Both the position numbers and the translations under genes were made by a program. This document shows, piece by piece, positions 1 through 64,000 of a stretch of DNA of 64,000 nucleotides. Position 1 is the stretch's first letter; each line of letters starts with the position of its first letter. The notes beneath the pieces are model-generated. The model ran no database searches. It was not told where the DNA came from and was given only the letters and a program-made list of their open reading frames with translations. This DNA comes from Actinomycetota bacterium (GTDB taxonomy: Bacteria > Actinomycetota > Actinomycetes > Actinomycetales > Dermatophilaceae): contig JAIUNK010000003.1 in assembly GCA_020161845.1 (NCBI GenBank), positions 1-64,000 of the forward strand, written 5' to 3'.

Positions 1-169
1 TCGACGTTCACCATAGAAGTGCCCCTGCCAGGTGGCGATCTCGACACCCACCACGCTGGCCAGGGGCACCCTCACGTCAGGCACCGACACGCCATCGAGA
101 CCAAACCCACACAACGCGCCTGAGGGGGCTGCGCTGGCCGCCCGAGACGGTCCGTGGCAGAATCCTGCG
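1..169. other. Stretch upstream of riboswitch, no gene seen
   Basis: I see no convincing coding region here; short open frames lack a ribosome binding site and resemble no family I know. It must contain the promoter of the terC leader RNA, but I could not pick out a clear -35/-10 pair. Confidence 0.4.
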
Positions 170-271
170 CCGGAGGGGAGTATCCCGTTCGCGGCGGTCT
201 CGTCAGCACGGCGGCTCGACATGCAGAGGCGCCCGGGACCCCTGGCCATCCCTGGTGGGAGAGACCTCTGG
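170..271 (+). promoter_or_regulatory. yybP-ykoY (Mn2+) riboswitch before terC
   Basis: The conserved pieces of the yybP-ykoY aptamer appear in order: AGGGGAGTA at about 174-182, a CTCGTCAGC segment near 199-207, and GGGAGAGACC at 257-266. A closing helix P1 can be drawn between 170-176 (CCGGAGG) and 265-271 (CCTCTGG), seven pairs with one G-U. This class senses manganese and often controls TerC/Alx-type membrane proteins, which is what lies 30 bases downstream. No terminator stem with a U-run is seen before the start codon, so control of ribosome access (GGAAGGA at 288-294) is likelier than termination. The call rests on motif recognition by eye. Confidence 0.75.
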
Positions 272-300
272 CCGCTTGAGCGTGTCCGGAAGGAACCCCT

Positions 301-1335
301 GTGAACGTCCCCGCTTGGCTGTGGCTCGTCACCCTCGGTGCGACGACCCTCGTACTCCTGCTCGACGTGGTGGTGATCGCACGCCGCCCGCACGTGCCGT
401 CCATGGCCGAGTGCGCAAGATACCTGACGGTCTACGTCGGGGCGGCCATCGCGTTCGGCATCGGGATCTGGGTGCTCGCCGGTCACCAATACGGTGCCGA
501 GTTCTTCGCCGGCTGGCTGACGGAGTATTCGCTGTCGATCGACAACCTCTTCGTCTTCCTCATCATCATGGCGAAATTCGGGGTGCCGGAGAAACTCCAG
601 CAGAGCGCCCTCATGGTCGGCATCGTCATCGCCCTCATCCTGCGCGGCATCTTCATTGCCGTCGGCGCCGCGCTGATCAACCAATTCGCCTGGGTGTTCT
701 ACATCTTCGGCGCCTTCCTGATCTACACCGCCGTCAAGCTGGCCAAGGAGGCCATGGCGGACGACGACGACGAAGAATTCGAGGAAAACGCGCTCCTGCG
801 CTGGGTGGAGAACCGCTTCCCGGCAACCCAGTCCTGGGAGCATGGCACGGCGCTCTTCGCTCGCGAAGGTGCCAAGCGCCTCATCACCCCGATGTTCGTC
901 GTGATTCTCGCGCTCGGCACGACCGACCTGCTGTTCGCGCTCGATTCGATTCCCGCCATCTACGGCCTCACCAAGGAACCGTTCCTGGTGCTGACCGCCA
1001 ACATCTTCGCCCTCATGGGGTTGCGGCAGCTGTACTTCCTCATCGGCGGATTGCTCAAACGGCTCGTCTACCTCGGGCTCGGCCTCTCGGTGCTGCTGGC
1101 CTTCATCGGCGTGAAGCTGATCCTGCACGCGCTGCACGAGAACACCCTGCCGTTCATCAACGGCGGTCAGGGCGTGCACGCCGCCCCCGAGATCCCGATC
1201 GGGGTGTCCCTCGGCGCCATCGTGCTCATTCTCGCCCTGACGACCATCGCCAGCCTGCTCAAGTCCCGCAAGGACGCCAAGGCGCAGCTGTCGTACGACG
1301 ACATCCACGCGGGTCGACGCGAGCACGGCCACTGA
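301..1335 (+). CDS. TerC/Alx family integral membrane protein
   Basis: This 344-residue polytopic protein has about nine hydrophobic segments and the TerC hallmarks: an acidic motif in a membrane helix (EYSLSIDNLFVF, around residues 76-87) and a second (DLLFALDSIPA, around 210-220). TerC/Alx proteins are linked to tellurite resistance and, more recently, to manganese export or homeostasis; the paired intramembrane Asp residues are thought to bind metal. The loop around residues 151-160 (DDDDEEFEE) is strongly acidic. The GTG start at 301 follows GGAAGGA at 288-294. The upstream Mn-type riboswitch supports a role in exporting Mn2+. The gene is monocistronic, facing a tetR gene that ends 53 bases away. 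The family is firm; the transported ion is inferred from the riboswitch. Confidence 0.9.
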   Translation: MNVPAWLWLVTLGATTLVLLLDVVVIARRPHVPSMAECARYLTVYVGAAIAFGIGIWVLAGHQYGAEFFAGWLTEYSLSIDNLFVFLIIMAKFGVPEKLQQSALMVGIVIALILRGIFIAVGAALINQFAWVFYIFGAFLIYTAVKLAKEAMADDDDEEFEENALLRWVENRFPATQSWEHGTALFAREGAKRLITPMFVVILALGTTDLLFALDSIPAIYGLTKEPFLVLTANIFALMGLRQLYFLIGGLLKRLVYLGLGLSVLLAFIGVKLILHALHENTLPFINGGQGVHAAPEIPIGVSLGAIVLILALTTIASLLKSRKDAKAQLSYDDIHAGRREHGH

Positions 1336-1388
1336 GCGTCCGACCAGTCCCGACCAGTCCCGTCGAGGGCCGGCCCCGGCCATCGGGC

Positions 1389-2081
1389 CTAACGCACAGC
1401 CCCGACCATGCGCAGCGCCAGCTCGGCGTACTCCTGCGCCACCGTCGCCACGCTCCACCGCCCCGGCGACCGGAACCAGTGCGCGACGTCCATGCCCAGG
1501 GACAGCACCGCTCGGGCGGTCAGGTGCGCGTCCGCCACCACGAAATCGCCACGCTGCACCCCGGCCGCGATGATGTCGCGCACCAGCTTCTCCATCGCCC
1601 GCCGGTGCTCGTCCACCTCGCCCCGATGCTCCGGCGAGAGCGCATCGAGTTCGTCGTTGACCACGCGGGCCACGTCCCGACGGGCGGCGTGCTCGGTGAC
1701 GAACGCCCGCACCAGGGCCGCGAGCTGCCCGGCCGGATCGTCAGCCGCGGCCACCGCAACCTCCAGCGCGGCTCGCAACTCCAAATGCCCCGCGATCGAA
1801 ATGAGGTAGAGCAGGTCCTCCTTCGACGGGTGGTGCACATAGACGGCGGCCGGGCTGAGGTTGGCGGCCCGAGCGATGTCCCGCGTGGTCGTGGCGTGGA
1901 AGCCCTTCTCCCCGAAGGCCGCGACAGCGGCCGCAAGGAGCCGGTCGCGGCCGGCATCGCCGGTGGGGGAGCGGCCGGCATCGCCGGTCGGGGAGCGGCC
2001 GACATCACCGGTCGGGAAGCGGCCGACATCGCCGGTCGGGAGCGTCTCGTCCGCGGGGCCTGCGGCCGGGTTGTGCGCCAT
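1389..2081 (-). CDS. TetR/AcrR family regulator
   Basis: A 230-residue TetR-type repressor. Its N-terminal DNA-binding domain has the usual helix-turn-helix (TTRDIARAANLSPAAVY), followed by a larger ligand domain of the kind found next to fatty-acid degradation genes. The start at 2081 is chosen because GGGAGGA sits 4-10 bases upstream on this strand; an ATG at 2108 is the alternative. Before the HTH lies an unusual tail of four PTGDxGR-type octapeptides encoded by 24-bp tandem repeats. The gene diverges from an acyl-CoA dehydrogenase and a near-palindrome sits between them, so the likely job is repression of that gene and itself, released by an acyl-CoA. The ligand is inference. Confidence 0.88.
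   Translation of the reverse strand: MAHNPAAGPADETLPTGDVGRFPTGDVGRSPTGDAGRSPTGDAGRDRLLAAAVAAFGEKGFHATTTRDIARAANLSPAAVYVHHPSKEDLLYLISIAGHLELRAALEVAVAAADDPAGQLAALVRAFVTEHAARRDVARVVNDELDALSPEHRGEVDEHRRAMEKLVRDIIAAGVQRGDFVVADAHLTARAVLSLGMDVAHWFRSPGRWSVATVAQEYAELALRMVGAVR
1955..2042 (-). repeat. 24-bp in-frame tandem repeat in tetR
   Basis: Units of 24 bp begin at about 1955, 1979, 2003 and 2027, reading on the + strand as CATCGCCGGTCGGGGAGCGG followed by CCGA with small changes. On the coding strand they give PTGDxGRx octapeptides just before the HTH domain. Repeat number could vary between strains without breaking the frame. Confidence 0.85.
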
Positions 2082-2124
2082 CCGTCCTCCCGCTGTGGAG
2101 TCGCGCATCCAGGGCGCGAAACCG

Positions 2125-2152
2125 ATAAGCAAGCGCTTAGTTACCGTAGGAT
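2125..2152. promoter_or_regulatory. Candidate TetR operator with -10 box
   Basis: Between the divergent tetR and acyl-CoA dehydrogenase genes lies an AT-richer imperfect palindrome centred on AAGCGCTT (2131-2138), within TAAGCAAGCGCTTAGTTA. It is followed by TAGGAT (2147-2152), a plausible -10 box for the dehydrogenase. Such symmetric sites beside a divergent TetR gene are usually its operator; here a bound dimer would cover the -35 region. Not proven by sequence alone. Confidence 0.55.
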
Positions 2153-2234
2153 AGCCGGAACACCCCACGGCCCACGGCGAAGCGACCGAGGGCTGGCTCG
2201 CATCGACGACGGACCGATCCACGAAGGAGCAGTC

Positions 2235-3380
2235 ATGCCGCGCAACCTGTACAGCGAGGAGCACGAGGATTTCCGCAACTCCGTGCGCGAGTTCGTGGAC
2301 CGCACGCTCAAGCCCCGCGCCGAGCAGATGATCAAGGACCACGTCATCGCGCGGGACATCTGGCTCGAGGCCGGCAAGCAGGGCTTCTTCGGCCTGGCGA
2401 TCCCCGAAGAGTACGGCGGGGCGGGCGTGGAGGACTACCGGTTCAACGCGATCTTCGCCGAGGAGATGGGCAAGTTCACCGCGGCCGCGGCGTCCTGCTT
2501 CGGCATCCACGCCGACATCACCGCGCCGTACATCGTGCACATGGGCACCGATGAGCAGAAGCAGCGCTGGCTGCCCCCGGTGGCGGCCGGCGAGCAGATC
2601 CTGGCCATCGGCATGACGGAGCCGTCCGGCGGCTCCGACCTGGCGAACCTGAAGTCGACCGCGGTCCGGGACGGCGACGACTGGATCGTCAACGGATCCA
2701 AGACGTTCATCACCAACGGCCACCAGTGCGACCTCGCCGTCGTCGCGGTCCGCACCGACCCGAGCAAGGGCGCGCGCGGCATCTCGCTGCTCGTGCTCGA
2801 GAAGGACATGCCGGGGTTCACCAAGGGCCAGCCGCTGGACAAGGTCGGCCAGGTCGAGTCCGACACCTCCGAGCTGTTCTTCGAGAACGTCCGGGTCCCG
2901 GCGAGCAATCTGCTCGGCCAGGAGGGCATGGGCTTCATCGCGATGATGCAGCACCTGCCGCAGGAGCGGATCGGCAACGCCATCGCGAACGTCTCCAACG
3001 CCAAGCAGATCCTGGAGGAGACCATCCAGTACACGAAGGACCGCAAGGCCTTCGGTCAGTCGATCGGCATGTTCCAGCACAACAAGTTCAAGATCGCCGA
3101 GATGGTGACCAAGGTCGAGGTGGCCGAGGCGTACGTCGATGACTGCATCGCCGCTCACGTCGAGGGCAAGCTGACGGCGGTCGACGCGGCGAAGGCGAAG
3201 TGGTGGGCGGCCCAGATGCAGAGCGAGGTGCTCGACGAGTGCGTCCAGCTGCACGGCGGCTACGGGTTCATGAACGAATACCGAGTGGCCCGCGCGTGGC
3301 GGGACGCCCGGGTGCACAAGATCTGGGCCGGCACGAACGAGATCATGAAGGAGCTCATCGGTCGCGACCTGGGCCTGTGA
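2235..3380 (+). CDS. Acyl-CoA dehydrogenase
   Basis: A 381-residue FAD flavoprotein of usual family length that introduces the alpha,beta double bond in acyl-CoA and passes electrons to ETF. Family signatures are present: TEPSGGSDL (FAD/substrate loop) and QLHGGYGFMNEYRVARAWRD near the C-terminus. The last motif reads IWAGTNEIMKELIGR, so the Glu used by medium-chain enzymes (Y-E-G-T) is Ala here. As in long-chain/isovaleryl types, the base probably lies earlier, in the helix before KDRKAFG (ILEET, around residues 258-262). AAGGAG at 2224-2229 precedes the ATG. It is divergent from the TetR gene, its likely regulator. Electrons could go to the ETF/EtfD system encoded at 38-42 kb, though that link is inferred. 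Confidence 0.93.
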   Translation: MPRNLYSEEHEDFRNSVREFVDRTLKPRAEQMIKDHVIARDIWLEAGKQGFFGLAIPEEYGGAGVEDYRFNAIFAEEMGKFTAAAASCFGIHADITAPYIVHMGTDEQKQRWLPPVAAGEQILAIGMTEPSGGSDLANLKSTAVRDGDDWIVNGSKTFITNGHQCDLAVVAVRTDPSKGARGISLLVLEKDMPGFTKGQPLDKVGQVESDTSELFFENVRVPASNLLGQEGMGFIAMMQHLPQERIGNAIANVSNAKQILEETIQYTKDRKAFGQSIGMFQHNKFKIAEMVTKVEVAEAYVDDCIAAHVEGKLTAVDAAKAKWWAAQMQSEVLDECVQLHGGYGFMNEYRVARAWRDARVHKIWAGTNEIMKELIGRDLGL

Positions 3381-3419
3381 CGAAGCGCGCAGACCCCGCG
3401 ATGCGCTCGTCCGCAGCCG

Positions 3420-4310
3420 TCAGTCGACGGGTGCGGCCGAGCGCATCGTCACGACCGCCGAGGCGCAGACGACCAGGGCCATCCCGGCGAGCTGGATGGC
3501 CGTCAGGCTCTGGTGCAGGATGAGGAGCCCGGCAAGCGCGGCCGCCGCGGGTTCCAAGCTGAGCAGGATCCCGAACACCCGCGGGTCCAGGCGGCGGAGT
3601 GCGAGCAACTCCAGGGAATACGGCAGGACCGAGGACAGGATGGCGATCCCGGCGCCCTTGATGAGAGCGTCCGGGGCGAACAGCGCCGTACCGTCGACGA
3701 CGAGTCCGGCGGGCACGACCAGGGCCGCCGCGACGACCATCGCCCAGGCGAGTCCCTCAGTGCCGCCGAACGCGCGGCCGGTGCGTGCGGAGAGCAGGAT
3801 GTACGCCGCCCACGCCGCGCCGGCCAGGAGCGCCAGCCCGATGCCGATCACGTCGACCTGGTCCCGTGCGGTGGATGCGACCTGAGAGATCAGGACGACC
3901 CCGACGCCGGCGGCCAACACCGCGACGCCGTCCAGGAGATGCCGGGACAACGCGGCCGCGAGCAGCAGCGGCCCGAGGAACTCGATGGTCACGGCGACGC
4001 CGATCGGCAACCGCCCCAGGGCGCCATAAAACGTGGAGTTCATCACCGCCAGCGCGATGCCGAACGTGGCGGCGGTCAGCCAATCGGCCCGGGTGTGCCC
4101 ACCGATCCGGGGGCGGGCCACGGCCAGCATGACCAGGGCGCCGATGCCGAGCCGGAGCGCCACGGAGCCGAGCACCCCGATGACGGGGATCAGGGTGGCC
4201 GCCAGCGCCCCGCCGAATTGGACCGACAGGATCGAGGCGAGCACCAGGGCGACGGGATAGCCCGACGTCGTCGTACCCAGCCCGGTGCTGCTCGTGCTCA
4301 CAGCGGCCAT
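3420..4310 (-). CDS. EamA/DMT family exporter (RhtA-like)
   Basis: A 296-residue protein with ten predicted membrane helices arranged as two EamA repeats, the normal build of the drug/metabolite transporter superfamily. The helix-4/5 text (FYGALGRLPIGVAVTIEFLG) closely recalls RhtA-type threonine/homoserine exporters. The ATG at 4310 has no strong Shine-Dalgarno. It lies 42 bases downstream of putP on the same strand and could be read from it. The substrate cannot be named from sequence; amino-acid efflux is the best guess. Confidence 0.85.
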   Translation of the reverse strand: MAAVSTSSTGLGTTTSGYPVALVLASILSVQFGGALAATLIPVIGVLGSVALRLGIGALVMLAVARPRIGGHTRADWLTAATFGIALAVMNSTFYGALGRLPIGVAVTIEFLGPLLLAAALSRHLLDGVAVLAAGVGVVLISQVASTARDQVDVIGIGLALLAGAAWAAYILLSARTGRAFGGTEGLAWAMVVAAALVVPAGLVVDGTALFAPDALIKGAGIAILSSVLPYSLELLALRRLDPRVFGILLSLEPAAAALAGLLILHQSLTAIQLAGMALVVCASAVVTMRSAAPVD

Positions 4311-4352
4311 TCTGCCCCCGCGGCGGGGACCCCTCTGGAGCGGGGCTGGCGG

Positions 4353-5867
4353 CTACCGCGCGACGGCGGCCTCTTCGACCGGCACCATCGGCCGGAACTC
4401 GTCGCGTTCCCTGGTCAGGAGGCTGACCAGGATGATGGCCGTCGCGGCGGCGAGGAACCCGGGAATGATCTCGTAGACGCCAGGACCACCCAGGAACGCC
4501 TTGTTCCAGCCCGCCTGGATCCACAGGATGACGACGGTGGCACCGGTGACGAGTCCGGCGACCGCGCCGGCGCCGGTCATCCGTCGCCAGGTCAGGGAGA
4601 GCAGGATGAGCGGGCCGAACGCGGCCCCGAAACCCGCCCAGGCGTTGGCGACGAGGCCGAGCACCTGAGAGTTCGGGTCGCCGGCCAGCAGGGCGGCCGT
4701 GAGCCCGACGAGCAACACGCAGACCCGACCGACGGTCACCGCCTCGCGCTCGGAGGCGTGCCGGCGCAGGAACAGCCGGTAGAAGTCCTCCGTCAGGGAC
4801 GACGAGGCGACCAGGAGCTGGCTGGAGATCGTGCTCATGATCGCGGCCAGCAGCGCGGCGTACAGGAACCCGGTGACGAGGGGGTGGAAGAGGGTGTTCG
4901 CCAGCAGGATGAAGATGGTCTCCGGGTCGGTCAGGTCGATGTTGTTGCGGGCGGTGTAGGCCCGGCCGAAGATGCCGACGCCGATGGCTCCCGCCAGGGA
5001 GATGCCCATCCACGCCATACAGATGTTGCGTGCGATCGGCACATCGCGAACGCTGCGCACCGCCATGAACCGGACGATGATGTGCGGCTGACCGAAGTAG
5101 CCCAGTCCCCAGGCCACGGCCGACAGGAAGCCCACCACCGTGAGGCCGGAGGTCAGCGACAGGAAGTCGGGCTCGATAGAGCGCAGTCGGTCGGCAGCCG
5201 CCCCCACGCCGTCGCCCTTGCCGGTCGTGAGCACCAGCGTAGGCATGACGACGAGCGCAACCATCATGATGCAGCCCTGCACGAAGTCGGTGAGGCTGAC
5301 CGCGAGGAAGCCACCGATGACCGTGTAGGTCAGCACGATCCCCAGGGTCAGCCATACGCCGATGCCGTAGTCACTGAGCCAGCTCAGGTCGAACATGTCC
5401 CCGAACGCGCTGTCGAAGAGCTTGCCGCCGGCGACCAGCCCGGAGGCCGTGTAGACCGCGAAGAAGACGACGATGACGATCGCGGAAACCGTGCGCAGCG
5501 CCAGGGCCTGGCTGGGGAACCGGTTGGCCAGGAAGGCCGGGATCGTCAGGGAGTTGTCATAGCGCTCGGTCTGCTCGCGCAGCCGCGGCGCCACGATGAT
5601 CCAGTTCAGCAGCGCGCCGATGAAGAGGCCGATGCCGATCCAGGCCTCCACCAGGCCGGCGGCGTACAGCGCACCGGGCAGCCCCAACAGCAGCCAACCG
5701 CTCATATCGGAGGCTCCGGCCGAGAGCGCGGCGACGGCAGGTGGAAGCTGCCGCCCGCCCAGAACGTAGGCCTCCGAGCTGTCGGTGGATTTGCGGTAGG
5801 CATAGAAACCGATCGCCAGCATGAGCGCGAAGTACGCGATGAGGCTGATCCAGATTCCAGTCGCCAT
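4353..5867 (-). CDS. putP: Sodium/proline symporter
   Basis: A 504-residue member of the sodium:solute symporter family, almost exactly the length of E. coli PutP (502), with about 12-13 membrane helices. The region SAGASDMSGWLLLGLPGALY (residues about 48-67) is the strongly conserved PutP sodium/proline binding segment. It imports proline with Na+ for nutrition or osmoprotection. The ATG at 5867 is chosen because GGAGGG lies just upstream on this strand; the open frame runs further upstream, but that part is not PutP-like. No proline dehydrogenase gene is in the window. Some SSS members carry other substrates, but the PutP match is good. Confidence 0.9.
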   Translation of the reverse strand: MATGIWISLIAYFALMLAIGFYAYRKSTDSSEAYVLGGRQLPPAVAALSAGASDMSGWLLLGLPGALYAAGLVEAWIGIGLFIGALLNWIIVAPRLREQTERYDNSLTIPAFLANRFPSQALALRTVSAIVIVVFFAVYTASGLVAGGKLFDSAFGDMFDLSWLSDYGIGVWLTLGIVLTYTVIGGFLAVSLTDFVQGCIMMVALVVMPTLVLTTGKGDGVGAAADRLRSIEPDFLSLTSGLTVVGFLSAVAWGLGYFGQPHIIVRFMAVRSVRDVPIARNICMAWMGISLAGAIGVGIFGRAYTARNNIDLTDPETIFILLANTLFHPLVTGFLYAALLAAIMSTISSQLLVASSSLTEDFYRLFLRRHASEREAVTVGRVCVLLVGLTAALLAGDPNSQVLGLVANAWAGFGAAFGPLILLSLTWRRMTGAGAVAGLVTGATVVILWIQAGWNKAFLGGPGVYEIIPGFLAAATAIILVSLLTRERDEFRPMVPVEEAAVAR

Positions 5868-6085
5868 GAGACCCTCCAGTCTGGGGCGTGAGGCCGGTGT
5901 CGATCTGGCGTCGCGGCGACGGCGGCCGCGGCGCCCCGTTCGTCGGACACTGTTCCACACCGTGCGGGGGGTGCGACCGACGTGGCGCCAATCTGCGGGG
6001 GCCGGCGTCGGCGAGGGGCCCCGTCGGCACGGTCAGCGGTCACTCGGGTCCCTGTGGGTCCCCGGCCCCGAGCCCCCGCTCTCGC

Positions 6086-6778
6086 TCACCAGCCGCGAGC
6101 GCGCCATTCGGCGAGCTGCGGTCGCTCGGCCCCGAGGGTGGTGTCCTTGCCGTGACCCGGGTAGATCCAGGTGTCGTCGCCGTACGCCGCGAAGACCCGC
6201 TCCTCGACGTCGTCGATGAGCCGGGTGAAGGCGGCTGGATCGCCGAACGTGTTCCCGACGCCGCCGGGGAAGAGGCAGTCGCCGACGAACAGGTGCGCTC
6301 GGCCGCCCTCCGGCTCGGTCCAGGCGAGCGCGACGCTGCCGGGGGTGTGCCCGCGCAGCTCGAGCACGGCCAGCTTCTGGCGGCCGAGGACGATCTCGTC
6401 GCCGTGTGCGAGGCGGCGGTCGGGGAGAAGTGGGATGTCGTCGGCGTCGTGGCGGCCCGCGAGGGTCGCGGCCTGCGTGGTGCGCGCCATCTCCGCCAGG
6501 GCGCGTACGTGGTCCCAGTGCCGGTGGCTGGTCACGATCATCGACAGATGCCCGCTGCCCTCGCCGACGAGCCGGGTCAGCCGAGGCGCGTCGTCGGCCG
6601 CGTCGATGAGCAGCTGCTCCTTGGTGTCGGTGCAGGTCAGCAGATAGCAGTTGTTGTCCTGCGGGCCGACGGAACACTTGCGCACGGTCAGCGGTCCCAG
6701 CTCACGGACGTCACTGGGTCCGCCGGGGGTGACGTCGCCGGTGTAGCCGTCGGTGGGGGTCGGGGTCTTCTCGCTCAT
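6086..6778 (-). CDS. Metallo-beta-lactamase fold hydrolase (glyoxalase II-like)
   Basis: A 230-residue MBL-fold enzyme with the metal-binding signature SHRHWDH (residues about 93-99), a later GDCLFPGG Asp and PGHGKDT His, a full binuclear metal set. The start overlaps the stop of the upstream isomerase-like gene by ATGA, so the two are translationally coupled. That pairing with a mycothiol-type DinB-fold protein suggests thioester or S-conjugate hydrolysis linked to mycothiol, as glyoxalase II does with glutathione. A close neighbour of this type sits beside uvrA in many actinobacteria. The substrate is not known. Confidence 0.87.
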   Translation of the reverse strand: MSEKTPTPTDGYTGDVTPGGPSDVRELGPLTVRKCSVGPQDNNCYLLTCTDTKEQLLIDAADDAPRLTRLVGEGSGHLSMIVTSHRHWDHVRALAEMARTTQAATLAGRHDADDIPLLPDRRLAHGDEIVLGRQKLAVLELRGHTPGSVALAWTEPEGGRAHLFVGDCLFPGGVGNTFGDPAAFTRLIDDVEERVFAAYGDDTWIYPGHGKDTTLGAERPQLAEWRARGW

Positions 6779-7524
6779 CTCGATCGTCCTTCTCGGGTGC
6801 GGATGTCGTCGGTCAGGCCGCGGGTGATCCACCCGAGCAATGCGGCGGCGGGGCCACGCACCTCCGGGCCGCCGCCGCGCACGTCGTACCGGTCGCCCTC
6901 GTCGCTGATCAGCGTGCCCGCCGCCGCCGTGGGATCGGCGTCCAGCCGCGTCACGGCGAGCTCCAGGAGATCGGCGACGGCGAGCGGGTGGGCGTCGGCG
7001 AGGGTGAACCCGGCGTGCAGGTCGAGATGATGTAGGACCACCTCGTTGAGGCGCCGCAGCGGGAGCGCGCGCGGGTCCGCCGGGCCCGAGCTCATCTCGA
7101 TCTCGTGCGTCGCCAGCGGCAGGGCCAGGGCGGCGAGGGCGTCCCGGACGAGGTCGCACGAGCCGCGCAGGTCCTGCTCCTGCTCCTGGGCGGGCCGCGG
7201 CGCGCCGTCCTCGATGTCGGCGTCGCGGCTGGCCTGGGAGGGGTATTGGTCGGTCCGTACGCCGGTGCGCGCCCAGACCACGAGGCGGACCAGGCTCTCG
7301 GCGTTGCGGGCCAGGTGGCTGACCACGTGGCCGCGGGTCCACCCGGGGCACAGCGACGGCTCGGCGAGGTCGGCGTCCGTCAGCGTCGACACCGTGGCCA
7401 GCAGCTTGCCGGTCTCGACGTCGAGCAGTTCCAGGGCGGCGGGAATCCCGGCGGGGGACAGGTGTTCCGACGTCTCCGGCGGGATGCTCTCGGGTTCAGG
7501 GGTGCTCGCGGCCATGGCAGCCAT
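6775..7524 (-). CDS. Maleylpyruvate isomerase family (mycothiol-type) protein
   Basis: About 249 residues of the DinB-fold, TIGR03083-type family of mycothiol-dependent enzymes. Diagnostic pieces are the N-terminal [20 protein letters not shown], with a metal-ligand His, and the central [15 protein letters not shown], with two more His. The family includes maleylpyruvate isomerases and mycothiol-dependent transferases; the reaction here is not identifiable. Start choice is uncertain between the ATG at 7524 and the one at 7515; neither has a strong Shine-Dalgarno. The stop overlaps the start of the MBL hydrolase (ATGA), so the two form one unit divergent from uvrA. Confidence 0.82.
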
Positions 7525-7658
7525 CCTGTCGTACGTCGCCTCCGGGAGCACCCGGCACGGCGTACGACCGGCGTCTGCGGCGGGCCGGGACGGTGGCCCG
7601 GCCACCCCCTCGACCCTCGACCCTCGACGGCGGTCCGAGCGTTGTCGGAGGCGGCGCA

Positions 7659-7664
7659 TAGCAT
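7659..7664 (+). promoter_or_regulatory. -10 box for leaderless uvrA
   Basis: TAGCAT ends six bases before the uvrA GTG at 7671 and no Shine-Dalgarno is present in between. This spacing puts the transcription start at about the first base of the codon. No clear -35 element or LexA box is seen. Confidence 0.5.
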
Positions 7665-7670
7665 GTCCGC

Positions 7671-10600
7671 GTGACTTCAGGTTCCGGCGCCACTGGACGC
7701 TCCCACGACCGCCTCGTCGTGCGTGGCGCGCGCGAGCACAACCTCAAGAACGTCTCGATCTCGATCCCCCGGGACGCGCTGACCGTGTTCACGGGGTTGT
7801 CGGGGTCGGGCAAGTCGTCGCTGGCGTTCGACACGATCTTCGCCGAGGGGCAACGGCGGTACGTCGAGTCGCTGTCGGCCTATGCCCGGATGTTCCTCGG
7901 CCAGATGGACAAGCCGGATGTCGATTTCATCGAGGGCCTGTCGCCGGCGGTCTCGATCGACCAGAAATCGACGAACCGCAATCCCCGATCGACCGTGGGC
8001 ACGATCACCGAGGTCCACGACTACCTGCGGCTGCTGTTCGCCCGGGCCGGCACGCCGCACTGCCCGGTGTGTGGGGAACAGATCACCCGGCAAACGCCGC
8101 AGCAGATCGTGGACCGGCTGCTGGAGCTGCCGGAGCGCACCCGGTTCCAGGTGTTGGCGCCGATGGTGCAGGGGCGCAAGGGCGAGTTCGTCGACCTGTT
8201 CGCGGAGCTGCAGACGAAGGGTTACGCACGGGCGCGGGTGGACGGCGAGACGGTGAGTCTGGCCGAGCCACCCGCGCTGGAGAAGCAGAAGAAGCACACC
8301 ATCGAGGTCGTCATCGACCGACTCGTCGCCAAGGGCGGTGACCCGGGGTCCAGGCAACGGCTCACCGATTCGGTGGAGACGGCGCTGCGGCTGTCCGGGG
8401 GGTTGGTGCTCGTCGACTTCGTCGACATCGGTCCCGACGACCCGGAGGGACGCGCGCCCGAGCGGCGGTTCTCCGAGAAGATGGCCTGCCCCAACGACCA
8501 TCCGATCGCGATCGACGAGATCGAGCCGCGCACGTTCTCGTTCAACAGTCCGTTCGGCGCGTGCCCGCAGTGCACCGGCATCGGCACCGAGCTGGAGGTC
8601 GACCCCGACCTGCTGGTCCCGGACGAGGAGCTGTCCCTGCGACAGGGCGCGATCGCGCCGTGGGCGCAGGGCCAGAAGATGAACGACTATCAGATGCGGG
8701 TCGTGACGGCCCTGTCCGAGGACCTGGCGTTTTCCCTCGACGCGCCGTGGCGGACGCTGCCGGAGCGGGCCCGGGACGCGCTGCTGTTCGGCCGGGACTA
8801 CCGGGTGCACGTGAAATATCGCAACCGGTTCGGGCGGGAGCGGTCCTACACCACGGGTTTCGAGGGTGCGGTCTCGATGGTCAAGCGCCGCCACGGCGAG
8901 ACCGACAGCGACTATGCGCGGGACAAGTACGAGGCCTATATGCGGGAGGTGCCGTGTCCCGCCTGTCAGGGCGCCCGGCTCAAGCCCGAGTCCCTGTCGG
9001 TGCTGATCGACGGGCGCTCGATCGCCCAGGTGTCGCGCCTGTCGATCGCGGAGTGCGCGGAGTTCCTGCGCGGGGTGCGGCTCGGGGCCCGGGAGGCCCA
9101 GATCGCGGAGCGGGTGCTGCGGGAGATCGCGGCGCGGCTCGGGTTCCTCCTCGACGTGGGGTTGGACTATCTGTCGCTGGACCGGCCGGCGGCGACCCTG
9201 TCCGGCGGGGAGGCGCAACGGATCCGGCTCGCCACCCAGATCGGCTCGGGTCTGGTGGGGGTGCTGTATGTGCTCGACGAGCCGTCCATCGGGCTGCACC
9301 AGCGCGACAACCAGCGGTTGATCGGCACCCTGACCCGGCTGCGGGACCTGGGCAACACGCTGATCGTCGTCGAGCACGACGAGGACACCATCCAGGCCGC
9401 CGACTGGATCGTCGACATCGGCCCGCGGGCCGGTGAGCACGGCGGAGAGGTCGTCCACTCCGGCACGCTCGACGACCTGCTGACCTGCCCCGACTCGCTG
9501 ACCGGCAGCTACCTGTCGGGGCGGCGCAGCATCGAGCTGCCGGCCGCGCGCCGACGCGTCGACCCGCAGCGGCAGGTGAGCGTGCTCGGCGCCCGGCAGA
9601 ACAACCTCCACGAGGTCGACGTGAGCTTCCCGCTGGGGGTGTTCGTCGCGGTGACCGGCGTGTCGGGCTCGGGGAAGTCCACGCTGGTCAACGACATCCT
9701 CTACAACGTGCTCGCCAACCGTCTCAACGGCGCCCGGCACGTGCCCGGCAAGCACCGCACCGTGACCGGGCTGGAGCATCTCGACAAGGTCGTGCACGTC
9801 GACCAGAGCCCGATCGGCCGGACCCCGCGGAGCAACCCGGCCACCTACACCGGCGTGTTCGACCACGTCCGCAAGCTGTTCGCGGACACGACCGAGGCGA
9901 AGATCCGCGGCTATCTGCCGGGCCGATTCAGCTTCAACGTCAAGGGCGGCCGGTGCGACGCCTGCTCCGGCGACGGCACCCTGAAGATCGAGATGAACTT
10001 CCTCCCCGACGTCTACGTGCCGTGCGAGGTGTGCCACGGCTCCCGCTACAACCGGGAGACGCTCGAAGTCCACTTCAAGGGCAAGACCATCGCCGACGTC
10101 CTCGACATGCCGATCGAGGAGGCGGTCGACTTCTTCGCCGCCGTGCCGGCGATCTCGCGGCACATGCGGACGCTGTACGACGTGGGGCTGGGCTACGTGC
10201 GCCTCGGGCAGAGCGCCACGACGCTGTCGGGCGGCGAGGCGCAGCGCGTCAAGCTGGCCTCCGAGCTGCAGCGCCGCTCGACCGGGCGGACGATCTACGT
10301 GCTCGACGAGCCGACCACCGGGCTGCACTTCGAGGACATCCGCAAGTTGCTCGAGGTGCTGCAGGGCCTGGTCGACAAGGGCAACACGGTGATCGTCATC
10401 GAACACAACCTCGACGTGATCAAGTGCGCCGACTGGATCGTCGACATGGGCCCCGAAGGCGGCGACAAGGGCGGCACGGTCGTCGCTCAGGGCACTCCTG
10501 AGCAGGTCGCTGCCGACCCGGCCAGTCACACGGGTCGGTTCCTTGCTCCCGTCCTGGCCCGTCACGAGCCGGTGCGGCTCGCCGCCGTTCCTGCGCCCGG

Positions 10601-10847
10601 CGACCCAGCGGCCGGCGGTCCGACGGCCGGAGGCCTAGCGGCCGGCGGACCGGGTTCGGCGAAGACCGCTGCGCGGGGCGGCGGGTCGCGGGCCACGGCG
10701 AAGGCCGGGAAACCAGCCGCTGCCGCTGCCGGGCGCCAGGTCACGGCCGCTGCGGCAAAGACCGGTGCAGCTGCCACCGCGACGGTCGGCAGGCCGGTGG
10801 CCAAGAAGGCCTCAGCGGCCGCGAAGCGCCGCGCCCGCCAGGCCTGA
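7671..10847 (+). CDS. uvrA: Excinuclease ABC subunit A
   Basis: Damage-recognition ATPase of nucleotide excision repair, 1058 residues. The two ABC modules are complete: Walker [11 protein letters not shown] (around residue 43) and [10 protein letters not shown] (around residue 663), with LSGGEAQR signatures in both halves. Cys pairs that can hold zinc are seen at CPVC, CPQC, CPAC and in CDACSGDG...CEVC. The core ends near residue 962. A tail of roughly 95 residues follows, very rich in Ala, Gly and Lys/Arg (ending [14 protein letters not shown]), like a histone H1 or HU tail, and longer than usual for UvrA. The GTG start at 7671 sits right after a -10 box, suggesting a leaderless message. 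uvrC is 8.3 kb away as a separate unit. Confidence 0.97.
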
Positions 10848-10918
10848 CCGAGCCCCGGTGGTGTTCGGTCAGCCGGACGCCCGCAGCGCTGAGACCGGCA
10901 TCTGGGCGTCGCACTCGC

Positions 10919-11875
10919 TCAGGCTGCCCGAGTCAGCCAGGCGATGGCGGCCTCGATCCGGGCGGCGATGACGGCGGGCCGGAAGATCTCGGGCCAGGTG
11001 AAGTGGATGACATACCAGCCGGCCGTCCTGATGTCCTCGTCCCGCGCCCGCTCTGCGCGGATGCGGGCCCGGCGCACTGCCTCGTCTTCACCGGGGCGTA
11101 GCGCGTATTTGTCCATGCCATCGAACTCCAGGGCGACCCGGTATCCGTCGATGACCAGGTCGACGCGGTAGTTGTGGCCGCGACAGCCGGGGTCGACCTG
11201 ACTCCTGACCGGGTAGCCCAGCTGGAGCACTCGCCATCGCAGCAGGCTCTCGCCGACCGACTCGGCCAGGTGATCGACGGCGGCAACGGCGGGCCGTACC
11301 TCGGACATCCCAGGGGAGTGGGCGTAGTCGGTCACCGCCGCCTGGAGCTCTTGCCGCGTCACCAGTCCGCGGTGCATGGCCTGATCCGCGGACGGCAGCA
11401 GCGCCTCGGCACCCCACCGCAGCCCGGTCTGCACCAGGGCATGCGCCACGTGCACCCGGCCGTCGAGACCGGTACCGACCCGCTCGGGAGAGTCCGACGG
11501 AGGGCGGGTGGACACGTCCGCGGCGTGCAGGACGTGATCGGTACGGCGCCGGTACCGCGCTCCGCGAAGCGAGGTCACATGGGCCACACCGAGAGGCACT
11601 CCGTGCAGGGGCAGGCCCGCCGCAGCCAGCGCGCTGTGATGACTGAGCACGGCCCGGCCTTCGTAGCGCCGCAGGGTCGCGGCAGCCAATCGTTGGTGTG
11701 CCTCCTCAGGGCTGAGGTGTGGCCGTGGTACGCCGTACGTCGCGCGACCTACCCGGACGATGACGCCCCTGCGTATCAAGTCCTGGAGCCGAGTCTCCGT
11801 CACGCCGAGGGCCACCAGGTCAGCGCGGGGGAGGTCGCCACGAACGGCGAGCAGACGCGGGACGTCGAGGGTCAT
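10919..11875 (-). CDS. AbiEi-like/DUF559-type protein
   Basis: A 318-residue protein. The N-terminus (about 1-60) has a winged-helix look with LGVTETRLQDLIRRGVIVRV and GVPRP, as in AbiEi-type antitoxin domains. The C-terminus (about 215-318) contains YRVDLVIDGYRVALEFDGMD and a later GWYVIHFTWPEI, which fit the Vsr-like/DUF559 endonuclease fold with its D...ExD core. Such proteins are common and numerous in actinobacteria. A true AbiE pair would need an AbiEii nucleotidyltransferase toxin next door; none is present. Function is therefore unknown: a regulator, a nuclease or a solitary defence remnant. Start at 11875 is the only good Met; no Shine-Dalgarno is visible. Confidence 0.7.
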   Translation of the reverse strand: MTLDVPRLLAVRGDLPRADLVALGVTETRLQDLIRRGVIVRVGRATYGVPRPHLSPEEAHQRLAAATLRRYEGRAVLSHHSALAAAGLPLHGVPLGVAHVTSLRGARYRRRTDHVLHAADVSTRPPSDSPERVGTGLDGRVHVAHALVQTGLRWGAEALLPSADQAMHRGLVTRQELQAAVTDYAHSPGMSEVRPAVAAVDHLAESVGESLLRWRVLQLGYPVRSQVDPGCRGHNYRVDLVIDGYRVALEFDGMDKYALRPGEDEAVRRARIRAERARDEDIRTAGWYVIHFTWPEIFRPAVIAARIEAAIAWLTRAA

Positions 11876-12574
11876 GGCTCAGCCTGCGCCAGGGCGGAGC
11901 GGTTCTGCCGGAGAAGCCTTGGCCCTGTGGACGACGTCGAGGTGTTGACGGGGGTGGGGACAAAATGGTGTGGGTTCGACGTGGGGTGGGGTCGCCGTGG
12001 GGCTCGACCTTGAGGTGGGGGGCCATGTACTGCCCGGCGCCAACCACCGTCCGCGCCGCCGTCGACACCAACTGGCGCCATTCTCGTGTGACTGGCGCCC
12101 GTTTCGCGTGACTGGCGCCCTGGTTGAAGTGGGGCGCCAGTGGGGTGAACAGGGCGGCAGTCGGGTGAAGCGTCTTGTGTTAAGCAACTGGAACCATGGA
12201 TCGTGTGACTGGCGCCCTGGTTGAAGTGGGGCGGCAGTCGGGTGAACAGGGCGGCAGTCGGGTAAAGCGCTTTGTGTTAAGCAACTGGAACCATGGATCG
12301 TGTGGCTGGCGCCTTTCGTGTGACTGGCGCCCTTTTCGCGTGACTGGCGCCCGTTTCGCGTGACTGGCGCCCTGGTTGAAGTGGGGCGCCAGTGGGGTGA
12401 ACAGGGCGGCAGTCGGGTGAACAGGGCGGCAGTGGGGTGAACAGGGCGGCAGTCGGGTGGCGGGTACCTGGGGTAAACCGGGGGTACCGGAGCCTCAGCG
12501 GGTGGTCGATGAACGTAGGGTGAAGGGACCCGCGGCCCCACACACCGCCCCCGACGACTAAGGAGCACCAGGTC
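11876..12574. other. 699-bp intergenic region with repeats
   Basis: No convincing gene lies between the DUF559-type gene and the Rieske gene. The frames crossing it on the minus strand only translate the repeats. Bases 12069-12459 hold a repeat array, listed separately. Near the right end TAGGGT (12516-12521) is a possible -10 box for the Rieske gene, with AAGGAG at 12560-12565 as its ribosome binding site. Confidence 0.7.
12069..12459. repeat. Intergenic 20-bp hairpin repeat array
   Basis: The core word ACTGGCGCC occurs eight times (12071, 12091, 12111, 12208, 12323, 12343, 12363, and in variant form at 12305), often spaced exactly 20 bp with GTTTCGCGTG between copies. A second 20-bp unit, AGTCGGGTGAACAGGGCGGC, repeats in the right part (12391-12459) and twice earlier. 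ACTGGCGCC and GGCGCCAGT face each other across a 13-base loop at 12111-12141 and 12363-12393, giving 9-bp hairpins. A longer block containing TTAAGCAACTGGAACCATGG is duplicated at about 12179-12216 and 12275-12313. There are no unique spacers and no cas genes, so this is not CRISPR. Confidence 0.85.
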
Positions 12575-13060
12575 GTGACCACTGACGTGCCCGCAGCACC
12601 CGCCGTACCGCCGTCGCGCCGGGATATCCTGCGCGCAGCTGGGACCGTGACCATCGCGGGCCTGGCCGTCACGGTGATCGCCGGATGCGGCGGCGGCGGC
12701 GCCCAGGCGGGCTCGGACGCCAGCACCGGCACCCGACTGCCGCAGCTCACCGACGCAGCCAAGACCGCCATCGCCGCCGCGATCAAGGGTGGCGAAGTAC
12801 CGGTGGGCAAGCCCAAGATCCTGTACCAAGCCGGGGTGGTGATCAGTCAGCCGACGGCGGGTCAGTACGTGGCGTTGAGCACCTACTGCCCGCACGCCGG
12901 CGGCAAGGTCAGCGAGATTTCGCCGCGCGGTTTCCTGCGCTGCCCCCTGCACGGCAGCGAGTTCGACCCCGCCACCGGCGAGGTCAAGGTCGGTCCCTCG
13001 AACAAGCCGCTCGGCGTCCAGAAGATCGCCGTCGACGGGGACAAGGTCACCCCCGCCTGA
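12575..13060 (+). CDS. Tat-exported Rieske [2Fe-2S] lipoprotein
   Basis: A 161-residue exported Rieske protein. The N-terminus carries a twin-arginine signal (SRRDILRAAG) and a lipobox-like end (VTVIAGC), then a Ser/Gly-rich spacer, so it should be folded with its cluster, moved by Tat and anchored by lipid. The Rieske ligands are both present: CPHAGG (Cys-His) around residue 107 and CPLHGSEFD (Cys-His) around residue 126. It is not a cytochrome bc1 Rieske subunit (no bc1 genes nearby, single short domain). GTG start with AAGGAG ten bases upstream. Its redox partner is unknown. Confidence 0.9.
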   Translation: MTTDVPAAPAVPPSRRDILRAAGTVTIAGLAVTVIAGCGGGGAQAGSDASTGTRLPQLTDAAKTAIAAAIKGGEVPVGKPKILYQAGVVISQPTAGQYVALSTYCPHAGGKVSEISPRGFLRCPLHGSEFDPATGEVKVGPSNKPLGVQKIAVDGDKVTPA

Positions 13061-13123
13061 GCTGCCGAACGGCGTCGGCCGGCCTGCCAAATCTCATCGG
13101 CCCGGCCGGCCCGCCCGGACCGG

Positions 13124-13849
13124 TCAGTCTTCGCCGAGGTAGGCCTTGCGGACCTGGTCCGAGGCCAGCAGTTCCTTGCCGGTCCCCGAGGCGACGATCT
13201 TGCCGACCTCCAGGACATAGCCGTAGTCGGCCAACGTCAGTGCGGCCTGGGCGTTCTGCTCCACCAGCAAGATCGTGGTGCCCTGCTCCCGCAGCGTGCG
13301 AATGGTCGCCATGATCTTCTGCATCATCAGCGGGGACAGACCCATCGACGGCTCGTCCAGCAGCAGCAGCCGCGGCTTGCTCATCATCGCCCGGCCCATC
13401 GCCAGCATCTGCTGCTCCCCACCGGAGAACGTGCCGGCCGGTTGATCGGCGCGCTCGCGCAGGATCGGGAACAGCTCGTACGCCGCCTCCAGATCCTCCG
13501 CGATGCCGTGATCCTTGCGGGCGTACGCCCCCAGCAGCAGGTTCTCCTTGACCGTCATCCGGGGGAAGATGTGCCGACCCTCCGGAGACTGCGCCACCCC
13601 CAGGGTGACGATCTTGTGGGCGGGCGTGCCGTCGATGCGGCTGCCCTCGAACGACACCGACCCTCGGGCCGGCGAGAGCAGGCCCGAGATGGTCCGCAGG
13701 GTGGTGGTCTTGCCCGCCCCGTTGGTGCCGATCAGGCAAACCACCGATCCCTGACGCACAGCGAACGAGATGCCCTTGACCGCCCTGATCTTGCCGTAGG
13801 CCACGACCAGGTCACGTACCTCCAACAACGGCGTGTCCGACGCGGTCAT
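13124..13849 (-). CDS. livF: Branched-chain amino-acid ABC transporter ATPase
   Basis: A 241-residue ABC ATPase of the LivF type. It shows Walker A GTNGAGKTTT (around residue 38), signature FSGGEQQMLAMGRAMM, Walker B LLLLDEPSMGLSP and switch His in LLVEQNAQ (Gln where many ABC proteins have His, normal for LivF). Residue text SPEGRHIFPRMTV is typical of LivF. Its ATG overlaps the livG stop (ATGA). It is the last gene of livK-H-M-G-F, facing the Rieske gene. With LivG it powers uptake of branched-chain or related amino acids; the exact ligand depends on LivK. Confidence 0.95.
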   Translation of the reverse strand: MTASDTPLLEVRDLVVAYGKIRAVKGISFAVRQGSVVCLIGTNGAGKTTTLRTISGLLSPARGSVSFEGSRIDGTPAHKIVTLGVAQSPEGRHIFPRMTVKENLLLGAYARKDHGIAEDLEAAYELFPILRERADQPAGTFSGGEQQMLAMGRAMMSKPRLLLLDEPSMGLSPLMMQKIMATIRTLREQGTTILLVEQNAQAALTLADYGYVLEVGKIVASGTGKELLASDQVRKAYLGED

Positions 13850-14745
13850 CCGATGCCCTCCTCGTCGGCGATCAGTTCGTCGTCGTCGGGGGCCTCCAGC
13901 GACTCCGGCGTACCGATGTAGGCCTCGACCACGCGCGGGTCGGCCTGAACCTGCTCCGGGGTGCCCTCGACCAGCGCAGCGCCGCGCACCATGCACAACA
14001 CCCGATCGCACAGGTTGAAGATAAACCGCATGTCGTGCTCGATGACGAGTACGGCGAGGCCAGAGTCGCGCATCTTGAAGATGAGCGCCTCCGCCTCCCG
14101 GGTCTCCTGCGGGTTCATCCCGGCGGTCGGCTCGTCGAGCAGGACCAGCGCTGGATCGGTCGCCAACGCCCGGGCGATCTCGAGACGCCGCTGATCACCG
14201 TAGGGCAAGTTCCGGGCGAGATGCTCCGCCGAGTCCTTGAGGCCGACATAGTCCAGCAGCTCGAGGCCACGCCGGCGGGTCTCGGCCTCCTCCCGCCGGA
14301 ACTTCGGCCCGCGCACAATCGAGGTCAACGGTCCGGACGTGGTGCGGCAGTAGCGGCCGACCATCACGTTCTCCAGCGCCGTCATGTTGGCGAACAGGCG
14401 GATGTTCTGGAACGTCCGGCTCATCCCGGCCTTGACGACTGCCCGGGGCTTGGGCGGCAACACCGTGCCGGCGAACCGCACCTCGCCCTCGGTGGGCTTG
14501 TAGAGGCCGGTCAGGCAGTTGAAGAAGGTCGTCTTGCCCGCGCCGTTCGGCCCGATCAGGCCGACGATCTCGCCCTGACGGACGACCAGGTCGACGTTGT
14601 CGACCGCGACGAGACCACCGAACCGCATGGTGACGCCGCGGGCCTGCAGGATCGGCTCGCCGATCTGGTGCCCGGGGTCGCCGGGAGTCCCGTCGCCGGG
14701 CAGGGCCACCGGCCCCGCTGGGCTCATTGGGCTCATGGGGCTCAT
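13846..14745 (-). CDS. livG: Branched-chain amino-acid ABC transporter ATPase
   Basis: A 299-residue LivG ATPase: Walker A GPNGAGKTTFFN, the LivG marker SRTFQNIRLFANMTALENV, Walker B LVLLDEPTAGMNP and switch VIEHDM. The short signature NLPYGDQRRLEIARAL is the LivG form. The N-terminus reads MSPMSPMSP, from three tandem ATGAGCCCC copies, so initiation could occur at any of three ATGs; the first (14745) overlaps the livM stop as ATGA and is preferred. The C-terminus ends in an acidic tail (EAPDDDELIADEE), a little longer than usual. It pairs with LivF on the permease dimer LivH/LivM. Confidence 0.95.
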   Translation of the reverse strand: MSPMSPMSPAGPVALPGDGTPGDPGHQIGEPILQARGVTMRFGGLVAVDNVDLVVRQGEIVGLIGPNGAGKTTFFNCLTGLYKPTEGEVRFAGTVLPPKPRAVVKAGMSRTFQNIRLFANMTALENVMVGRYCRTTSGPLTSIVRGPKFRREEAETRRRGLELLDYVGLKDSAEHLARNLPYGDQRRLEIARALATDPALVLLDEPTAGMNPQETREAEALIFKMRDSGLAVLVIEHDMRFIFNLCDRVLCMVRGAALVEGTPEQVQADPRVVEAYIGTPESLEAPDDDELIADEEGIG

Positions 14746-16481
14746 TGGATCTTCTCCAGACGGACGTGCTCGACCTTCTCGGCGAGTTCGGTGTCCTCCT
14801 CGTGGAACTCGAGCTTGCGGCGGCGGTTCGCCACCAGGCCCTCGGGCCGGAAGCGCATCATCAGCACCAGCAGCAACCCGAACAGCAGCAGGCGGTTCTC
14901 GGAGAAGAACCGCAGCTTCTCCGGGAGCAGCTTGAGCACGACCGCGCCGAGCAGGACACCGCCGACCGTGCCCATGCCGCCGAGCACGACTGCCGCCAGC
15001 AGGAAGGCGGATTCCAGGAACTGGTAGGAGTCCGGCGATACGGCCGTGTCGGCGTGCGCTTTGATGGTGCCCGCCATCCCGGCGAGGAATGCGCCGCCGG
15101 CAAAGGCGAACAGTTTCAGCCCGAACACGTTCACCCCCATCGCCTCGGCCGCCTTCTCGTCCTCGCGGATGGCGATCCAACCCCGCCCGATCCGGCTGTT
15201 GTTGAGTCGAGTGAACACCAGGATGATGAAGCCGATGACCAGCAGAAGCAGCAGGTAGTAGTTGGCCATCCGGCTGATCTCGAACCCGCCGACGAGGTGG
15301 GAGTCACCGAAGTCGAAACCGAAGAGGTTCAGCTCGGGAATCGCGTTGATCCCGTTCGGGCCGCGGGTCAGGTTCGGGCCGTTATTGCCGTCCAGGTTGA
15401 ACATCGCCAACCGGAAGATCTCCCCGAACGCCAGCGTGACGATCGCCAGGTAGTCACCCGAGACGCGCAGCGTGGGCGAACCGATAATCAGGCCGAGGAC
15501 CGCGGAGACACAGGCTCCGATGAGCACGATGACCAGGAACGGTGGGTTCCAGCCGATCGTCGCGAACGCCGATCCCGACAAGGCCGCCGCGACATAGGCG
15601 CCGGCCCCCAGGAAGGCGATGTAGCCGAGGTCGAGCAGGCCGGCGAGGCCGACGACGATGTTGAGCCCCATCGCGGTCGCCGAGAAGATCAACACGTTGG
15701 TGGCGATGGCCATGTTGGCGTCGGAGCCCTGCTGGGTCAGCGGGAACGCCATCGCCGCGACGAAGGCCGAGAGCATCAGGACGATCCGATGGTGCGCCGT
15801 GACGATCCAGAGCCAGTCGAAGAATCCGCCGCCGCCGAGTCCGGCGGTCAGCGCGCCGATGAAGGCGAGGAAGGCGAGCAGTTCCATCCCGTCGGCGAGG
15901 CCGAGGCCGTACGCCGCGCTGACCAGCACCAAAGTGATGACGCCCACGATGACGAGGATCTCCACCCAGCCCGGGAAGCGGCGGTGCTCCTCGATGATGT
16001 GCTGGTCTGCGGGGAGCCATCGGGCCGCCAGGACCAGGCTGCCGGCTGCGACCAGAGCCACCCACGCCCCAGGGTCCAGGGCCGCGACCTTGGCCGGATC
16101 CTGCAGCACGATGATGAGCGCCACGAGCACCACGAAGGCGAGGATGCCGACGCTGAGCCGGCGCAGGCCGGACTGGCGCCCGAAGAGTCGCCGCCACCGG
16201 TCCGCCCGCGGCAGTCGCAGCGCGACCAGCCCCGCCGCAAAGACGGCGAGAGCCACGAGCATGAGCTGGGTGGGCGAGGGATAGCCCAGCACCGTGAGGT
16301 CGTCCAGGATCGCCGGGTTGTAGGTCCACGGCAGGAAGGTGCTGACCACCAGCATGGCGATGGCCACGGCGCTGGTGATGATCGCGGGTCGGTTGCTGCG
16401 GGCGGTCGCCCCGTCGTCGGGGGCGGTACGGCGCAGCCGCTGCAGCAGGGGCGGTACGTCGCCACCGAATCGCCCGCTCAT
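14742..16481 (-). CDS. livM: Branched-chain amino-acid ABC permease, long form
   Basis: A 579-residue permease. The last ~315 residues (from about 265) are a normal LivM: NIVVGLAGLLDLGYIAFLGA, GDYLAIVTLAFGEI and the EAA-type loop IAIREDEKAAEAMGVNVFGL. Ahead of it lie about 260 extra residues with six or so membrane helices, roughly doubling the usual membrane part. Start at 16481 is supported by GGAGG 7-11 bases upstream; an in-frame Met at 16529 would add 16 residues. The stop overlaps livG (ATGA). The role of the extra helices is unknown. Confidence 0.9.
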   Translation of the reverse strand: MSGRFGGDVPPLLQRLRRTAPDDGATARSNRPAIITSAVAIAMLVVSTFLPWTYNPAILDDLTVLGYPSPTQLMLVALAVFAAGLVALRLPRADRWRRLFGRQSGLRRLSVGILAFVVLVALIIVLQDPAKVAALDPGAWVALVAAGSLVLAARWLPADQHIIEEHRRFPGWVEILVIVGVITLVLVSAAYGLGLADGMELLAFLAFIGALTAGLGGGGFFDWLWIVTAHHRIVLMLSAFVAAMAFPLTQQGSDANMAIATNVLIFSATAMGLNIVVGLAGLLDLGYIAFLGAGAYVAAALSGSAFATIGWNPPFLVIVLIGACVSAVLGLIIGSPTLRVSGDYLAIVTLAFGEIFRLAMFNLDGNNGPNLTRGPNGINAIPELNLFGFDFGDSHLVGGFEISRMANYYLLLLLVIGFIILVFTRLNNSRIGRGWIAIREDEKAAEAMGVNVFGLKLFAFAGGAFLAGMAGTIKAHADTAVSPDSYQFLESAFLLAAVVLGGMGTVGGVLLGAVVLKLLPEKLRFFSENRLLLFGLLLVLMMRFRPEGLVANRRRKLEFHEEDTELAEKVEHVRLEKIQ

Positions 16482-16560
16482 GCCCGACCTCCGCGCTCGT
16501 CGCGCTCCATTGCGGCGGCCCGCGTCCACGGCACCCGACGTACTCGCGCTTTCTCGCCGC

Positions 16561-17484
16561 TCATGCCCGATCCACCACCCGAGCGCCCATGATGCCCTGC
16601 GGGCGGAACACCAACACCAGGATGAGCAGGGCGAACGCCACGACGTCCTTCCACGGTCCGGCGTTGAAGTAGATTCCGATCGCCTCGACGACGCCCAGGG
16701 TGAGACCGCCGACGACGGCCCCGGCGATATTGCCGATCCCGCCGAGCACCGCGGCAGTGAACGCCTTCAGGCCGGCCATGAAGCCCATCCGGAAGTCGAT
16801 ATTGCCGTTCTGGAGGCCCTGCGCGACGCCGGCGATGGCGGCCAAGGCCGCGCCCACGGCGAACGCGATGACGATGACCTTGTCGACGTCGATCCCCATC
16901 AGCCGTGCGGTGTCCGGGTCCTGCGAGACGGCCTGCATCGCGCGGCCCTGTCTGGTGCGGTTGATGAACCACCACAGGAATGCCGCACACACGACCAATG
17001 CGCCCATCGTGAACAGGGCCGGGCGTTGGAAGGTGACGCCGCCGAGGACGAACGGGGTGCCGGTGAATCCCTCCACCGCAGGGAACGGGATGTTCTGCTT
17101 GGCATCGGGCAGGCCCGGAATCATGCCGTAGTAAAGCCGGACGACCTCTTGCAGGAAGATCGAGATGCCGATGGCGGTGATCAGCGGGGCCAGCCGGGGC
17201 GCGTGCCGCAGCGGCCGGTAGGCCACCCGCTCCATCAGCACCGCGGTGAGCACCGCGGCAACCATGCCGCCCAGGATCATCAGGATGAGCACCCACCAGG
17301 CGGTGGTGTCCTTGAACAACACGATGTACGTCGTGAGGGCGCCGAAGGCACCGATCATGAAGACCTCGCCGTGGGCGAAGTTGATGAGTTGCACGATGCC
17401 GTAGACGACGGTGTATCCGACGGCGATCAATGCATAGAGCGAGCCGAGGGTGAGCCCGTTCACGAGCTGCTGGAGAAGTTCCAC
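16561..17484 (-). CDS. livH: Branched-chain amino-acid ABC permease
   Basis: A 307-residue LivH permease of standard length, beginning ELLQQLVNGLTLGSLYALIA and containing the NFAHGEVFMIGAF helix and the RPLRHAPRLAPLITAIGIS loop, both strong family markers. The GTG at 17484 is chosen because AAGGAG precedes it by five bases; the open frame continues upstream only as non-family sequence. About 155 bases separate it from livK, including a very strong hairpin that should reduce its expression relative to livK. It forms the channel with LivM. Confidence 0.95.
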   Translation of the reverse strand: MELLQQLVNGLTLGSLYALIAVGYTVVYGIVQLINFAHGEVFMIGAFGALTTYIVLFKDTTAWWVLILMILGGMVAAVLTAVLMERVAYRPLRHAPRLAPLITAIGISIFLQEVVRLYYGMIPGLPDAKQNIPFPAVEGFTGTPFVLGGVTFQRPALFTMGALVVCAAFLWWFINRTRQGRAMQAVSQDPDTARLMGIDVDKVIVIAFAVGAALAAIAGVAQGLQNGNIDFRMGFMAGLKAFTAAVLGGIGNIAGAVVGGLTLGVVEAIGIYFNAGPWKDVVAFALLILVLVFRPQGIMGARVVDRA

Positions 17485-17580
17485 GCAACTCCTTCCTGAG
17501 GTGCCGTGCGCTGAGGTGCCGGGTCCGGTGGGGCGGCGCCTGGTCGGGCGGTGTGTGGTGAGGCGGGTGAGATCAGCGCC

Positions 17581-17617
17581 GGACTGGGGCGGCGAGGAGT
17601 CCTCGCCGCCCCAGTTC
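17581..17617 (-). terminator. Hairpin between livK and livH
   Basis: CTGGGGCGGCGAGGA and its exact complement face each other across a tiny loop, giving a stem of about 14-16 GC-rich pairs just after the livK stop. There is no U-run. It probably stops or processes part of the transcript, so that the binding protein is made in excess over the permease. Confidence 0.75.
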
Positions 17618-17639
17618 CGACGCGCTGTCAGGAATCGCC

Positions 17640-18875
17640 CTACTTGGCGACCTCGCCGGTCTTGTCGTCCTTCCACGCACCGTCGGTCACCTTGTAGACG
17701 GTCAGCGTACGGGTGGTGCTGTCGCCGTACTGGTCAAAAGCGACTTTCCCGCTCACCCCGTCGAAGGAGGCCTTGCCGATCGCCTCGACCGTGGCCTTGC
17801 GCGCATCCTTGGCCGACGTGGCGTCCTTGAGGGACACCTTCAGGCCCTCGATGATGGCCTTGGCCGCGTCGTAGGCGTAGGCGCCGTAGGCGGACGGCTC
17901 CTCCTTGTAGTTGCCCTTCTTGTAGGCGTCGAGGAACTCCTGGCCCTTGGCCATCTTGGCGATGGGCGCGCCCACGGACGTGGCCAGGTCGTTGGTCGAC
18001 CCGGTGCCCGCGAGCTTGATGAACTGCGGGTCGAAGATGCCGTCGCCACCCATCAGCGGGACGGCCAGGCCGGCCGCCTTCATCTGCTGCGAGAGCGGGC
18101 CGGCCTGCGGGTATTCGCCGCCGTAGTAGACGGCCTTGGGGGAGGCCGCCTTGACCTTGCTGATCGCCGCGGAGTAGTTCGCATCGTCGGGGTTGATCGT
18201 CTCGGCCGCGACCACCTTGCCGCCCTTGGCGGTGAACTCCTTGGTGAAGGCCTCCACCAGACCCTGGCCGTAGGTCTTCTTGTCGTGAATCGTCGCGACG
18301 CTGTTGATGCCCTTCTCCAGCAGGTACTGCGCCGCGAAGGGGCCCTGGACGTCGTCGGTGGTGCAGGTGCGGAAGTAGCTGGCGTAGAGCCGCTTCGGGT
18401 TGGCCAGGTCGTTCCCGCGGGTCAGGCTCGGGTTGGTGTTGGCCGGCGAGACCATCGCGATGTTGGCCCCGTTCAGGACCGGCTGGACCGGCCCGGCGAC
18501 GCTGGAGTTCAGCGTGCCGACGACCCCGACCACGTTGTCGTTGGCAGCCAAGGCGGTGGCGGCGTTCTTGCCCGGCTCGGGCTTGGCCTCGTCGTCCTTG
18601 GCGTCCAGCTTGAGCGTCCAGCCGGGGATGGTGTTGTTGTCGTTGGCCTGCTTGATGGCCAGGTCGACGGAGTTCTTCATGCCGAGGCCCATCGCCGACA
18701 GGCCACCGGACAGCGGGGCGATCAGGCCGATGACGGCCTCCTTCTTCGCACCGGACGCGGCGCCGCCCGTCGCGGTGCTACCGCTCTCGGCACCCCGGGA
18801 GCCACAGCCGGCGAGGCCGACCACCGCGGCGAGAACGGTGACGCCGACACCGGCGCGCACGAGCGAGTTCTTCAT
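17640..18875 (-). CDS. livK: Branched-chain amino-acid binding lipoprotein
   Basis: A 411-residue periplasmic-binding-type lipoprotein: basic start MKNSLVRAG, a hydrophobic stretch and the lipobox VGLAGCGS with Cys at about residue 24, then a Ser/Gly-rich tether. The rest is the LivK/Leu-Ile-Val receptor fold (IGLIAPLSGGLSAMG, VVGVVGTLNSSVAGPVQPVL). A good AGGAGG lies just before the ATG. It is the first gene of the operon and captures the amino acid outside the membrane for LivHMGF. Related receptors bind amides, urea or aromatic acids, so Leu/Ile/Val is likely but not certain. Confidence 0.93.
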   Translation of the reverse strand: MKNSLVRAGVGVTVLAAVVGLAGCGSRGAESGSTATGGAASGAKKEAVIGLIAPLSGGLSAMGLGMKNSVDLAIKQANDNNTIPGWTLKLDAKDDEAKPEPGKNAATALAANDNVVGVVGTLNSSVAGPVQPVLNGANIAMVSPANTNPSLTRGNDLANPKRLYASYFRTCTTDDVQGPFAAQYLLEKGINSVATIHDKKTYGQGLVEAFTKEFTAKGGKVVAAETINPDDANYSAAISKVKAASPKAVYYGGEYPQAGPLSQQMKAAGLAVPLMGGDGIFDPQFIKLAGTGSTNDLATSVGAPIAKMAKGQEFLDAYKKGNYKEEPSAYGAYAYDAAKAIIEGLKVSLKDATSAKDARKATVEAIGKASFDGVSGKVAFDQYGDSTTRTLTVYKVTDGAWKDDKTGEVAK

Positions 18876-19175
18876 TGATCCTCCTGGGAAGCGTCCGTCC
18901 GGGCCTGGCGACCCGGCGATCCGACCGCTCGGTCGGCGGACTGCGAGTGCGACGGGAGCGTAGGCGATGTCTCGGCGATCACGGAAGCAGGCACGGCGGC
19001 ATGGCCGTGTTGCGGTGTGAAGACGAGCGTCCAGCGGTCCATGCTCCCGGTCAAACGGTCGGTCAGTTGCGCCGTACGGCGCCAGCCCCGCCCCGGATCC
19101 GGGGTGCCGCCGCAGGTCAGCGAGGCGCCGAGGGAACCTGCGGGGTCGTCGGTGGTACGTCGTACGCTGAACCGC
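18876..19175. other. 300-bp divergent region livK/uvrC
   Basis: Noncoding divergent promoter region. On the minus strand, TACGCT near 18959-18964 could be a -10 box for livK, but its -35 is poor. At the right end sits the uvrC -10 box listed below. I see no clear operator palindrome apart from a short CCGACCGCTCGGTCGG inverted repeat at about 18921-18936. Confidence 0.5.
19163..19168 (+). promoter_or_regulatory. -10 box for leaderless uvrC
   Basis: TACGCT followed by seven bases and then the uvrC GTG at 19176. There is no Shine-Dalgarno in the gap (GAACCGC), which fits transcription starting at the codon itself. Confidence 0.5.
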
Positions 19176-21167
19176 GTGGCCGACCCCTCGACATACCGCC
19201 CTCGGCCCGGCGAGATCCCCACGGACCCGGGCGTCTACCGCTTTCGGGACGGCCACGGCCGGGTCATCTATGTCGGCAAGGCGAAGAGCCTGCGGCAGCG
19301 GCTCTCGTCGTACTTCCAGGACGTCTCCGGTTTGCATCCGCGCACCCAGACGATGGTGCGCACCGGGGCAAGCGTCGAGTGGACCGTGGTGGCCACCGAG
19401 GTGGAGGCGCTGCAGCTGGAATACAGCTGGATCAAGGAGTTCGAGCCGCGGTTCAACGTCAAATATCGCGACGACAAGTCCTACCCCTATCTGGCGGTGA
19501 CACTCGGCGAGGAGTTTCCCCGCGCCCAGGTGATGCGCGGCGCCAAGAGGCCGGGCACTCGCTATTTCGGGCCCTATGCGCACGCCTGGGCGATCCGGGA
19601 GACCCTCGACCAGCTGCTGCGCGTGTTCCCCGTGCGGACCTGTAGCAAGGGGGTCTTCCATCGGGCCGAGCTCTCCGGCCGGCCGTGCCTGCTCGGCTAC
19701 ATCGACAAGTGCGCCGCGCCCTGTGTCGGGCGGGTCGACGCGGCGGAGCACCGCCGGATCGCCGAGGAGTTGTGCGACTTCCTCGGCGGCACCACCGGGC
19801 GCTTCGTCAAACGCCTGGAGCAGCAGATGCGGGAGGCGGCCGCCGAGCTGGACTTCGAGACGGCCGCCCGGCTCCGCGACGACCTCGGCGCGTTGGAGAA
19901 GGCGCTGGAGCGCTCCGCGGTCGTCCTCGCCGACGCCACCGACGCCGACGTCTTCGGAATGGCCGGCGACGAGCTCGAGGTGGCCGTGCAGGTGTTCCAC
20001 GTCCGCGGGGGCCGGGTCCGGGGGCAGCGGGGCTGGGTCAGCGAGCGCGAGTCGGCCGACGACGCCGAGCTGGTCCAGCAGCTGCTCATGCAGGTCTACG
20101 GCGCCGAGTCCGCCGAGGGGGTTCCCCGCGAGGTGCTGGTGCCGACGCCGCCGGCGGACGCGGACGCGGTGACCGCGCTGCTGTCCGAAGTGCGTGGGTC
20201 GCGGGTGTCCGTGCGGGTCCCACAGCGCGGCGACAAGCGGGCCCTCGCCGAGACCGTGACGCGCAACGCGCAACAGTCGCTGGCCCGACACAAGGTCGCC
20301 CGGGCGGGTGACCTCACCGCGCGCGGGCAGGCCCTGGCGGACCTGCAGGAGGCCCTCGGGCTGGCCGAGGCCCCGCTGCGGATCGAGTGTTTCGACGTCA
20401 GCCACGTGCAGGGCACCAATGTCGTGGCGTCGATGGTGGTCTTCGAGGACGGGCTGCCGCGCAAGAGCGAATACCGGCGGTTCGTGGTCCGGGGCGACGC
20501 CACCGACGGCGGCGGGGCCGTCGACGACCTGGCCGCGATGCACGAGGTGCTCACTCGCCGGTTCCGCCGCCACGTCGCCGGCCCGGACGCCGGGCCGGTC
20601 GCCGGCCCGGATGCTGCGGCGGCCGGGGGCGAGGTCCCGGCGGGTATCGACCCGGACAGCGGCAAACCGCGCCGGTTCGCCTACGCCCCCCAATTGGTCG
20701 TGGTCGACGGTGGTCTGCCCCAGGTCACCGCGGCCGCGGCCGCGCTGGAAGCGGTCGGCGTCCCGGACGTGGCCCTGGTCGGGCTGGCCAAGCGGCTGGA
20801 GGAGGTGTGGCTGCCCGGGGAGCAGTTCCCCGTCATCCTGCCGCGCAGCAGCGAGGCCCTGTTCCTGCTGCAACGGGTCCGCGACGAGGCGCATCGGTTC
20901 GCGATCACCTTCCATCGCCAGCGGCGCAGCAAGGCGATGACCGCGAGCGCGCTCGACGCGATCCCCGGCCTCGGGCCGGCCCGCAAGGCCGCGCTGCTCA
21001 AGGCCTTCGGCTCGGTCAAGGCGATGCGCGCGGCCAGTGCGCAGGAGTTGGGGAGCGTGCCGGGGATCGGCCCGGCACTGGCCCAGACGATTCTGGACCG
21101 ACTCGCCGCCGGGGTTGCCCAGGGCACTGCCGCCGTGAACGTGATGACTGGTGAGATCGTTGACTAG
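19176..21167 (+). CDS. uvrC: Excinuclease ABC subunit C
   Basis: A 663-residue UvrC, the nuclease that cuts on both sides of a lesion after UvrA/UvrB loading. Domains in order: GIY-YIG nuclease (GVYRF...[14 protein letters not shown], residues about 16-40), Cys region ([15 protein letters not shown]), UVR motif (around 205-240), RNase H-like nuclease ([20 protein letters not shown] and VVDGGLPQV), and a C-terminal pair of helix-hairpin-helix motifs ([31 protein letters not shown]). GTG at 19176 is chosen over the longer frame because the family begins here and a -10 box lies seven bases before it. It heads the conserved uvrC-rapZ-yvcK-whiA run. Confidence 0.97.
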
Positions 21168-21248
21168 GCCACGGTGCGCGGCAGGGGCAGGGGCAGGGAC
21201 ACTGTGGGTGGAGGTCACGGTGACCCGATCAGTCAGGAGGCCGCGACG

Positions 21249-22181
21249 ATGAGCGAGCAAGGTCCAGAGGCGCTCGAGCCGAACCATCGCGTCGAGGGCG
21301 CCGCGGCGCCCGACGACGACGACTTCCAGGTCGCCATCCTCACCGGGATGAGCGGCGCCGGACGCTCTACCGCCGCGCACGCCCTGGAGGACCTCGGCTG
21401 GTATCTCGTCGACAATCTGCCGGCGTCGATGCTCCCGCAGCTTGCGCAGCTGGCGGCCGCCCCGGCCTCCAATGTGACCCGGCTCGCGGCGGTCGTCGAC
21501 GCGCGCTCGCGGGGCTTCTTCGACGCCTTCCGGGGCGCCTTGGCCGCGTTGCGCGGGATGGGGCTGCGGCCCCGGATCATCTTCATCGACGCGAACGACG
21601 AATCGCTGGTGCGCCGCTTCGAGAGCGTGCGCCGCCCACATCCGCTGCAGGGCGACGGCCGCCTCCTGGACGGGATCCAGGCCGAGCGCCGCAAACTGGC
21701 CGACCTGCGCTCCGACGCCGACCTCGTCGTCGACACCTCCGGCCTGAACGTGCACCAGTTGTCCGCGAAGGTGCGCGACATCGTCAGCGACGGGGCGCCG
21801 ACGACGCGATTGCGGATCGCGATCGTGTCGTTCGGGTTCAAATACGGCCTGCCGCTCGACGCCGACCTGGTCTTCGACATGCGCTTCCTGCCCAACCCCT
21901 ACTGGATCCCGGAGCTGCGCAATCACACCGGCCGGGACGAGGATGTGGCGTCCTATGTGCTGGGCCGGCCCAGTGCCGTGGAGTTCGTGGAGCGGCTCGT
22001 GGCGCTGATGGAGCCGATGTTGGATGGCTACCTGCGGGAGGGGCGGCGCTACATCACGGTCGCGATCGGGTGCACCGGCGGCAAACACCGTTCGGTGGCC
22101 GTCGCCGAGCGCTTGGCGGCCCGGCTGCGCACCCCCGAGTTGGCGACCATCCTCTTCCACCGGGATCTCGGACGGGAGTGA
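21249..22181 (+). CDS. rapZ: RNase adapter/nucleotide-binding protein RapZ
   Basis: A 310-residue RapZ (YvcJ) family P-loop protein. Walker A is GMSGAGRST (Arg in place of the usual Lys); the C-terminal domain has the conserved SFGFKYG, DMRFLPNPYW and IGCTGGKHRSV motifs. In E. coli RapZ controls glucosamine-6-phosphate synthase through small RNAs; in Gram-positives it binds nucleotides and works with YvcK and WhiA in cell-envelope control. The ATG at 21249 follows AGGAGG at 21235-21240. The stop is one base from the GTG of yvcK, so the genes are co-translated. Confidence 0.95.
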   Translation: MSEQGPEALEPNHRVEGAAAPDDDDFQVAILTGMSGAGRSTAAHALEDLGWYLVDNLPASMLPQLAQLAAAPASNVTRLAAVVDARSRGFFDAFRGALAALRGMGLRPRIIFIDANDESLVRRFESVRRPHPLQGDGRLLDGIQAERRKLADLRSDADLVVDTSGLNVHQLSAKVRDIVSDGAPTTRLRIAIVSFGFKYGLPLDADLVFDMRFLPNPYWIPELRNHTGRDEDVASYVLGRPSAVEFVERLVALMEPMLDGYLREGRRYITVAIGCTGGKHRSVAVAERLAARLRTPELATILFHRDLGRE

Positions 22182-22182
22182 C

Positions 22183-23127
22183 GTGACGCCGAATCGCCCG
22201 GCGGTGGTGGCCCTGGGCGGCGGGCACGGCCTGGCCGCCTCACTGACCGCCTTGCGCCACGTCTCGGACCGGATCACGGCGGTGGTCACGGTCGCCGACG
22301 ACGGCGGCAGCAGCGGTCGGCTGCGCCGCGAGTACGACGTGCTGCCGCCCGGCGACCTGCGCATGGCCCTGGCGGCGTTGTGCGACGACTCGCAGTGGGG
22401 ACTGCTGTGGAGCGACGCCCTGCAGCACCGCTTCGCGGGCAACGGCCCGCTCGGCGGGCATGCCATGGGCAACCTGCTCATCGTGGCCCTGTGGGAGCTG
22501 CTGGGTGATCCGGTGCAGGGACTCGATGTGGTGCGTCGGCTGCTCGGCGCCCGCGGCCGGGTCCTGCCCATGGCGGCGGTGCCCCTGCACATCTCGGCGA
22601 GCGTGCGGGGCCTGGACCCCCTCGACCCGGCGGCGGTGAGCGAGGTGCGCGGCCAGGCGCAGGTGGCCACGACCGCCGGCGAAGTGCTCGAGGTGCGACT
22701 CGACCCGGCGGACCCGCCGGCCTGCCCCGAGACGATCGCGGCGGTGCGGGGGGCGGACTGGGTGGTGCTCGGGCCGGGTTCCTGGTTCACCTCCGTCCTG
22801 CCGCACCTGCTGGTGCCCGAGTTGGCGGCCGCTTTGGCGCAGACCTCGGCGAAGCGCCTGTTGACCCTCAACGTGCAGATGCAGACCACGGAGACGATGG
22901 GCTTCACGGCCGCCAGGCATCTCGACGTCCTCGCCGCGCACGCACCGCAGCTGCGCCTCGATGCCGTGCTGGCCGACCCCGGCGTGGTCGACGATCGGCA
23001 CCTGCTCGAGGCCGCCGCGGACCGTCTCGGCGCCGAGCTCGTGGTGGCCAGCGTCGTGGCGACCGATCGGCCCAAGGTGCACGACGTGCTGCGGCTGGCT
23101 GCGGCGTACCGCGACATCTTCTCCTAG
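22183..23127 (+). CDS. yvcK: YvcK/CofD-like gluconeogenesis factor
   Basis: A 314-residue YvcK family protein, related to CofD. N-terminal [30 protein letters not shown] and [12 protein letters not shown] are the nucleotide-sugar binding signatures. YvcK (CuvA in mycobacteria) binds UDP-GlcNAc-type ligands and is needed for envelope integrity on gluconeogenic carbon. GTG at 22183 starts one base after the rapZ stop. It is part of the conserved rapZ-yvcK-whiA trio. Confidence 0.94.
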
Positions 23128-23254
23128 CGCGCCCCGCCCGGCGCCACCCGCCGGGGCCGGACCAGCCGGGACGTCCACTTGGACATTCGTTCGAGAGTCG
23201 AGGCCCGCGGGTGGGTGTCCGGAGCACCCGTGCGCCGGTGGCACTATGGTCCGC

Positions 23255-24235
23255 ATGGCCATGACCGCAAACGTCAAGGACGAGCTCAGTCGGTTGCCGG
23301 TGACGAAGCCGTGCTGTCGCAAGGCCGAGGTCTCGGCGTCGTTGCGGTTCGCCGGCGGGTTGCACCTGGTGGGCGGCCGGATCGTGGTCGAGGCCGAGCT
23401 GGACACCGGCGCGGCGGCGCGGCGGCTGCGCCGCGACATCGTCGAGGTCTACGGGCACGGCACGGAGCTGATGGTGGTCGCCGAGGCGGGGCTGCGCAAG
23501 GGGAGCCGGTACGTCGTACGGGTGGAGCACAACGGCGACGACCTGGCGCGTCAGACCGGCCTGGTGGACCTGCGCGGCCGGCCCGTGCGCGGGCTGCCTC
23601 CCCGGGTGGTCAACGGAGCCGTCTGCGACGCGGAGGCCGCGTGGCGGGGGGCCTTCCTCGCGCACGGCTCGCTCACCGAACCCGGCCGCAGCAGCTCGCT
23701 GGAGGTGACCTGCCCCGGGCCGGAGGCGGCGCTGGCGCTGGTCGGTGCGGCGCGGCGGATCGGCATCTCGGCGAAGGCCCGGGAGGTGCGCGGGGTGGAC
23801 CGGGTCGTCATCCGCGACGGCGACGCGATCGGCGCCATGCTCACCCGGATCGGCGCCCACGACGCCGTCCTGGCCTGGGAGGAGCGGCGGATGCGGCGCG
23901 AGGTCCGCGCCACCGCGAACCGCCTGGCCAACTTCGACGACGCCAACCTGCGCCGCTCCGCGCGGGCGGCGGTGACGGCGGGGGCGCGGGTGGCGCGGGC
24001 CCTGGAGATTCTCGGGGCGGAGATCCCCGAGCACCTGCGCGAGGCCGGTCAGCTCCGGCTGGAACACAAGCAGGCCAGCCTCGAGGAATTGGGCGCGCTC
24101 GCGCAACCCCCGATGACCAAGGACGCCGTCGCCGGGCGCATTCGGCGGCTGCTGGCCATGGCCGACAAGCGGGCCGCTGACCTGGGCATCCCGGGCACCG
24201 ACGCGGGCTTGTCCGAGGAGTTGCTGGACGCCTGA
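23255..24235 (+). CDS. whiA: Sporulation/division regulator WhiA
   Basis: A 326-residue WhiA: an N-terminal LAGLIDADG-like domain ([31 protein letters not shown]) joined to a C-terminal helix-turn-helix with the near-invariant [20 protein letters not shown] and [16 protein letters not shown]. In Streptomyces WhiA with WhiB activates division genes; in unicellular actinobacteria and Bacillus it influences division and chromosome segregation. The start [13 protein letters not shown] at 23255 matches the family N-terminus; a CACTAT box seven bases upstream may be a -10 for a leaderless message. The 127-base gap from yvcK allows a separate promoter. Confidence 0.96.
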
Positions 24236-24308
24236 GCCGGGCCCGGACCGGCGTCGCCGCGGCATTGAGCCGATTGCCTGGGTGCTATCCGGCGCGCGGA
24301 CCCGATAG

Positions 24309-25433
<1,125 letters not shown>

Positions 25434-25459
25434 GCGAGCCTGCGCCCCTGTGATCGACC

Positions 25460-25498
25460 CCGTGCGTCGGGTGGCCCGCCCGGCCACCCGACGCACGG
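25460..25498 (+). terminator. Hairpin between gap and pgk
   Basis: CGTGCGTCGGGTGGCC (25461-25476) pairs perfectly with 25482-25497 across a five-base loop, about 17 pairs counting the flanking C-G. No U-run follows. Probably a partial terminator or an RNA-stabilising structure at the 3' end of gap mRNA. Confidence 0.8.
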
Positions 25499-25538
25499 TC
25501 GTCCCTGCGCCGATCCGCCCACTCGACAGGAGCACCCC

Positions 25539-26747
25539 ATGAAGACGGTCGAAGACCTCGTCCGCGAAGACCTGCACGGCAAGAAGGTCCTGGTCCGCAG
25601 CGACCTCAACGTGCCGCTGGATGCCGACAAGAATGTCACCGACGACGGTCGGCTGCGCGCCTCCGTCCCCACCATCAAGGCCCTGACCGGTGCCGGCGCC
25701 GCCGTCATCGTCGTGGCCCACCTCGGCCGGCCCAAGGGCGCGCCCGAGGAGAAGTACTCCCTGAAGCCCGTCGTCGCCCGGTTCTCCGAGCTGCTGGGCA
25801 CAGACGTCAAGTTCGCCACGGACACCGTCGGTGAGTCCGCGCAGAGCGTGGTCGCCGGCCTGGCCGACGGTGAGGTCGCCCTGCTGGAGAACCTGCGCTT
25901 CAACGCGGGGGAGACCAGCAAGGACGAGGCCGAGCGTGGCGCCTTCGCCGACCAGCTCGCCGCGATGGCCGACTACTACGTCTCCGACGGCTTCGGGGTC
26001 GTGCACCGCAAGCAGGCCAGCGTCTACGACGTCGCCACCAAGCTGCCGTGCTATGCCGGGGGCCTGGTGGGCGCCGAGGTCGAGGTGCTCAAGCGGCTCA
26101 CCCAGGACCCGCAGCGGCCGTACGCCGTGGTCCTCGGCGGCGCCAAGGTCGCCGACAAGCTGGCGGTGATCGAGAACCTGATGAAGACCGCGGACCGCCT
26201 GCTGATCGGTGGCGGGATGGCCTACACCTTCCTGAAGGCCCAGGGTCACGAGGTCGGCAAGTCCCTGCTGGACGAGACGATGCTGGACACCTGCCGCGGC
26301 TTCCTGGAGACCGCCAAGGCCAAGGGTGTCGAGCTGATCCTGCCGGTGGACACGGTGATCGCGCCGTCGTTCGGCACGGACGGCCCGATCTCGACCGTGG
26401 CCGTCGACGCGATCCCGGCCGACATGATGGGCCTGGACATCGGCCCCGAGAGCGCGGAGCTGTTCGCCGGCAAGATCGCCGACTGCAAGACGGTGTTCTG
26501 GAACGGTCCGATGGGCGCGTTCGAGATGGCGCCGTACGCCGCGGGCACCAAGGCTGTCGCGCAGGCCCTGGTCGAGGCGACGGCCGCCGGTGGGCTGACC
26601 GTCGTCGGCGGCGGCGACTCGGCGGCTGCGGTGCGCCAATTGGGCTTCGCTGACCACCAGTTCGGCCACATCAGCACCGGTGGCGGCGCGAGCCTGGAAT
26701 ACCTGGAGGGCAAGACCCTCCCCGGCATTGAGATTTTGGGAGCCTGA
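25539..26747 (+). CDS. pgk: Phosphoglycerate kinase
   Basis: A 402-residue phosphoglycerate kinase, the usual length, making ATP from 1,3-bisphosphoglycerate. N-terminal [12 protein letters not shown] and the HLGRPKG loop bind the substrate; [17 protein letters not shown] and [15 protein letters not shown] form the nucleotide side; [10 protein letters not shown] is also typical. AGGAG precedes the ATG. Its stop is three bases before tpiA. Central glycolysis/gluconeogenesis. Confidence 0.97.
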
Positions 26748-26750
26748 GGC

Positions 26751-27542
26751 ATGACGACGCGAATCCCGCTGATGGCGGGCAACTGGAAGATGAACCTCGA
26801 CCACCTCCAGGCGACGCATCTCGTGCAGAAGCTGGACTGGTCCCTCAAGGACGCCAAGCACGACTACGGCGTCGTGGAAGTGGCGGTCTGCCCGCCGTTC
26901 ACGGACCTGCGCACGGTGCAGACGCTGGTGGAGGGGGACAACCTCGCGCTGAAGTACGGCGCGCAGGACCTCTCCCAGCACGACGACGGCGCCTATACCG
27001 GCGACATCTCCGGCCCGATGCTGGCCAAGCTGGGCTGCAGCTACGTGATCATCGGCCACAGCGAGCGGCGCGAATATCACCACGAGTCCGACGAGCTCCT
27101 CAACGCCAAGGTCAAGGCGGCCTACAAGCACGGCCTGACCCCGATCCTGTGCTGCGGCGAGGGCCTGGAGATCCGCAAGGCCGGCAACCAGGTCAGCCAC
27201 GTCCTGGCGCAGATCGAGGCCGACTTCCAGGACATCCCGGTGGAGCAGGCCACGACGATCGTCGTCGCCTATGAGCCGATTTGGGCGATCGGCACCGGCG
27301 AGGTCGCCACCCCGGAGGACGCCCAGGAGGTCTGTGGCGCGATCCGCGGCAAGCTCGCCGAGCTCTACGACCAGGCCACGGCCGACGGCATCCGGATCCT
27401 GTACGGCGGGTCGGTCAAGTCCAGCAATGTCGCCGCGATCATGGCCCAGCCCGACGTCGACGGCGCGCTGGTCGGCGGGGCCTCCCTGCAGGCCGAGGAG
27501 TTCGCGGCGATCTGCCGGTTCACCGAGCACCACGCGGGCTGA
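26751..27542 (+). CDS. tpiA: Triosephosphate isomerase
   Basis: A 263-residue TIM-barrel enzyme interconverting dihydroxyacetone phosphate and glyceraldehyde-3-phosphate. Catalytic pieces: NWKMN (Lys), VIIGHSERR (His), [11 protein letters not shown] (Glu) and [11 protein letters not shown] (phosphate loop). It starts three bases after pgk, whose last codons include its ribosome binding site (GGGAG). A perfect 14-bp hairpin follows, likely ending the gap-pgk-tpiA transcript. Confidence 0.97.
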
Positions 27543-27563
27543 CGCCGGCCCGTACGACGTACG

Positions 27564-27597
27564 CGATGGCGCCCGTGCCCCGCCACGGGCGCCATCG
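27564..27597 (+). terminator. Terminator-like hairpin after tpiA
   Basis: CGATGGCGCCCGTG (27564-27577) and CACGGGCGCCATCG (27584-27597) form a perfect 14-bp stem with a six-base loop. There is no U-run, as is common for terminators in high-GC actinobacteria. Confidence 0.8.
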
Positions 27598-27737
27598 GCA
27601 CGTCCAGGGATCGCCTCCAGTGTGTCGAACGTCCGAGCAGCTCGGGATCGCGCGGGGCGTCAGGTACCATCGAGGCTGCCCCTGGAGCCATCGGCTCGAA
27701 ACCGCCGCACCACCCGACCGGACAAGGTGACCTGCAC

Positions 27738-27983
27738 GTGGATGTTCTGAAAGTCGTGTTGGACGTCTTCCTTGTCTTGGGCGGCCTGTTCCTCGTCCTG
27801 CTCATCCTCATGCACAAGGGGAAGGGCGGTGGCATGTCGGACATGTTCGGTGGAGGATTTTCGAGCACGATGGGCGGATCGTCCGTCGCCGAGCGAAATC
27901 TCAACCGCATCACCGTCACCGTCGCGGTGATGTGGTTCGCCTGCGTGGTCGGCCTGCAACTCCTGGAGCGGTTCCACGGCTGA
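27738..27983 (+). CDS. secG: Preprotein translocase subunit SecG
   Basis: An 81-residue SecG: two membrane helices (about 5-26 and 57-76) joined by a Gly-rich loop with the conserved LMHKGKGGGMSDMFGGG. SecG assists SecYEG in protein export. GTG at 27738 with AAGGTG upstream. Its place right after tpiA is the normal actinobacterial order. Confidence 0.95.
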   Translation: MDVLKVVLDVFLVLGGLFLVLLILMHKGKGGGMSDMFGGGFSSTMGGSSVAERNLNRITVTVAVMWFACVVGLQLLERFHG

Positions 27984-28031
27984 ACCCCTGTTTCCCGGCA
28001 ATGGCGCCGGGCTTTCCGAGGAGGAATCCCC

Positions 28032-28382
28032 ATGGTGGGTGCAAACGCGATTCGTGGTAGCCGAGTTGGCGCGGGACCGATGGGAGAGGCCGAGCGGGGC
28101 GAAGCCGCCCCCCGCGTGACCATCTCCTATTGGTGTGCCAACGGTCACGAGACGAGCCCCAGTTTCGCCGTTGACGCCAGCATCGGCGTCCCCGAATTCT
28201 GGGATTGCCCACGCTGCGGTTTTCCCGCAGGTCAGGACCCCGCGAATCCTCCGGCGCCGGTACGCGTGGAGCCCTACAAGACGCATCTGGCCTACGTGAA
28301 GGAACGGCGCACCGACGCCGACGGCGAGGCCATCCTCGAGGAGGCGCTGACTGCGCTGCGTGAGCGGGGCCTCGTCGTCTAG
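28032..28382 (+). CDS. rbpA: RNA polymerase-binding protein RbpA
   Basis: A 116-residue RbpA family protein. Basic start (IRGSRVGAGPMGEAERGEA), then a small zinc-type core with WCANGH and CPRCGFP, ending with a helical region (HLAYVKERRTDADGEAILEE) that in RbpA meets the principal sigma factor. RbpA is an actinobacterial activator that stabilises open complexes. GAGGAA precedes the ATG. It converges on opcA with only three bases between stop codons. Confidence 0.93.
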   Translation: MVGANAIRGSRVGAGPMGEAERGEAAPRVTISYWCANGHETSPSFAVDASIGVPEFWDCPRCGFPAGQDPANPPAPVRVEPYKTHLAYVKERRTDADGEAILEEALTALRERGLVV

Positions 28383-28385
28383 CCC

Positions 28386-29605
28386 TCAGCCTCGACCGGA
28401 GCCGGCACCCTTCCCACGAGGTGTGGGTGTCGGCTTTGCCGTGCCGCCGCCGACGCTGCGGGGTGGCTTCTTGGTGCTCTCCGTGCGTTCGGCCTGGACC
28501 TGGTCGCGCTGGGCTGCGCCGCGTCGCCGGACGTCCTCGTCCGAGGCCTGCTGGGTCGGCGCCGGGCGTTCGACCATGGCCGCGCTGCCCTGACCCCCGG
28601 CCGCCTTGGCGATCTCCGCGGCGATCCGACGGGCCTCGTCCAGCTCGGGGGCCAGGCCGGCGGCGACCGCCTCGGTCACCGTCTTGAGGGCCTTTCCGCG
28701 CAGCAGCGGCAGGCCGTGCCGGAGCGTCTCGTCGTAGACGTCGTCGGGGTCGAGCCGAGCGAGCTCGTCCGAGAGGCATTCCTCGTCGCTGCGGCGCGCC
28801 AGCGCGAGCCGCCGGATCGGCTGGCCAGGATGGCTGAGGATGGCGACCAGTCCGTCCGGGCGCACCAGGTCGATCGGGCCGGATTCTCGCTCGAGGCGCA
28901 CAGAGAGCAGCCCCGCCCCGGCGGGCGCCCGGCCGCGGACCACGGGGCAACCGAGTCGGTGCCCCAGCCAGGCGGCCAGCAGGTCCGTCGATCCCGAATC
29001 GAGACCGCCGCACACGGTGACGCGACGGACCGGCTCGAACGGCGGCTGATCCAGCGCCGCGGCGAGCAGACCGCGCCAGCGCGTGGTGCGCGTCCAGACC
29101 AGGTCCGTGTCCCCCGGCCGGTAGACCTTGGCCCGGGTGGCGATGGCCGTGGCGGCGTCGGCGGCGTGCTCGGCGTCGGTGATGCGCCGTTGCGCCAGCG
29201 CCCCGATCGGGTCGGCGCCGGGATCCTCCGGCGCGTCATAGGGCCACCACGCCACGATGGGGGAGTCCGGCAGAAGCAGCGGCATGACCACCGACTCGGC
29301 GTGATCCACCAGCTCGCCGTACAGCCGGAGCACGATGATCTCCGAGGCCCCCGCGTCGCCACCGAGCCGCAGTTGGGCGTCGATGCGGTTGGCGCCACGA
29401 CGGGTGCCCGCCGCGATCGCGACGATCCGACTGGGATGCTGATGGGTGGCGCGGGCGGCGACGGTGAGCGCCTCGTCCGCGCGCGCGTCGTCGACCACGA
29501 CCACGAGGGTCAGGACCCGCGACAGCGCCATCGCGCCGGCGGCGTCGCGCAGGTCGCGCAGCTTGCTGGCCACCGCTGCGACGCTGGTCCCCGGCAGGTC
29601 GACGA

Positions 29606-29609
<4 letters not shown>
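28386..29609 (-). CDS. opcA: Glucose-6-phosphate dehydrogenase assembly protein
   Basis: A 407-residue OpcA, the actinobacterial/cyanobacterial activator of glucose-6-phosphate dehydrogenase. Typical text: VVVVDDARADEAL, RLYGELVDHAESVVMPLLLP and PDSPIVAWWPYDAPE. The final 60 or so residues are a Lys/Pro/Gly-rich tail (STKKPPRSVGGG and onward) without a known role. The ATG overlaps the zwf stop (ATGA), so OpcA is made together with its partner. Normally 6-phosphogluconolactonase (pgl/devB) follows; here rbpA lies instead, on the other strand. Confidence 0.95.
28400..28435 (+). terminator. Intrinsic terminator of rbpA, inside opcA end
   Basis: AGCCGGCACCC (28400-28410) pairs with GGGTGTCGGCT (28425-28435), 11 pairs with one G-U, and is followed by TTT. 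It lies in the 3' end of the opposing opcA coding region, so the convergent genes share this space. Confidence 0.55.
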
Positions 29610-31146
<1,537 letters not shown>

Positions 31147-31150
<4 letters not shown>

Positions 31151-32265
31151 CGGCCGCCGGCCTTGGCCAGCTCGACGCCGACCGTCTCGAGCAGCTCGGC
31201 CCAGGAGGCGTCGAACTTCGCGAGGCCCTCGCGCTCCAGCTGCGTGACGACGTCGGGATAGCTGATCCCGAGTCGTTGCAGGTCGTCCAGGGCGGCCGAG
31301 GCCTGCTCGAAGGTGCCGCTGATGGTGTCGCCGCGGATCTCGCCGTGGTCGGCCACGGCGTCCAGGGTCTTTTCGGGCATGGTGTTCACGGTGCCGGCCG
31401 CGACCAGCTCCGTGACATACATGGTGTCCGGGTAGGCCGGGTCCTTCACCCCGGTGGACGCCCACAGCGGTCGCTGCCGGTGGGCCCCGTCGTCGGCCAG
31501 ATTCGCCCACCGGGGGGTGGCGAAGGTCTCCTCGTAGGCCTGGTAGGCCAGCCGTGCGTTGGCGATCGCCGCGGTGCCGCGAAGCTCGGTTCCCTCCGGA
31601 TCGCCGATCTCGTCGAGACGCTTGTCGACCTCGGTGTCGAACCGGCTCACGAAGAATGAGGCGACCGAGTGGATCTGCGCCAGATCCCGGCCGTGCTGGC
31701 GGGCCTGCTCCAGGCCGGTCAGATAGGCGTTCATCACGCCCCGATAGCGATCCAGCGAGAAGATCAAGGTCACGTTGACGTTGATGCCTTCCTCGATGGC
31801 CGTGGCGATGGCCGGCAGGCCCTCCACGGTCGCCGGGATCTTGATCATCACGTTCGGCCGGTCCACGGTGGTCCACAGCCGCCGCGCCATCTCGATCGTG
31901 CCCGAGGTGTCCCGGGCCAGCCGGGGGTCAACCTCGATCGAGACTCGACCGTCCTGGCCGTCGGTGCCGTCATAGATCGGTCGGAGGATGTCGCAGGCGG
32001 ACCGTACGTCGTCGGTGGTGATCGCCTCGACGGCCGTCTCGGCGTCGGCGCCCGCCCGGGCGAGATCGGTGACCTGGTCGGCGTAGGCCTCGCCCTGCCG
32101 CAGCGCCGCCGCGAAGATCGTCGGATTGGTCGTCACCCCCACGACGCCGCGCTCCACCGTCGCCCGCGCCAGCTCGCCGTCGACGATCATCGCGCGGCTG
32201 AGATCGTCCAGCCAGATCGAGACGCCGTGCCGGGCCAGCGCGTCCAGGTTCGGGTTCGTCGCCAT
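31147..32265 (-). CDS. tal: Transaldolase
   Basis: A 372-residue transaldolase of the long actinobacterial type. It begins near [11 protein letters not shown] and [15 protein letters not shown]; the Schiff-base Lys is in NVMIKIPAT. It moves a three-carbon unit between sugar phosphates. It starts one base after the tkt stop region and overlaps zwf by ATGA. Some actinobacteria fuse tal to pgi; here it is a single domain. Confidence 0.96.
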
Positions 32266-32266
32266 G

Positions 32267-34417
32267 TCAGTGCCCTTCCACCGTGTGCATGCTCTGCCGG
32301 GCGGCCGCCACGACATGGTCGGTCGTGAAGCCGAACTCCCTCATCAGCACCGAGCCCGAGGCGGACTCGCCGAAATGGTCGATGCCGATGACGACACCGG
32401 CGTCGCCGACATATCCGCGCCAGAGCCGCGGCTCGGCGGCCTCGACGGCGACGCGGGCCCGCACGGCCGGGGGGAGCACCTGATCCCGGTAGGCCTGATC
32501 CTGCGCCTCGAACCATTCCCAGCAGGGCATCGAGACGACGCGGGCCTTGACGCCCTCGGCGACCAGGTGCTCGTACGCCCCGACCGCGTGCTGCACCTCC
32601 GAGCCGGTCGCCATGAGGATCACCTCGGGGTTGCCGTCGGGCGCCGCGCAGGCCAGGACGTAGGCGCCCCGGGCGGTGCCGTCGGCGCTGGCATAGGTCG
32701 TCCGGTCCAGCACCGGCAGCGCCTGGCGGGACAGCAGGAGTCCCTTGGGATCCTGGTGGGAGGCGAGGATGGTGCGCCAGGCGACCACCGTCTCGTTGGC
32801 GTCGGCCGGCCGGATCACCTGGAGATTGGGGATCAGCCGCAGGCTGGGGATGTGCTCGATCGGCTGGTGGGTCGGGCCGTCCTCGCCCAGACCCACCGAG
32901 TCGTGGGTCCACACGAAGACCACCGGGACCCGCTGCAGCGCCGCCAGCCGGACCGCCGGACGCATGTAGTCGGAGAAGGTGAGGAACGTGCCGCCGTACG
33001 GCCGGGTCAGCCCCTCCAGGGCGATCCCGTTCAGGATCATGCCCATCGCGTTCTCGCGGATCCCGAAGTGCAGGGTGCGGCCGTAGGGATTGCCCTGCCA
33101 CATGGCGGTCTGGTGCTGGGTCGGGACGAAGCTCGGCTCGCCCTCCATCGTCGTGTTGTTGGACTCGGCGAGGTCGGCCGAACCGCCCCACAGTTCGGGC
33201 AGCACGTCCTTGAGCGCGGTGAGCACCTTCCCCGAGGCCGCCCGGGTCGCCATGCCCTTCTCGGTGTCGGCGGCGAAGGTGGGCAGGGCCGCCGCGAAGT
33301 CCGCCGGCAGTTCGTGGGCGCGGACCCGGTCCAGCAGCGCGGCCCGCTGCGGATGGGCCGCCCGCCACGCCTCGTAGGACTCCTGCCAGGCCGCGTGCGC
33401 CGCGGCACCGCGCTCGGCCAGGCCCGTGCGGGTGTGCGCGATGACCTCGTCGGCCACCTGGAAGGACCGGTCCGGATCGAAGCCGAGCAGCCGCTTTGTC
33501 GCCGCCACTTCCTTCTCGCCGAGTGCCGCGCCGTGCGCCTTGCCGGTGTCCCGCAGGGTGGGCGCCGGCCAGCCGATGATCGTGTCGAGCACGACGATCG
33601 TCGGCTTGTCGGGCACCGCCCGGCCGGCCTCGATCGCGGCGGCCAGGGCGTCGATGTCCTCGACGTAGCCGCCGGTGGCGTCATTGCGCCAGGCCACGTG
33701 CCGCACGTCCCAGCCATAGGACGCGAAGCGCGCCGAGACGTCCTCGCTGAACGAGATGTCGGTGCGGTCCTCGATGGAGATGCGGTTGGCGTCGTAGATG
33801 AGCGTGAGCCGGCCCAGTTGCTGGTGGCCGGCCAGCGAGCACGCCTCGCTGGCCACCCCCTCCTGGAGGCAGCCGTCGCCGGCGAGGACGTAGATGTCGT
33901 GGTCGAACGGGCTGGTTCCGGGGGCGGCCTCGGGGTCGAACAGGCCCCGTTGGCGCCGCTGCGCCATCGCCATGCCGACGGCGCTGGCCAGGCCCGAGCC
34001 GAGCGGGCCCGTGGTGATCTCGACGCCGGTGGTGTGGTGCACCTCCGGATGTCCGGGGGTCTTCGACTTGAAGGTGCGCAGCGCCTCGATGTCGGCCAGC
34101 TCCAGGCCGATGCCGGCCAGATAGAGCTGCACGTATTGGGTCAGGCTCGCGTGCCCGTTGGACAGCACGAAGCGATCCCGACCCAACCACTGCGGGTCGG
34201 CCGGGTCGAGCCGCATGACCTGCTGGTAAAGCAGGTAGGCGACCGGCGCCAGGCTCATCGCGGTGCCCGGATGCCCGTTGCCCACCTTCTGTACGGCGTC
34301 CGCCGCGAGCACTCGAGCCGTATCGACGGCGCGAACGTCGAGGTCGGTCCAGCCGACCCGGTCGGCCACCGGGGCCGCCAGCGAGGGATCCCTGACCAGC
34401 TGCTGCTCCGTAGTCAC
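32267..34417 (-). CDS. tkt: Transketolase
   Basis: A 716-residue thiamine-diphosphate transketolase. Markers: NGHPGTAMS and [10 protein letters not shown] at the active site, the ThDP motif GDGCLQEG...N in [12 protein letters not shown] and [10 protein letters not shown], and the Pyr domain [15 protein letters not shown] with [15 protein letters not shown] start with GGAAGGAG upstream. First gene of tkt-tal-zwf-opcA, divergent from ctaB as in other actinobacteria. Confidence 0.97.
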
Positions 34418-34620
34418 CGTGAGCTCCTTCCTGAGGCCGTCACGCCTCCGAGCCTACCCACGGGCGTTGAGCAGGAAACCTGGCCCGCCCCGCGCGCCCA
34501 TCGGCCCATCCGGCCCGTAGACTGGACGCGCGCCGTCCGTACTCCCGGGCGGCGATCCTCCCACCTGGGCGCCGTTCGGGCCCACCGTGGGGCCCGCCCA
34601 CCCGGTGCCCGAAGGACGAT

Positions 34621-35577
34621 GTGACCGCGCTGCAACCCCGCCGCCACACCGCCGCCGCGACGCAGGACGCGCCCGCGGCGACCGTGGGCGACTACCTGTC
34701 CCTGATCAAGCCGCGCATCATCGAACTCCTGCTGGTCACGACGTTCCCCGTGATGTTCCTCGCGCAGCGCGGGGTGCCCGCCCCGACGCTCATCCTGGCC
34801 ACGCTCCTGGGGGGCACCCTGTCGGCGGCCAGTGCCAACATCCTGAACTGCTACCTGGACCGCGACATCGACCGGTTGATGCACCGCACCGAGAACCGGC
34901 CCCTGGTCACCGGGGCGATCTCGCCGCGGCGCGCGCTGACGCTGGGGATCGTGGTCGGGATCGCATCCGTCGCCGTCCTCGGGGGACTGGTCAACTGGCT
35001 GTCCGCCTGGCTGTCGCTGGGCGCGATCGTGCTGTACGTCGGGTTCTACACGGCCCTGCTCAAGCGGCGGACCACCCAGAACATCGTCTGGGGTGGCGCC
35101 GCCGGCTGCATGCCCGTGCTGATCGGCTGGGCCGCGGTGACCGACGGCTTGGCGTGGCCGCCGGTGATTCTCTTCCTCGTGGTGTTCTTCTGGACACCAC
35201 CGCACTACTGGCCGCTGTCGATGCGGTTCAAGGACGACTACGCCGCCGCCGGCGTGCCGATGCTGCCCGTGGTCGCGCACGACGTCCTCGTCGCGCGCCG
35301 GATCGTGATCTACGCCTGGGCCACGGTCGTCACGTCGCTGGCGTTGATCCCGATCGCGCCGATGGGCTGGCTGTACGTCGTGGCCGCGCTGCTGGCCGGG
35401 GGGGTGTTCCTGCTGGAGTCCTACCGCCTGCTGGCGCGCGCCAAGGACCCGGCGAACACGACCCTGACCTCGCTGAAGCCGATGCGGCTGTTCCACTACT
35501 CGATCAGCTACCTGACGTTGGTCTTCGTGGCCGTGGCCGTCGACCCGCTGGTGTATCTGCCGTTGCCGATCCGCTGA
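34621..35577 (+). CDS. ctaB: Protohaem IX farnesyltransferase (haem O synthase)
   Basis: A 318-residue UbiA-family membrane enzyme with about eight to nine helices that adds farnesyl to haem B to make haem O for cytochrome oxidase. The Asp-rich prenyl-binding motif is [15 protein letters not shown], preceded by [10 protein letters not shown], and the conserved HRTENRPLV follows. GTG start with GAAGGA upstream. Divergent from tkt; ctaA, the next enzyme, is 1 kb away on the other strand. Confidence 0.96.
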
Positions 35578-35593
35578 CGCGCTGAAACGGGTG

Positions 35594-36613
35594 CTAGCTG
35601 GCCCGGGTGGGGTGCGCGTCCGGGACGCCGCCGGCCGCCGAGAGGCGGGTCAGCTGCTCCTGGGTGCCGAACGCGATCAGCACGCTGCCCGGCTCGATGA
35701 CGACCTCAGGATGCGGCGTGGCGGTGAAGCTGCGGGCGCCGGGCTGCCGGATGGCCAACAACAGGCAGCCGATCGTGCGCTGCAGTTCCAGGGAGCCGAC
35801 CGTGCGGCCGGCCAGCAGCGACCCCACGCGCACGTCGACCTGCTGGATCCGGTAGTCGAACTCCTCGTCGTGCATGACGACGTCCATGAACTGGGTCGCC
35901 GCGGGGGCCAGCGCGAACGAAGCCAGCCGGCGCCCGCCGATGCCCTGCGGGTTCACCGCCCGGTCCGCGCCGGCCAGCACCATCTTGGTTTTCGAATCGG
36001 CGGTCCGAGCCCGCGCGACGATCACCAGGTCGGGGCGAAGGGCGCGCGCCGAGAGCACCACATAGACCGAGTCCGCGTCGGTCTCCAGGGCCGCGATGAG
36101 CGCCCGCGCCCGGTCGATGCCCGCCTCCCGCAGGATGTCGTCGTTGGTGACGTCGCCTACGACGTACGGCACGTCGCCGATGCCGACCAACTTGGCGGGG
36201 TCGCTGTCGACGATCACCATGCGCTCTCCGGTGGCGCGCAGTTGCTCGACCGCCGCGCGCCCGACCCGGCCGTAGCCGCACACGATCACGTGCCCGCTCT
36301 TGGCGGCGATCCGCTTGTCCATATGGCGTCTCTCCAGGTAGTCGCGCAGGTCGCCCTCGGTCAGTGCCTCCAGGAGCACGGTCAGGTTGTACAGGCACGT
36401 GCCGACCCCGAGCACGATGAGGGTGATGGTGAAGAGCTCACCGGCGGTGGTCAGGGGTCGTACCTCGCGAAAGCCGACCGTGGCGACGGTGGTGACCGTC
36501 TGGTACAGGGCCTCGATCAGGGTGAACCCCAGCATCAGATACCCGATCGTGCCGAAGACCGTCACGATCAGCAGGGCACCGACGGCGGTGGTGATGCGCC
36601 GGAGGCTGTTCAC
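35594..36613 (-). CDS. Two-helix K+ channel with RCK (TrkA) domains
   Basis: A 339-residue potassium channel-like protein: two membrane helices around a pore loop, then RCK-N (VIVCGYGRVGRAAVEQL, an NAD-binding Rossmann start) and RCK-C domains, as in MthK. The pore reads TVATVGFREV, so the filter is TVGF-R in place of TVGYG-D. That variant occurs in related TrkA-N channels but may alter ion selectivity or gating. GTG start at 36613. It ends 16 bases from the convergent ctaB. K+ flux is the family role; the ligand of the RCK gate is unknown. Confidence 0.88.
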   Translation of the reverse strand: MNSLRRITTAVGALLIVTVFGTIGYLMLGFTLIEALYQTVTTVATVGFREVRPLTTAGELFTITLIVLGVGTCLYNLTVLLEALTEGDLRDYLERRHMDKRIAAKSGHVIVCGYGRVGRAAVEQLRATGERMVIVDSDPAKLVGIGDVPYVVGDVTNDDILREAGIDRARALIAALETDADSVYVVLSARALRPDLVIVARARTADSKTKMVLAGADRAVNPQGIGGRRLASFALAPAATQFMDVVMHDEEFDYRIQQVDVRVGSLLAGRTVGSLELQRTIGCLLLAIRQPGARSFTATPHPEVVIEPGSVLIAFGTQEQLTRLSAAGGVPDAHPTRAS

Positions 36614-36644
36614 GCGCGGCGAGGCACGATGAGCGAGACGGGCG

Positions 36645-37628
36645 TCATGCCCTCAAGTGTGGCGCCTCCCGGGCCGGGACGGCAGCGCTGACGGGCCGCC
36701 GCGTGGCCAGCACCGCGCGGGTGATCACGGCCGTGAGGAGGGCCGAGACCCCCATGTGGATGGCGACGAGCGCGCCGGGCAGCCCGAGGAAATACTGGAG
36801 ATAGCCGATAGCGCCCTCCACGATCGCCAGGTGCAGGGCGGCGGTCCACCACCGCCGGTAGTCGGGCGGCACGTCGTCCCGGTGGCGGGCGCGCACCAGG
36901 ACGGCGATGGCGACCAGGCAGACGACGAACAACCAGGCGGCACCCGAATGCAGCCGCGAGGTCGCCACCGGGTCGAAGCCGAACCGGATGGGCTCGTCGG
37001 CGTCCCCCGAGTGCGGGCCGGACCCGGTGACCGCGGTGCCCAGGACGACCAGACCCGCGAATCCCACGGCCGCAAGGGCGGCCAGGCGGCGCAACAGCGG
37101 CGGTACGGCGAGTTCGGTGGGCGCCCCACCCTCGTCGTACCGCACCACCAGCCACGCCGAATAGGCGACCAGCACGATGGACAGCAGGAAGTGCGGTGAG
37201 ACCGTCTTGGGATCCAGCTTGGCCAGCACGATGATGCCGCCGACGATGGCCTGAGCCACGATCCCGAGCAGCGGCACCGCGGCCCACCAGGCGAACCGGC
37301 GCGCGGCCGGGGTGCCCAGCCGGGCCGCCCGCCGGATCGCCCCGACGAGCACCCACACCGCGGCCGCGGCGAGGACGAAGGTCATCAGCCGGTTGCCGAA
37401 CTCGACGAAGACGTGCCAACCCTGCTCTTGCTGGGGCACCGGGGTGAACGATCCGGGAGTGCACTGTGGCCAGGTCGGGCAGCCCAAACCCGATCCTGTC
37501 AAGCGGACCAGGCCCCCTGTGACGATGATCACACCCTGCAGGACAAGGTTTGCCAGGAGTGCGACGCGGAGGTGGTCGCGCAGTCCGGCCCGGGTCGCGG
37601 CGGTGTCGACGGAGGTCACCCGGGACAT
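36645..37628 (-). CDS. ctaA: Haem A synthase
   Basis: A 327-residue COX15/CtaA membrane enzyme of about eight helices that oxidises haem O to haem A. Characteristic pieces: GGLVRLTGSGLGCPTWPQC (Cys pair in the first external loop), HVFVEFGNRLM, SPHFLLSIVL and SRLHSGAAW, giving the four haem-ligand His. The Met at 37628 (MSRVTSVDTAATRAG) is preferred to the longer frame, which adds only Arg-rich text. Downstream of it on this strand lies the K+ channel, 31 bases away. Confidence 0.95.
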   Translation of the reverse strand: MSRVTSVDTAATRAGLRDHLRVALLANLVLQGVIIVTGGLVRLTGSGLGCPTWPQCTPGSFTPVPQQEQGWHVFVEFGNRLMTFVLAAAAVWVLVGAIRRAARLGTPAARRFAWWAAVPLLGIVAQAIVGGIIVLAKLDPKTVSPHFLLSIVLVAYSAWLVVRYDEGGAPTELAVPPLLRRLAALAAVGFAGLVVLGTAVTGSGPHSGDADEPIRFGFDPVATSRLHSGAAWLFVVCLVAIAVLVRARHRDDVPPDYRRWWTAALHLAIVEGAIGYLQYFLGLPGALVAIHMGVSALLTAVITRAVLATRRPVSAAVPAREAPHLRA

Positions 37629-37917
37629 GCTACGGGGTTCGCCCGGACCGCCTCGGCCCCGTCCGCGGCCGCGAGTGCACGCGCACAAACCCCTCCTGAA
37701 GTCGGGATATGGTCGTCGTATGTCCCAGCTTGCGGACGGGCGGCAAAGGATACTCATCAGTCACTTCCTCCGCCACCTGCATAAACGCGTGAGTCCCGCC
37801 ACATTTGCCGGATGGGGACTGGACGGCCCTTCCAGCGCGACCGCCGAAGGCACTAGTGTCCGGAATCACACCGCCTAAAAACGCCATATCCAGCACTGTT
37901 GCCGGAGTAGGGGACCC

Positions 37918-38697
37918 ATGAAGATCGTTGTGCTTGTCAAGTACGTCCCGGAGCCTTCCGCTGCGTGGAAGTTCGCGCCGGACCTCACGTTGGACCGAGC
38001 AGCCGTCGAGGGACGACTCAGCGAACTCGACGAATACGCGGTCGAACAAGCCGTGCGGCTGGTGGAGTCCGGGACCGACGCCACCATCACCTACCTGACG
38101 GTGGGTCCGGCGCGCGCCGTCGACGGGCTGCGCAAGGCCCTGGCCATCGGGGGCACCGACGCCGTCCACGTCGTCGACGACGCGATCCACGGCTCGTGCG
38201 CGATCGCGACCTCCCGGGTGCTCGCCGCCGCGCTGGCCAAGACCGGTTATGACCTGATCCTGACCGGGATGGCCTCCACCGATGCGGAGATGTCGGTGAT
38301 GCCCGCGATGCTCGCCGAGCGGCTGGGCATCAACCAGGCCACCTTCGCCGGCGATCTTCAGGTCGCCGGGGACGAGGTCACCATCCGCCGCGAGACGGAC
38401 ATCGAGACCCTGACGGCCAGCACCAAGCTGCCGGCGATCGTCAGCGTCACCGACCAGACGCCCGAGGCGCGCTACCCCGCCTTCAAGGCGATCATGGGCG
38501 CGAAGAAGAAGCCCGTCACCACGATGACCCTGGCCGACCTGGGCGTGGACGCCGCGTCCGTCGGTGCCGGCGCCGCGACCACCCAGGTGCTGTCGCTGGA
38601 GCCCGCCCCCGCGCGCGCCGCGGGAACGATCGTCACCGACGACGGCACCGGGGCCGAGCAGATCACGGCCTTCCTCGGCGCCCGCGGCCTCGTCTGA
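37918..38697 (+). CDS. etfB: Electron transfer flavoprotein beta subunit
   Basis: A 259-residue ETF beta subunit (FixA family). Typical start KIVVLVKYVPEP and the SELDEYAVEQAVRL, GMASTDAEMSVMPAMLAERL segments. With EtfA it carries electrons from acyl-CoA dehydrogenases. First gene of an apparent five-gene unit etfB-etfA-etfD-ACAD-synthase. The 289 bases upstream hold no gene; TAGTGT at 37854-37859 is a possible -10. Confidence 0.95.
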   Translation: MKIVVLVKYVPEPSAAWKFAPDLTLDRAAVEGRLSELDEYAVEQAVRLVESGTDATITYLTVGPARAVDGLRKALAIGGTDAVHVVDDAIHGSCAIATSRVLAAALAKTGYDLILTGMASTDAEMSVMPAMLAERLGINQATFAGDLQVAGDEVTIRRETDIETLTASTKLPAIVSVTDQTPEARYPAFKAIMGAKKKPVTTMTLADLGVDAASVGAGAATTQVLSLEPAPARAAGTIVTDDGTGAEQITAFLGARGLV

Positions 38698-38748
38698 GCC
38701 GCCCGGTCCCGCACCCTTCATCCCCGATCTTTGACGCAGGAGACATCG

Positions 38749-39711
38749 ATGTCCCAGGTTCTGGTTGTCGCCGAGCAGGCCCCCGGTGGGGTCCGCAAGG
38801 CATGTTTGGAGCTGCTCACCATGGCCCGCGAGCTCGGTGAGCCGGCGGCCGTGCTCGTCGGCGACGCCCCCGCCGAGGCGGTGGCGCAGCTGACGGAGTA
38901 CGGCGCCGAGAAGGTCTACGTCGTCGGCGGCAACGAGCGCAGTGACTACCTGTCGGTGCCGGTCGCGCGCGCCGTGCAGGCGGTCGTCGGGCAGGCACAG
39001 CCGCTGGCCGTGCTGCTGGTCAGTGGCCCGGAGGGCAAGGATGTTGCCGCCCGCCTCGCCGTACAGCTGGAAAGCGGCCTGGTCACCGACGCGATCGCCA
39101 TCGAGAAGGACGGCGACTCGGTGGTCGCGACGCAGAGCGTCGTCAACGGTCAGTACCGCGCCAAGACCAAGGTGACCCGCGGCCCCGCGATCGTCACTGT
39201 GCGACCCAACTCGGTGAGCGCGACGGCCGCGGCCGGCGCCGGCGAGGTGGTCAATGTCGACGTCAGCTACGACGATGCGGCGCGCGGCACGGCGATCACG
39301 GGCCGCACACCGAAGGGTTCCACGGGTCGTCCGGACCTCGTCGACGCCGCGGTCGTGATCACTGGTGGCCGCGGGGTCGGCTCCGAGGAGGGCATGGCAC
39401 TGATCGGCCAGGTGGCCGACGCGCTCGGCGGGGCGGTCGGGGCGACCCGGGCCGTCACCGACCTCAAGTGGGCGCCGCACGACCTGCAGATCGGTCAGAC
39501 CGGCAAGACGGTCGCGCCGTCGCTCTACCTGGCCGCCGGAGTGTCTGGGTCCATCCAGCACCGGGCCGGCATGCAGTCCAGCAAGACGATCGTGGTCGTG
39601 AACAAGGACCCCAAGGCCCCGATCTTCCAGGTCGCCGACTTCGGTGTCGTCGGCGACCTGCACAAGGTGCTGCCCGTCCTGGTCGAGCAGGTCAAGGCCA
39701 CGCGCGGCTGA
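38749..39711 (+). CDS. etfA: Electron transfer flavoprotein alpha subunit
   Basis: A 320-residue ETF alpha subunit (FixB). The C-terminal FAD site is clear: GGRGVGSEEGMALIGQVADA, QIGQTGKTVAPSLYLAAGVS and GSIQHRAGMQSSKTIVVVNK. Start at 38749 (MSQVLVVAEQ) is favoured by CAGGAGA just upstream over the in-frame ATG at 38731. It lies 51 bases after etfB. A strong hairpin lies between it and etfD. Confidence 0.95.
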   Translation: MSQVLVVAEQAPGGVRKACLELLTMARELGEPAAVLVGDAPAEAVAQLTEYGAEKVYVVGGNERSDYLSVPVARAVQAVVGQAQPLAVLLVSGPEGKDVAARLAVQLESGLVTDAIAIEKDGDSVVATQSVVNGQYRAKTKVTRGPAIVTVRPNSVSATAAAGAGEVVNVDVSYDDAARGTAITGRTPKGSTGRPDLVDAAVVITGGRGVGSEEGMALIGQVADALGGAVGATRAVTDLKWAPHDLQIGQTGKTVAPSLYLAAGVSGSIQHRAGMQSSKTIVVVNKDPKAPIFQVADFGVVGDLHKVLPVLVEQVKATRG

Positions 39712-39739
39712 GATCTGGGGGTCGTCCCCGAACCGCTCC

Positions 39740-39771
39740 GGCCGGGCGGCGGTGTCTTCCGCCGCCCGGCC
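39740..39771 (+). terminator. Hairpin between etfA and etfD
   Basis: GGCCGGGCGGCGG (39740-39752) pairs perfectly with 39759-39771 across a six-base loop, 13 G-C pairs. No U-run. It may cap the etfBA message and lower expression of the membrane protein and synthase genes downstream. Confidence 0.7.
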
Positions 39772-39832
39772 CGCGGTCCCGTCCCGATGTTCCGCGAGCA
39801 CCGTCTGCGCAGCCGGTGGGAAGAAGTCGCAC

Positions 39833-42060
39833 ATGTTCGCCGTACGTGTCGTCCTTGGCCTCCTGATCGTCCTCGGGGGGCTGGTCATCGCCGGCCGCCG
39901 CCTCGCCTATCTGTACTCCGTCGGTCGGACCGCCCAGGCCGTCGAGCCGGGTCGTCCCCGGGACCTCAAGGAGGCGGCGTCGTCCTGGCTGGGCGAGGTC
40001 GTCGCCCAGCGCAAGCTGGTGCGCTGGACCGCGCCCGGGTGGGCGCACGCCTTCGTGTTCTGGGGCTTCTGCGTGCTGCTGCTGACGATCGTCGAGGCCT
40101 TCGGCGCGATCGTGAATCCGCTCTTCCAGATCCCGGTGATCGGCAACTGGCCGGCGCTGGGGTTCGTCGAGGACCTGATGGCGCTGGCGTGTCTCGGCGC
40201 CGTCATCGTGTTCGTCATCCTGCGCCGCCGGCAGGCCCCGCAGGCCCTGGGCCGCAGCTCCCGGTTCTACGGCAGCCACCTCGGCCCGGCCTGGATCACC
40301 CTGGCGGGGATCACCGGCGTCGTGCTGACCGTGCTGCTGACCCGGGCCGCCCAGATCAACGCCCAAGAGGTCAACAGCACCGACCGGCTGCCCTTCCTGC
40401 GCGGCGCCTTCGCCTCCCAGGCGCTGGCCGCGCCGATGGCCCCCCTGGGGGTCCACGCCAACGAGATCCTGGAGACCGTCTTCCTCCTGCTCGGTCTCCT
40501 CGTGCTGATGGTCTTCGTCGTCTTCGTGACCTACAGCAAGCACCTGCACATCATGGCCTCGCTGCCCAACGTGTGGCTGGCCCGCCGGCCGCGCGCACTC
40601 GGCAACCTCAAGGGTCTCTACATCGACGGCAAGCCGGTCGACCTGGAGTCGATGGACGAGCTCGACGAGGACGCCCCGCTGGGCGTCGGCAAGGTCGAGG
40701 ACTTCACCTGGAAGGGCATGCTCGACTTCGCGACCTGCACCGAGTGCGGCCGCTGCCAGAGCCAGTGCCCGGCCTGGAACACGGACAAGCCGCTCTCCCC
40801 GAAGCTGCTGATCATGGGCCTGCGCGACCACGCGTTGGCGAAGGCGCCCTACCTGCTGGCCGGCAAGGACGCGGAGGGCAACCGCACCGGCGTCCCCGAC
40901 GCGGCCGCTGCCGAGGCCGAGCGCCCCCTGGTCGGTCCCGAGGGCGATGAGACCGCCGTCGTCGACGGCCACGGCGTGCACGGCGAGGGCGTCATCCCCT
41001 ACGACATGCTCTGGTCCTGCACGACGTGCGGCGCCTGTGTGGAGCAGTGCCCGGTGGACATCGAGCATGTCGACCACATCGTCGACATGCGGCGCTACCA
41101 GATGCTGATGAACTCGGCCTTCCCGGAGGAGGCCGCGGGCATGCTCAACGGGCTGGAGCACGCGGGCGACCCGTGGGGCCGCGGCGCTCGGCTGCGGATG
41201 GACTGGGCGACCGAGCTGGACTTCGAGGTCCGCGTCTTCGGCGCCGAGGGCGAGGAGAAGATTCCGCAGGACGTCGACTACCTGTTCTGGGTCGGCTGCG
41301 CCGGCGCCCTCGACGACACCGCGATGCGGACCAGCCGGGCCGTCGCCACCCTGCTGCACGAGGCCGGGGTCAACTTCATGGTGCTCGGCGACGCGGAGGC
41401 GTGCACCGGCGACCCGGCCCGCCGGGTGGGGCACGAGTTCCTTTTCCAGATGATGGCCACCCAGAACGTCGAGACCCTCAACGAGGTCGGCGCCACCCGC
41501 ATCGTCGTCACCTGCGCGCACTGCTACAACACCCTGGCCAACGAATATCCGCAGTTCGGCGGGCACTACCAGGTCGTGCACCACGCCCAGTTGCTGCAGG
41601 ACCTGGTGGCGCAGGGCCGGCTCACCCCGGTGACACCGGTGGCGCAGACGGTGACCTACCACGACCCCTGCTACCTGGGTCGGCACAACCGCATCTTCAC
41701 CCCCCCACGCGAGGTGCTGGCCAAGGTGCCCGGCGTCCGGCTCGTGGAGATGCCCCGCAACAGCGAACGCTCGTTCTGCTGCGGCGCCGGCGGCGGCCGG
41801 ATGTGGATGGACGAGAACATCGGCAAGCGGATCAACCTGGAACGCACCGACGAGGCCCTGTCGGTCAACCCCGGCACCATCGCCGCGGCCTGCCCGTGGT
41901 GCATCACCATGCTCGACGACGGCCTCAAGCAACGCCGCCAAGAGGGCGTCATCGGCGACGACGTACAGGTCACCGACCTGGCCGAGCTGCTCCTGGCGAG
42001 CGTGCGCCCGGCCCCCACCGCACTACTGGATCACCCCACCACCGAGGAGAAGGACGAGTC

Positions 42061-42064
<4 letters not shown>
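39833..42064 (+). CDS. etfD: EtfD-type membrane Fe-S oxidoreductase
   Basis: A 743-residue protein linking ETF to the quinone pool. N-terminal part (about 1-260) has five or six membrane helices like a haem-b (NarI-type) domain. Next come two [4Fe-4S] motifs, CTECGRCQSQCP (around 302) and CTTCGACVEQCP (around 396). Then two cysteine-rich CCG-type domains, ending in SFCCGAGGGRMW (around 650), as in heterodisulfide reductase subunit B. This layout matches M. tuberculosis EtfD (Rv0338c) and the ETF:menaquinone oxidoreductases of syntrophs. Its stop overlaps the next ATG (ATGA), so it is coupled to the acyl-CoA dehydrogenase. Confidence 0.92.
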
Positions 42065-43761
<1,697 letters not shown>

Positions 43762-43858
43762 TCCGCGCCACACCGATCCGACCGGGCCCAGGCTCAGCCC
43801 GGCCCCGACCCGACGACCGACGCACCGCGCGCAGCGCGCCTTCGCAAGGAGACCACGG

Positions 43859-46800
43859 ATGAGTACTCACGGCGAACCGATTGCCGTCATCGGGACGGCG
43901 GCCATCATGCCGCAGGCCCCGAACGCGGATGTCTTCTGGAACAACATCCAGCAGGGCGTCTACGCCATCACCGAAACCCCGCCGGAGCGCTGGGATCCGG
44001 CGCTGTACTGGGACCCGGACCACAGCGCGCGCGACAAGACCTACAGCAAGATCGGCGGCTGGGTCCGCGAGTTCGACTGGAACCCGGTGGCCTGGAAGCT
44101 GCCGATCCCGCCGACCGTGGCCAAGCAGATGGACGAGGGGCAACGCTGGGCGATCAGCGCCTCCCGCGCTGCTCTCGTCGAGGCGGGCTGGCCGAACTGG
44201 AAGGTCGACGGCGACCGGGTGGCGGTGATCTTCGGCAACGCGATCGGCGGCGAGAAGCACTACGTCTCCAGCAACCGGGTGCGCCTGCCCGAGGTGGTCA
44301 AGCACCTGGAGAAGGTGCCGTCGTTGACGTCGCTGGACAGCGACACCCAGCGCCGGATCATCGAGGAGACCCGCGCGGCGTTCCTCGATTCGCAGCTGGA
44401 GATCACCGAGGACACCATGCCCGGTGAGCTGTCCAACGTCCTGGCCGGCCGGATCGCCAACCTGTTTAACTTCCACGGCCCCAACTACACGACCGACGCG
44501 GCGTGTGCGTCCGGGTTTGCGGCCCTCACCAGCGCGATCTCGGGTCTGCGGGCCCAGGACTATGACGTCGTCCTGACCGGCGGCATCGACCGCAACATGG
44601 GCATCGAAGGCTTCGTGAAGTTCTGCAAGATCGGGGCTCTGTCGGCCACCGGCACGCGCCCGTTCGACGCGGCCGCCGACGGCTTCGTCATGGGCGAGGG
44701 CGCCGCGCTGTTCGTGCTCAAGCGACTCGCCGACGCCGAGCGGGACGGCGACCCGATCCAGGCCGTGATCCTGGCGGTCGGCGGCTCCTCGGACGGCAGG
44801 GGCAAGGGCATCACGGCCCCCAACCCGGCCGGCCAGAAGTTCGCGGTGGAGCGCGGGTGGGAATGGGCGGGCCTGGACCCGGCCACCTGCACGGCGTTGG
44901 AGGCGCACGGCACTTCGACCCGCGTTGGTGACGCCGCCGAGCTGGCCTGCCTCACCGAGGTGTTCGGCGCCTCGGGGGCTCGGCAGGGCTCCATCGCCCT
45001 CGGCTCGGTCAAGTCCAACATCGGCCACCTCAAGGCGGCGGCCGGGGCGGCCGGGCTGTTCAAGATGGTCAAGCAGCTGCAGCACAAGGTCCTGCCGCCG
45101 AGCCTGAACTTCCAGACCCCCAACGAGAATGTCGACTGGGGCTCGATCCCGTTCGCCGTGAACACCCAGCTGCGCGCCTGGAACTCGGCCGACTGCCCGG
45201 ACGGGGTCCGGCGCGGCGGCGTCAGCGCCTTCGGGTTCGGCGGCACGAACTTCCACGTGGTCGCCGAGGAATACATCCCGGGCCGGCACAAGCCGCAGGC
45301 CACGATTCACGCCGCGGCGGCCGTCCCGACCGGCACCACGGCAGCGGTCACCGCTCAGCCTCGCAAGACCCCGCTGCGGGGGGCGCTCGTGGTCGGCGGC
45401 GCGGACGACGCCGCCGTGGTCGCCCAGCTGCAGGCGGTCCTGGCCGAGGCCAAGGCGGGGCGCGCCCCCGCCCCGGCGGCCCCCGACCCGGCCCTGGCCG
45501 GCGCGGCCGTTCGCGCCGCCATCGACTACGGCGACGCCGCCGAGCTGGCCGGCAAGATCGAGAAGCTGCTCAAGGCGTTCGCCAGCGGCAACCCGGCCGC
45601 ATTCCGGCTGATGCGCCAGCAGGGCATGTTCGTCGGCCGCGGCCCGGCGCCCAAGGTGGCCTTCCTCTACACCGGCCAGGGCAGCCAGTACGTCAACATG
45701 CTGGCCGCGCTCCGCCAGACCGAGACCATCGTCCGCGACCGGTTCGCGCGCGCCGACCTCGTGATGGCGCCGCTGCTGGGCAAGCCCCTGTCCGAGTTCA
45801 TCTTCACCGACCCGGCCGACGAGGCCCGGGTGAAGGAACTGACCAAGGGTCTGATGCAGACCGAGATCACCCAGCCGGCCGTGCTCGCCACGGACCTGGC
45901 CCTGACCGAGATGCTCGCCGCCTACGGCGTACGGCCGGACATGGTGATGGGGCACAGCCTCGGGGAGTACGGCGCTCTGGTCGCCTCCGGCGCCCTCGGC
46001 TTCGACCAGGCCCTGGAGGCCGTCAGCGCCCGCGGTCGCGAGATGACCAAGGTGTCGATGGGCGACAACGGTGCGATGGCCGCCGTGTTCGGCCCGATGC
46101 AGGACATCCAGGCCACGGTGGACGCGGCCGACGGCTATGTCGTCGTCGCGAACATCAACTCCAACAGCCAGGCCGTCGTGGGTGGCGCCACGGATGCCGT
46201 CGAGCGGATCGTCGAGGTCTTCAAGGCCAAGGGCATCAACGCGACCCGGATCCCGGTCAGCCACGCCTTCCACACCTCGATCGTGGCTCCGGCCTCGGCG
46301 CCGTTCGTCGAGGTGCTGCGGCGGCTCGACATGAAGCCCCCGCAGTTGCCGATCGTCGCCAACGTGACCGGCGACTTCTACCCGGCCGACGCGACGACCG
46401 AGACGATGCTGGAGTTCGCGGGCAAGCAGATCGCCTCGCCGGTCCAGTTCGTCAAGGGCCTGCAGACGCTGTACGCCGCGGGCGCGCGCGTCTTCGTCGA
46501 GGTCGGGCCGAAGAAGGCCCTGCACGGCTTCGTCGAGGACGTGCTGGGCGGCATGGACGACGTCGTGGCGCTCTACACCAACCACCCCAAGCAGCCCGAC
46601 GATGTGGCGCTGAACCAGGCGCTGTGCGGCATGTACGCCGTCGGCGTCGGGCTGGCGGCGGAGGGGAAGATCCCGGCCGCCGCGGCTCCGGTTGCGCCGG
46701 CTCCGGTTGCTGCGCAGGTTCCTGCCGCTGCGCAGGTTCCTGCCGCTGCGCCCGCCCCGGCCGGCGGCACGGTCGCCGTGCGGCCCCGCGGCGGCGCGGT

Positions 46801-49800
46801 GCGCACGGCCGCCGACATCCACATCACCCAGGAGACCATCGCGCGGCTCGGGGAGCTGTTCGCCGGTGTCCTCGCGGAGGGACTGGACGTCTTCCGCTCC
46901 GACCCGGGCGTGGCCGCCCTCGCACCCGGCACCGCCCTGTCCGCGGGGGGCGGCGGGCGCGGCCGGGCCGACCAGCCGCTGGTCATCACCGGCGCCTCGC
47001 TCGGCCTGCCCGGCAACCAGCCGGCGTTCGACGACGAGAACGTCGGGCGGCTGCTGGCCGGCCAGCAGTTCATCACGGCGGTCCCGGCCAAGTACCGGGA
47101 GATGATGGCCGACATGCGGATCACCCGCCTCGTCAAGGACGAGTCGGGCTCGGGCAGCTTCCAGCTCGTGGACCGCGTCGAGGACGTCATCAAGCTCGCC
47201 GGCCAGATGGCGCCGTACGACATCATCGAGCAGTTCGGCGTCGACAAGGCGCGCGACGAGGCGCTCGACGTGGTGACCCGGCTCGGCATCGGCGTCGGCT
47301 TCGACGCGCTGCGCGACGCCGGCATCCCGCTGGTGATGCGCTACAAGACCACCACGCTGGGCACCCAGCTGCCGGACCGCTGGCTGTTGCCGGAGGCCCT
47401 GCGCGACGACACGGGCATCGTGTTCGCCTCGGCCTTCCCCGGCTACAACCGGTTCGCCGAGGCGATGGAGGGCTACTTCACCTTCCGCGGCCGGCGCGAG
47501 AACCTGTTGGCCCTGGAGGGGCTGCGCACCCAGGTCAGCGACCCGGACACGCAGGCCAAGGTGGACGCCCTGATCGCCGAGACCCGGTCGAAGCTGGAGA
47601 GCGAGCACTACGAGTTCGACCGGCGCTTCCTGTTCCGGGCCCTCGCGATGGGGCACAGCCAGTTCGCCGAGCTGATCGGCTGCCGGGGTCCGAACACGAC
47701 CGTGAACGCGGCGTGCGCCTCCACCACCCAGGCGATGTCCATCGCCGAGGACTGGATCCGGGCCGGCCGCTGCCGGCGAGTGATCGTGCTGTCCGCGGAC
47801 GACACCACCCACGAGAACTTCTTCCCGTGGATCACCTCCGGGTTCATCGCGACCGGAGCGGCGGCGACCGACGAGCGGGTCGAGGACGCGGCGACGCCGT
47901 TCGACGCCCGCCGGCACGGCATGATCATCGGCGCCGGTGCGGCGGCGGTCGTCGTGGAGAGCGCCGAGGCGGCGGCCGAACGCGGCATCCAGCCCATCGC
48001 CGAGATTCTCGGCACGGTCACCGCCAACAGCGCCTTCCACGGCACGCGGCTCGACGTCGACCACATCAGCGGCGTGATGGAGGCGCTGGTGCGTGAGGTC
48101 GAGGCGCGCGGCTACGACCGGCACGAGATCGCGCCACGCACCGTCTTCGTCAGCCACGAGACCTACACGCCGGCTCGCGGCGGGTCCGCGGCGGCCGAGA
48201 TCAAGGCGTTGCGGGACGCGTTCGGCGCGGCGGCCGACCAGATCGTCATCACGAACACCAAGGGCTTCACCGGGCACGCCATGGGCGCCGGCATCGAAGA
48301 CGTGCTCGCGATCAAGGCGCTGGAGACGGGCATCGTGCCGCCGGTGCCGAACTACAAGGTGCCGGATCCCACGCTCGGCAACCTCAACCTGTCGCGCGGC
48401 GGCAGCTATCCGGTGGAGTTCGCCCTGCGGCTAGCGGCCGGCTTCGGCAGCCAGATCGCGTTGACGATGATCCGCTGGACACCGATGCCGGACAAGGCTC
48501 ACCGGGCGCCCAACCAGCTCGGCTACGCCTATCGGGTGATCGACCGCCAAGCCTGGCAGGCCTGGCTCGACACGCTGGCCGGCAGCCCCGGCAGCGCGCT
48601 CGAGGTGGACCACCGTCGGCTGCGGATCGCGGACCGGGGAGCCCCGGCGACACCGCACACGTGGACGACGCGGGTGCCGGTGCCGTACGTCGCAGAACTC
48701 AGCGGTACGCCGCAGCCGGTGGCGACCTCGGCCCCGCAGGGGGTCGCGGGTGCTCCCGCCCCGGTCGCGGCCCCGGCGCCCGTCCCTGCTCCGGCTCCGG
48801 CGCCGGCCGTGCCCAGTCCGGTGCCGGCACCCCCGGCTCCGGTGCCCGCACCGGTTGCCGCGGCGCCGACCCCGGCGGCCGCGACCGACGAGATCCTCGC
48901 CAAGGTCACCGACCTGGTCTCGGAGATGACCGGCTACCCGCCGGACCTGCTCGATCCCGAGCTGGATCTGGAAGCCGACCTGGGTGTGGACACGGTCAAG
49001 CAGGCCGAGGTGTTCGCCGCGGTCCGGGCCCATTGGGACCTGGAGCGGGACGAGGATCTGCGGTTGCGGGACTTCCCGACGCTGAACCACGTCGCGGGCT
49101 GGGTCCGCGGCAAGCTCGGCGTCGCGGCGCCCAGCGCGCCAGCTCCGGCCGGCTTGGTGGCTGCCGACATCAGCGCGGCCCCCGCGCCGGCGGTCGCGGG
49201 CGACGAGATCCTCGCCGTGGTCACCCGGCTGGTGGCCGAGATGACCGGCTACCCGCCGGAGCTGCTGGATCCGGAGCTGGACCTGGAGGCCGACCTGGGC
49301 GTCGACACGGTCAAGCAGGCCGAGGTGTTCGCCGCCGTTCGCAGCCACTGGGACCTGGAGCGGGACGAGAACCTGCGGCTGCGGGACTTCCCGACGCTGA
49401 ACCACGTCGCGGGCTGGGTCCGCGGCAAGCTCGGCACCTCGGCGGCCCCGGTCGCGACGGCGGCCGCGGTGGTCAGCAGCCCGGAGGCGTCCTCGCCGAT
49501 CTACGCGCCCGTTCCCGGGTCCGCGGCGCCGGCACCGGCCTCGCCGGCTGGCGACGAGATCCTCGCGGTCGTCACCAATGTGGTGGCGGAGATGACCGGC
49601 TATCCGGTCGAGCTGCTGGATCCGGAGCTGGATCTGGAGGCCGACCTGGGCGTGGACACGGTCAAGCAGGCCGAGGTGTTCGCCGCGGTCCGGGGTCACT
49701 GGGACCTGGAGCGGGACGAGGATCTGCGGTTGCGGGACTTCCCGACGCTGAACCACGTCGCGGGCTGGGTCCGCGGCAAGCTCGGGGTCGCCCAGCCGAC

Positions 49801-52800
49801 GGCAACGGCGGCCACGGCGGCCGGTGCTGCGGCGACGGCGCCGGTGGTCACGGCGATGTCGGCGGACGTCTCGGTCCCCGGGGTGCCGGCTGCGGCCGGG
49901 CCGGTCGCGGGTGCGCCCAGTGGCGGCGCACCGGCGGACGAGATCCTGACGGTCGTCACCAACGTGGTGGCGGAGATGACGGGTTATCCGGTCGAGCTGC
50001 TGGATCCGGAGCTGGATCTGGAGGCCGACCTGGGCGTGGACACGGTCAAGCAGGCCGAGGTGTTCGCCGCGGTACGCAGCCACTGGAACCTGGAGCGCGA
50101 CGAGAACCTGCAGCTGCGGGACTTCCCGACGCTGAACCACGTCGCGGGCTGGGTCCGCAGCAAGCTCGGCGTCGAGGCCCCGACGGCGACCGCTTCGGCG
50201 GCCGCGCCCGCCATGGCGCCGGCCGCGCCGTCGGCCGACCCCGCCGCCGGCGGGGCCGGGTCGGACGAGACCCTGACGGTCGTCACCAATGTGGTGGCGG
50301 AGATGACGGGTTATCCGGTCGAGCTGCTGGATCCTGAGCTGGATCTGGAGGCCGACCTGGGCGTGGACACGGTCAAGCAGGCCGAGGTGTTCGCCGCGGT
50401 CCGCAGCCATTGGAACCTGGAGCGCGACGAGAACCTGCAGCTGCGGGACTTCCCGACGCTGAACCACGTCGCGGGCTGGGTCCGCGGCAAGCTCGGCGTC
50501 GAGGCCCCGGCGGCGACCGCTTCGGCGGCCCCGTCGGCCGAGTTCGGCGCACCGACTGCGGCTCTGGGCGCCGGGGCGCCCTCCGGCGCGGCGGCCGCCG
50601 TGGCCAAGCTCGTCAGCGGCGACCTGGACGCCGTCGACGCGCTGCCGCGCCGGATCCCCGTGCCGTCGCTGCGGCCGGACCTGAGCCGCTGCGCACCCAC
50701 CGGCGTCCAGCTGGAGGGGGCCCGCATCGTCGTCATGCTCGACGAGGGCGGCGTGGGAACGGCGCTGGTGGGCCGACTGGAGAAGGCGGGGGCCACGGCC
50801 CTGACGCTGGAGCCCGGGGTGACCACCGAGGACCTGGAGGCGGCGGTCTCCGGGTGGATCGGCGACGGCGGCGTCACCGGCGTCTACTGGCTGGCGGGTC
50901 TCGACCGTGAGGACGAGGTCGCCGACTACGACGCCGAAGGCTGGCGGGAGGCGACCCGGCGTCGGGTCAAGAGCCTCTACCGCACGATGCGGCTGCTCTC
51001 CGAAGCGCGCGACAACGCGGGCGAGGGCGCGATCGGCGCGTTCCTGGTGTCGGCCACCCACCTGGGCGGCTACCACGGGTACGACGCGGGCGGCGCGACC
51101 GGCGTCCTCGGTGGCGGCATCACCGGGTTCACCAAGTCCTACAAGAAGGAGAACCCGCAGTCGCTGGTCAAGGCGGTGGACCTGGCCGCCACCCGGCGTA
51201 CGGCGGGCGTCGCGGACCTGCTCGTCGCGGAGACGCTCAGCGACCCGGGCTGTGTCGAGATCGGCGTGGTCGACGGTCGTCGCTATGGCGTGGCGTTCGT
51301 CGAGCGGCCGTTCGGCGAGCGGGACGGCGAGACCAGCCTCGGCTCGGGTGGCATGCCACTCGGTCCGGAGACGGTGTTCGTCGTGACCGGGGCGGCCGGC
51401 TCGATCGTCTCGGCGATCACGGCCGACCTGGCCAAGGCGAGCAAGGGAGTCTTCCACCTGCTCGACCTGACGCCCAAGCCGGATGCGGCCGACCCCGACA
51501 TCGCGGCCTTCCGCGCCGGCTCGCCGGAGCTGAAGAAGACCTTGGCGGCCCGGATCACGCAGCGCGGCGACAAGGCCACGCCGGTGCTGATCGAGCGCGA
51601 GCTCACCGGCATCGAACGGCGCAGCGCGGCTCTGGACGCCATCCAGGCCGTCGAGGCGGCGGGTGGCACCGTCCACTACACCAGCGTCGACCTCACCAAC
51701 GACGAGGCCGTCGCCGAGGCGGTCGGATCGATCCGCGAGATCAGCGGTCGCGTGGACGTGCTCCTGCACGCCGCCGGCATCGAGATCAGCCGCCCGCTGC
51801 CGAAGAAGGAGCCGCGGGAATACGACCTGGTGTTCGACGTCAAGACCGGCGGATGGCACGCCCTGTGGCGGGCCACGGCCGACCTTGAGGTCGGCGCGGT
51901 GGTCGTGTTCTCCTCGGTCGCCGGCCGGTTCGGCAACCAGGGTCAGACCGACTACTCGGCGGCGAACGACCTGATGTGCAAGGCGGTCAGCCACCTGCGG
52001 CGGGTTCGTCCGCAGACCCGGGGCCTCTCGCTGGACTGGACGGCCTGGGGCGGCATCGGGATGGCCACTCGAGGCTCGATCCCGACCATCATGGCCGCGG
52101 CCGGCGTACAGATGCTCCCGCCGGAGGCGGGCGTGGCGTGGATCCGGCGCGAACTGACCGACTCCGCGTTCAGCGGCGAGGTCGTCGTGGCGGGAACGCT
52201 GGGGATGATGGCCGCGGAGTACGACGAGGCCGGTGGCCTCGCCGAGGCGGCCCAGCCCGCGCCGAACTCGGCGGGCCCGCTGGTGGGCGACCTGCGCACC
52301 AGCGTGCACACCGGGTGGACCACTCGGGTCGAGCTGTGCCCGAAGACCCAGAAGTTCCTCGACGATCACCGCATCGACGGCATCGCCGTGCTGCCGGGCG
52401 TGATGGGCATGGAGGCCTTCGCCGAGGTGGCTGCGCTGGCCGCCCCGGAGGGCTACCGGGTCTCCAGCGTGGAGGACGTCGACTTCTCGGCACCGTTCAA
52501 GTTCTTCCGGGACGAGCCGCGGACGCTGACGATCAACGCCGTCGTCGAGCCCGACCCGGCCGGCGGGGACGACCTGCTGGCCCGGTGCAGCCTGACGGGG
52601 GAGCGCAAGCTTCCCGGCCAGGACGCGCCCGTGGTGACCACCCACTTCCGTGGGACGGTGCGGTTGACCACGGCCAAGCCGCCGCGCAGCCAGAAGTACG
52701 GCGAGAAGCTGGACCCGGCGGGGAACACCCTCGGCGCGGACCAGGTGTACACGTTCTACTTCCACGGCCCGGCCTATCAGGTCGTGGAGGAGGCGTGGCG

Positions 52801-53176
52801 GACCAACGAGGGTGCGACCGCGCGGTTGACGGCGCAGCTGCCGGAGGACCGGACCCCCGCCGACGCGCCGCTGGTGACGGCTCCGCGACTGGTGGAGCTG
52901 TGCTTCCAGACGGCCGGGCTCTGGGAGGCCGGTCGGGACGGCCGCATGGCGCTGCCATGGCGGGTCGGTCGGGCCGAGGTTGTCGCCGACCCGGAGACGG
53001 CGGCGACCCCGCTGGTCGCGCACTCGGTGCGGGGCGCGGACGGCACGGTGTCCGCCCGGGTCGTCGATGCCAAGGGCAAGGTGGTGGTCCGGCTGGACGG
53101 GTACACCACCATCGCGATGCCGACCAGCCTGCCGCCTGAGGTCGAGCCGGCCCTGCGGGCGACGTACGGCGACTGA
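43859..53176 (+). CDS. PfaA-like megasynthase KS-AT-KS-5xACP-KR-DH
   Basis: A 3105-residue iterative-type synthase. Order by residue: KS1 5-470 (Cys216 in DAACASG, His350 in EAHGTST, His390 in NIGHLKAAAG); AT about 598-896 (Ser700 in GHSLGEY; SHAFHTS with His805, the malonyl-type form); KS2 about 1040-1545 (Cys1286, His1433, His1473); Ala/Pro linker; five ACP-like domains 1677-2215; KR 2270-2760 (TGAAGS, Tyr2699); DH about 2805-3095 (DHRIDGIAVLPG, His2837; the partner acid looks like Glu3013 in ELCFQ). There is no ER or thioesterase. KS1, AT and the tandem ACPs resemble PfaA of polyunsaturated fatty-acid synthases, but PfaA has one KS and Ser in its ACPs; here all five have Thr (LGVDTVKQAE). 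AAGGAGA precedes the ATG at 43859. The product is unknown; a partly reduced or unsaturated long acyl chain is the best inference. Confidence 0.92.
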   Translation: MSTHGEPIAVIGTAAIMPQAPNADVFWNNIQQGVYAITETPPERWDPALYWDPDHSARDKTYSKIGGWVREFDWNPVAWKLPIPPTVAKQMDEGQRWAISASRAALVEAGWPNWKVDGDRVAVIFGNAIGGEKHYVSSNRVRLPEVVKHLEKVPSLTSLDSDTQRRIIEETRAAFLDSQLEITEDTMPGELSNVLAGRIANLFNFHGPNYTTDAACASGFAALTSAISGLRAQDYDVVLTGGIDRNMGIEGFVKFCKIGALSATGTRPFDAAADGFVMGEGAALFVLKRLADAERDGDPIQAVILAVGGSSDGRGKGITAPNPAGQKFAVERGWEWAGLDPATCTALEAHGTSTRVGDAAELACLTEVFGASGARQGSIALGSVKSNIGHLKAAAGAAGLFKMVKQLQHKVLPPSLNFQTPNENVDWGSIPFAVNTQLRAWNSADCPDGVRRGGVSAFGFGGTNFHVVAEEYIPGRHKPQATIHAAAAVPTGTTAAVTAQPRKTPLRGALVVGGADDAAVVAQLQAVLAEAKAGRAPAPAAPDPALAGAAVRAAIDYGDAAELAGKIEKLLKAFASGNPAAFRLMRQQGMFVGRGPAPKVAFLYTGQGSQYVNMLAALRQTETIVRDRFARADLVMAPLLGKPLSEFIFTDPADEARVKELTKGLMQTEITQPAVLATDLALTEMLAAYGVRPDMVMGHSLGEYGALVASGALGFDQALEAVSARGREMTKVSMGDNGAMAAVFGPMQDIQATVDAADGYVVVANINSNSQAVVGGATDAVERIVEVFKAKGINATRIPVSHAFHTSIVAPASAPFVEVLRRLDMKPPQLPIVANVTGDFYPADATTETMLEFAGKQIASPVQFVKGLQTLYAAGARVFVEVGPKKALHGFVEDVLGGMDDVVALYTNHPKQPDDVALNQALCGMYAVGVGLAAEGKIPAAAAPVAPAPVAAQVPAAAQVPAAAPAPAGGTVAVRPRGGAVRTAADIHITQETIARLGELFAGVLAEGLDVFRSDPGVAALAPGTALSAGGGGRGRADQPLVITGASLGLPGNQPAFDDENVGRLLAGQQFITAVPAKYREMMADMRITRLVKDESGSGSFQLVDRVEDVIKLAGQMAPYDIIEQFGVDKARDEALDVVTRLGIGVGFDALRDAGIPLVMRYKTTTLGTQLPDRWLLPEALRDDTGIVFASAFPGYNRFAEAMEGYFTFRGRRENLLALEGLRTQVSDPDTQAKVDALIAETRSKLESEHYEFDRRFLFRALAMGHSQFAELIGCRGPNTTVNAACASTTQAMSIAEDWIRAGRCRRVIVLSADDTTHENFFPWITSGFIATGAAATDERVEDAATPFDARRHGMIIGAGAAAVVVESAEAAAERGIQPIAEILGTVTANSAFHGTRLDVDHISGVMEALVREVEARGYDRHEIAPRTVFVSHETYTPARGGSAAAEIKALRDAFGAAADQIVITNTKGFTGHAMGAGIEDVLAIKALETGIVPPVPNYKVPDPTLGNLNLSRGGSYPVEFALRLAAGFGSQIALTMIRWTPMPDKAHRAPNQLGYAYRVIDRQAWQAWLDTLAGSPGSALEVDHRRLRIADRGAPATPHTWTTRVPVPYVAELSGTPQPVATSAPQGVAGAPAPVAAPAPVPAPAPAPAVPSPVPAPPAPVPAPVAAAPTPAAATDEILAKVTDLVSEMTGYPPDLLDPELDLEADLGVDTVKQAEVFAAVRAHWDLERDEDLRLRDFPTLNHVAGWVRGKLGVAAPSAPAPAGLVAADISAAPAPAVAGDEILAVVTRLVAEMTGYPPELLDPELDLEADLGVDTVKQAEVFAAVRSHWDLERDENLRLRDFPTLNHVAGWVRGKLGTSAAPVATAAAVVSSPEASSPIYAPVPGSAAPAPASPAGDEILAVVTNVVAEMTGYPVELLDPELDLEADLGVDTVKQAEVFAAVRGHWDLERDEDLRLRDFPTLNHVAGWVRGKLGVAQPTATAATAAGAAATAPVVTAMSADVSVPGVPAAAGPVAGAPSGGAPADEILTVVTNVVAEMTGYPVELLDPELDLEADLGVDTVKQAEVFAAVRSHWNLERDENLQLRDFPTLNHVAGWVRSKLGVEAPTATASAAAPAMAPAAPSADPAAGGAGSDETLTVVTNVVAEMTGYPVELLDPELDLEADLGVDTVKQAEVFAAVRSHWNLERDENLQLRDFPTLNHVAGWVRGKLGVEAPAATASAAPSAEFGAPTAALGAGAPSGAAAAVAKLVSGDLDAVDALPRRIPVPSLRPDLSRCAPTGVQLEGARIVVMLDEGGVGTALVGRLEKAGATALTLEPGVTTEDLEAAVSGWIGDGGVTGVYWLAGLDREDEVADYDAEGWREATRRRVKSLYRTMRLLSEARDNAGEGAIGAFLVSATHLGGYHGYDAGGATGVLGGGITGFTKSYKKENPQSLVKAVDLAATRRTAGVADLLVAETLSDPGCVEIGVVDGRRYGVAFVERPFGERDGETSLGSGGMPLGPETVFVVTGAAGSIVSAITADLAKASKGVFHLLDLTPKPDAADPDIAAFRAGSPELKKTLAARITQRGDKATPVLIERELTGIERRSAALDAIQAVEAAGGTVHYTSVDLTNDEAVAEAVGSIREISGRVDVLLHAAGIEISRPLPKKEPREYDLVFDVKTGGWHALWRATADLEVGAVVVFSSVAGRFGNQGQTDYSAANDLMCKAVSHLRRVRPQTRGLSLDWTAWGGIGMATRGSIPTIMAAAGVQMLPPEAGVAWIRRELTDSAFSGEVVVAGTLGMMAAEYDEAGGLAEAAQPAPNSAGPLVGDLRTSVHTGWTTRVELCPKTQKFLDDHRIDGIAVLPGVMGMEAFAEVAALAAPEGYRVSSVEDVDFSAPFKFFRDEPRTLTINAVVEPDPAGGDDLLARCSLTGERKLPGQDAPVVTTHFRGTVRLTTAKPPRSQKYGEKLDPAGNTLGADQVYTFYFHGPAYQVVEEAWRTNEGATARLTAQLPEDRTPADAPLVTAPRLVELCFQTAGLWEAGRDGRMALPWRVGRAEVVADPETAATPLVAHSVRGADGTVSARVVDAKGKVVVRLDGYTTIAMPTSLPPEVEPALRATYGD
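48886..50500 (+). repeat. Five tandem ACP-coding repeats
   Basis: Five units of about 80 codons separated by Ala/Pro/Thr-rich linkers, spaced 105, 117, 128 and 109 residues apart. The Thr at the expected attachment site is at residues 1712, 1817, 1934, 2062 and 2171. Over the core CTGGATCTGGAGGCCGACCT and its flanks the DNA is nearly identical between copies, especially 3-5; copies 4 and 5 share NLERDENLQL, while 1 and 3 share DLERDEDLRL. Confidence 0.93.
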
Positions 53177-53195
53177 GGGCGCGCAACGCCCAGCA

Positions 53196-53233
53196 GAAGG
53201 GGCCCCTCCCGTCTCGACGGGAGGGGCCCCTTC
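53196..53233. terminator. Bidirectional terminator after synthase gene
   Basis: GAAGGGGCCCCTCCCGTC and its exact complement flank a two-base gap, giving an 18-bp inverted repeat between the convergent synthase and VWA genes. AAG/CTT edges make it usable from both sides. Confidence 0.85.
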
Positions 53234-53251
53234 GGGCTGGCCGCGGCGGGA

Positions 53252-54904
53252 TCAGCCGGTGGGCAGGATCGAGGCCAGGATCACGTCGCTGAGGTTGGTC
53301 TCGGTGTTGACGACGCTGGCCGTGCCGCCGGCGGCCGCGGCGATCGCGGTGAGCGCCGCCATATCGGACTGCGGGCCGAGCCCGGCCAGCGCGACCGTCA
53401 CGGGCTTGTCCGGCCCTGGTCGTTGGGCCTTGATGCGCGCCACCAGCTGGTCCAGGGTGATCGTTTGCGGGTCGTATTCGTTGCGGCCGTCGGTCAGAAC
53501 GACGATGACCTGGTTGGACTCCGGATTGGCCGCGGCGACCGCCTGGGCGTAGGCGTCCGAGATGGTGTCGTAGAGGCCCGTTCCGCCCTTGACGGTGGGG
53601 ATGATCTGGTCGAACGCGTTGGCGAACTGCAGCGCCGCCGGCAGCAGGCTGCCGTCCGGCCCCGACAGCGGCGTCATCGGCACGACCACCCGATAGTCCT
53701 TGGCGCCGAACTCGGTGTTGCTCGCCATCTGCCACAGCGAACCCTTGGTGTTCGGGGGGACGAAGTTGAGCGCCGTCTGCACGGCCTTGGCCGTGAGCTC
53801 GATCCGGGACCCGCCGTATCCCGAGGGGTCGAGCATCGACCCGGAGGTGTCCACCACCATCAGCATGTTCACGGGCCGACTCAGTTGGGTCATCAGTCCG
53901 GTGACGGTCTGGACGGTCTCCGGGAGCGGTGAGTCCAGGGAGATCTTGACGTCCTGCGGCAGACCCGGCACGTTGGCGGTGCCCCGGTTGTCGACGCGGA
54001 AGCCGGCCGCCCGCAGGGCGTCCTGGGACTGCGGCGTGCGCATCTCGGCGGCCAGGGCGTCGACCGCCTTCTGCACCTTCGGGTCCATGTCGGCGGGGCG
54101 GACGGCGACATATTTCAGTGCGGCCAGCCCCTCGACCGCGCCAAGCGAGGTCAGCGTGGCATCGGAGTGCTGGGCGTTGAAGGCGGCCATGCGCTGCTCG
54201 GTCGCCGGGAAGACGACCGGGCCCTGCGCATTGCCGGGGACGGCGCGCTCGTAGAGCTGGTCGTCGGTGTCCGTGCTTCGGGCCAGCGGGACGAAGGCCT
54301 TGGCCGCCGCGAGCTGCGCCATCCGATCCTGACCGCTGTTGTGCCACGCGGTGAGCAGCAGCATGAGGGTGGTGGAGGACTCGCTCGGGTTGGCGATCTT
54401 GAGCGCGGGGAGGGACCCGGCCATCTGCTTGGCCATCGGCTGCTGCCCGGTGGGGACCTTGCCCTGCGCCACGATGGCGGCCGGCACGGCGAGCACGACG
54501 GGGGTGGACGCGATGGCCTCGGGGTAGACGGACACACTGCCCGGCTTCTGACGCAGCACCTGTGACGGCCAGACCGGGGAGTCGGCGATCCACAGGTCCG
54601 GTTCGGCGCCCTTGGCCATGCCCCGCGCGGCGACCGCGGCGGCCGCCTCGGCCTTGACCTGGTAGCGCGCGCACTGCGCGCCCTCGATCGCTGTGGCCCG
54701 TGCCGCGACGACGTCCTTGATGTCCGCCGCCGCGCTCACCCGCACGGTCGTGGGGTCGCTGCAGCCGGCCCCGCCGCCCGGTCCGCTCGGGTCGCCCGAC
54801 TGCGGCGAGCCGCCGCTGCAGGCGGTGGCCCCGGCGAGCAGGCCGGCAACCGTGCCGGCCAGCCAGGATCTGCGGTGCACAAGGGGGGCTCGGTGGGGGA
54901 GCAT
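53252..54904 (-). CDS. Lipoprotein: binding-protein domain plus VWA
   Basis: A 550-residue exported lipoprotein. The N-terminus has Arg residues, a hydrophobic run and a lipobox (LAGATAC, Cys about residue 29). Residues about 50-320 resemble a ModA/SBP_bac_11-type solute-binding fold (VRVSAAADIKDVVAA, DLWIADSPVW). Residues about 340-550 are a von Willebrand A domain with an intact MIDAS (DTSGSM, TGLYDT, TDGRNE). Such fusions are seen in actinobacteria but have no settled function; surface adhesion or metal/solute sensing are possible. GGAAGG precedes the ATG. It is 54 bases downstream of the second VWA gene and converges on the synthase. Confidence 0.85.
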   Translation of the reverse strand: MLPHRAPLVHRRSWLAGTVAGLLAGATACSGGSPQSGDPSGPGGGAGCSDPTTVRVSAAADIKDVVAARATAIEGAQCARYQVKAEAAAAVAARGMAKGAEPDLWIADSPVWPSQVLRQKPGSVSVYPEAIASTPVVLAVPAAIVAQGKVPTGQQPMAKQMAGSLPALKIANPSESSTTLMLLLTAWHNSGQDRMAQLAAAKAFVPLARSTDTDDQLYERAVPGNAQGPVVFPATEQRMAAFNAQHSDATLTSLGAVEGLAALKYVAVRPADMDPKVQKAVDALAAEMRTPQSQDALRAAGFRVDNRGTANVPGLPQDVKISLDSPLPETVQTVTGLMTQLSRPVNMLMVVDTSGSMLDPSGYGGSRIELTAKAVQTALNFVPPNTKGSLWQMASNTEFGAKDYRVVVPMTPLSGPDGSLLPAALQFANAFDQIIPTVKGGTGLYDTISDAYAQAVAAANPESNQVIVVLTDGRNEYDPQTITLDQLVARIKAQRPGPDKPVTVALAGLGPQSDMAALTAIAAAAGGTASVVNTETNLSDVILASILPTG

Positions 54905-54958
54905 GGTCAGGCCTTCCGACGTCGACGGCGGGTCAGGGCAGTAGGTCCGGGGAGGGTG

Positions 54959-55858
54959 TCAGGGCAGGGTCAGGATCGCGTCGTGCAGCTGGCTGGGCGT
55001 GCCGGCGGCGACGGCCCGGCCGCCCACCGCGTCCACCACCTGGTTCAGCAGCGTCATGTCTGCCCCGGGGGTGATGCCCACGAAACGCGGTGTCGCGGAG
55101 CGGGCGCGCTTGGCGGTCTCCGCCTTGGCGAACGTCACGAAGGTCGCCAGATCCGCTCCTCCGGAACGGCCGCCGTCGGTGATCGCCATGAGGATCGGTG
55201 CGGGATCCGAACCCGGCTGCCCGGCCAGCACGTGCTGGTAGCTCAGGGTCAGGGCATCGAAGACGGGCCGGTTGGTGCCCGCGGTCGTGGTCAGGCCCTG
55301 GACGGCCTTGACCAGCTGCTCGCGACGGTCGCCGTTGACGGGTTCGGCGGGAACGAGCACGGCGACGCCCGCGGGGGAGTACGTCGTGAGCCCGACGGTC
55401 ACGCCGTCCGGCACCTGCCGGAACAGCTCGGTCAGGCTGTCCTTCACCGTCGGCAGGTGGGCGGCCATGCTGGCGGAGGAGTCCACGACCACGACGAGAC
55501 GACCCGCGGCACGCAGCGCGGTGGTGGGGTCGGGGATCGGGGTGCTGGGGGCCGGGGCCGCCGTCGAGGTGGCCGCACTCGTCGTGGCGCTTGAGGCCGA
55601 CATAGATGCCGTGGCCGACGTGGTGGCCGAGGCTGTCGACGGCTCGGTCGCCGAGGCCGAGCCGCCCGCGGGGGTGGCCACGGAGGTGGCTCCGGAGGCG
55701 GTCGATTCGGCGGAGGCGACATCGTCGCCGCGGCCCGGTCGCACCCACAGGTAGAGATTGAGCGCGATGAGGGCGATCACGAGAAGGACCTCCGCGGCCA
55801 CCACGAGGACGCGTTTGCGCGGCCAGTTCTCGGACGGCTGCGGGGGCGAAGAGCTCAC
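54959..55858 (-). CDS. Membrane-anchored VWA domain protein
   Basis: A 299-residue protein: short Pro/Ser N-terminus, one membrane helix (about 17-39, VLVVAAEVLLVIALIALNLY), a Ser/Thr/Ala-rich stalk of about 65 residues, then a von Willebrand A domain with MIDAS DSSASM and a TDGGRSGG loop. The domain should sit outside the cell. GTG start at 55858 lies six bases after TACTAT on this strand with no Shine-Dalgarno. It is the first gene of a two-gene unit with the binding/VWA lipoprotein. Function unknown. Confidence 0.82.
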   Translation of the reverse strand: MSSSPPQPSENWPRKRVLVVAAEVLLVIALIALNLYLWVRPGRGDDVASAESTASGATSVATPAGGSASATEPSTASATTSATASMSASSATTSAATSTAAPAPSTPIPDPTTALRAAGRLVVVVDSSASMAAHLPTVKDSLTELFRQVPDGVTVGLTTYSPAGVAVLVPAEPVNGDRREQLVKAVQGLTTTAGTNRPVFDALTLSYQHVLAGQPGSDPAPILMAITDGGRSGGADLATFVTFAKAETAKRARSATPRFVGITPGADMTLLNQVVDAVGGRAVAAGTPSQLHDAILTLP

Positions 55859-55864
55859 GCCGAA

Positions 55865-55870
55865 ATAGTA
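55865..55870 (-). promoter_or_regulatory. -10 box for leaderless VWA gene
   Basis: On the minus strand TACTAT is followed by six bases and the GTG at 55858. The gap (TTCGGC) holds no ribosome binding site. Confidence 0.5.
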
Positions 55871-56099
55871 CTGGACGATTGCACAGGAATGGATGCGGTC
55901 TGGCCACGACGCGCCCGCTGACGACGCGCCGAACTGGTCGATTGTCGGCTATCTTGCGGCCCCCCGGGCGACGTCGGACCGGTGCCAATGCCGTCGCAGG
56001 ATTGCGGTCAGCATGGCCCACCACATATCCCCATGGCAGGGGAAGTCTTTTCGCAAAGCTTGCCCCTCATTTCGCCCAGAGCGGACGGTTTTCGCGGTC

Positions 56100-56133
56100 G
56101 GGGGATCCTGGGCGATGCTGGGGGATCCTGGGC
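56100..56133. repeat. Duplicated 14-mer
   Basis: GGGGGATCCTGGGC occurs perfectly at 56100-56113 and 56120-56133, a 20-bp period, in the 283-bp gap between the VWA gene and the phosphopantetheinyl transferase gene. Otherwise nothing is seen in that gap. Confidence 0.7.
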
Positions 56134-56141
56134 CACCGTCG

Positions 56142-56930
56142 TCAGGGCGAGCGCAGCGGGGCGGCGATCCAGGAGTGCACCGGCGTGGCCGTCGCCAGGT
56201 CCAGGCTGCCCGGCAGCGGCCGCGGCGGATCGCACGGATAGCGCGTCACGACGGTCAGCAGGAACCGGCCGTCTCGGCGCCACCAGCCGGGATAGGCGCC
56301 GGCCCGGTGATCGATGGTGAGCCGCGACCAGCCGTCGGAGCGATGGCCGCGCAGCACCGAGACGTCGACCGTGCGGGTGTCCGCACGCAGCCCCACCCGT
56401 TGCACCTTCAGTGCGGCCTCCTTGGCCGACCAGAGGAGATTGGCGCCGGCGGCGTAGGCGTCCGGGCTGCCGACCAGCTGACCGGTGAGCCAGCGCTGCT
56501 CCCGGCTGGTCAGGAAGTCTCGGACGAAGTCCTGGCTGCGCTCCTCGACGATCTCGACGTCGACCCCCAGGCCACCGACCGATCTGGACGAACCCTCCGG
56601 ACCGACCAGGCAGACGGCATGCCCGGCCCGGTCCGTGAGGGAGACCTCCAGGCCGCAAGGCTCGTCGTCGAGCACGACGTACGGCGCCCCGCCGGGCGCG
56701 GTCAGCACTCCGATCCGGCCCAGGTCCTGCGGCGTGCTGATGTCGAGGCCGAGCGCGGCCGCCACGGCGTACTTGCCGGCGACCCGCCGCAGGCAGTATT
56801 CGGTGCGTCGCTTGGTAAACCGATAGCGGGACAGCCGCCGTTGTTCGCTGCGGTGCAGCCACGCCGTCCCGGCGGGGATGCGATCCTCGGCGCAGGCGTA
56901 CCAGTGCAGCAGCGGGGCGGCGGTGGTCAT
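56142..56930 (-). CDS. Sfp-type 4'-phosphopantetheinyl transferase
   Basis: A 262-residue Sfp/Gsp-type transferase. The CoA/Mg site is GLGVDVEIVEER (around 124-135) and the second motif is LLWSAKEAALKVQ (around 166-178). The N-terminal half has the usual RYRFTKRRTEYCLRR substrate region. It moves phosphopantetheine from CoA to carrier proteins and is the natural candidate to serve the synthase 3 kb away, although that synthase has Thr at its acceptor sites. Strong GAGGAG before the ATG; it lies nine bases after the ABC permease gene, so it is the third gene of that operon. The last 30 residues are a Pro-rich extension. Confidence 0.9.
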   Translation of the reverse strand: MTTAAPLLHWYACAEDRIPAGTAWLHRSEQRRLSRYRFTKRRTEYCLRRVAGKYAVAAALGLDISTPQDLGRIGVLTAPGGAPYVVLDDEPCGLEVSLTDRAGHAVCLVGPEGSSRSVGGLGVDVEIVEERSQDFVRDFLTSREQRWLTGQLVGSPDAYAAGANLLWSAKEAALKVQRVGLRADTRTVDVSVLRGHRSDGWSRLTIDHRAGAYPGWWRRDGRFLLTVVTRYPCDPPRPLPGSLDLATATPVHSWIAAPLRSP

Positions 56931-56939
56931 CGAGACTCC

Positions 56940-57749
56940 TCAGTCCGACCAGCGGAAGAGCCGGACCGTCGCGAGCGCGAACAGCAGGCCCCAGCCGGCC
57001 AGGACCGCCAGCGGGCCCCAGGCGACCGCGTGCTCGATGGTGGCCGCCCGCATCCCGTCCGCCAGCGCGCCGGGCGGCAGCAGGGCGACGATCCGGTCCC
57101 ACGGCGCGGGGTACCGCGCGGCCGGCACCAGCACCCCGCCCGCGCCGGCCATCAGCGCCCAGGCCAGATTGGCCAACGCGAGCACCGCCTCGGCCCGCAG
57201 CGTGCCGGCGAAGAGCAGCGCCAGGGCGACGAAGGTGGCGGTGCCGACGAGCCCGAAGGCCAGGACGCCCGGCAGCGCGGCCGGCCCGGGCCGCCAGCCG
57301 AGCAGCGCCGCGACGGCGCCGAGCACGACGAACTGGACGACCTCGATGGCCAGGACGGCCAGCACCCGCCCGGCGAGGAAGCCGTCCCGGCCCAGTGGAG
57401 TGGTGCCGAGCAGCCGCAACACCCCGTAGCGCCGGTCGAATCCGGTCGCGATCGCCTGGCCGGTGAACGCCGCCGACAGGATGGCCAGCGCGAGCACCCC
57501 GGGCGCCACCCAGGTGACCCGATCCGGGCCCGCGAACTCCGGCACCGGGGCCATCGTCAGGCCCACCAGGGCCAGCGCCGGAAGCACGATCGTGACCAGG
57601 AGCTGCTCGCCGTTGCGCAGGATCGTCGCCGCGTTGAAGCCGGCCTGGGCGCGGACGCGAGCGGCGGGGCCGGCGGCCCGGGCGGGTGCGTCGGGGCCAG
57701 CGGCGCGGGCTGGTACGTCGGGGCCGGCGGGTACGTCGGGGGTGGTCAT
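56940..57749 (-). CDS. ABC-2 type exporter permease
   Basis: A 269-residue permease with a Pro/Ala-rich N-terminal repeat (GPDVPARAAGPDAPARAAG) and about six membrane helices, with the ABC-2 motif GVLRLLGTTPLGRDGFLAGR. Its ATG overlaps the stop of the ATPase gene (ATGA). A permease/ATPase pair next to sufR is a conserved actinobacterial feature (M. tuberculosis has one at Rv1456c-Rv1458c). The exported molecule is unknown. Confidence 0.88.
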   Translation of the reverse strand: MTTPDVPAGPDVPARAAGPDAPARAAGPAARVRAQAGFNAATILRNGEQLLVTIVLPALALVGLTMAPVPEFAGPDRVTWVAPGVLALAILSAAFTGQAIATGFDRRYGVLRLLGTTPLGRDGFLAGRVLAVLAIEVVQFVVLGAVAALLGWRPGPAALPGVLAFGLVGTATFVALALLFAGTLRAEAVLALANLAWALMAGAGGVLVPAARYPAPWDRIVALLPPGALADGMRAATIEHAVAWGPLAVLAGWGLLFALATVRLFRWSD

Positions 57750-58501
57750 CGGCCCGGTCCTGAGGTGAGCGCGAAGTAGGCGTCCGCGAGGCTGCCACCG
57801 GCGCGGATGCTCGGCAACGGTCCCGCCGCCGCGACCCTGCCGGCGTGCACGACGACGATCTGGTCGGCCAGTTCCTCGGCCTCCTCGAAGGAGTGCGTGG
57901 TCACCACGACGCAGGCGCCGCGGTCCCGCTCGGCGCGGATCAACTCATAGACGTCCAGGCGGGCGTGGGGGTCCAGGCCGGCGGTGGGCTCATCGAGGAA
58001 GAGGACGTCGGGCCGGCCGACCAGCGCCGCCGCCAACGCCACCCGCTGCTTCTGGCCGCCGGAGAGCCGCCGCACGGTGGTGCCGGCGAACCGGTCGATG
58101 CCCAGCCGCCCGGCGAGGGCGGTGACGTCGAGGGGGCGGGCATACATCCGGGCCAGGTGGTGCAGCACAGCCAGCGGCTTGGCGCCATTGGGCAACCCAC
58201 CGTCCTGGAGCATCACCCCCACCCGGGCACGGTGCTCGGGGGCGGCGCGCCAGGGGTCGGTGCCGAGCACCCGCGCCGTGCCGCCGTCGGGCCGCTGCAG
58301 CCCGGCCAGGCACTCGATCCCGGTGGTCTTGCCCGCGCCGTTGGGGCCGAGGACGACCGTGATCTGTCCTGCGGAGGCCGACCACGTCATGGCGTCCAGG
58401 GCCGTGATCGGGCCGAAGCGCCGGACGAGCTCGTCCGCCTCGACCGCTGCGTCGCCGGGTCGCAGCCGCGTCGGCGGGTGCGGGGAGGGTTCGCTGGGCA
58501 C
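57746..58501 (-). CDS. ABC exporter ATPase
   Basis: A 251-residue ATPase: Walker A GPNGAGKTTGIE, signature RRLSGGQKQRVALAAAL, Walker B DVLFLDEPTAGLDP and switch VVTTHSFEEAEEL. CcmA-like drug/lipid exporter class. GTG start at 58501, seven bases after TAGACT on this strand. Divergent from sufR across 77 bases, so both may answer to SufR. Operon ATPase-permease-phosphopantetheinyl transferase. Confidence 0.9.
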   Translation of the reverse strand: MPSEPSPHPPTRLRPGDAAVEADELVRRFGPITALDAMTWSASAGQITVVLGPNGAGKTTGIECLAGLQRPDGGTARVLGTDPWRAAPEHRARVGVMLQDGGLPNGAKPLAVLHHLARMYARPLDVTALAGRLGIDRFAGTTVRRLSGGQKQRVALAAALVGRPDVLFLDEPTAGLDPHARLDVYELIRAERDRGACVVVTTHSFEEAEELADQIVVVHAGRVAAAGPLPSIRAGGSLADAYFALTSGPGR

Positions 58502-58508
58502 GGCTCGC

Positions 58509-58514
58509 AGTCTA
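58509..58514 (-). promoter_or_regulatory. -10 box for leaderless ABC ATPase gene
   Basis: TAGACT on the minus strand, seven bases (GCGAGCC) before the GTG at 58501. No Shine-Dalgarno. Confidence 0.5.
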
Positions 58515-58544
58515 GGGCCGCGGGCGCATCGCGGACCCTGCTGG

Positions 58545-58578
58545 TCAACCGTCCGTGGAATTAGGTAAGGTTGATGTT
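58545..58578 (+). promoter_or_regulatory. sufR promoter and possible operator
   Basis: TAAGGT (58566-58571) lies seven bases before the GTG at 58579, a leaderless arrangement. TCAAC (58545-58549) and GTTGA (58570-58574) form a spaced inverted repeat across the promoter; SufR proteins are known to bind CAAC/GTTG-type sites, but the spacing here (20) is wider than the published N6, so the operator call is weak. Confidence 0.45.
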
Positions 58579-59364
58579 GTGTATTCCCCTTCCGTCACCG
58601 ACCAGCGTCCGGGCCGAGCCCCGGAGCGCTCGCGCGCGCACGACGCGAAGACTCGCGACCTCGTGCTTCGCGCCGTCGTCGAGAGCGGACCGGTGACCGC
58701 GGCGAGTCTCGCCGAGGAGTTCGAGCTCACCCCGACCGCCGTACGACGTCACCTCGACGCCCTCGAACAGGCCGGCCAGATCCGACTCGCCCCCGTCGCG
58801 GAGGCGCGCACCGGGGCCCGCAAGGGTCCGGGGCGGCCGGCCCGCGCCTATGTCGCCGGCGACCTCGGCACTCACGCCGACCCGACCGGCTTCGCCACGG
58901 ACTACGACCACGTCGCCACCGACGCGCTGCGGTTCCTGGCCGAGCAGGCCGGCCCGCAGGCCATCACGGCCTTCGCCCAGCGGCGGGTGGCGGGGCTGGA
59001 GGAACGCTACGGTGCGCTGGTGCGCGCCGCCGGTCCCGATGCCCTGGACCGAGCTCGAGCGTTGGCCAAGGCGCTGGCCGAGGACGGGTTCGCGGCGACC
59101 ACCCGGCCTGTCGGGGCGACCCTTCCGGCCCCCGCGGCGGGGGCGAGCCTGCCGATCGCCGCGGTCGGCGTGCAACTGTGCCAGGGGCACTGCCCGGTGC
59201 AGCACGTCGCCGCCGAGTTCCCCCAGTTCTGCGAGGCCGAGACCGAGGCATTCGCCCGGTTGCTCGGCGTCCACGTGCAGCGGCTCGCTACCCTCGCCGG
59301 GGGCGGCCACGCCTGCACGACGTACGTCCCCCATGCCCCCACCCAGGAAGGCAGCCCCGGATGA
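58579..59364 (+). CDS. sufR: SUF operon Fe-S regulator
   Basis: A 261-residue SufR/DeoR-like winged-helix repressor. [25 protein letters not shown] (as two parts). The C-terminus has the cluster ligands in the SufR pattern: CQGHC (C-x3-C), Cys 13 residues on (QFCEAE) and a final HACTTYV. It senses [4Fe-4S] status and represses suf when clusters are sufficient. GTG at 58579 is preferred over an in-frame GTG at 58555, since a -10 box sits between them. The stop overlaps the sufB start (ATGA). Confidence 0.93.
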
Positions 59365-60776
59365 GCATCGACGAACTCAACCCAGGTCTGAAGGATCTCG
59401 GCCGCTACGACTACGGCTGGGCCGACTCCGATGTCGCCGGCGCGTCCGCCCGCCGTGGCCTGAACGACGAGGTCGTGCGCGACATCTCCACCCGCAAGGA
59501 CGAACCGGAGTGGATGACGAAGCTGCGGCTGAAGTCGCTGCGGCTGTTCGACAAGAAGCCCATGCCGCATTGGGGCAGCGATCTGTCCGGCATCGACTTC
59601 CAGAACATCAAATACTTCGTGAAGTCCACCGAAAAGCAGGCCACCACGTGGGATGAACTGCCCGAGGACATTAAGACGACGTACGACCGGCTCGGCATTC
59701 CCGAGGCCGAGAAGCAGCGGTTGATCGCCGGCGTGGCGGCGCAATACGAAAGTGAAGTGGTCTATCACCAGATCCGCGAGGACCTGGAGGAGAAGGGCGT
59801 CATTTTCGTCGACACCGACACGGGCCTGCGGGACTACGAGGACATCTTCAAGGAGCACTTCGGTTCGGTGATCCCGCCGGGCGACAACAAGTTCGCCGCC
59901 CTCAACACGGCGGTCTGGTCGGGCGGCAGCTTCATCTACGTGCCACCCGGCGTGCAGGTGGACATCCCGCTGCAGGCCTACTTCCGGATCAACACCGAGA
60001 ACATGGGTCAGTTCGAGCGGACCCTGATCATCGCCGACGAGGGCTCCTATGTGCACTACGTCGAGGGTTGCACGGCGCCGATCTACAAGTCCGACTCGCT
60101 GCATTCCGCGGTGGTCGAGATTATTGTCAAGAAGGGCGCCCGGGTGCGCTACACGACGATCCAGAACTGGTCGAACAACGTCTACAACCTCGTCACCAAG
60201 CGCGCGACCTGCGAGGCGGGCGCGACGATGGAGTGGATCGACGGCAACATCGGGTCCAAGGTGACGATGAAATATCCGGCCGTCTTCCTGATGGGCGAGC
60301 ACGCGCGTGGGGAGACCCTCTCGATCGCGTTCGCGGGGGAGGGTCAGCACCAGGACGCGGGCGCCAAGATGGTGCACGCCGCGCCGCACACCTCCAGCTC
60401 GATCGTGTCCAAGTCGGTGGCGCGCGGCGGCGGCCGGACCAGCTATCGCGGCCTGGTCCAGGTCATGGACGGCGCGCACGGTTCGAAGAGCACGGTGCGC
60501 TGCGACGCCCTGCTGGTGGACGACATCTCCCGCTCCGACACCTATCCCTATGTCGACGTCCGCGAGGACGACGTGCAGATGGGGCACGAGGCCACGGTCA
60601 GCAAGGTGAGCGACGACCAGCTGTTCTACCTGCAATCGCGCGGCATGAGCGAGGAGGAGGCCATGGCGATGATCGTGCGCGGCTTCGTCGAGCCGATCGC
60701 GCGGGAGCTGCCCATGGAGTACGCCCTCGAACTCAACCGGCTCATCGAGCTGCAGATGGAAGGAGCCGTCGGCTGA
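59361..60776 (+). CDS. sufB: Fe-S assembly scaffold SufB
   Basis: A 471-residue SufB, scaffold subunit of SufBC2D on which clusters are built. Conserved [31 protein letters not shown] and [14 protein letters not shown], and the C-terminal [10 protein letters not shown]. The Cys in EGC and in RATCEAG are likely sulfur/cluster residues. The chain runs uninterrupted, unlike mycobacterial SufB, which carries an intein. ATG overlaps sufR; stop shares a base with sufD (TGATG). Confidence 0.97.
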
Positions 60777-62002
60777 TGACGCTGGCGACCGACGAAGCGC
60801 CCGTGCGCAAGGACCCCGAGACCAACGTCAATGCGGCGTTGCGGCATCGGGGCCCGCACGCGAGCGCGCCCGAGCAGTCCCGCGGGGAACGGCGTACGTC
60901 GTTCGCCGTGGCCGACTTCCCGCCGCCGCACGGCCGGGAGGAGGAGTGGCGCTTCACCCCCGTCGACCGGCTCGGGGCGCTGCTCGGCGACGGGCCCGCG
61001 GCCGGCTCCCTGCAGCTGGCGACCGAGCTGCCCGCCGGGGTCAGCGCGAGCACCATCACGGCGGCGCAGGCCCGGTCATTGGGCATCCCCGCGCCGGCGG
61101 ACCGCGCCGCGGTGCGGGCGGCGACGGCCCCCGAGGGCGTCCTGCACGTGGCCATCCCCGCCGAGGCGGAGCCCACCGAGCCGGTCCGGATCACCCTGAG
61201 CGGGACGGGCGCGGAGCCCTCGTTCGGGCACGTCGTGCTGACCGTCGGACGGCACGCCCGGGCGACGGTCGTGCTGCGCCACGAGGGCCGCGCCACGCAC
61301 GCCCAACTGGTCTCGGTCGTGGCCGGCGACGGCGCCGAGGTCACCGTGGTCAGCCTGCAGGAGTGGGAATCGGGCGCGATCCACCTGGCCGAGCACGACG
61401 CGCTGGTCGGCCGGGACGCCACCGTGCGCCACATCGCGGTCACGCTGGGCGGCTCGATCGTGCGGGTGGCCACGAACGCCACGTACGCCGGTCCGGGCGG
61501 CACCTTCGAGGGGCTCGGCGTCTACTTCGCCGACGAGGGGCAGCACCTGGAACATCGGCTGTTCGTCGACCACGCCGTACCGCGCTGCACCAGCAACGTC
61601 GTCTACAAGGGCGCCCTGCAGGGCGAGACCGCACGCACCGTCTGGGTGGGCGACGTGTTGATCCGAGCCGCCGCCGAGGGCACCGACACCTACGAACTCA
61701 ACCGCAACCTCATCCTCACCGACGGGGCGCGGGCCGACTCGGTGCCCAACCTGGAGATCGAGACCGGCGAGATCGTCGGTGCCGGCCATGCCAGCGCGAC
61801 CGGCCGCTTCGACGACGAGCAGTTGTTCTATCTGATGGCGCGGGGCATCCCGCAGGCCGAGGCGCGTCGCCTCGTCGTGCGGGCGTTCTTCGCCGAGGTG
61901 GTGGCGCGGATCGGGGTTGCCGAGGTCAGCGACCGGATCATGGCGGCCATCGAGGCCGAGCTCGCCGCGACGATGGGCGCCGCGCAGCAGGGGGAGTCGT
62001 GA
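60776..62002 (+). CDS. sufD: Fe-S assembly protein SufD
   Basis: A 408-residue SufD, partner of SufB, with the same beta-helix core. N-terminal EEEWRFTPVDRLG, central LYVDEG-type text in GVYFADEGQHLEHRLFVDHA, and NVVYKGALQGETARTVWVGD near the end. Its final His/Cys region (DHAVPRCTSN) matches the SufB-SufD interface. Overlaps sufB by one base and the Rieske gene by GTGA. Confidence 0.96.
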   Translation: MTLATDEAPVRKDPETNVNAALRHRGPHASAPEQSRGERRTSFAVADFPPPHGREEEWRFTPVDRLGALLGDGPAAGSLQLATELPAGVSASTITAAQARSLGIPAPADRAAVRAATAPEGVLHVAIPAEAEPTEPVRITLSGTGAEPSFGHVVLTVGRHARATVVLRHEGRATHAQLVSVVAGDGAEVTVVSLQEWESGAIHLAEHDALVGRDATVRHIAVTLGGSIVRVATNATYAGPGGTFEGLGVYFADEGQHLEHRLFVDHAVPRCTSNVVYKGALQGETARTVWVGDVLIRAAAEGTDTYELNRNLILTDGARADSVPNLEIETGEIVGAGHASATGRFDDEQLFYLMARGIPQAEARRLVVRAFFAEVVARIGVAEVSDRIMAAIEAELAATMGAAQQGES

Positions 62003-62334
62003 CGTTCGAACGAGCCTGCGCCCTGACCGACCTGCCCGAGCTGGGGGCTCGTCGGGTGGATCTGAGCGGTACGCCGGTCGCGGTGGTCCGCGACGGCGAG
62101 GGCACGATCCGCGCCGTCGAGGACACCTGCACCCACGGCGCCGTCAGCCTGTCCGAGGGCGAGGTCGAGGGCTGCCTGATCGAGTGCTGGCTGCACGGCT
62201 CGCAGTTCGACCTGCGCACCGGCATCCCGCGGACCCCGCCCGCCACCGCCCCCCTGTATGTCTTCCCGGTCCGCATCGAGGGCGAGGACGTCTATGTCGA
62301 CGTCGCCGCCCCGATCAACGGCCCGACCCGCTGA
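61999..62334 (+). CDS. Rieske-type ferredoxin in SUF operon
   Basis: A 111-residue soluble Rieske protein: CTHGAVSLSEG (Cys-His) and CWLHGSQFD (Cys-His) hold the [2Fe-2S] cluster. It resembles the ferredoxin component of aromatic dioxygenases, and actinobacterial suf operons usually have one between sufD and sufC. It may give electrons for cluster assembly, though this is not established. GTG overlaps the sufD stop (GTGA). Confidence 0.93.
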   Translation: MTFERACALTDLPELGARRVDLSGTPVAVVRDGEGTIRAVEDTCTHGAVSLSEGEVEGCLIECWLHGSQFDLRTGIPRTPPATAPLYVFPVRIEGEDVYVDVAAPINGPTR

Positions 62335-62358
62335 ACGACCCAGCACGAGGAGATTGAC

Positions 62359-64000
<1,642 letters not shown>

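What the first reader, a model, noticed from the sequence alone, without database searches (positions are those of the whole stretch)
48989..50371. All five carrier domains have Thr in place of the phosphopantetheine Ser
Each repeat reads LGVDTVKQAE where carriers have D-S-(L/I). The codon is ACG in all five and there is no Ser nearby. Phosphopantetheinyl transferases normally use Ser. Five of five argues for conservation of function, not decay, so either Thr is modified, or another residue or mode of substrate holding is used. A Sfp-type transferase lies 3 kb away.
Basis: seen in the sequence. Interest (0 to 1): 0.85.

Follow-up and report, generated by a model that had tools for sequence, protein, structure and literature searches.

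The report
Lipid-synthase carriers with threonine attachment site
A family of bacterial lipid-making mega-enzymes has carrier domains in which the one serine thought essential for loading the cofactor arm is a threonine in every copy read, usually with the gene for the enzyme that would attach the arm nearby; if that threonine is really loaded, a textbook rule has a natural exception.

Summary
The 3149-aa ORF at 43727-53176 (+) is KS-AT-KS2-5xACP-KR-DH. All five ACPs read LGVDTVKQAE with ACG at the attachment site; this Thr aligns with the phosphopantetheine Ser of AcpM. It does not look like decay. In the 12 gene copies (11 genomes) whose site can be read, out of 17 found, 22 of 22 ACPs have Thr, encoded by ACG (12) or ACC (10). 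The catalytic motifs checked are kept in the 7 full-length proteins aligned. A Sfp-type transferase gene lies next to or near the synthase in 7 of the 8 loci whose 3' flank is visible. Nine of nine ACPs in four outside synthases have Ser. The organisation matches the uncharacterised 'Type R' secondary lipid synthases of Shulse & Allen 2011, whose main text mentions neither serine nor threonine. The partner transferase also differs: Asp replaces the His of SxxH in 8 of 9. Best reading: the cluster's transferase loads phosphopantetheine on Thr. This is inferred, not shown; E. coli ACP S36T is reported as unmodifiable (PMC3340395).

The parts
43727..53176 (+). Type I iterative lipid/polyketide synthase ORF, 3149 aa, KS-AT-KS2-ACPx5-KR-DH (true start uncertain; an internal ATG lies at 43859)
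   Evidence: (TIGR02813 PfaA 1023.9 bits, cut-off 1010.1)
43874..45304 (+). KS1 domain, Cys-His-Lys-His motifs intact
45662..46546 (+). Acyltransferase domain (GHSLGE and His motifs intact)
47024..48760 (+). KS2, the position called chain-length factor in Type R; Cys, His, Lys, His invariant in the 11 sequences aligned
48887..49120 (+). ACP1; Thr codon ACG at 48992-48994
49202..49435 (+). ACP2; Thr codon ACG at 49307-49309
49553..49786 (+). ACP3; Thr codon ACG at 49658-49660
49937..50170 (+). ACP4; Thr codon ACG at 50042-50044
50264..50497 (+). ACP5; Thr codon ACG at 50369-50371
51380..52051 (+). Ketoreductase domain (Ser and Tyr-x-x-x-Asn motifs intact)
52307..53116 (+). Dehydratase hot-dog domain (HxxxGxxxxP intact)
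56142..56930 (-). Sfp-type phosphopantetheinyl transferase, 262 aa; GxDxE and WSAKE...K kept, SLTD where other members have SxxH
42100..43761 (+). Acyl-CoA dehydrogenase-like protein just upstream, beside the synthase in 12 of the 13 family loci compared (the longest ORF in this frame begins at 41026)

Best explanation
This is an iterative secondary-lipid synthase (Type R-like) whose ACP domains work as ordinary carriers, except that 4'-phosphopantetheine is attached to a Thr instead of a Ser at the start of helix II, by the cluster's own Sfp-type transferase. The loaded arm then takes malonyl and growing acyl chains through KS1, AT, KS2, KR and DH in the usual way. SHOWN: Thr at the site in every readable member, canonical ACP fold in a model, intact catalytic motifs, and linkage to a distinctive Sfp-type transferase subfamily. 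INFERRED: that Thr is modified, that this transferase does it, and that the product is a long fatty or polyene chain.
For: 22 of 22 readable ACPs in 12 copies from 11 genomes have Thr, as ACG or ACC, although Ser is one base change away. Synthases in which only one ACP was found (L022 Nonomuraea, L032, L036, L055, L056, L057) also have Thr, so it is not a quirk of the repeat array. The KS, AT, KS2, KR and DH motifs checked are present in 7 of 7 full-length proteins aligned; such an enzyme needs a covalent carrier (general knowledge). A transferase of this subfamily lies beside or near the synthase in the window, L015, L018, L022, L032/L062, L055 and L056, 7 of the 8 loci whose 3' flank is visible. 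As a query it matches only 4 of 148 class genomes at E<=1e-6, three strongly, two of which (G000, G330) carry the synthase. The residues recalled as catalytic (Asp, Glu, Glu, Lys) are invariant in the 7 aligned transferases. Foldseek puts the ACP model on apo- and holo-ACPs and the transferase model on Sfp/PptT/AASDHPPT-type enzymes, among them 4mrt, the Sfp-CoA-PCP complex.
Against: No modification has been shown. E. coli ACP S36T is stated to be unmodifiable by 4'-PP and non-functional (PMC3340395, passages), and S36C/S36T fail in another in vivo test (PMC9456370, passages); those concern E. coli's own transferases. The transferase's Asp for His could mean altered or weakened CoA handling, and one member (L015) keeps His while its ACPs have Thr, so the two changes are not strictly coupled. 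Locus L036 (G460) shows no transferase, carboxylase or dehydrogenase match on its 16.8-kb contig. Genome G302 has the transferase at a contig end but is not among the synthase-positive genomes. The Pfam carrier model barely sees these ACPs: one window domain scores 22.1 bits against a cut-off of 20.8, and the single Nonomuraea ACP is not listed at E<=1e-5.
Confidence: 0.72

Rival explanations
1. The ACPs are never loaded. They are docking or scaffold domains, and the chain is carried by a separate Ser-type ACP (such as the AcpM-like protein at G000:C19) or by free CoA.
For: The genome has a normal AcpM-like DIDSL carrier. Natural ACPs that lack Ser and work without the arm exist: Plasmodium mACP has Phe at the site (PMC8547962, passages). 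E. coli S36T is treated as unmodifiable.
Against: A mere scaffold would not need an invariant hydroxyl residue; the other non-Ser ACPs described there have Phe, Cys or Gly, whereas this one is Thr in 22 of 22. The transferase gene is kept with the synthase in 7 of 8 loci. The ACPs sit covalently between KS2 and KR.
Confidence: 0.15
2. The Thr carriers are loaded, but by AcpS or another transferase, and the neighbouring transferase serves other carriers such as the AMP-binding/PP-binding/thioesterase protein at G000:C32.
For: The genome also has an AcpS and that NRPS-like protein, whose carrier has GGDSI.
Against: Linkage to the synthase in seven loci and the restricted distribution of this subfamily.
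Confidence: 0.06
3. Thr is acylated directly (malonyl or acyl oxyester) or carries another group, with no phosphopantetheine arm.
For: Only that Thr has a hydroxyl and is invariant.
Against: A transferase with the usual catalytic residues accompanies the gene. A short oxyester could hardly reach the KS and KR active sites; this is general knowledge of these megasynthases, not tested here.
Confidence: 0.04
4. The synthase is degenerate and Thr is a relic.
For: Two relatives show reading-frame breaks in their assemblies (G181/L015; G689/L057), and L057 departs from the DH motif (HRIDS).
Against: Active-site motifs and Thr are conserved while KS2 identity to the window has fallen to 59-73%, in members from two classes of the phylum (G000 and G181). 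The Thr codon varies only synonymously.
Confidence: 0.03

Closest known systems
Type R secondary lipid synthases (Shulse & Allen 2011, PMC3098273)
   Same: KS-MAT-CLF-ACP(3-6)-KR in one protein with a downstream transferase gene; in Koribacter an acetyl-CoA carboxylase gene lies between them (sections 7 and 8 read). Here a carboxylase-like protein (Pfam-confirmed in Nonomuraea) lies between them in L015, L022, L032, L055 and L056
   Different: The main text has 0 occurrences of 'serine' and 'threonine'; figures and supplements not seen. Its Type R members (Acidobacteria, Elusimicrobia, Chloroflexi) could not be fetched, so their residue is unknown. Members here also have a DH domain, KS2 keeps Cys, and several have one ACP
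PfaA of PUFA synthases (TIGR02813)
   Same: Domain content with tandem ACPs; score just above the NCBIfam cut-off
   Different: The PfaA-like relatives read have Ser (L039 three ACPs, L040 one); they fall outside the group in the KS tree
E. coli AcpP S36T mutant
   Same: Thr at the same position
   Different: A laboratory mutant used as an unmodifiable control (PMC3340395, passages); here Thr is the natural, invariant state
Plasmodium mitochondrial ACP (PMC8547962, passages)
   Same: A natural ACP without the Ser
   Different: It has Phe, its mitochondrion has lost fatty-acid synthesis, and it works without the arm; here the synthase motifs are intact

Membership tests
Acyl carrier protein / PP-binding (PF00550) | Profile match over the curated cut-off | tested here: met
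   (70.7 bits for the whole protein, cut-off 20.8); only just for one domain, 22.1 bits; the single Nonomuraea ACP is not listed at E<=1e-5
Acyl carrier protein / PP-binding (PF00550) | ACP helical fold with the site at the start of helix II | tested here: met
   model only:
Acyl carrier protein / PP-binding (PF00550) | Attachment Ser | tested here: not met
   Thr in 22 of 22 readable ACPs
Acyl carrier protein / PP-binding (PF00550) | Carries 4'-phosphopantetheine | not testable with these tools
   needs mass spectrometry
Type R secondary lipid synthase | KS-MAT-CLF-ACP(3-6)-KR in one protein | tested here: met
   window; definition; six relatives show only one ACP
Type R secondary lipid synthase | Transferase gene nearby | tested here: met
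   in the window it lies on the opposite strand, about 3 kb away
Type R secondary lipid synthase | Groups with the original Type R members in the KS tree | not tested
PfaA (TIGR02813) | NCBIfam cut-off | tested here: met
   1023.9 against 1010.1 bits
PfaA (TIGR02813) | D-S-(I/L) in the tandem ACPs | tested here: not met
Sfp-type phosphopantetheinyl transferase | PF01648 match, double-lobed fold, GxDxE and WxxKE...K | tested here: met
   (48.6 bits, cut-off 25)
Sfp-type phosphopantetheinyl transferase | SxxH motif | tested here: not met
   Asp in the window and in 8 of 9 of the subfamily; His in the 10 comparison enzymes that could be read among 30 loci

The most novel reading that the evidence does not exclude
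A natural, clade-wide carrier/transferase pair has moved from Ser to Thr as the phosphopantetheine site, with matching changes in the transferase (Asp for the SxxH His), making a loading channel that ordinary Ser-type transferases may not serve.
Probability: 0.5. Interest if true: 0.85.

Novelty: new variant of a known kind. Interest (0 to 1): 0.72.

Why it matters
The attachment Ser is treated as universal; an S-to-T mutant is used as a dead control, and a reader of annotations would take such ACPs for inactive. A natural Thr carrier would correct both, would give a transferase/carrier pair possibly orthogonal to Sfp and AcpS for labelling and pathway engineering, and would show how a transferase accepts a secondary alcohol. 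It also gives an uncharacterised class of lipid synthases a direct biochemical entry point.

Tried and rejected
Degeneration was rejected because of intact motifs and conserved Thr. 'Five of five' as independent evidence was rejected: the repeats are near-copies.

Searches that led nowhere: viral contigs by DNA pattern, KS2 profile and ACP profile gave no relative; phages no match; 0 of 299 Pseudomonadota genomes hold the exact motif G-(V/I/M)-D-x-(V/I/M)-KQAE with Ser or Thr at x (Ser types with KRxE would not be seen). The one genome-contig scan gave three close relatives (58-72% identity) and three weak ones (28-31%) in which no such ACP was found. I could not reach the Chloroflexota, Acidobacteriota or Elusimicrobiota members of Type R. 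A paper search for His90 of Sfp found nothing. A translation of L007 was on the uninformative strand. Alignment A5 had three L039 rows out of frame and was redone as A7.

Not found in the held open-access library: LGVDTVKQAE and DTVKQAE (0 papers), phosphopantetheinylated threonine and five variants (0), Ser replaced by Thr together with ACP and phosphopantetheine (0). Searches matched 111 and 125 papers on looser terms; only 20 of each were listed and I read passages of a few. Subscription papers are mostly absent from this library.
Full report
WHAT IS THERE. The finding lies in an ORF of 3149 aa at 43727-53176 (+). Pfam finds two ketosynthases, an acyltransferase, PP-binding, KR and a DH; the best NCBIfam match is PfaA, just above its cut-off. 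Five ACPs lie between KS2 and KR. All five carry GAC-ACG-GTC (Asp-Thr-Val) where carriers have Asp-Ser. Phmmer aligns the Thr with the phosphopantetheine Ser of M. tuberculosis AcpM, and a confident model (pLDDT 91.5) starts helix II at this residue; its best structural matches are apo- and holo-ACPs. So the position is right and the residue really is Thr.

IS IT MORE THAN CHANCE. Repeats 2-5 are 85-92% identical to the first and nearly identical in codons across the motif, so five of five is about one observation. I therefore looked for relatives mainly with KS2, which says nothing about the ACP. KS2 matched in 6 of 394 genomes of the class (the window's own included), 7 of 200 of family f89 (two already counted), 1 of 35 of family f90 (already counted), 1 of 27 of the class of G181 (G181 itself, first seen with the ACP query) and 2 of 4 of one genus (both already counted). 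One search added or named L016 (the same contig as G694:C8), L017 (the same as G181) and L018; Nonomuraea gerenzanensis came with an ACP query. Together these are 17 gene copies. In 12 of them, from 11 genomes, at least one ACP can be read through the site: 22 ACPs, all Thr, 12 ACG and 10 ACC, no Ser. In 5 copies (G577, G552, G330, G460:C39, G773:C349) the contig ends before the site. Synthases in which only one ACP was found are L022, L032, L036, L055, L056 and L057 (L034 also shows one, at a contig end). The four outside synthases read have Ser in 9 of 9 ACPs: L039 three, L040 one, Azospirillum L101 three and L102 two. In a KS1 tree the group is one side of a branch with 99/99 support; three of its 12 rows (L031, L033, L037) are labelled Thr by family only because their ACPs are not readable, L015 was left out because its frame is broken, the 'Ser' rows are labelled by locus, and two of those (L101, L102_10671) are flagged as long branches.

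THE REST OF THE MACHINE IS INTACT. KS1 Cys/His/Lys/His, AT Ser/His, KR Ser/Tyr and DH HxxxGxxxxP are present in the 7 full-length proteins aligned; an eighth, partial one (L057) has HRIDS in the DH motif. KS2, which sits where Type R is said to have a chain-length factor, keeps Cys, His, Lys and His in the 11 sequences aligned. Which residues are catalytic is recalled knowledge. An enzyme kept in this state needs a covalent carrier.

THE PARTNER. A Sfp-type transferase is encoded at 56142-56930 (-). One lies beside or near the synthase in seven loci (window, L015, L018, L022, L032/L062, L055, L056), 7 of the 8 whose 3' flank is visible; L036 has none on its contig. In five of the seven (L015, L022, L032, L055, L056) a large acetyl-CoA-carboxylase-like protein lies between (Pfam confirms biotin carboxylase, biotin-lipoyl and carboxyltransferase parts in Nonomuraea). 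An acyl-CoA dehydrogenase lies upstream in 12 of 13 family loci compared. With the window transferase as query 4 of 148 class genomes match at 1e-6, three of them strongly: G000, G330 (has the synthase; its transferase lies beside the carboxylase gene on another contig) and G302 (transferase at a contig end; not among the synthase-positive genomes). Its Asp, Glu, Glu and Lys are invariant in the 7 aligned, and its model matches Sfp/PptT/AASDHPPT enzymes. It departs in one place: SLTD instead of SxxH. Asp in 8 of 9 members, His in L015. The ten comparison transferases that my motif search could read among 30 loci all have His, as does the Azospirillum one. The match of this Asp to the His is supported by the alignment with AcpS. 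What that His does is recalled as CoA-phosphate contact and comes from no call.

HOW IT LIKELY WORKS. The transferase loads phosphopantetheine on Thr; AT loads malonyl; KS1 and KS2 extend; KR and DH process; no ER domain was found in the protein, so the product may be polyene-like unless the neighbouring dehydrogenase or another enzyme acts on it. Loading and product are inferred.

AGAINST. E. coli ACP S36T is described as not modifiable by 4'-PP and is used as a dead control (PMC3340395, passages; S36C/S36T inactive in PMC9456370 and S36T unable to bind IscS in PMC13343975, passages). ACPs without Ser that work unloaded exist (PMC8547962, passages), but they have lost the Ser to Phe, or to Cys or Gly in Toxoplasma, along with mitochondrial fatty-acid synthesis. 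The Pfam carrier model only just recognises these domains.

COMPARISON. The organisation is that of the uncharacterised Type R secondary lipid synthases (PMC3098273, sections 7 and 8 and passages read). Its main text has no occurrence of 'serine' or 'threonine'; figures and supplements were not seen. A 2026 survey of PUFA-synthase hybrids checks for the conserved Ser and reports it in its case (PMC13291983, passages). Whether the original Type R organisms have Thr could not be tested.

VERDICT. A real, conserved departure from the Ser rule inside a known kind of enzyme, not found described in the searches named above.

Noticed in passing
56142-56930 (-): The transferase has SLTD in place of the usual SxxH motif; Asp in 8 of 9 of its subfamily, His in 10 of 10 comparison enzymes that could be read.
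   Followed up: partly
47024-48760: The so-called chain-length factor keeps Cys, His, Lys and His in the 11 sequences aligned, so it may be a second active ketosynthase.
   Followed up: partly
L022:17873-23335 and matches in L015, L032, L055, L056, L057, L068: An 1821-aa acetyl-CoA-carboxylase-like protein lies next to the synthase in six loci and next to the transferase in L068, but gave no match in the window, L018 or L036.
   Followed up: partly
53252-55858 (-): A solute-binding/VWA protein and a second, VWA-like ORF lie between synthase and transferase in the window; neither matched in the other 15 loci compared.
   Followed up: no
39644-42064: Fe-S/CCG-domain oxidoreductase-like ORF upstream of the dehydrogenase; not matched in the other 15 loci compared.
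   Followed up: no
L031, L033, L037, L058, L059: Relatives' contigs often break in or just before the ACP region, as expected of near-identical repeats that assemblers cannot cross.
   Followed up: no
L022: An 11.85-Mb record of Nonomuraea gerenzanensis, surely its chromosome, is filed as 'plasmid I' in the plasmid collection.
   Followed up: no
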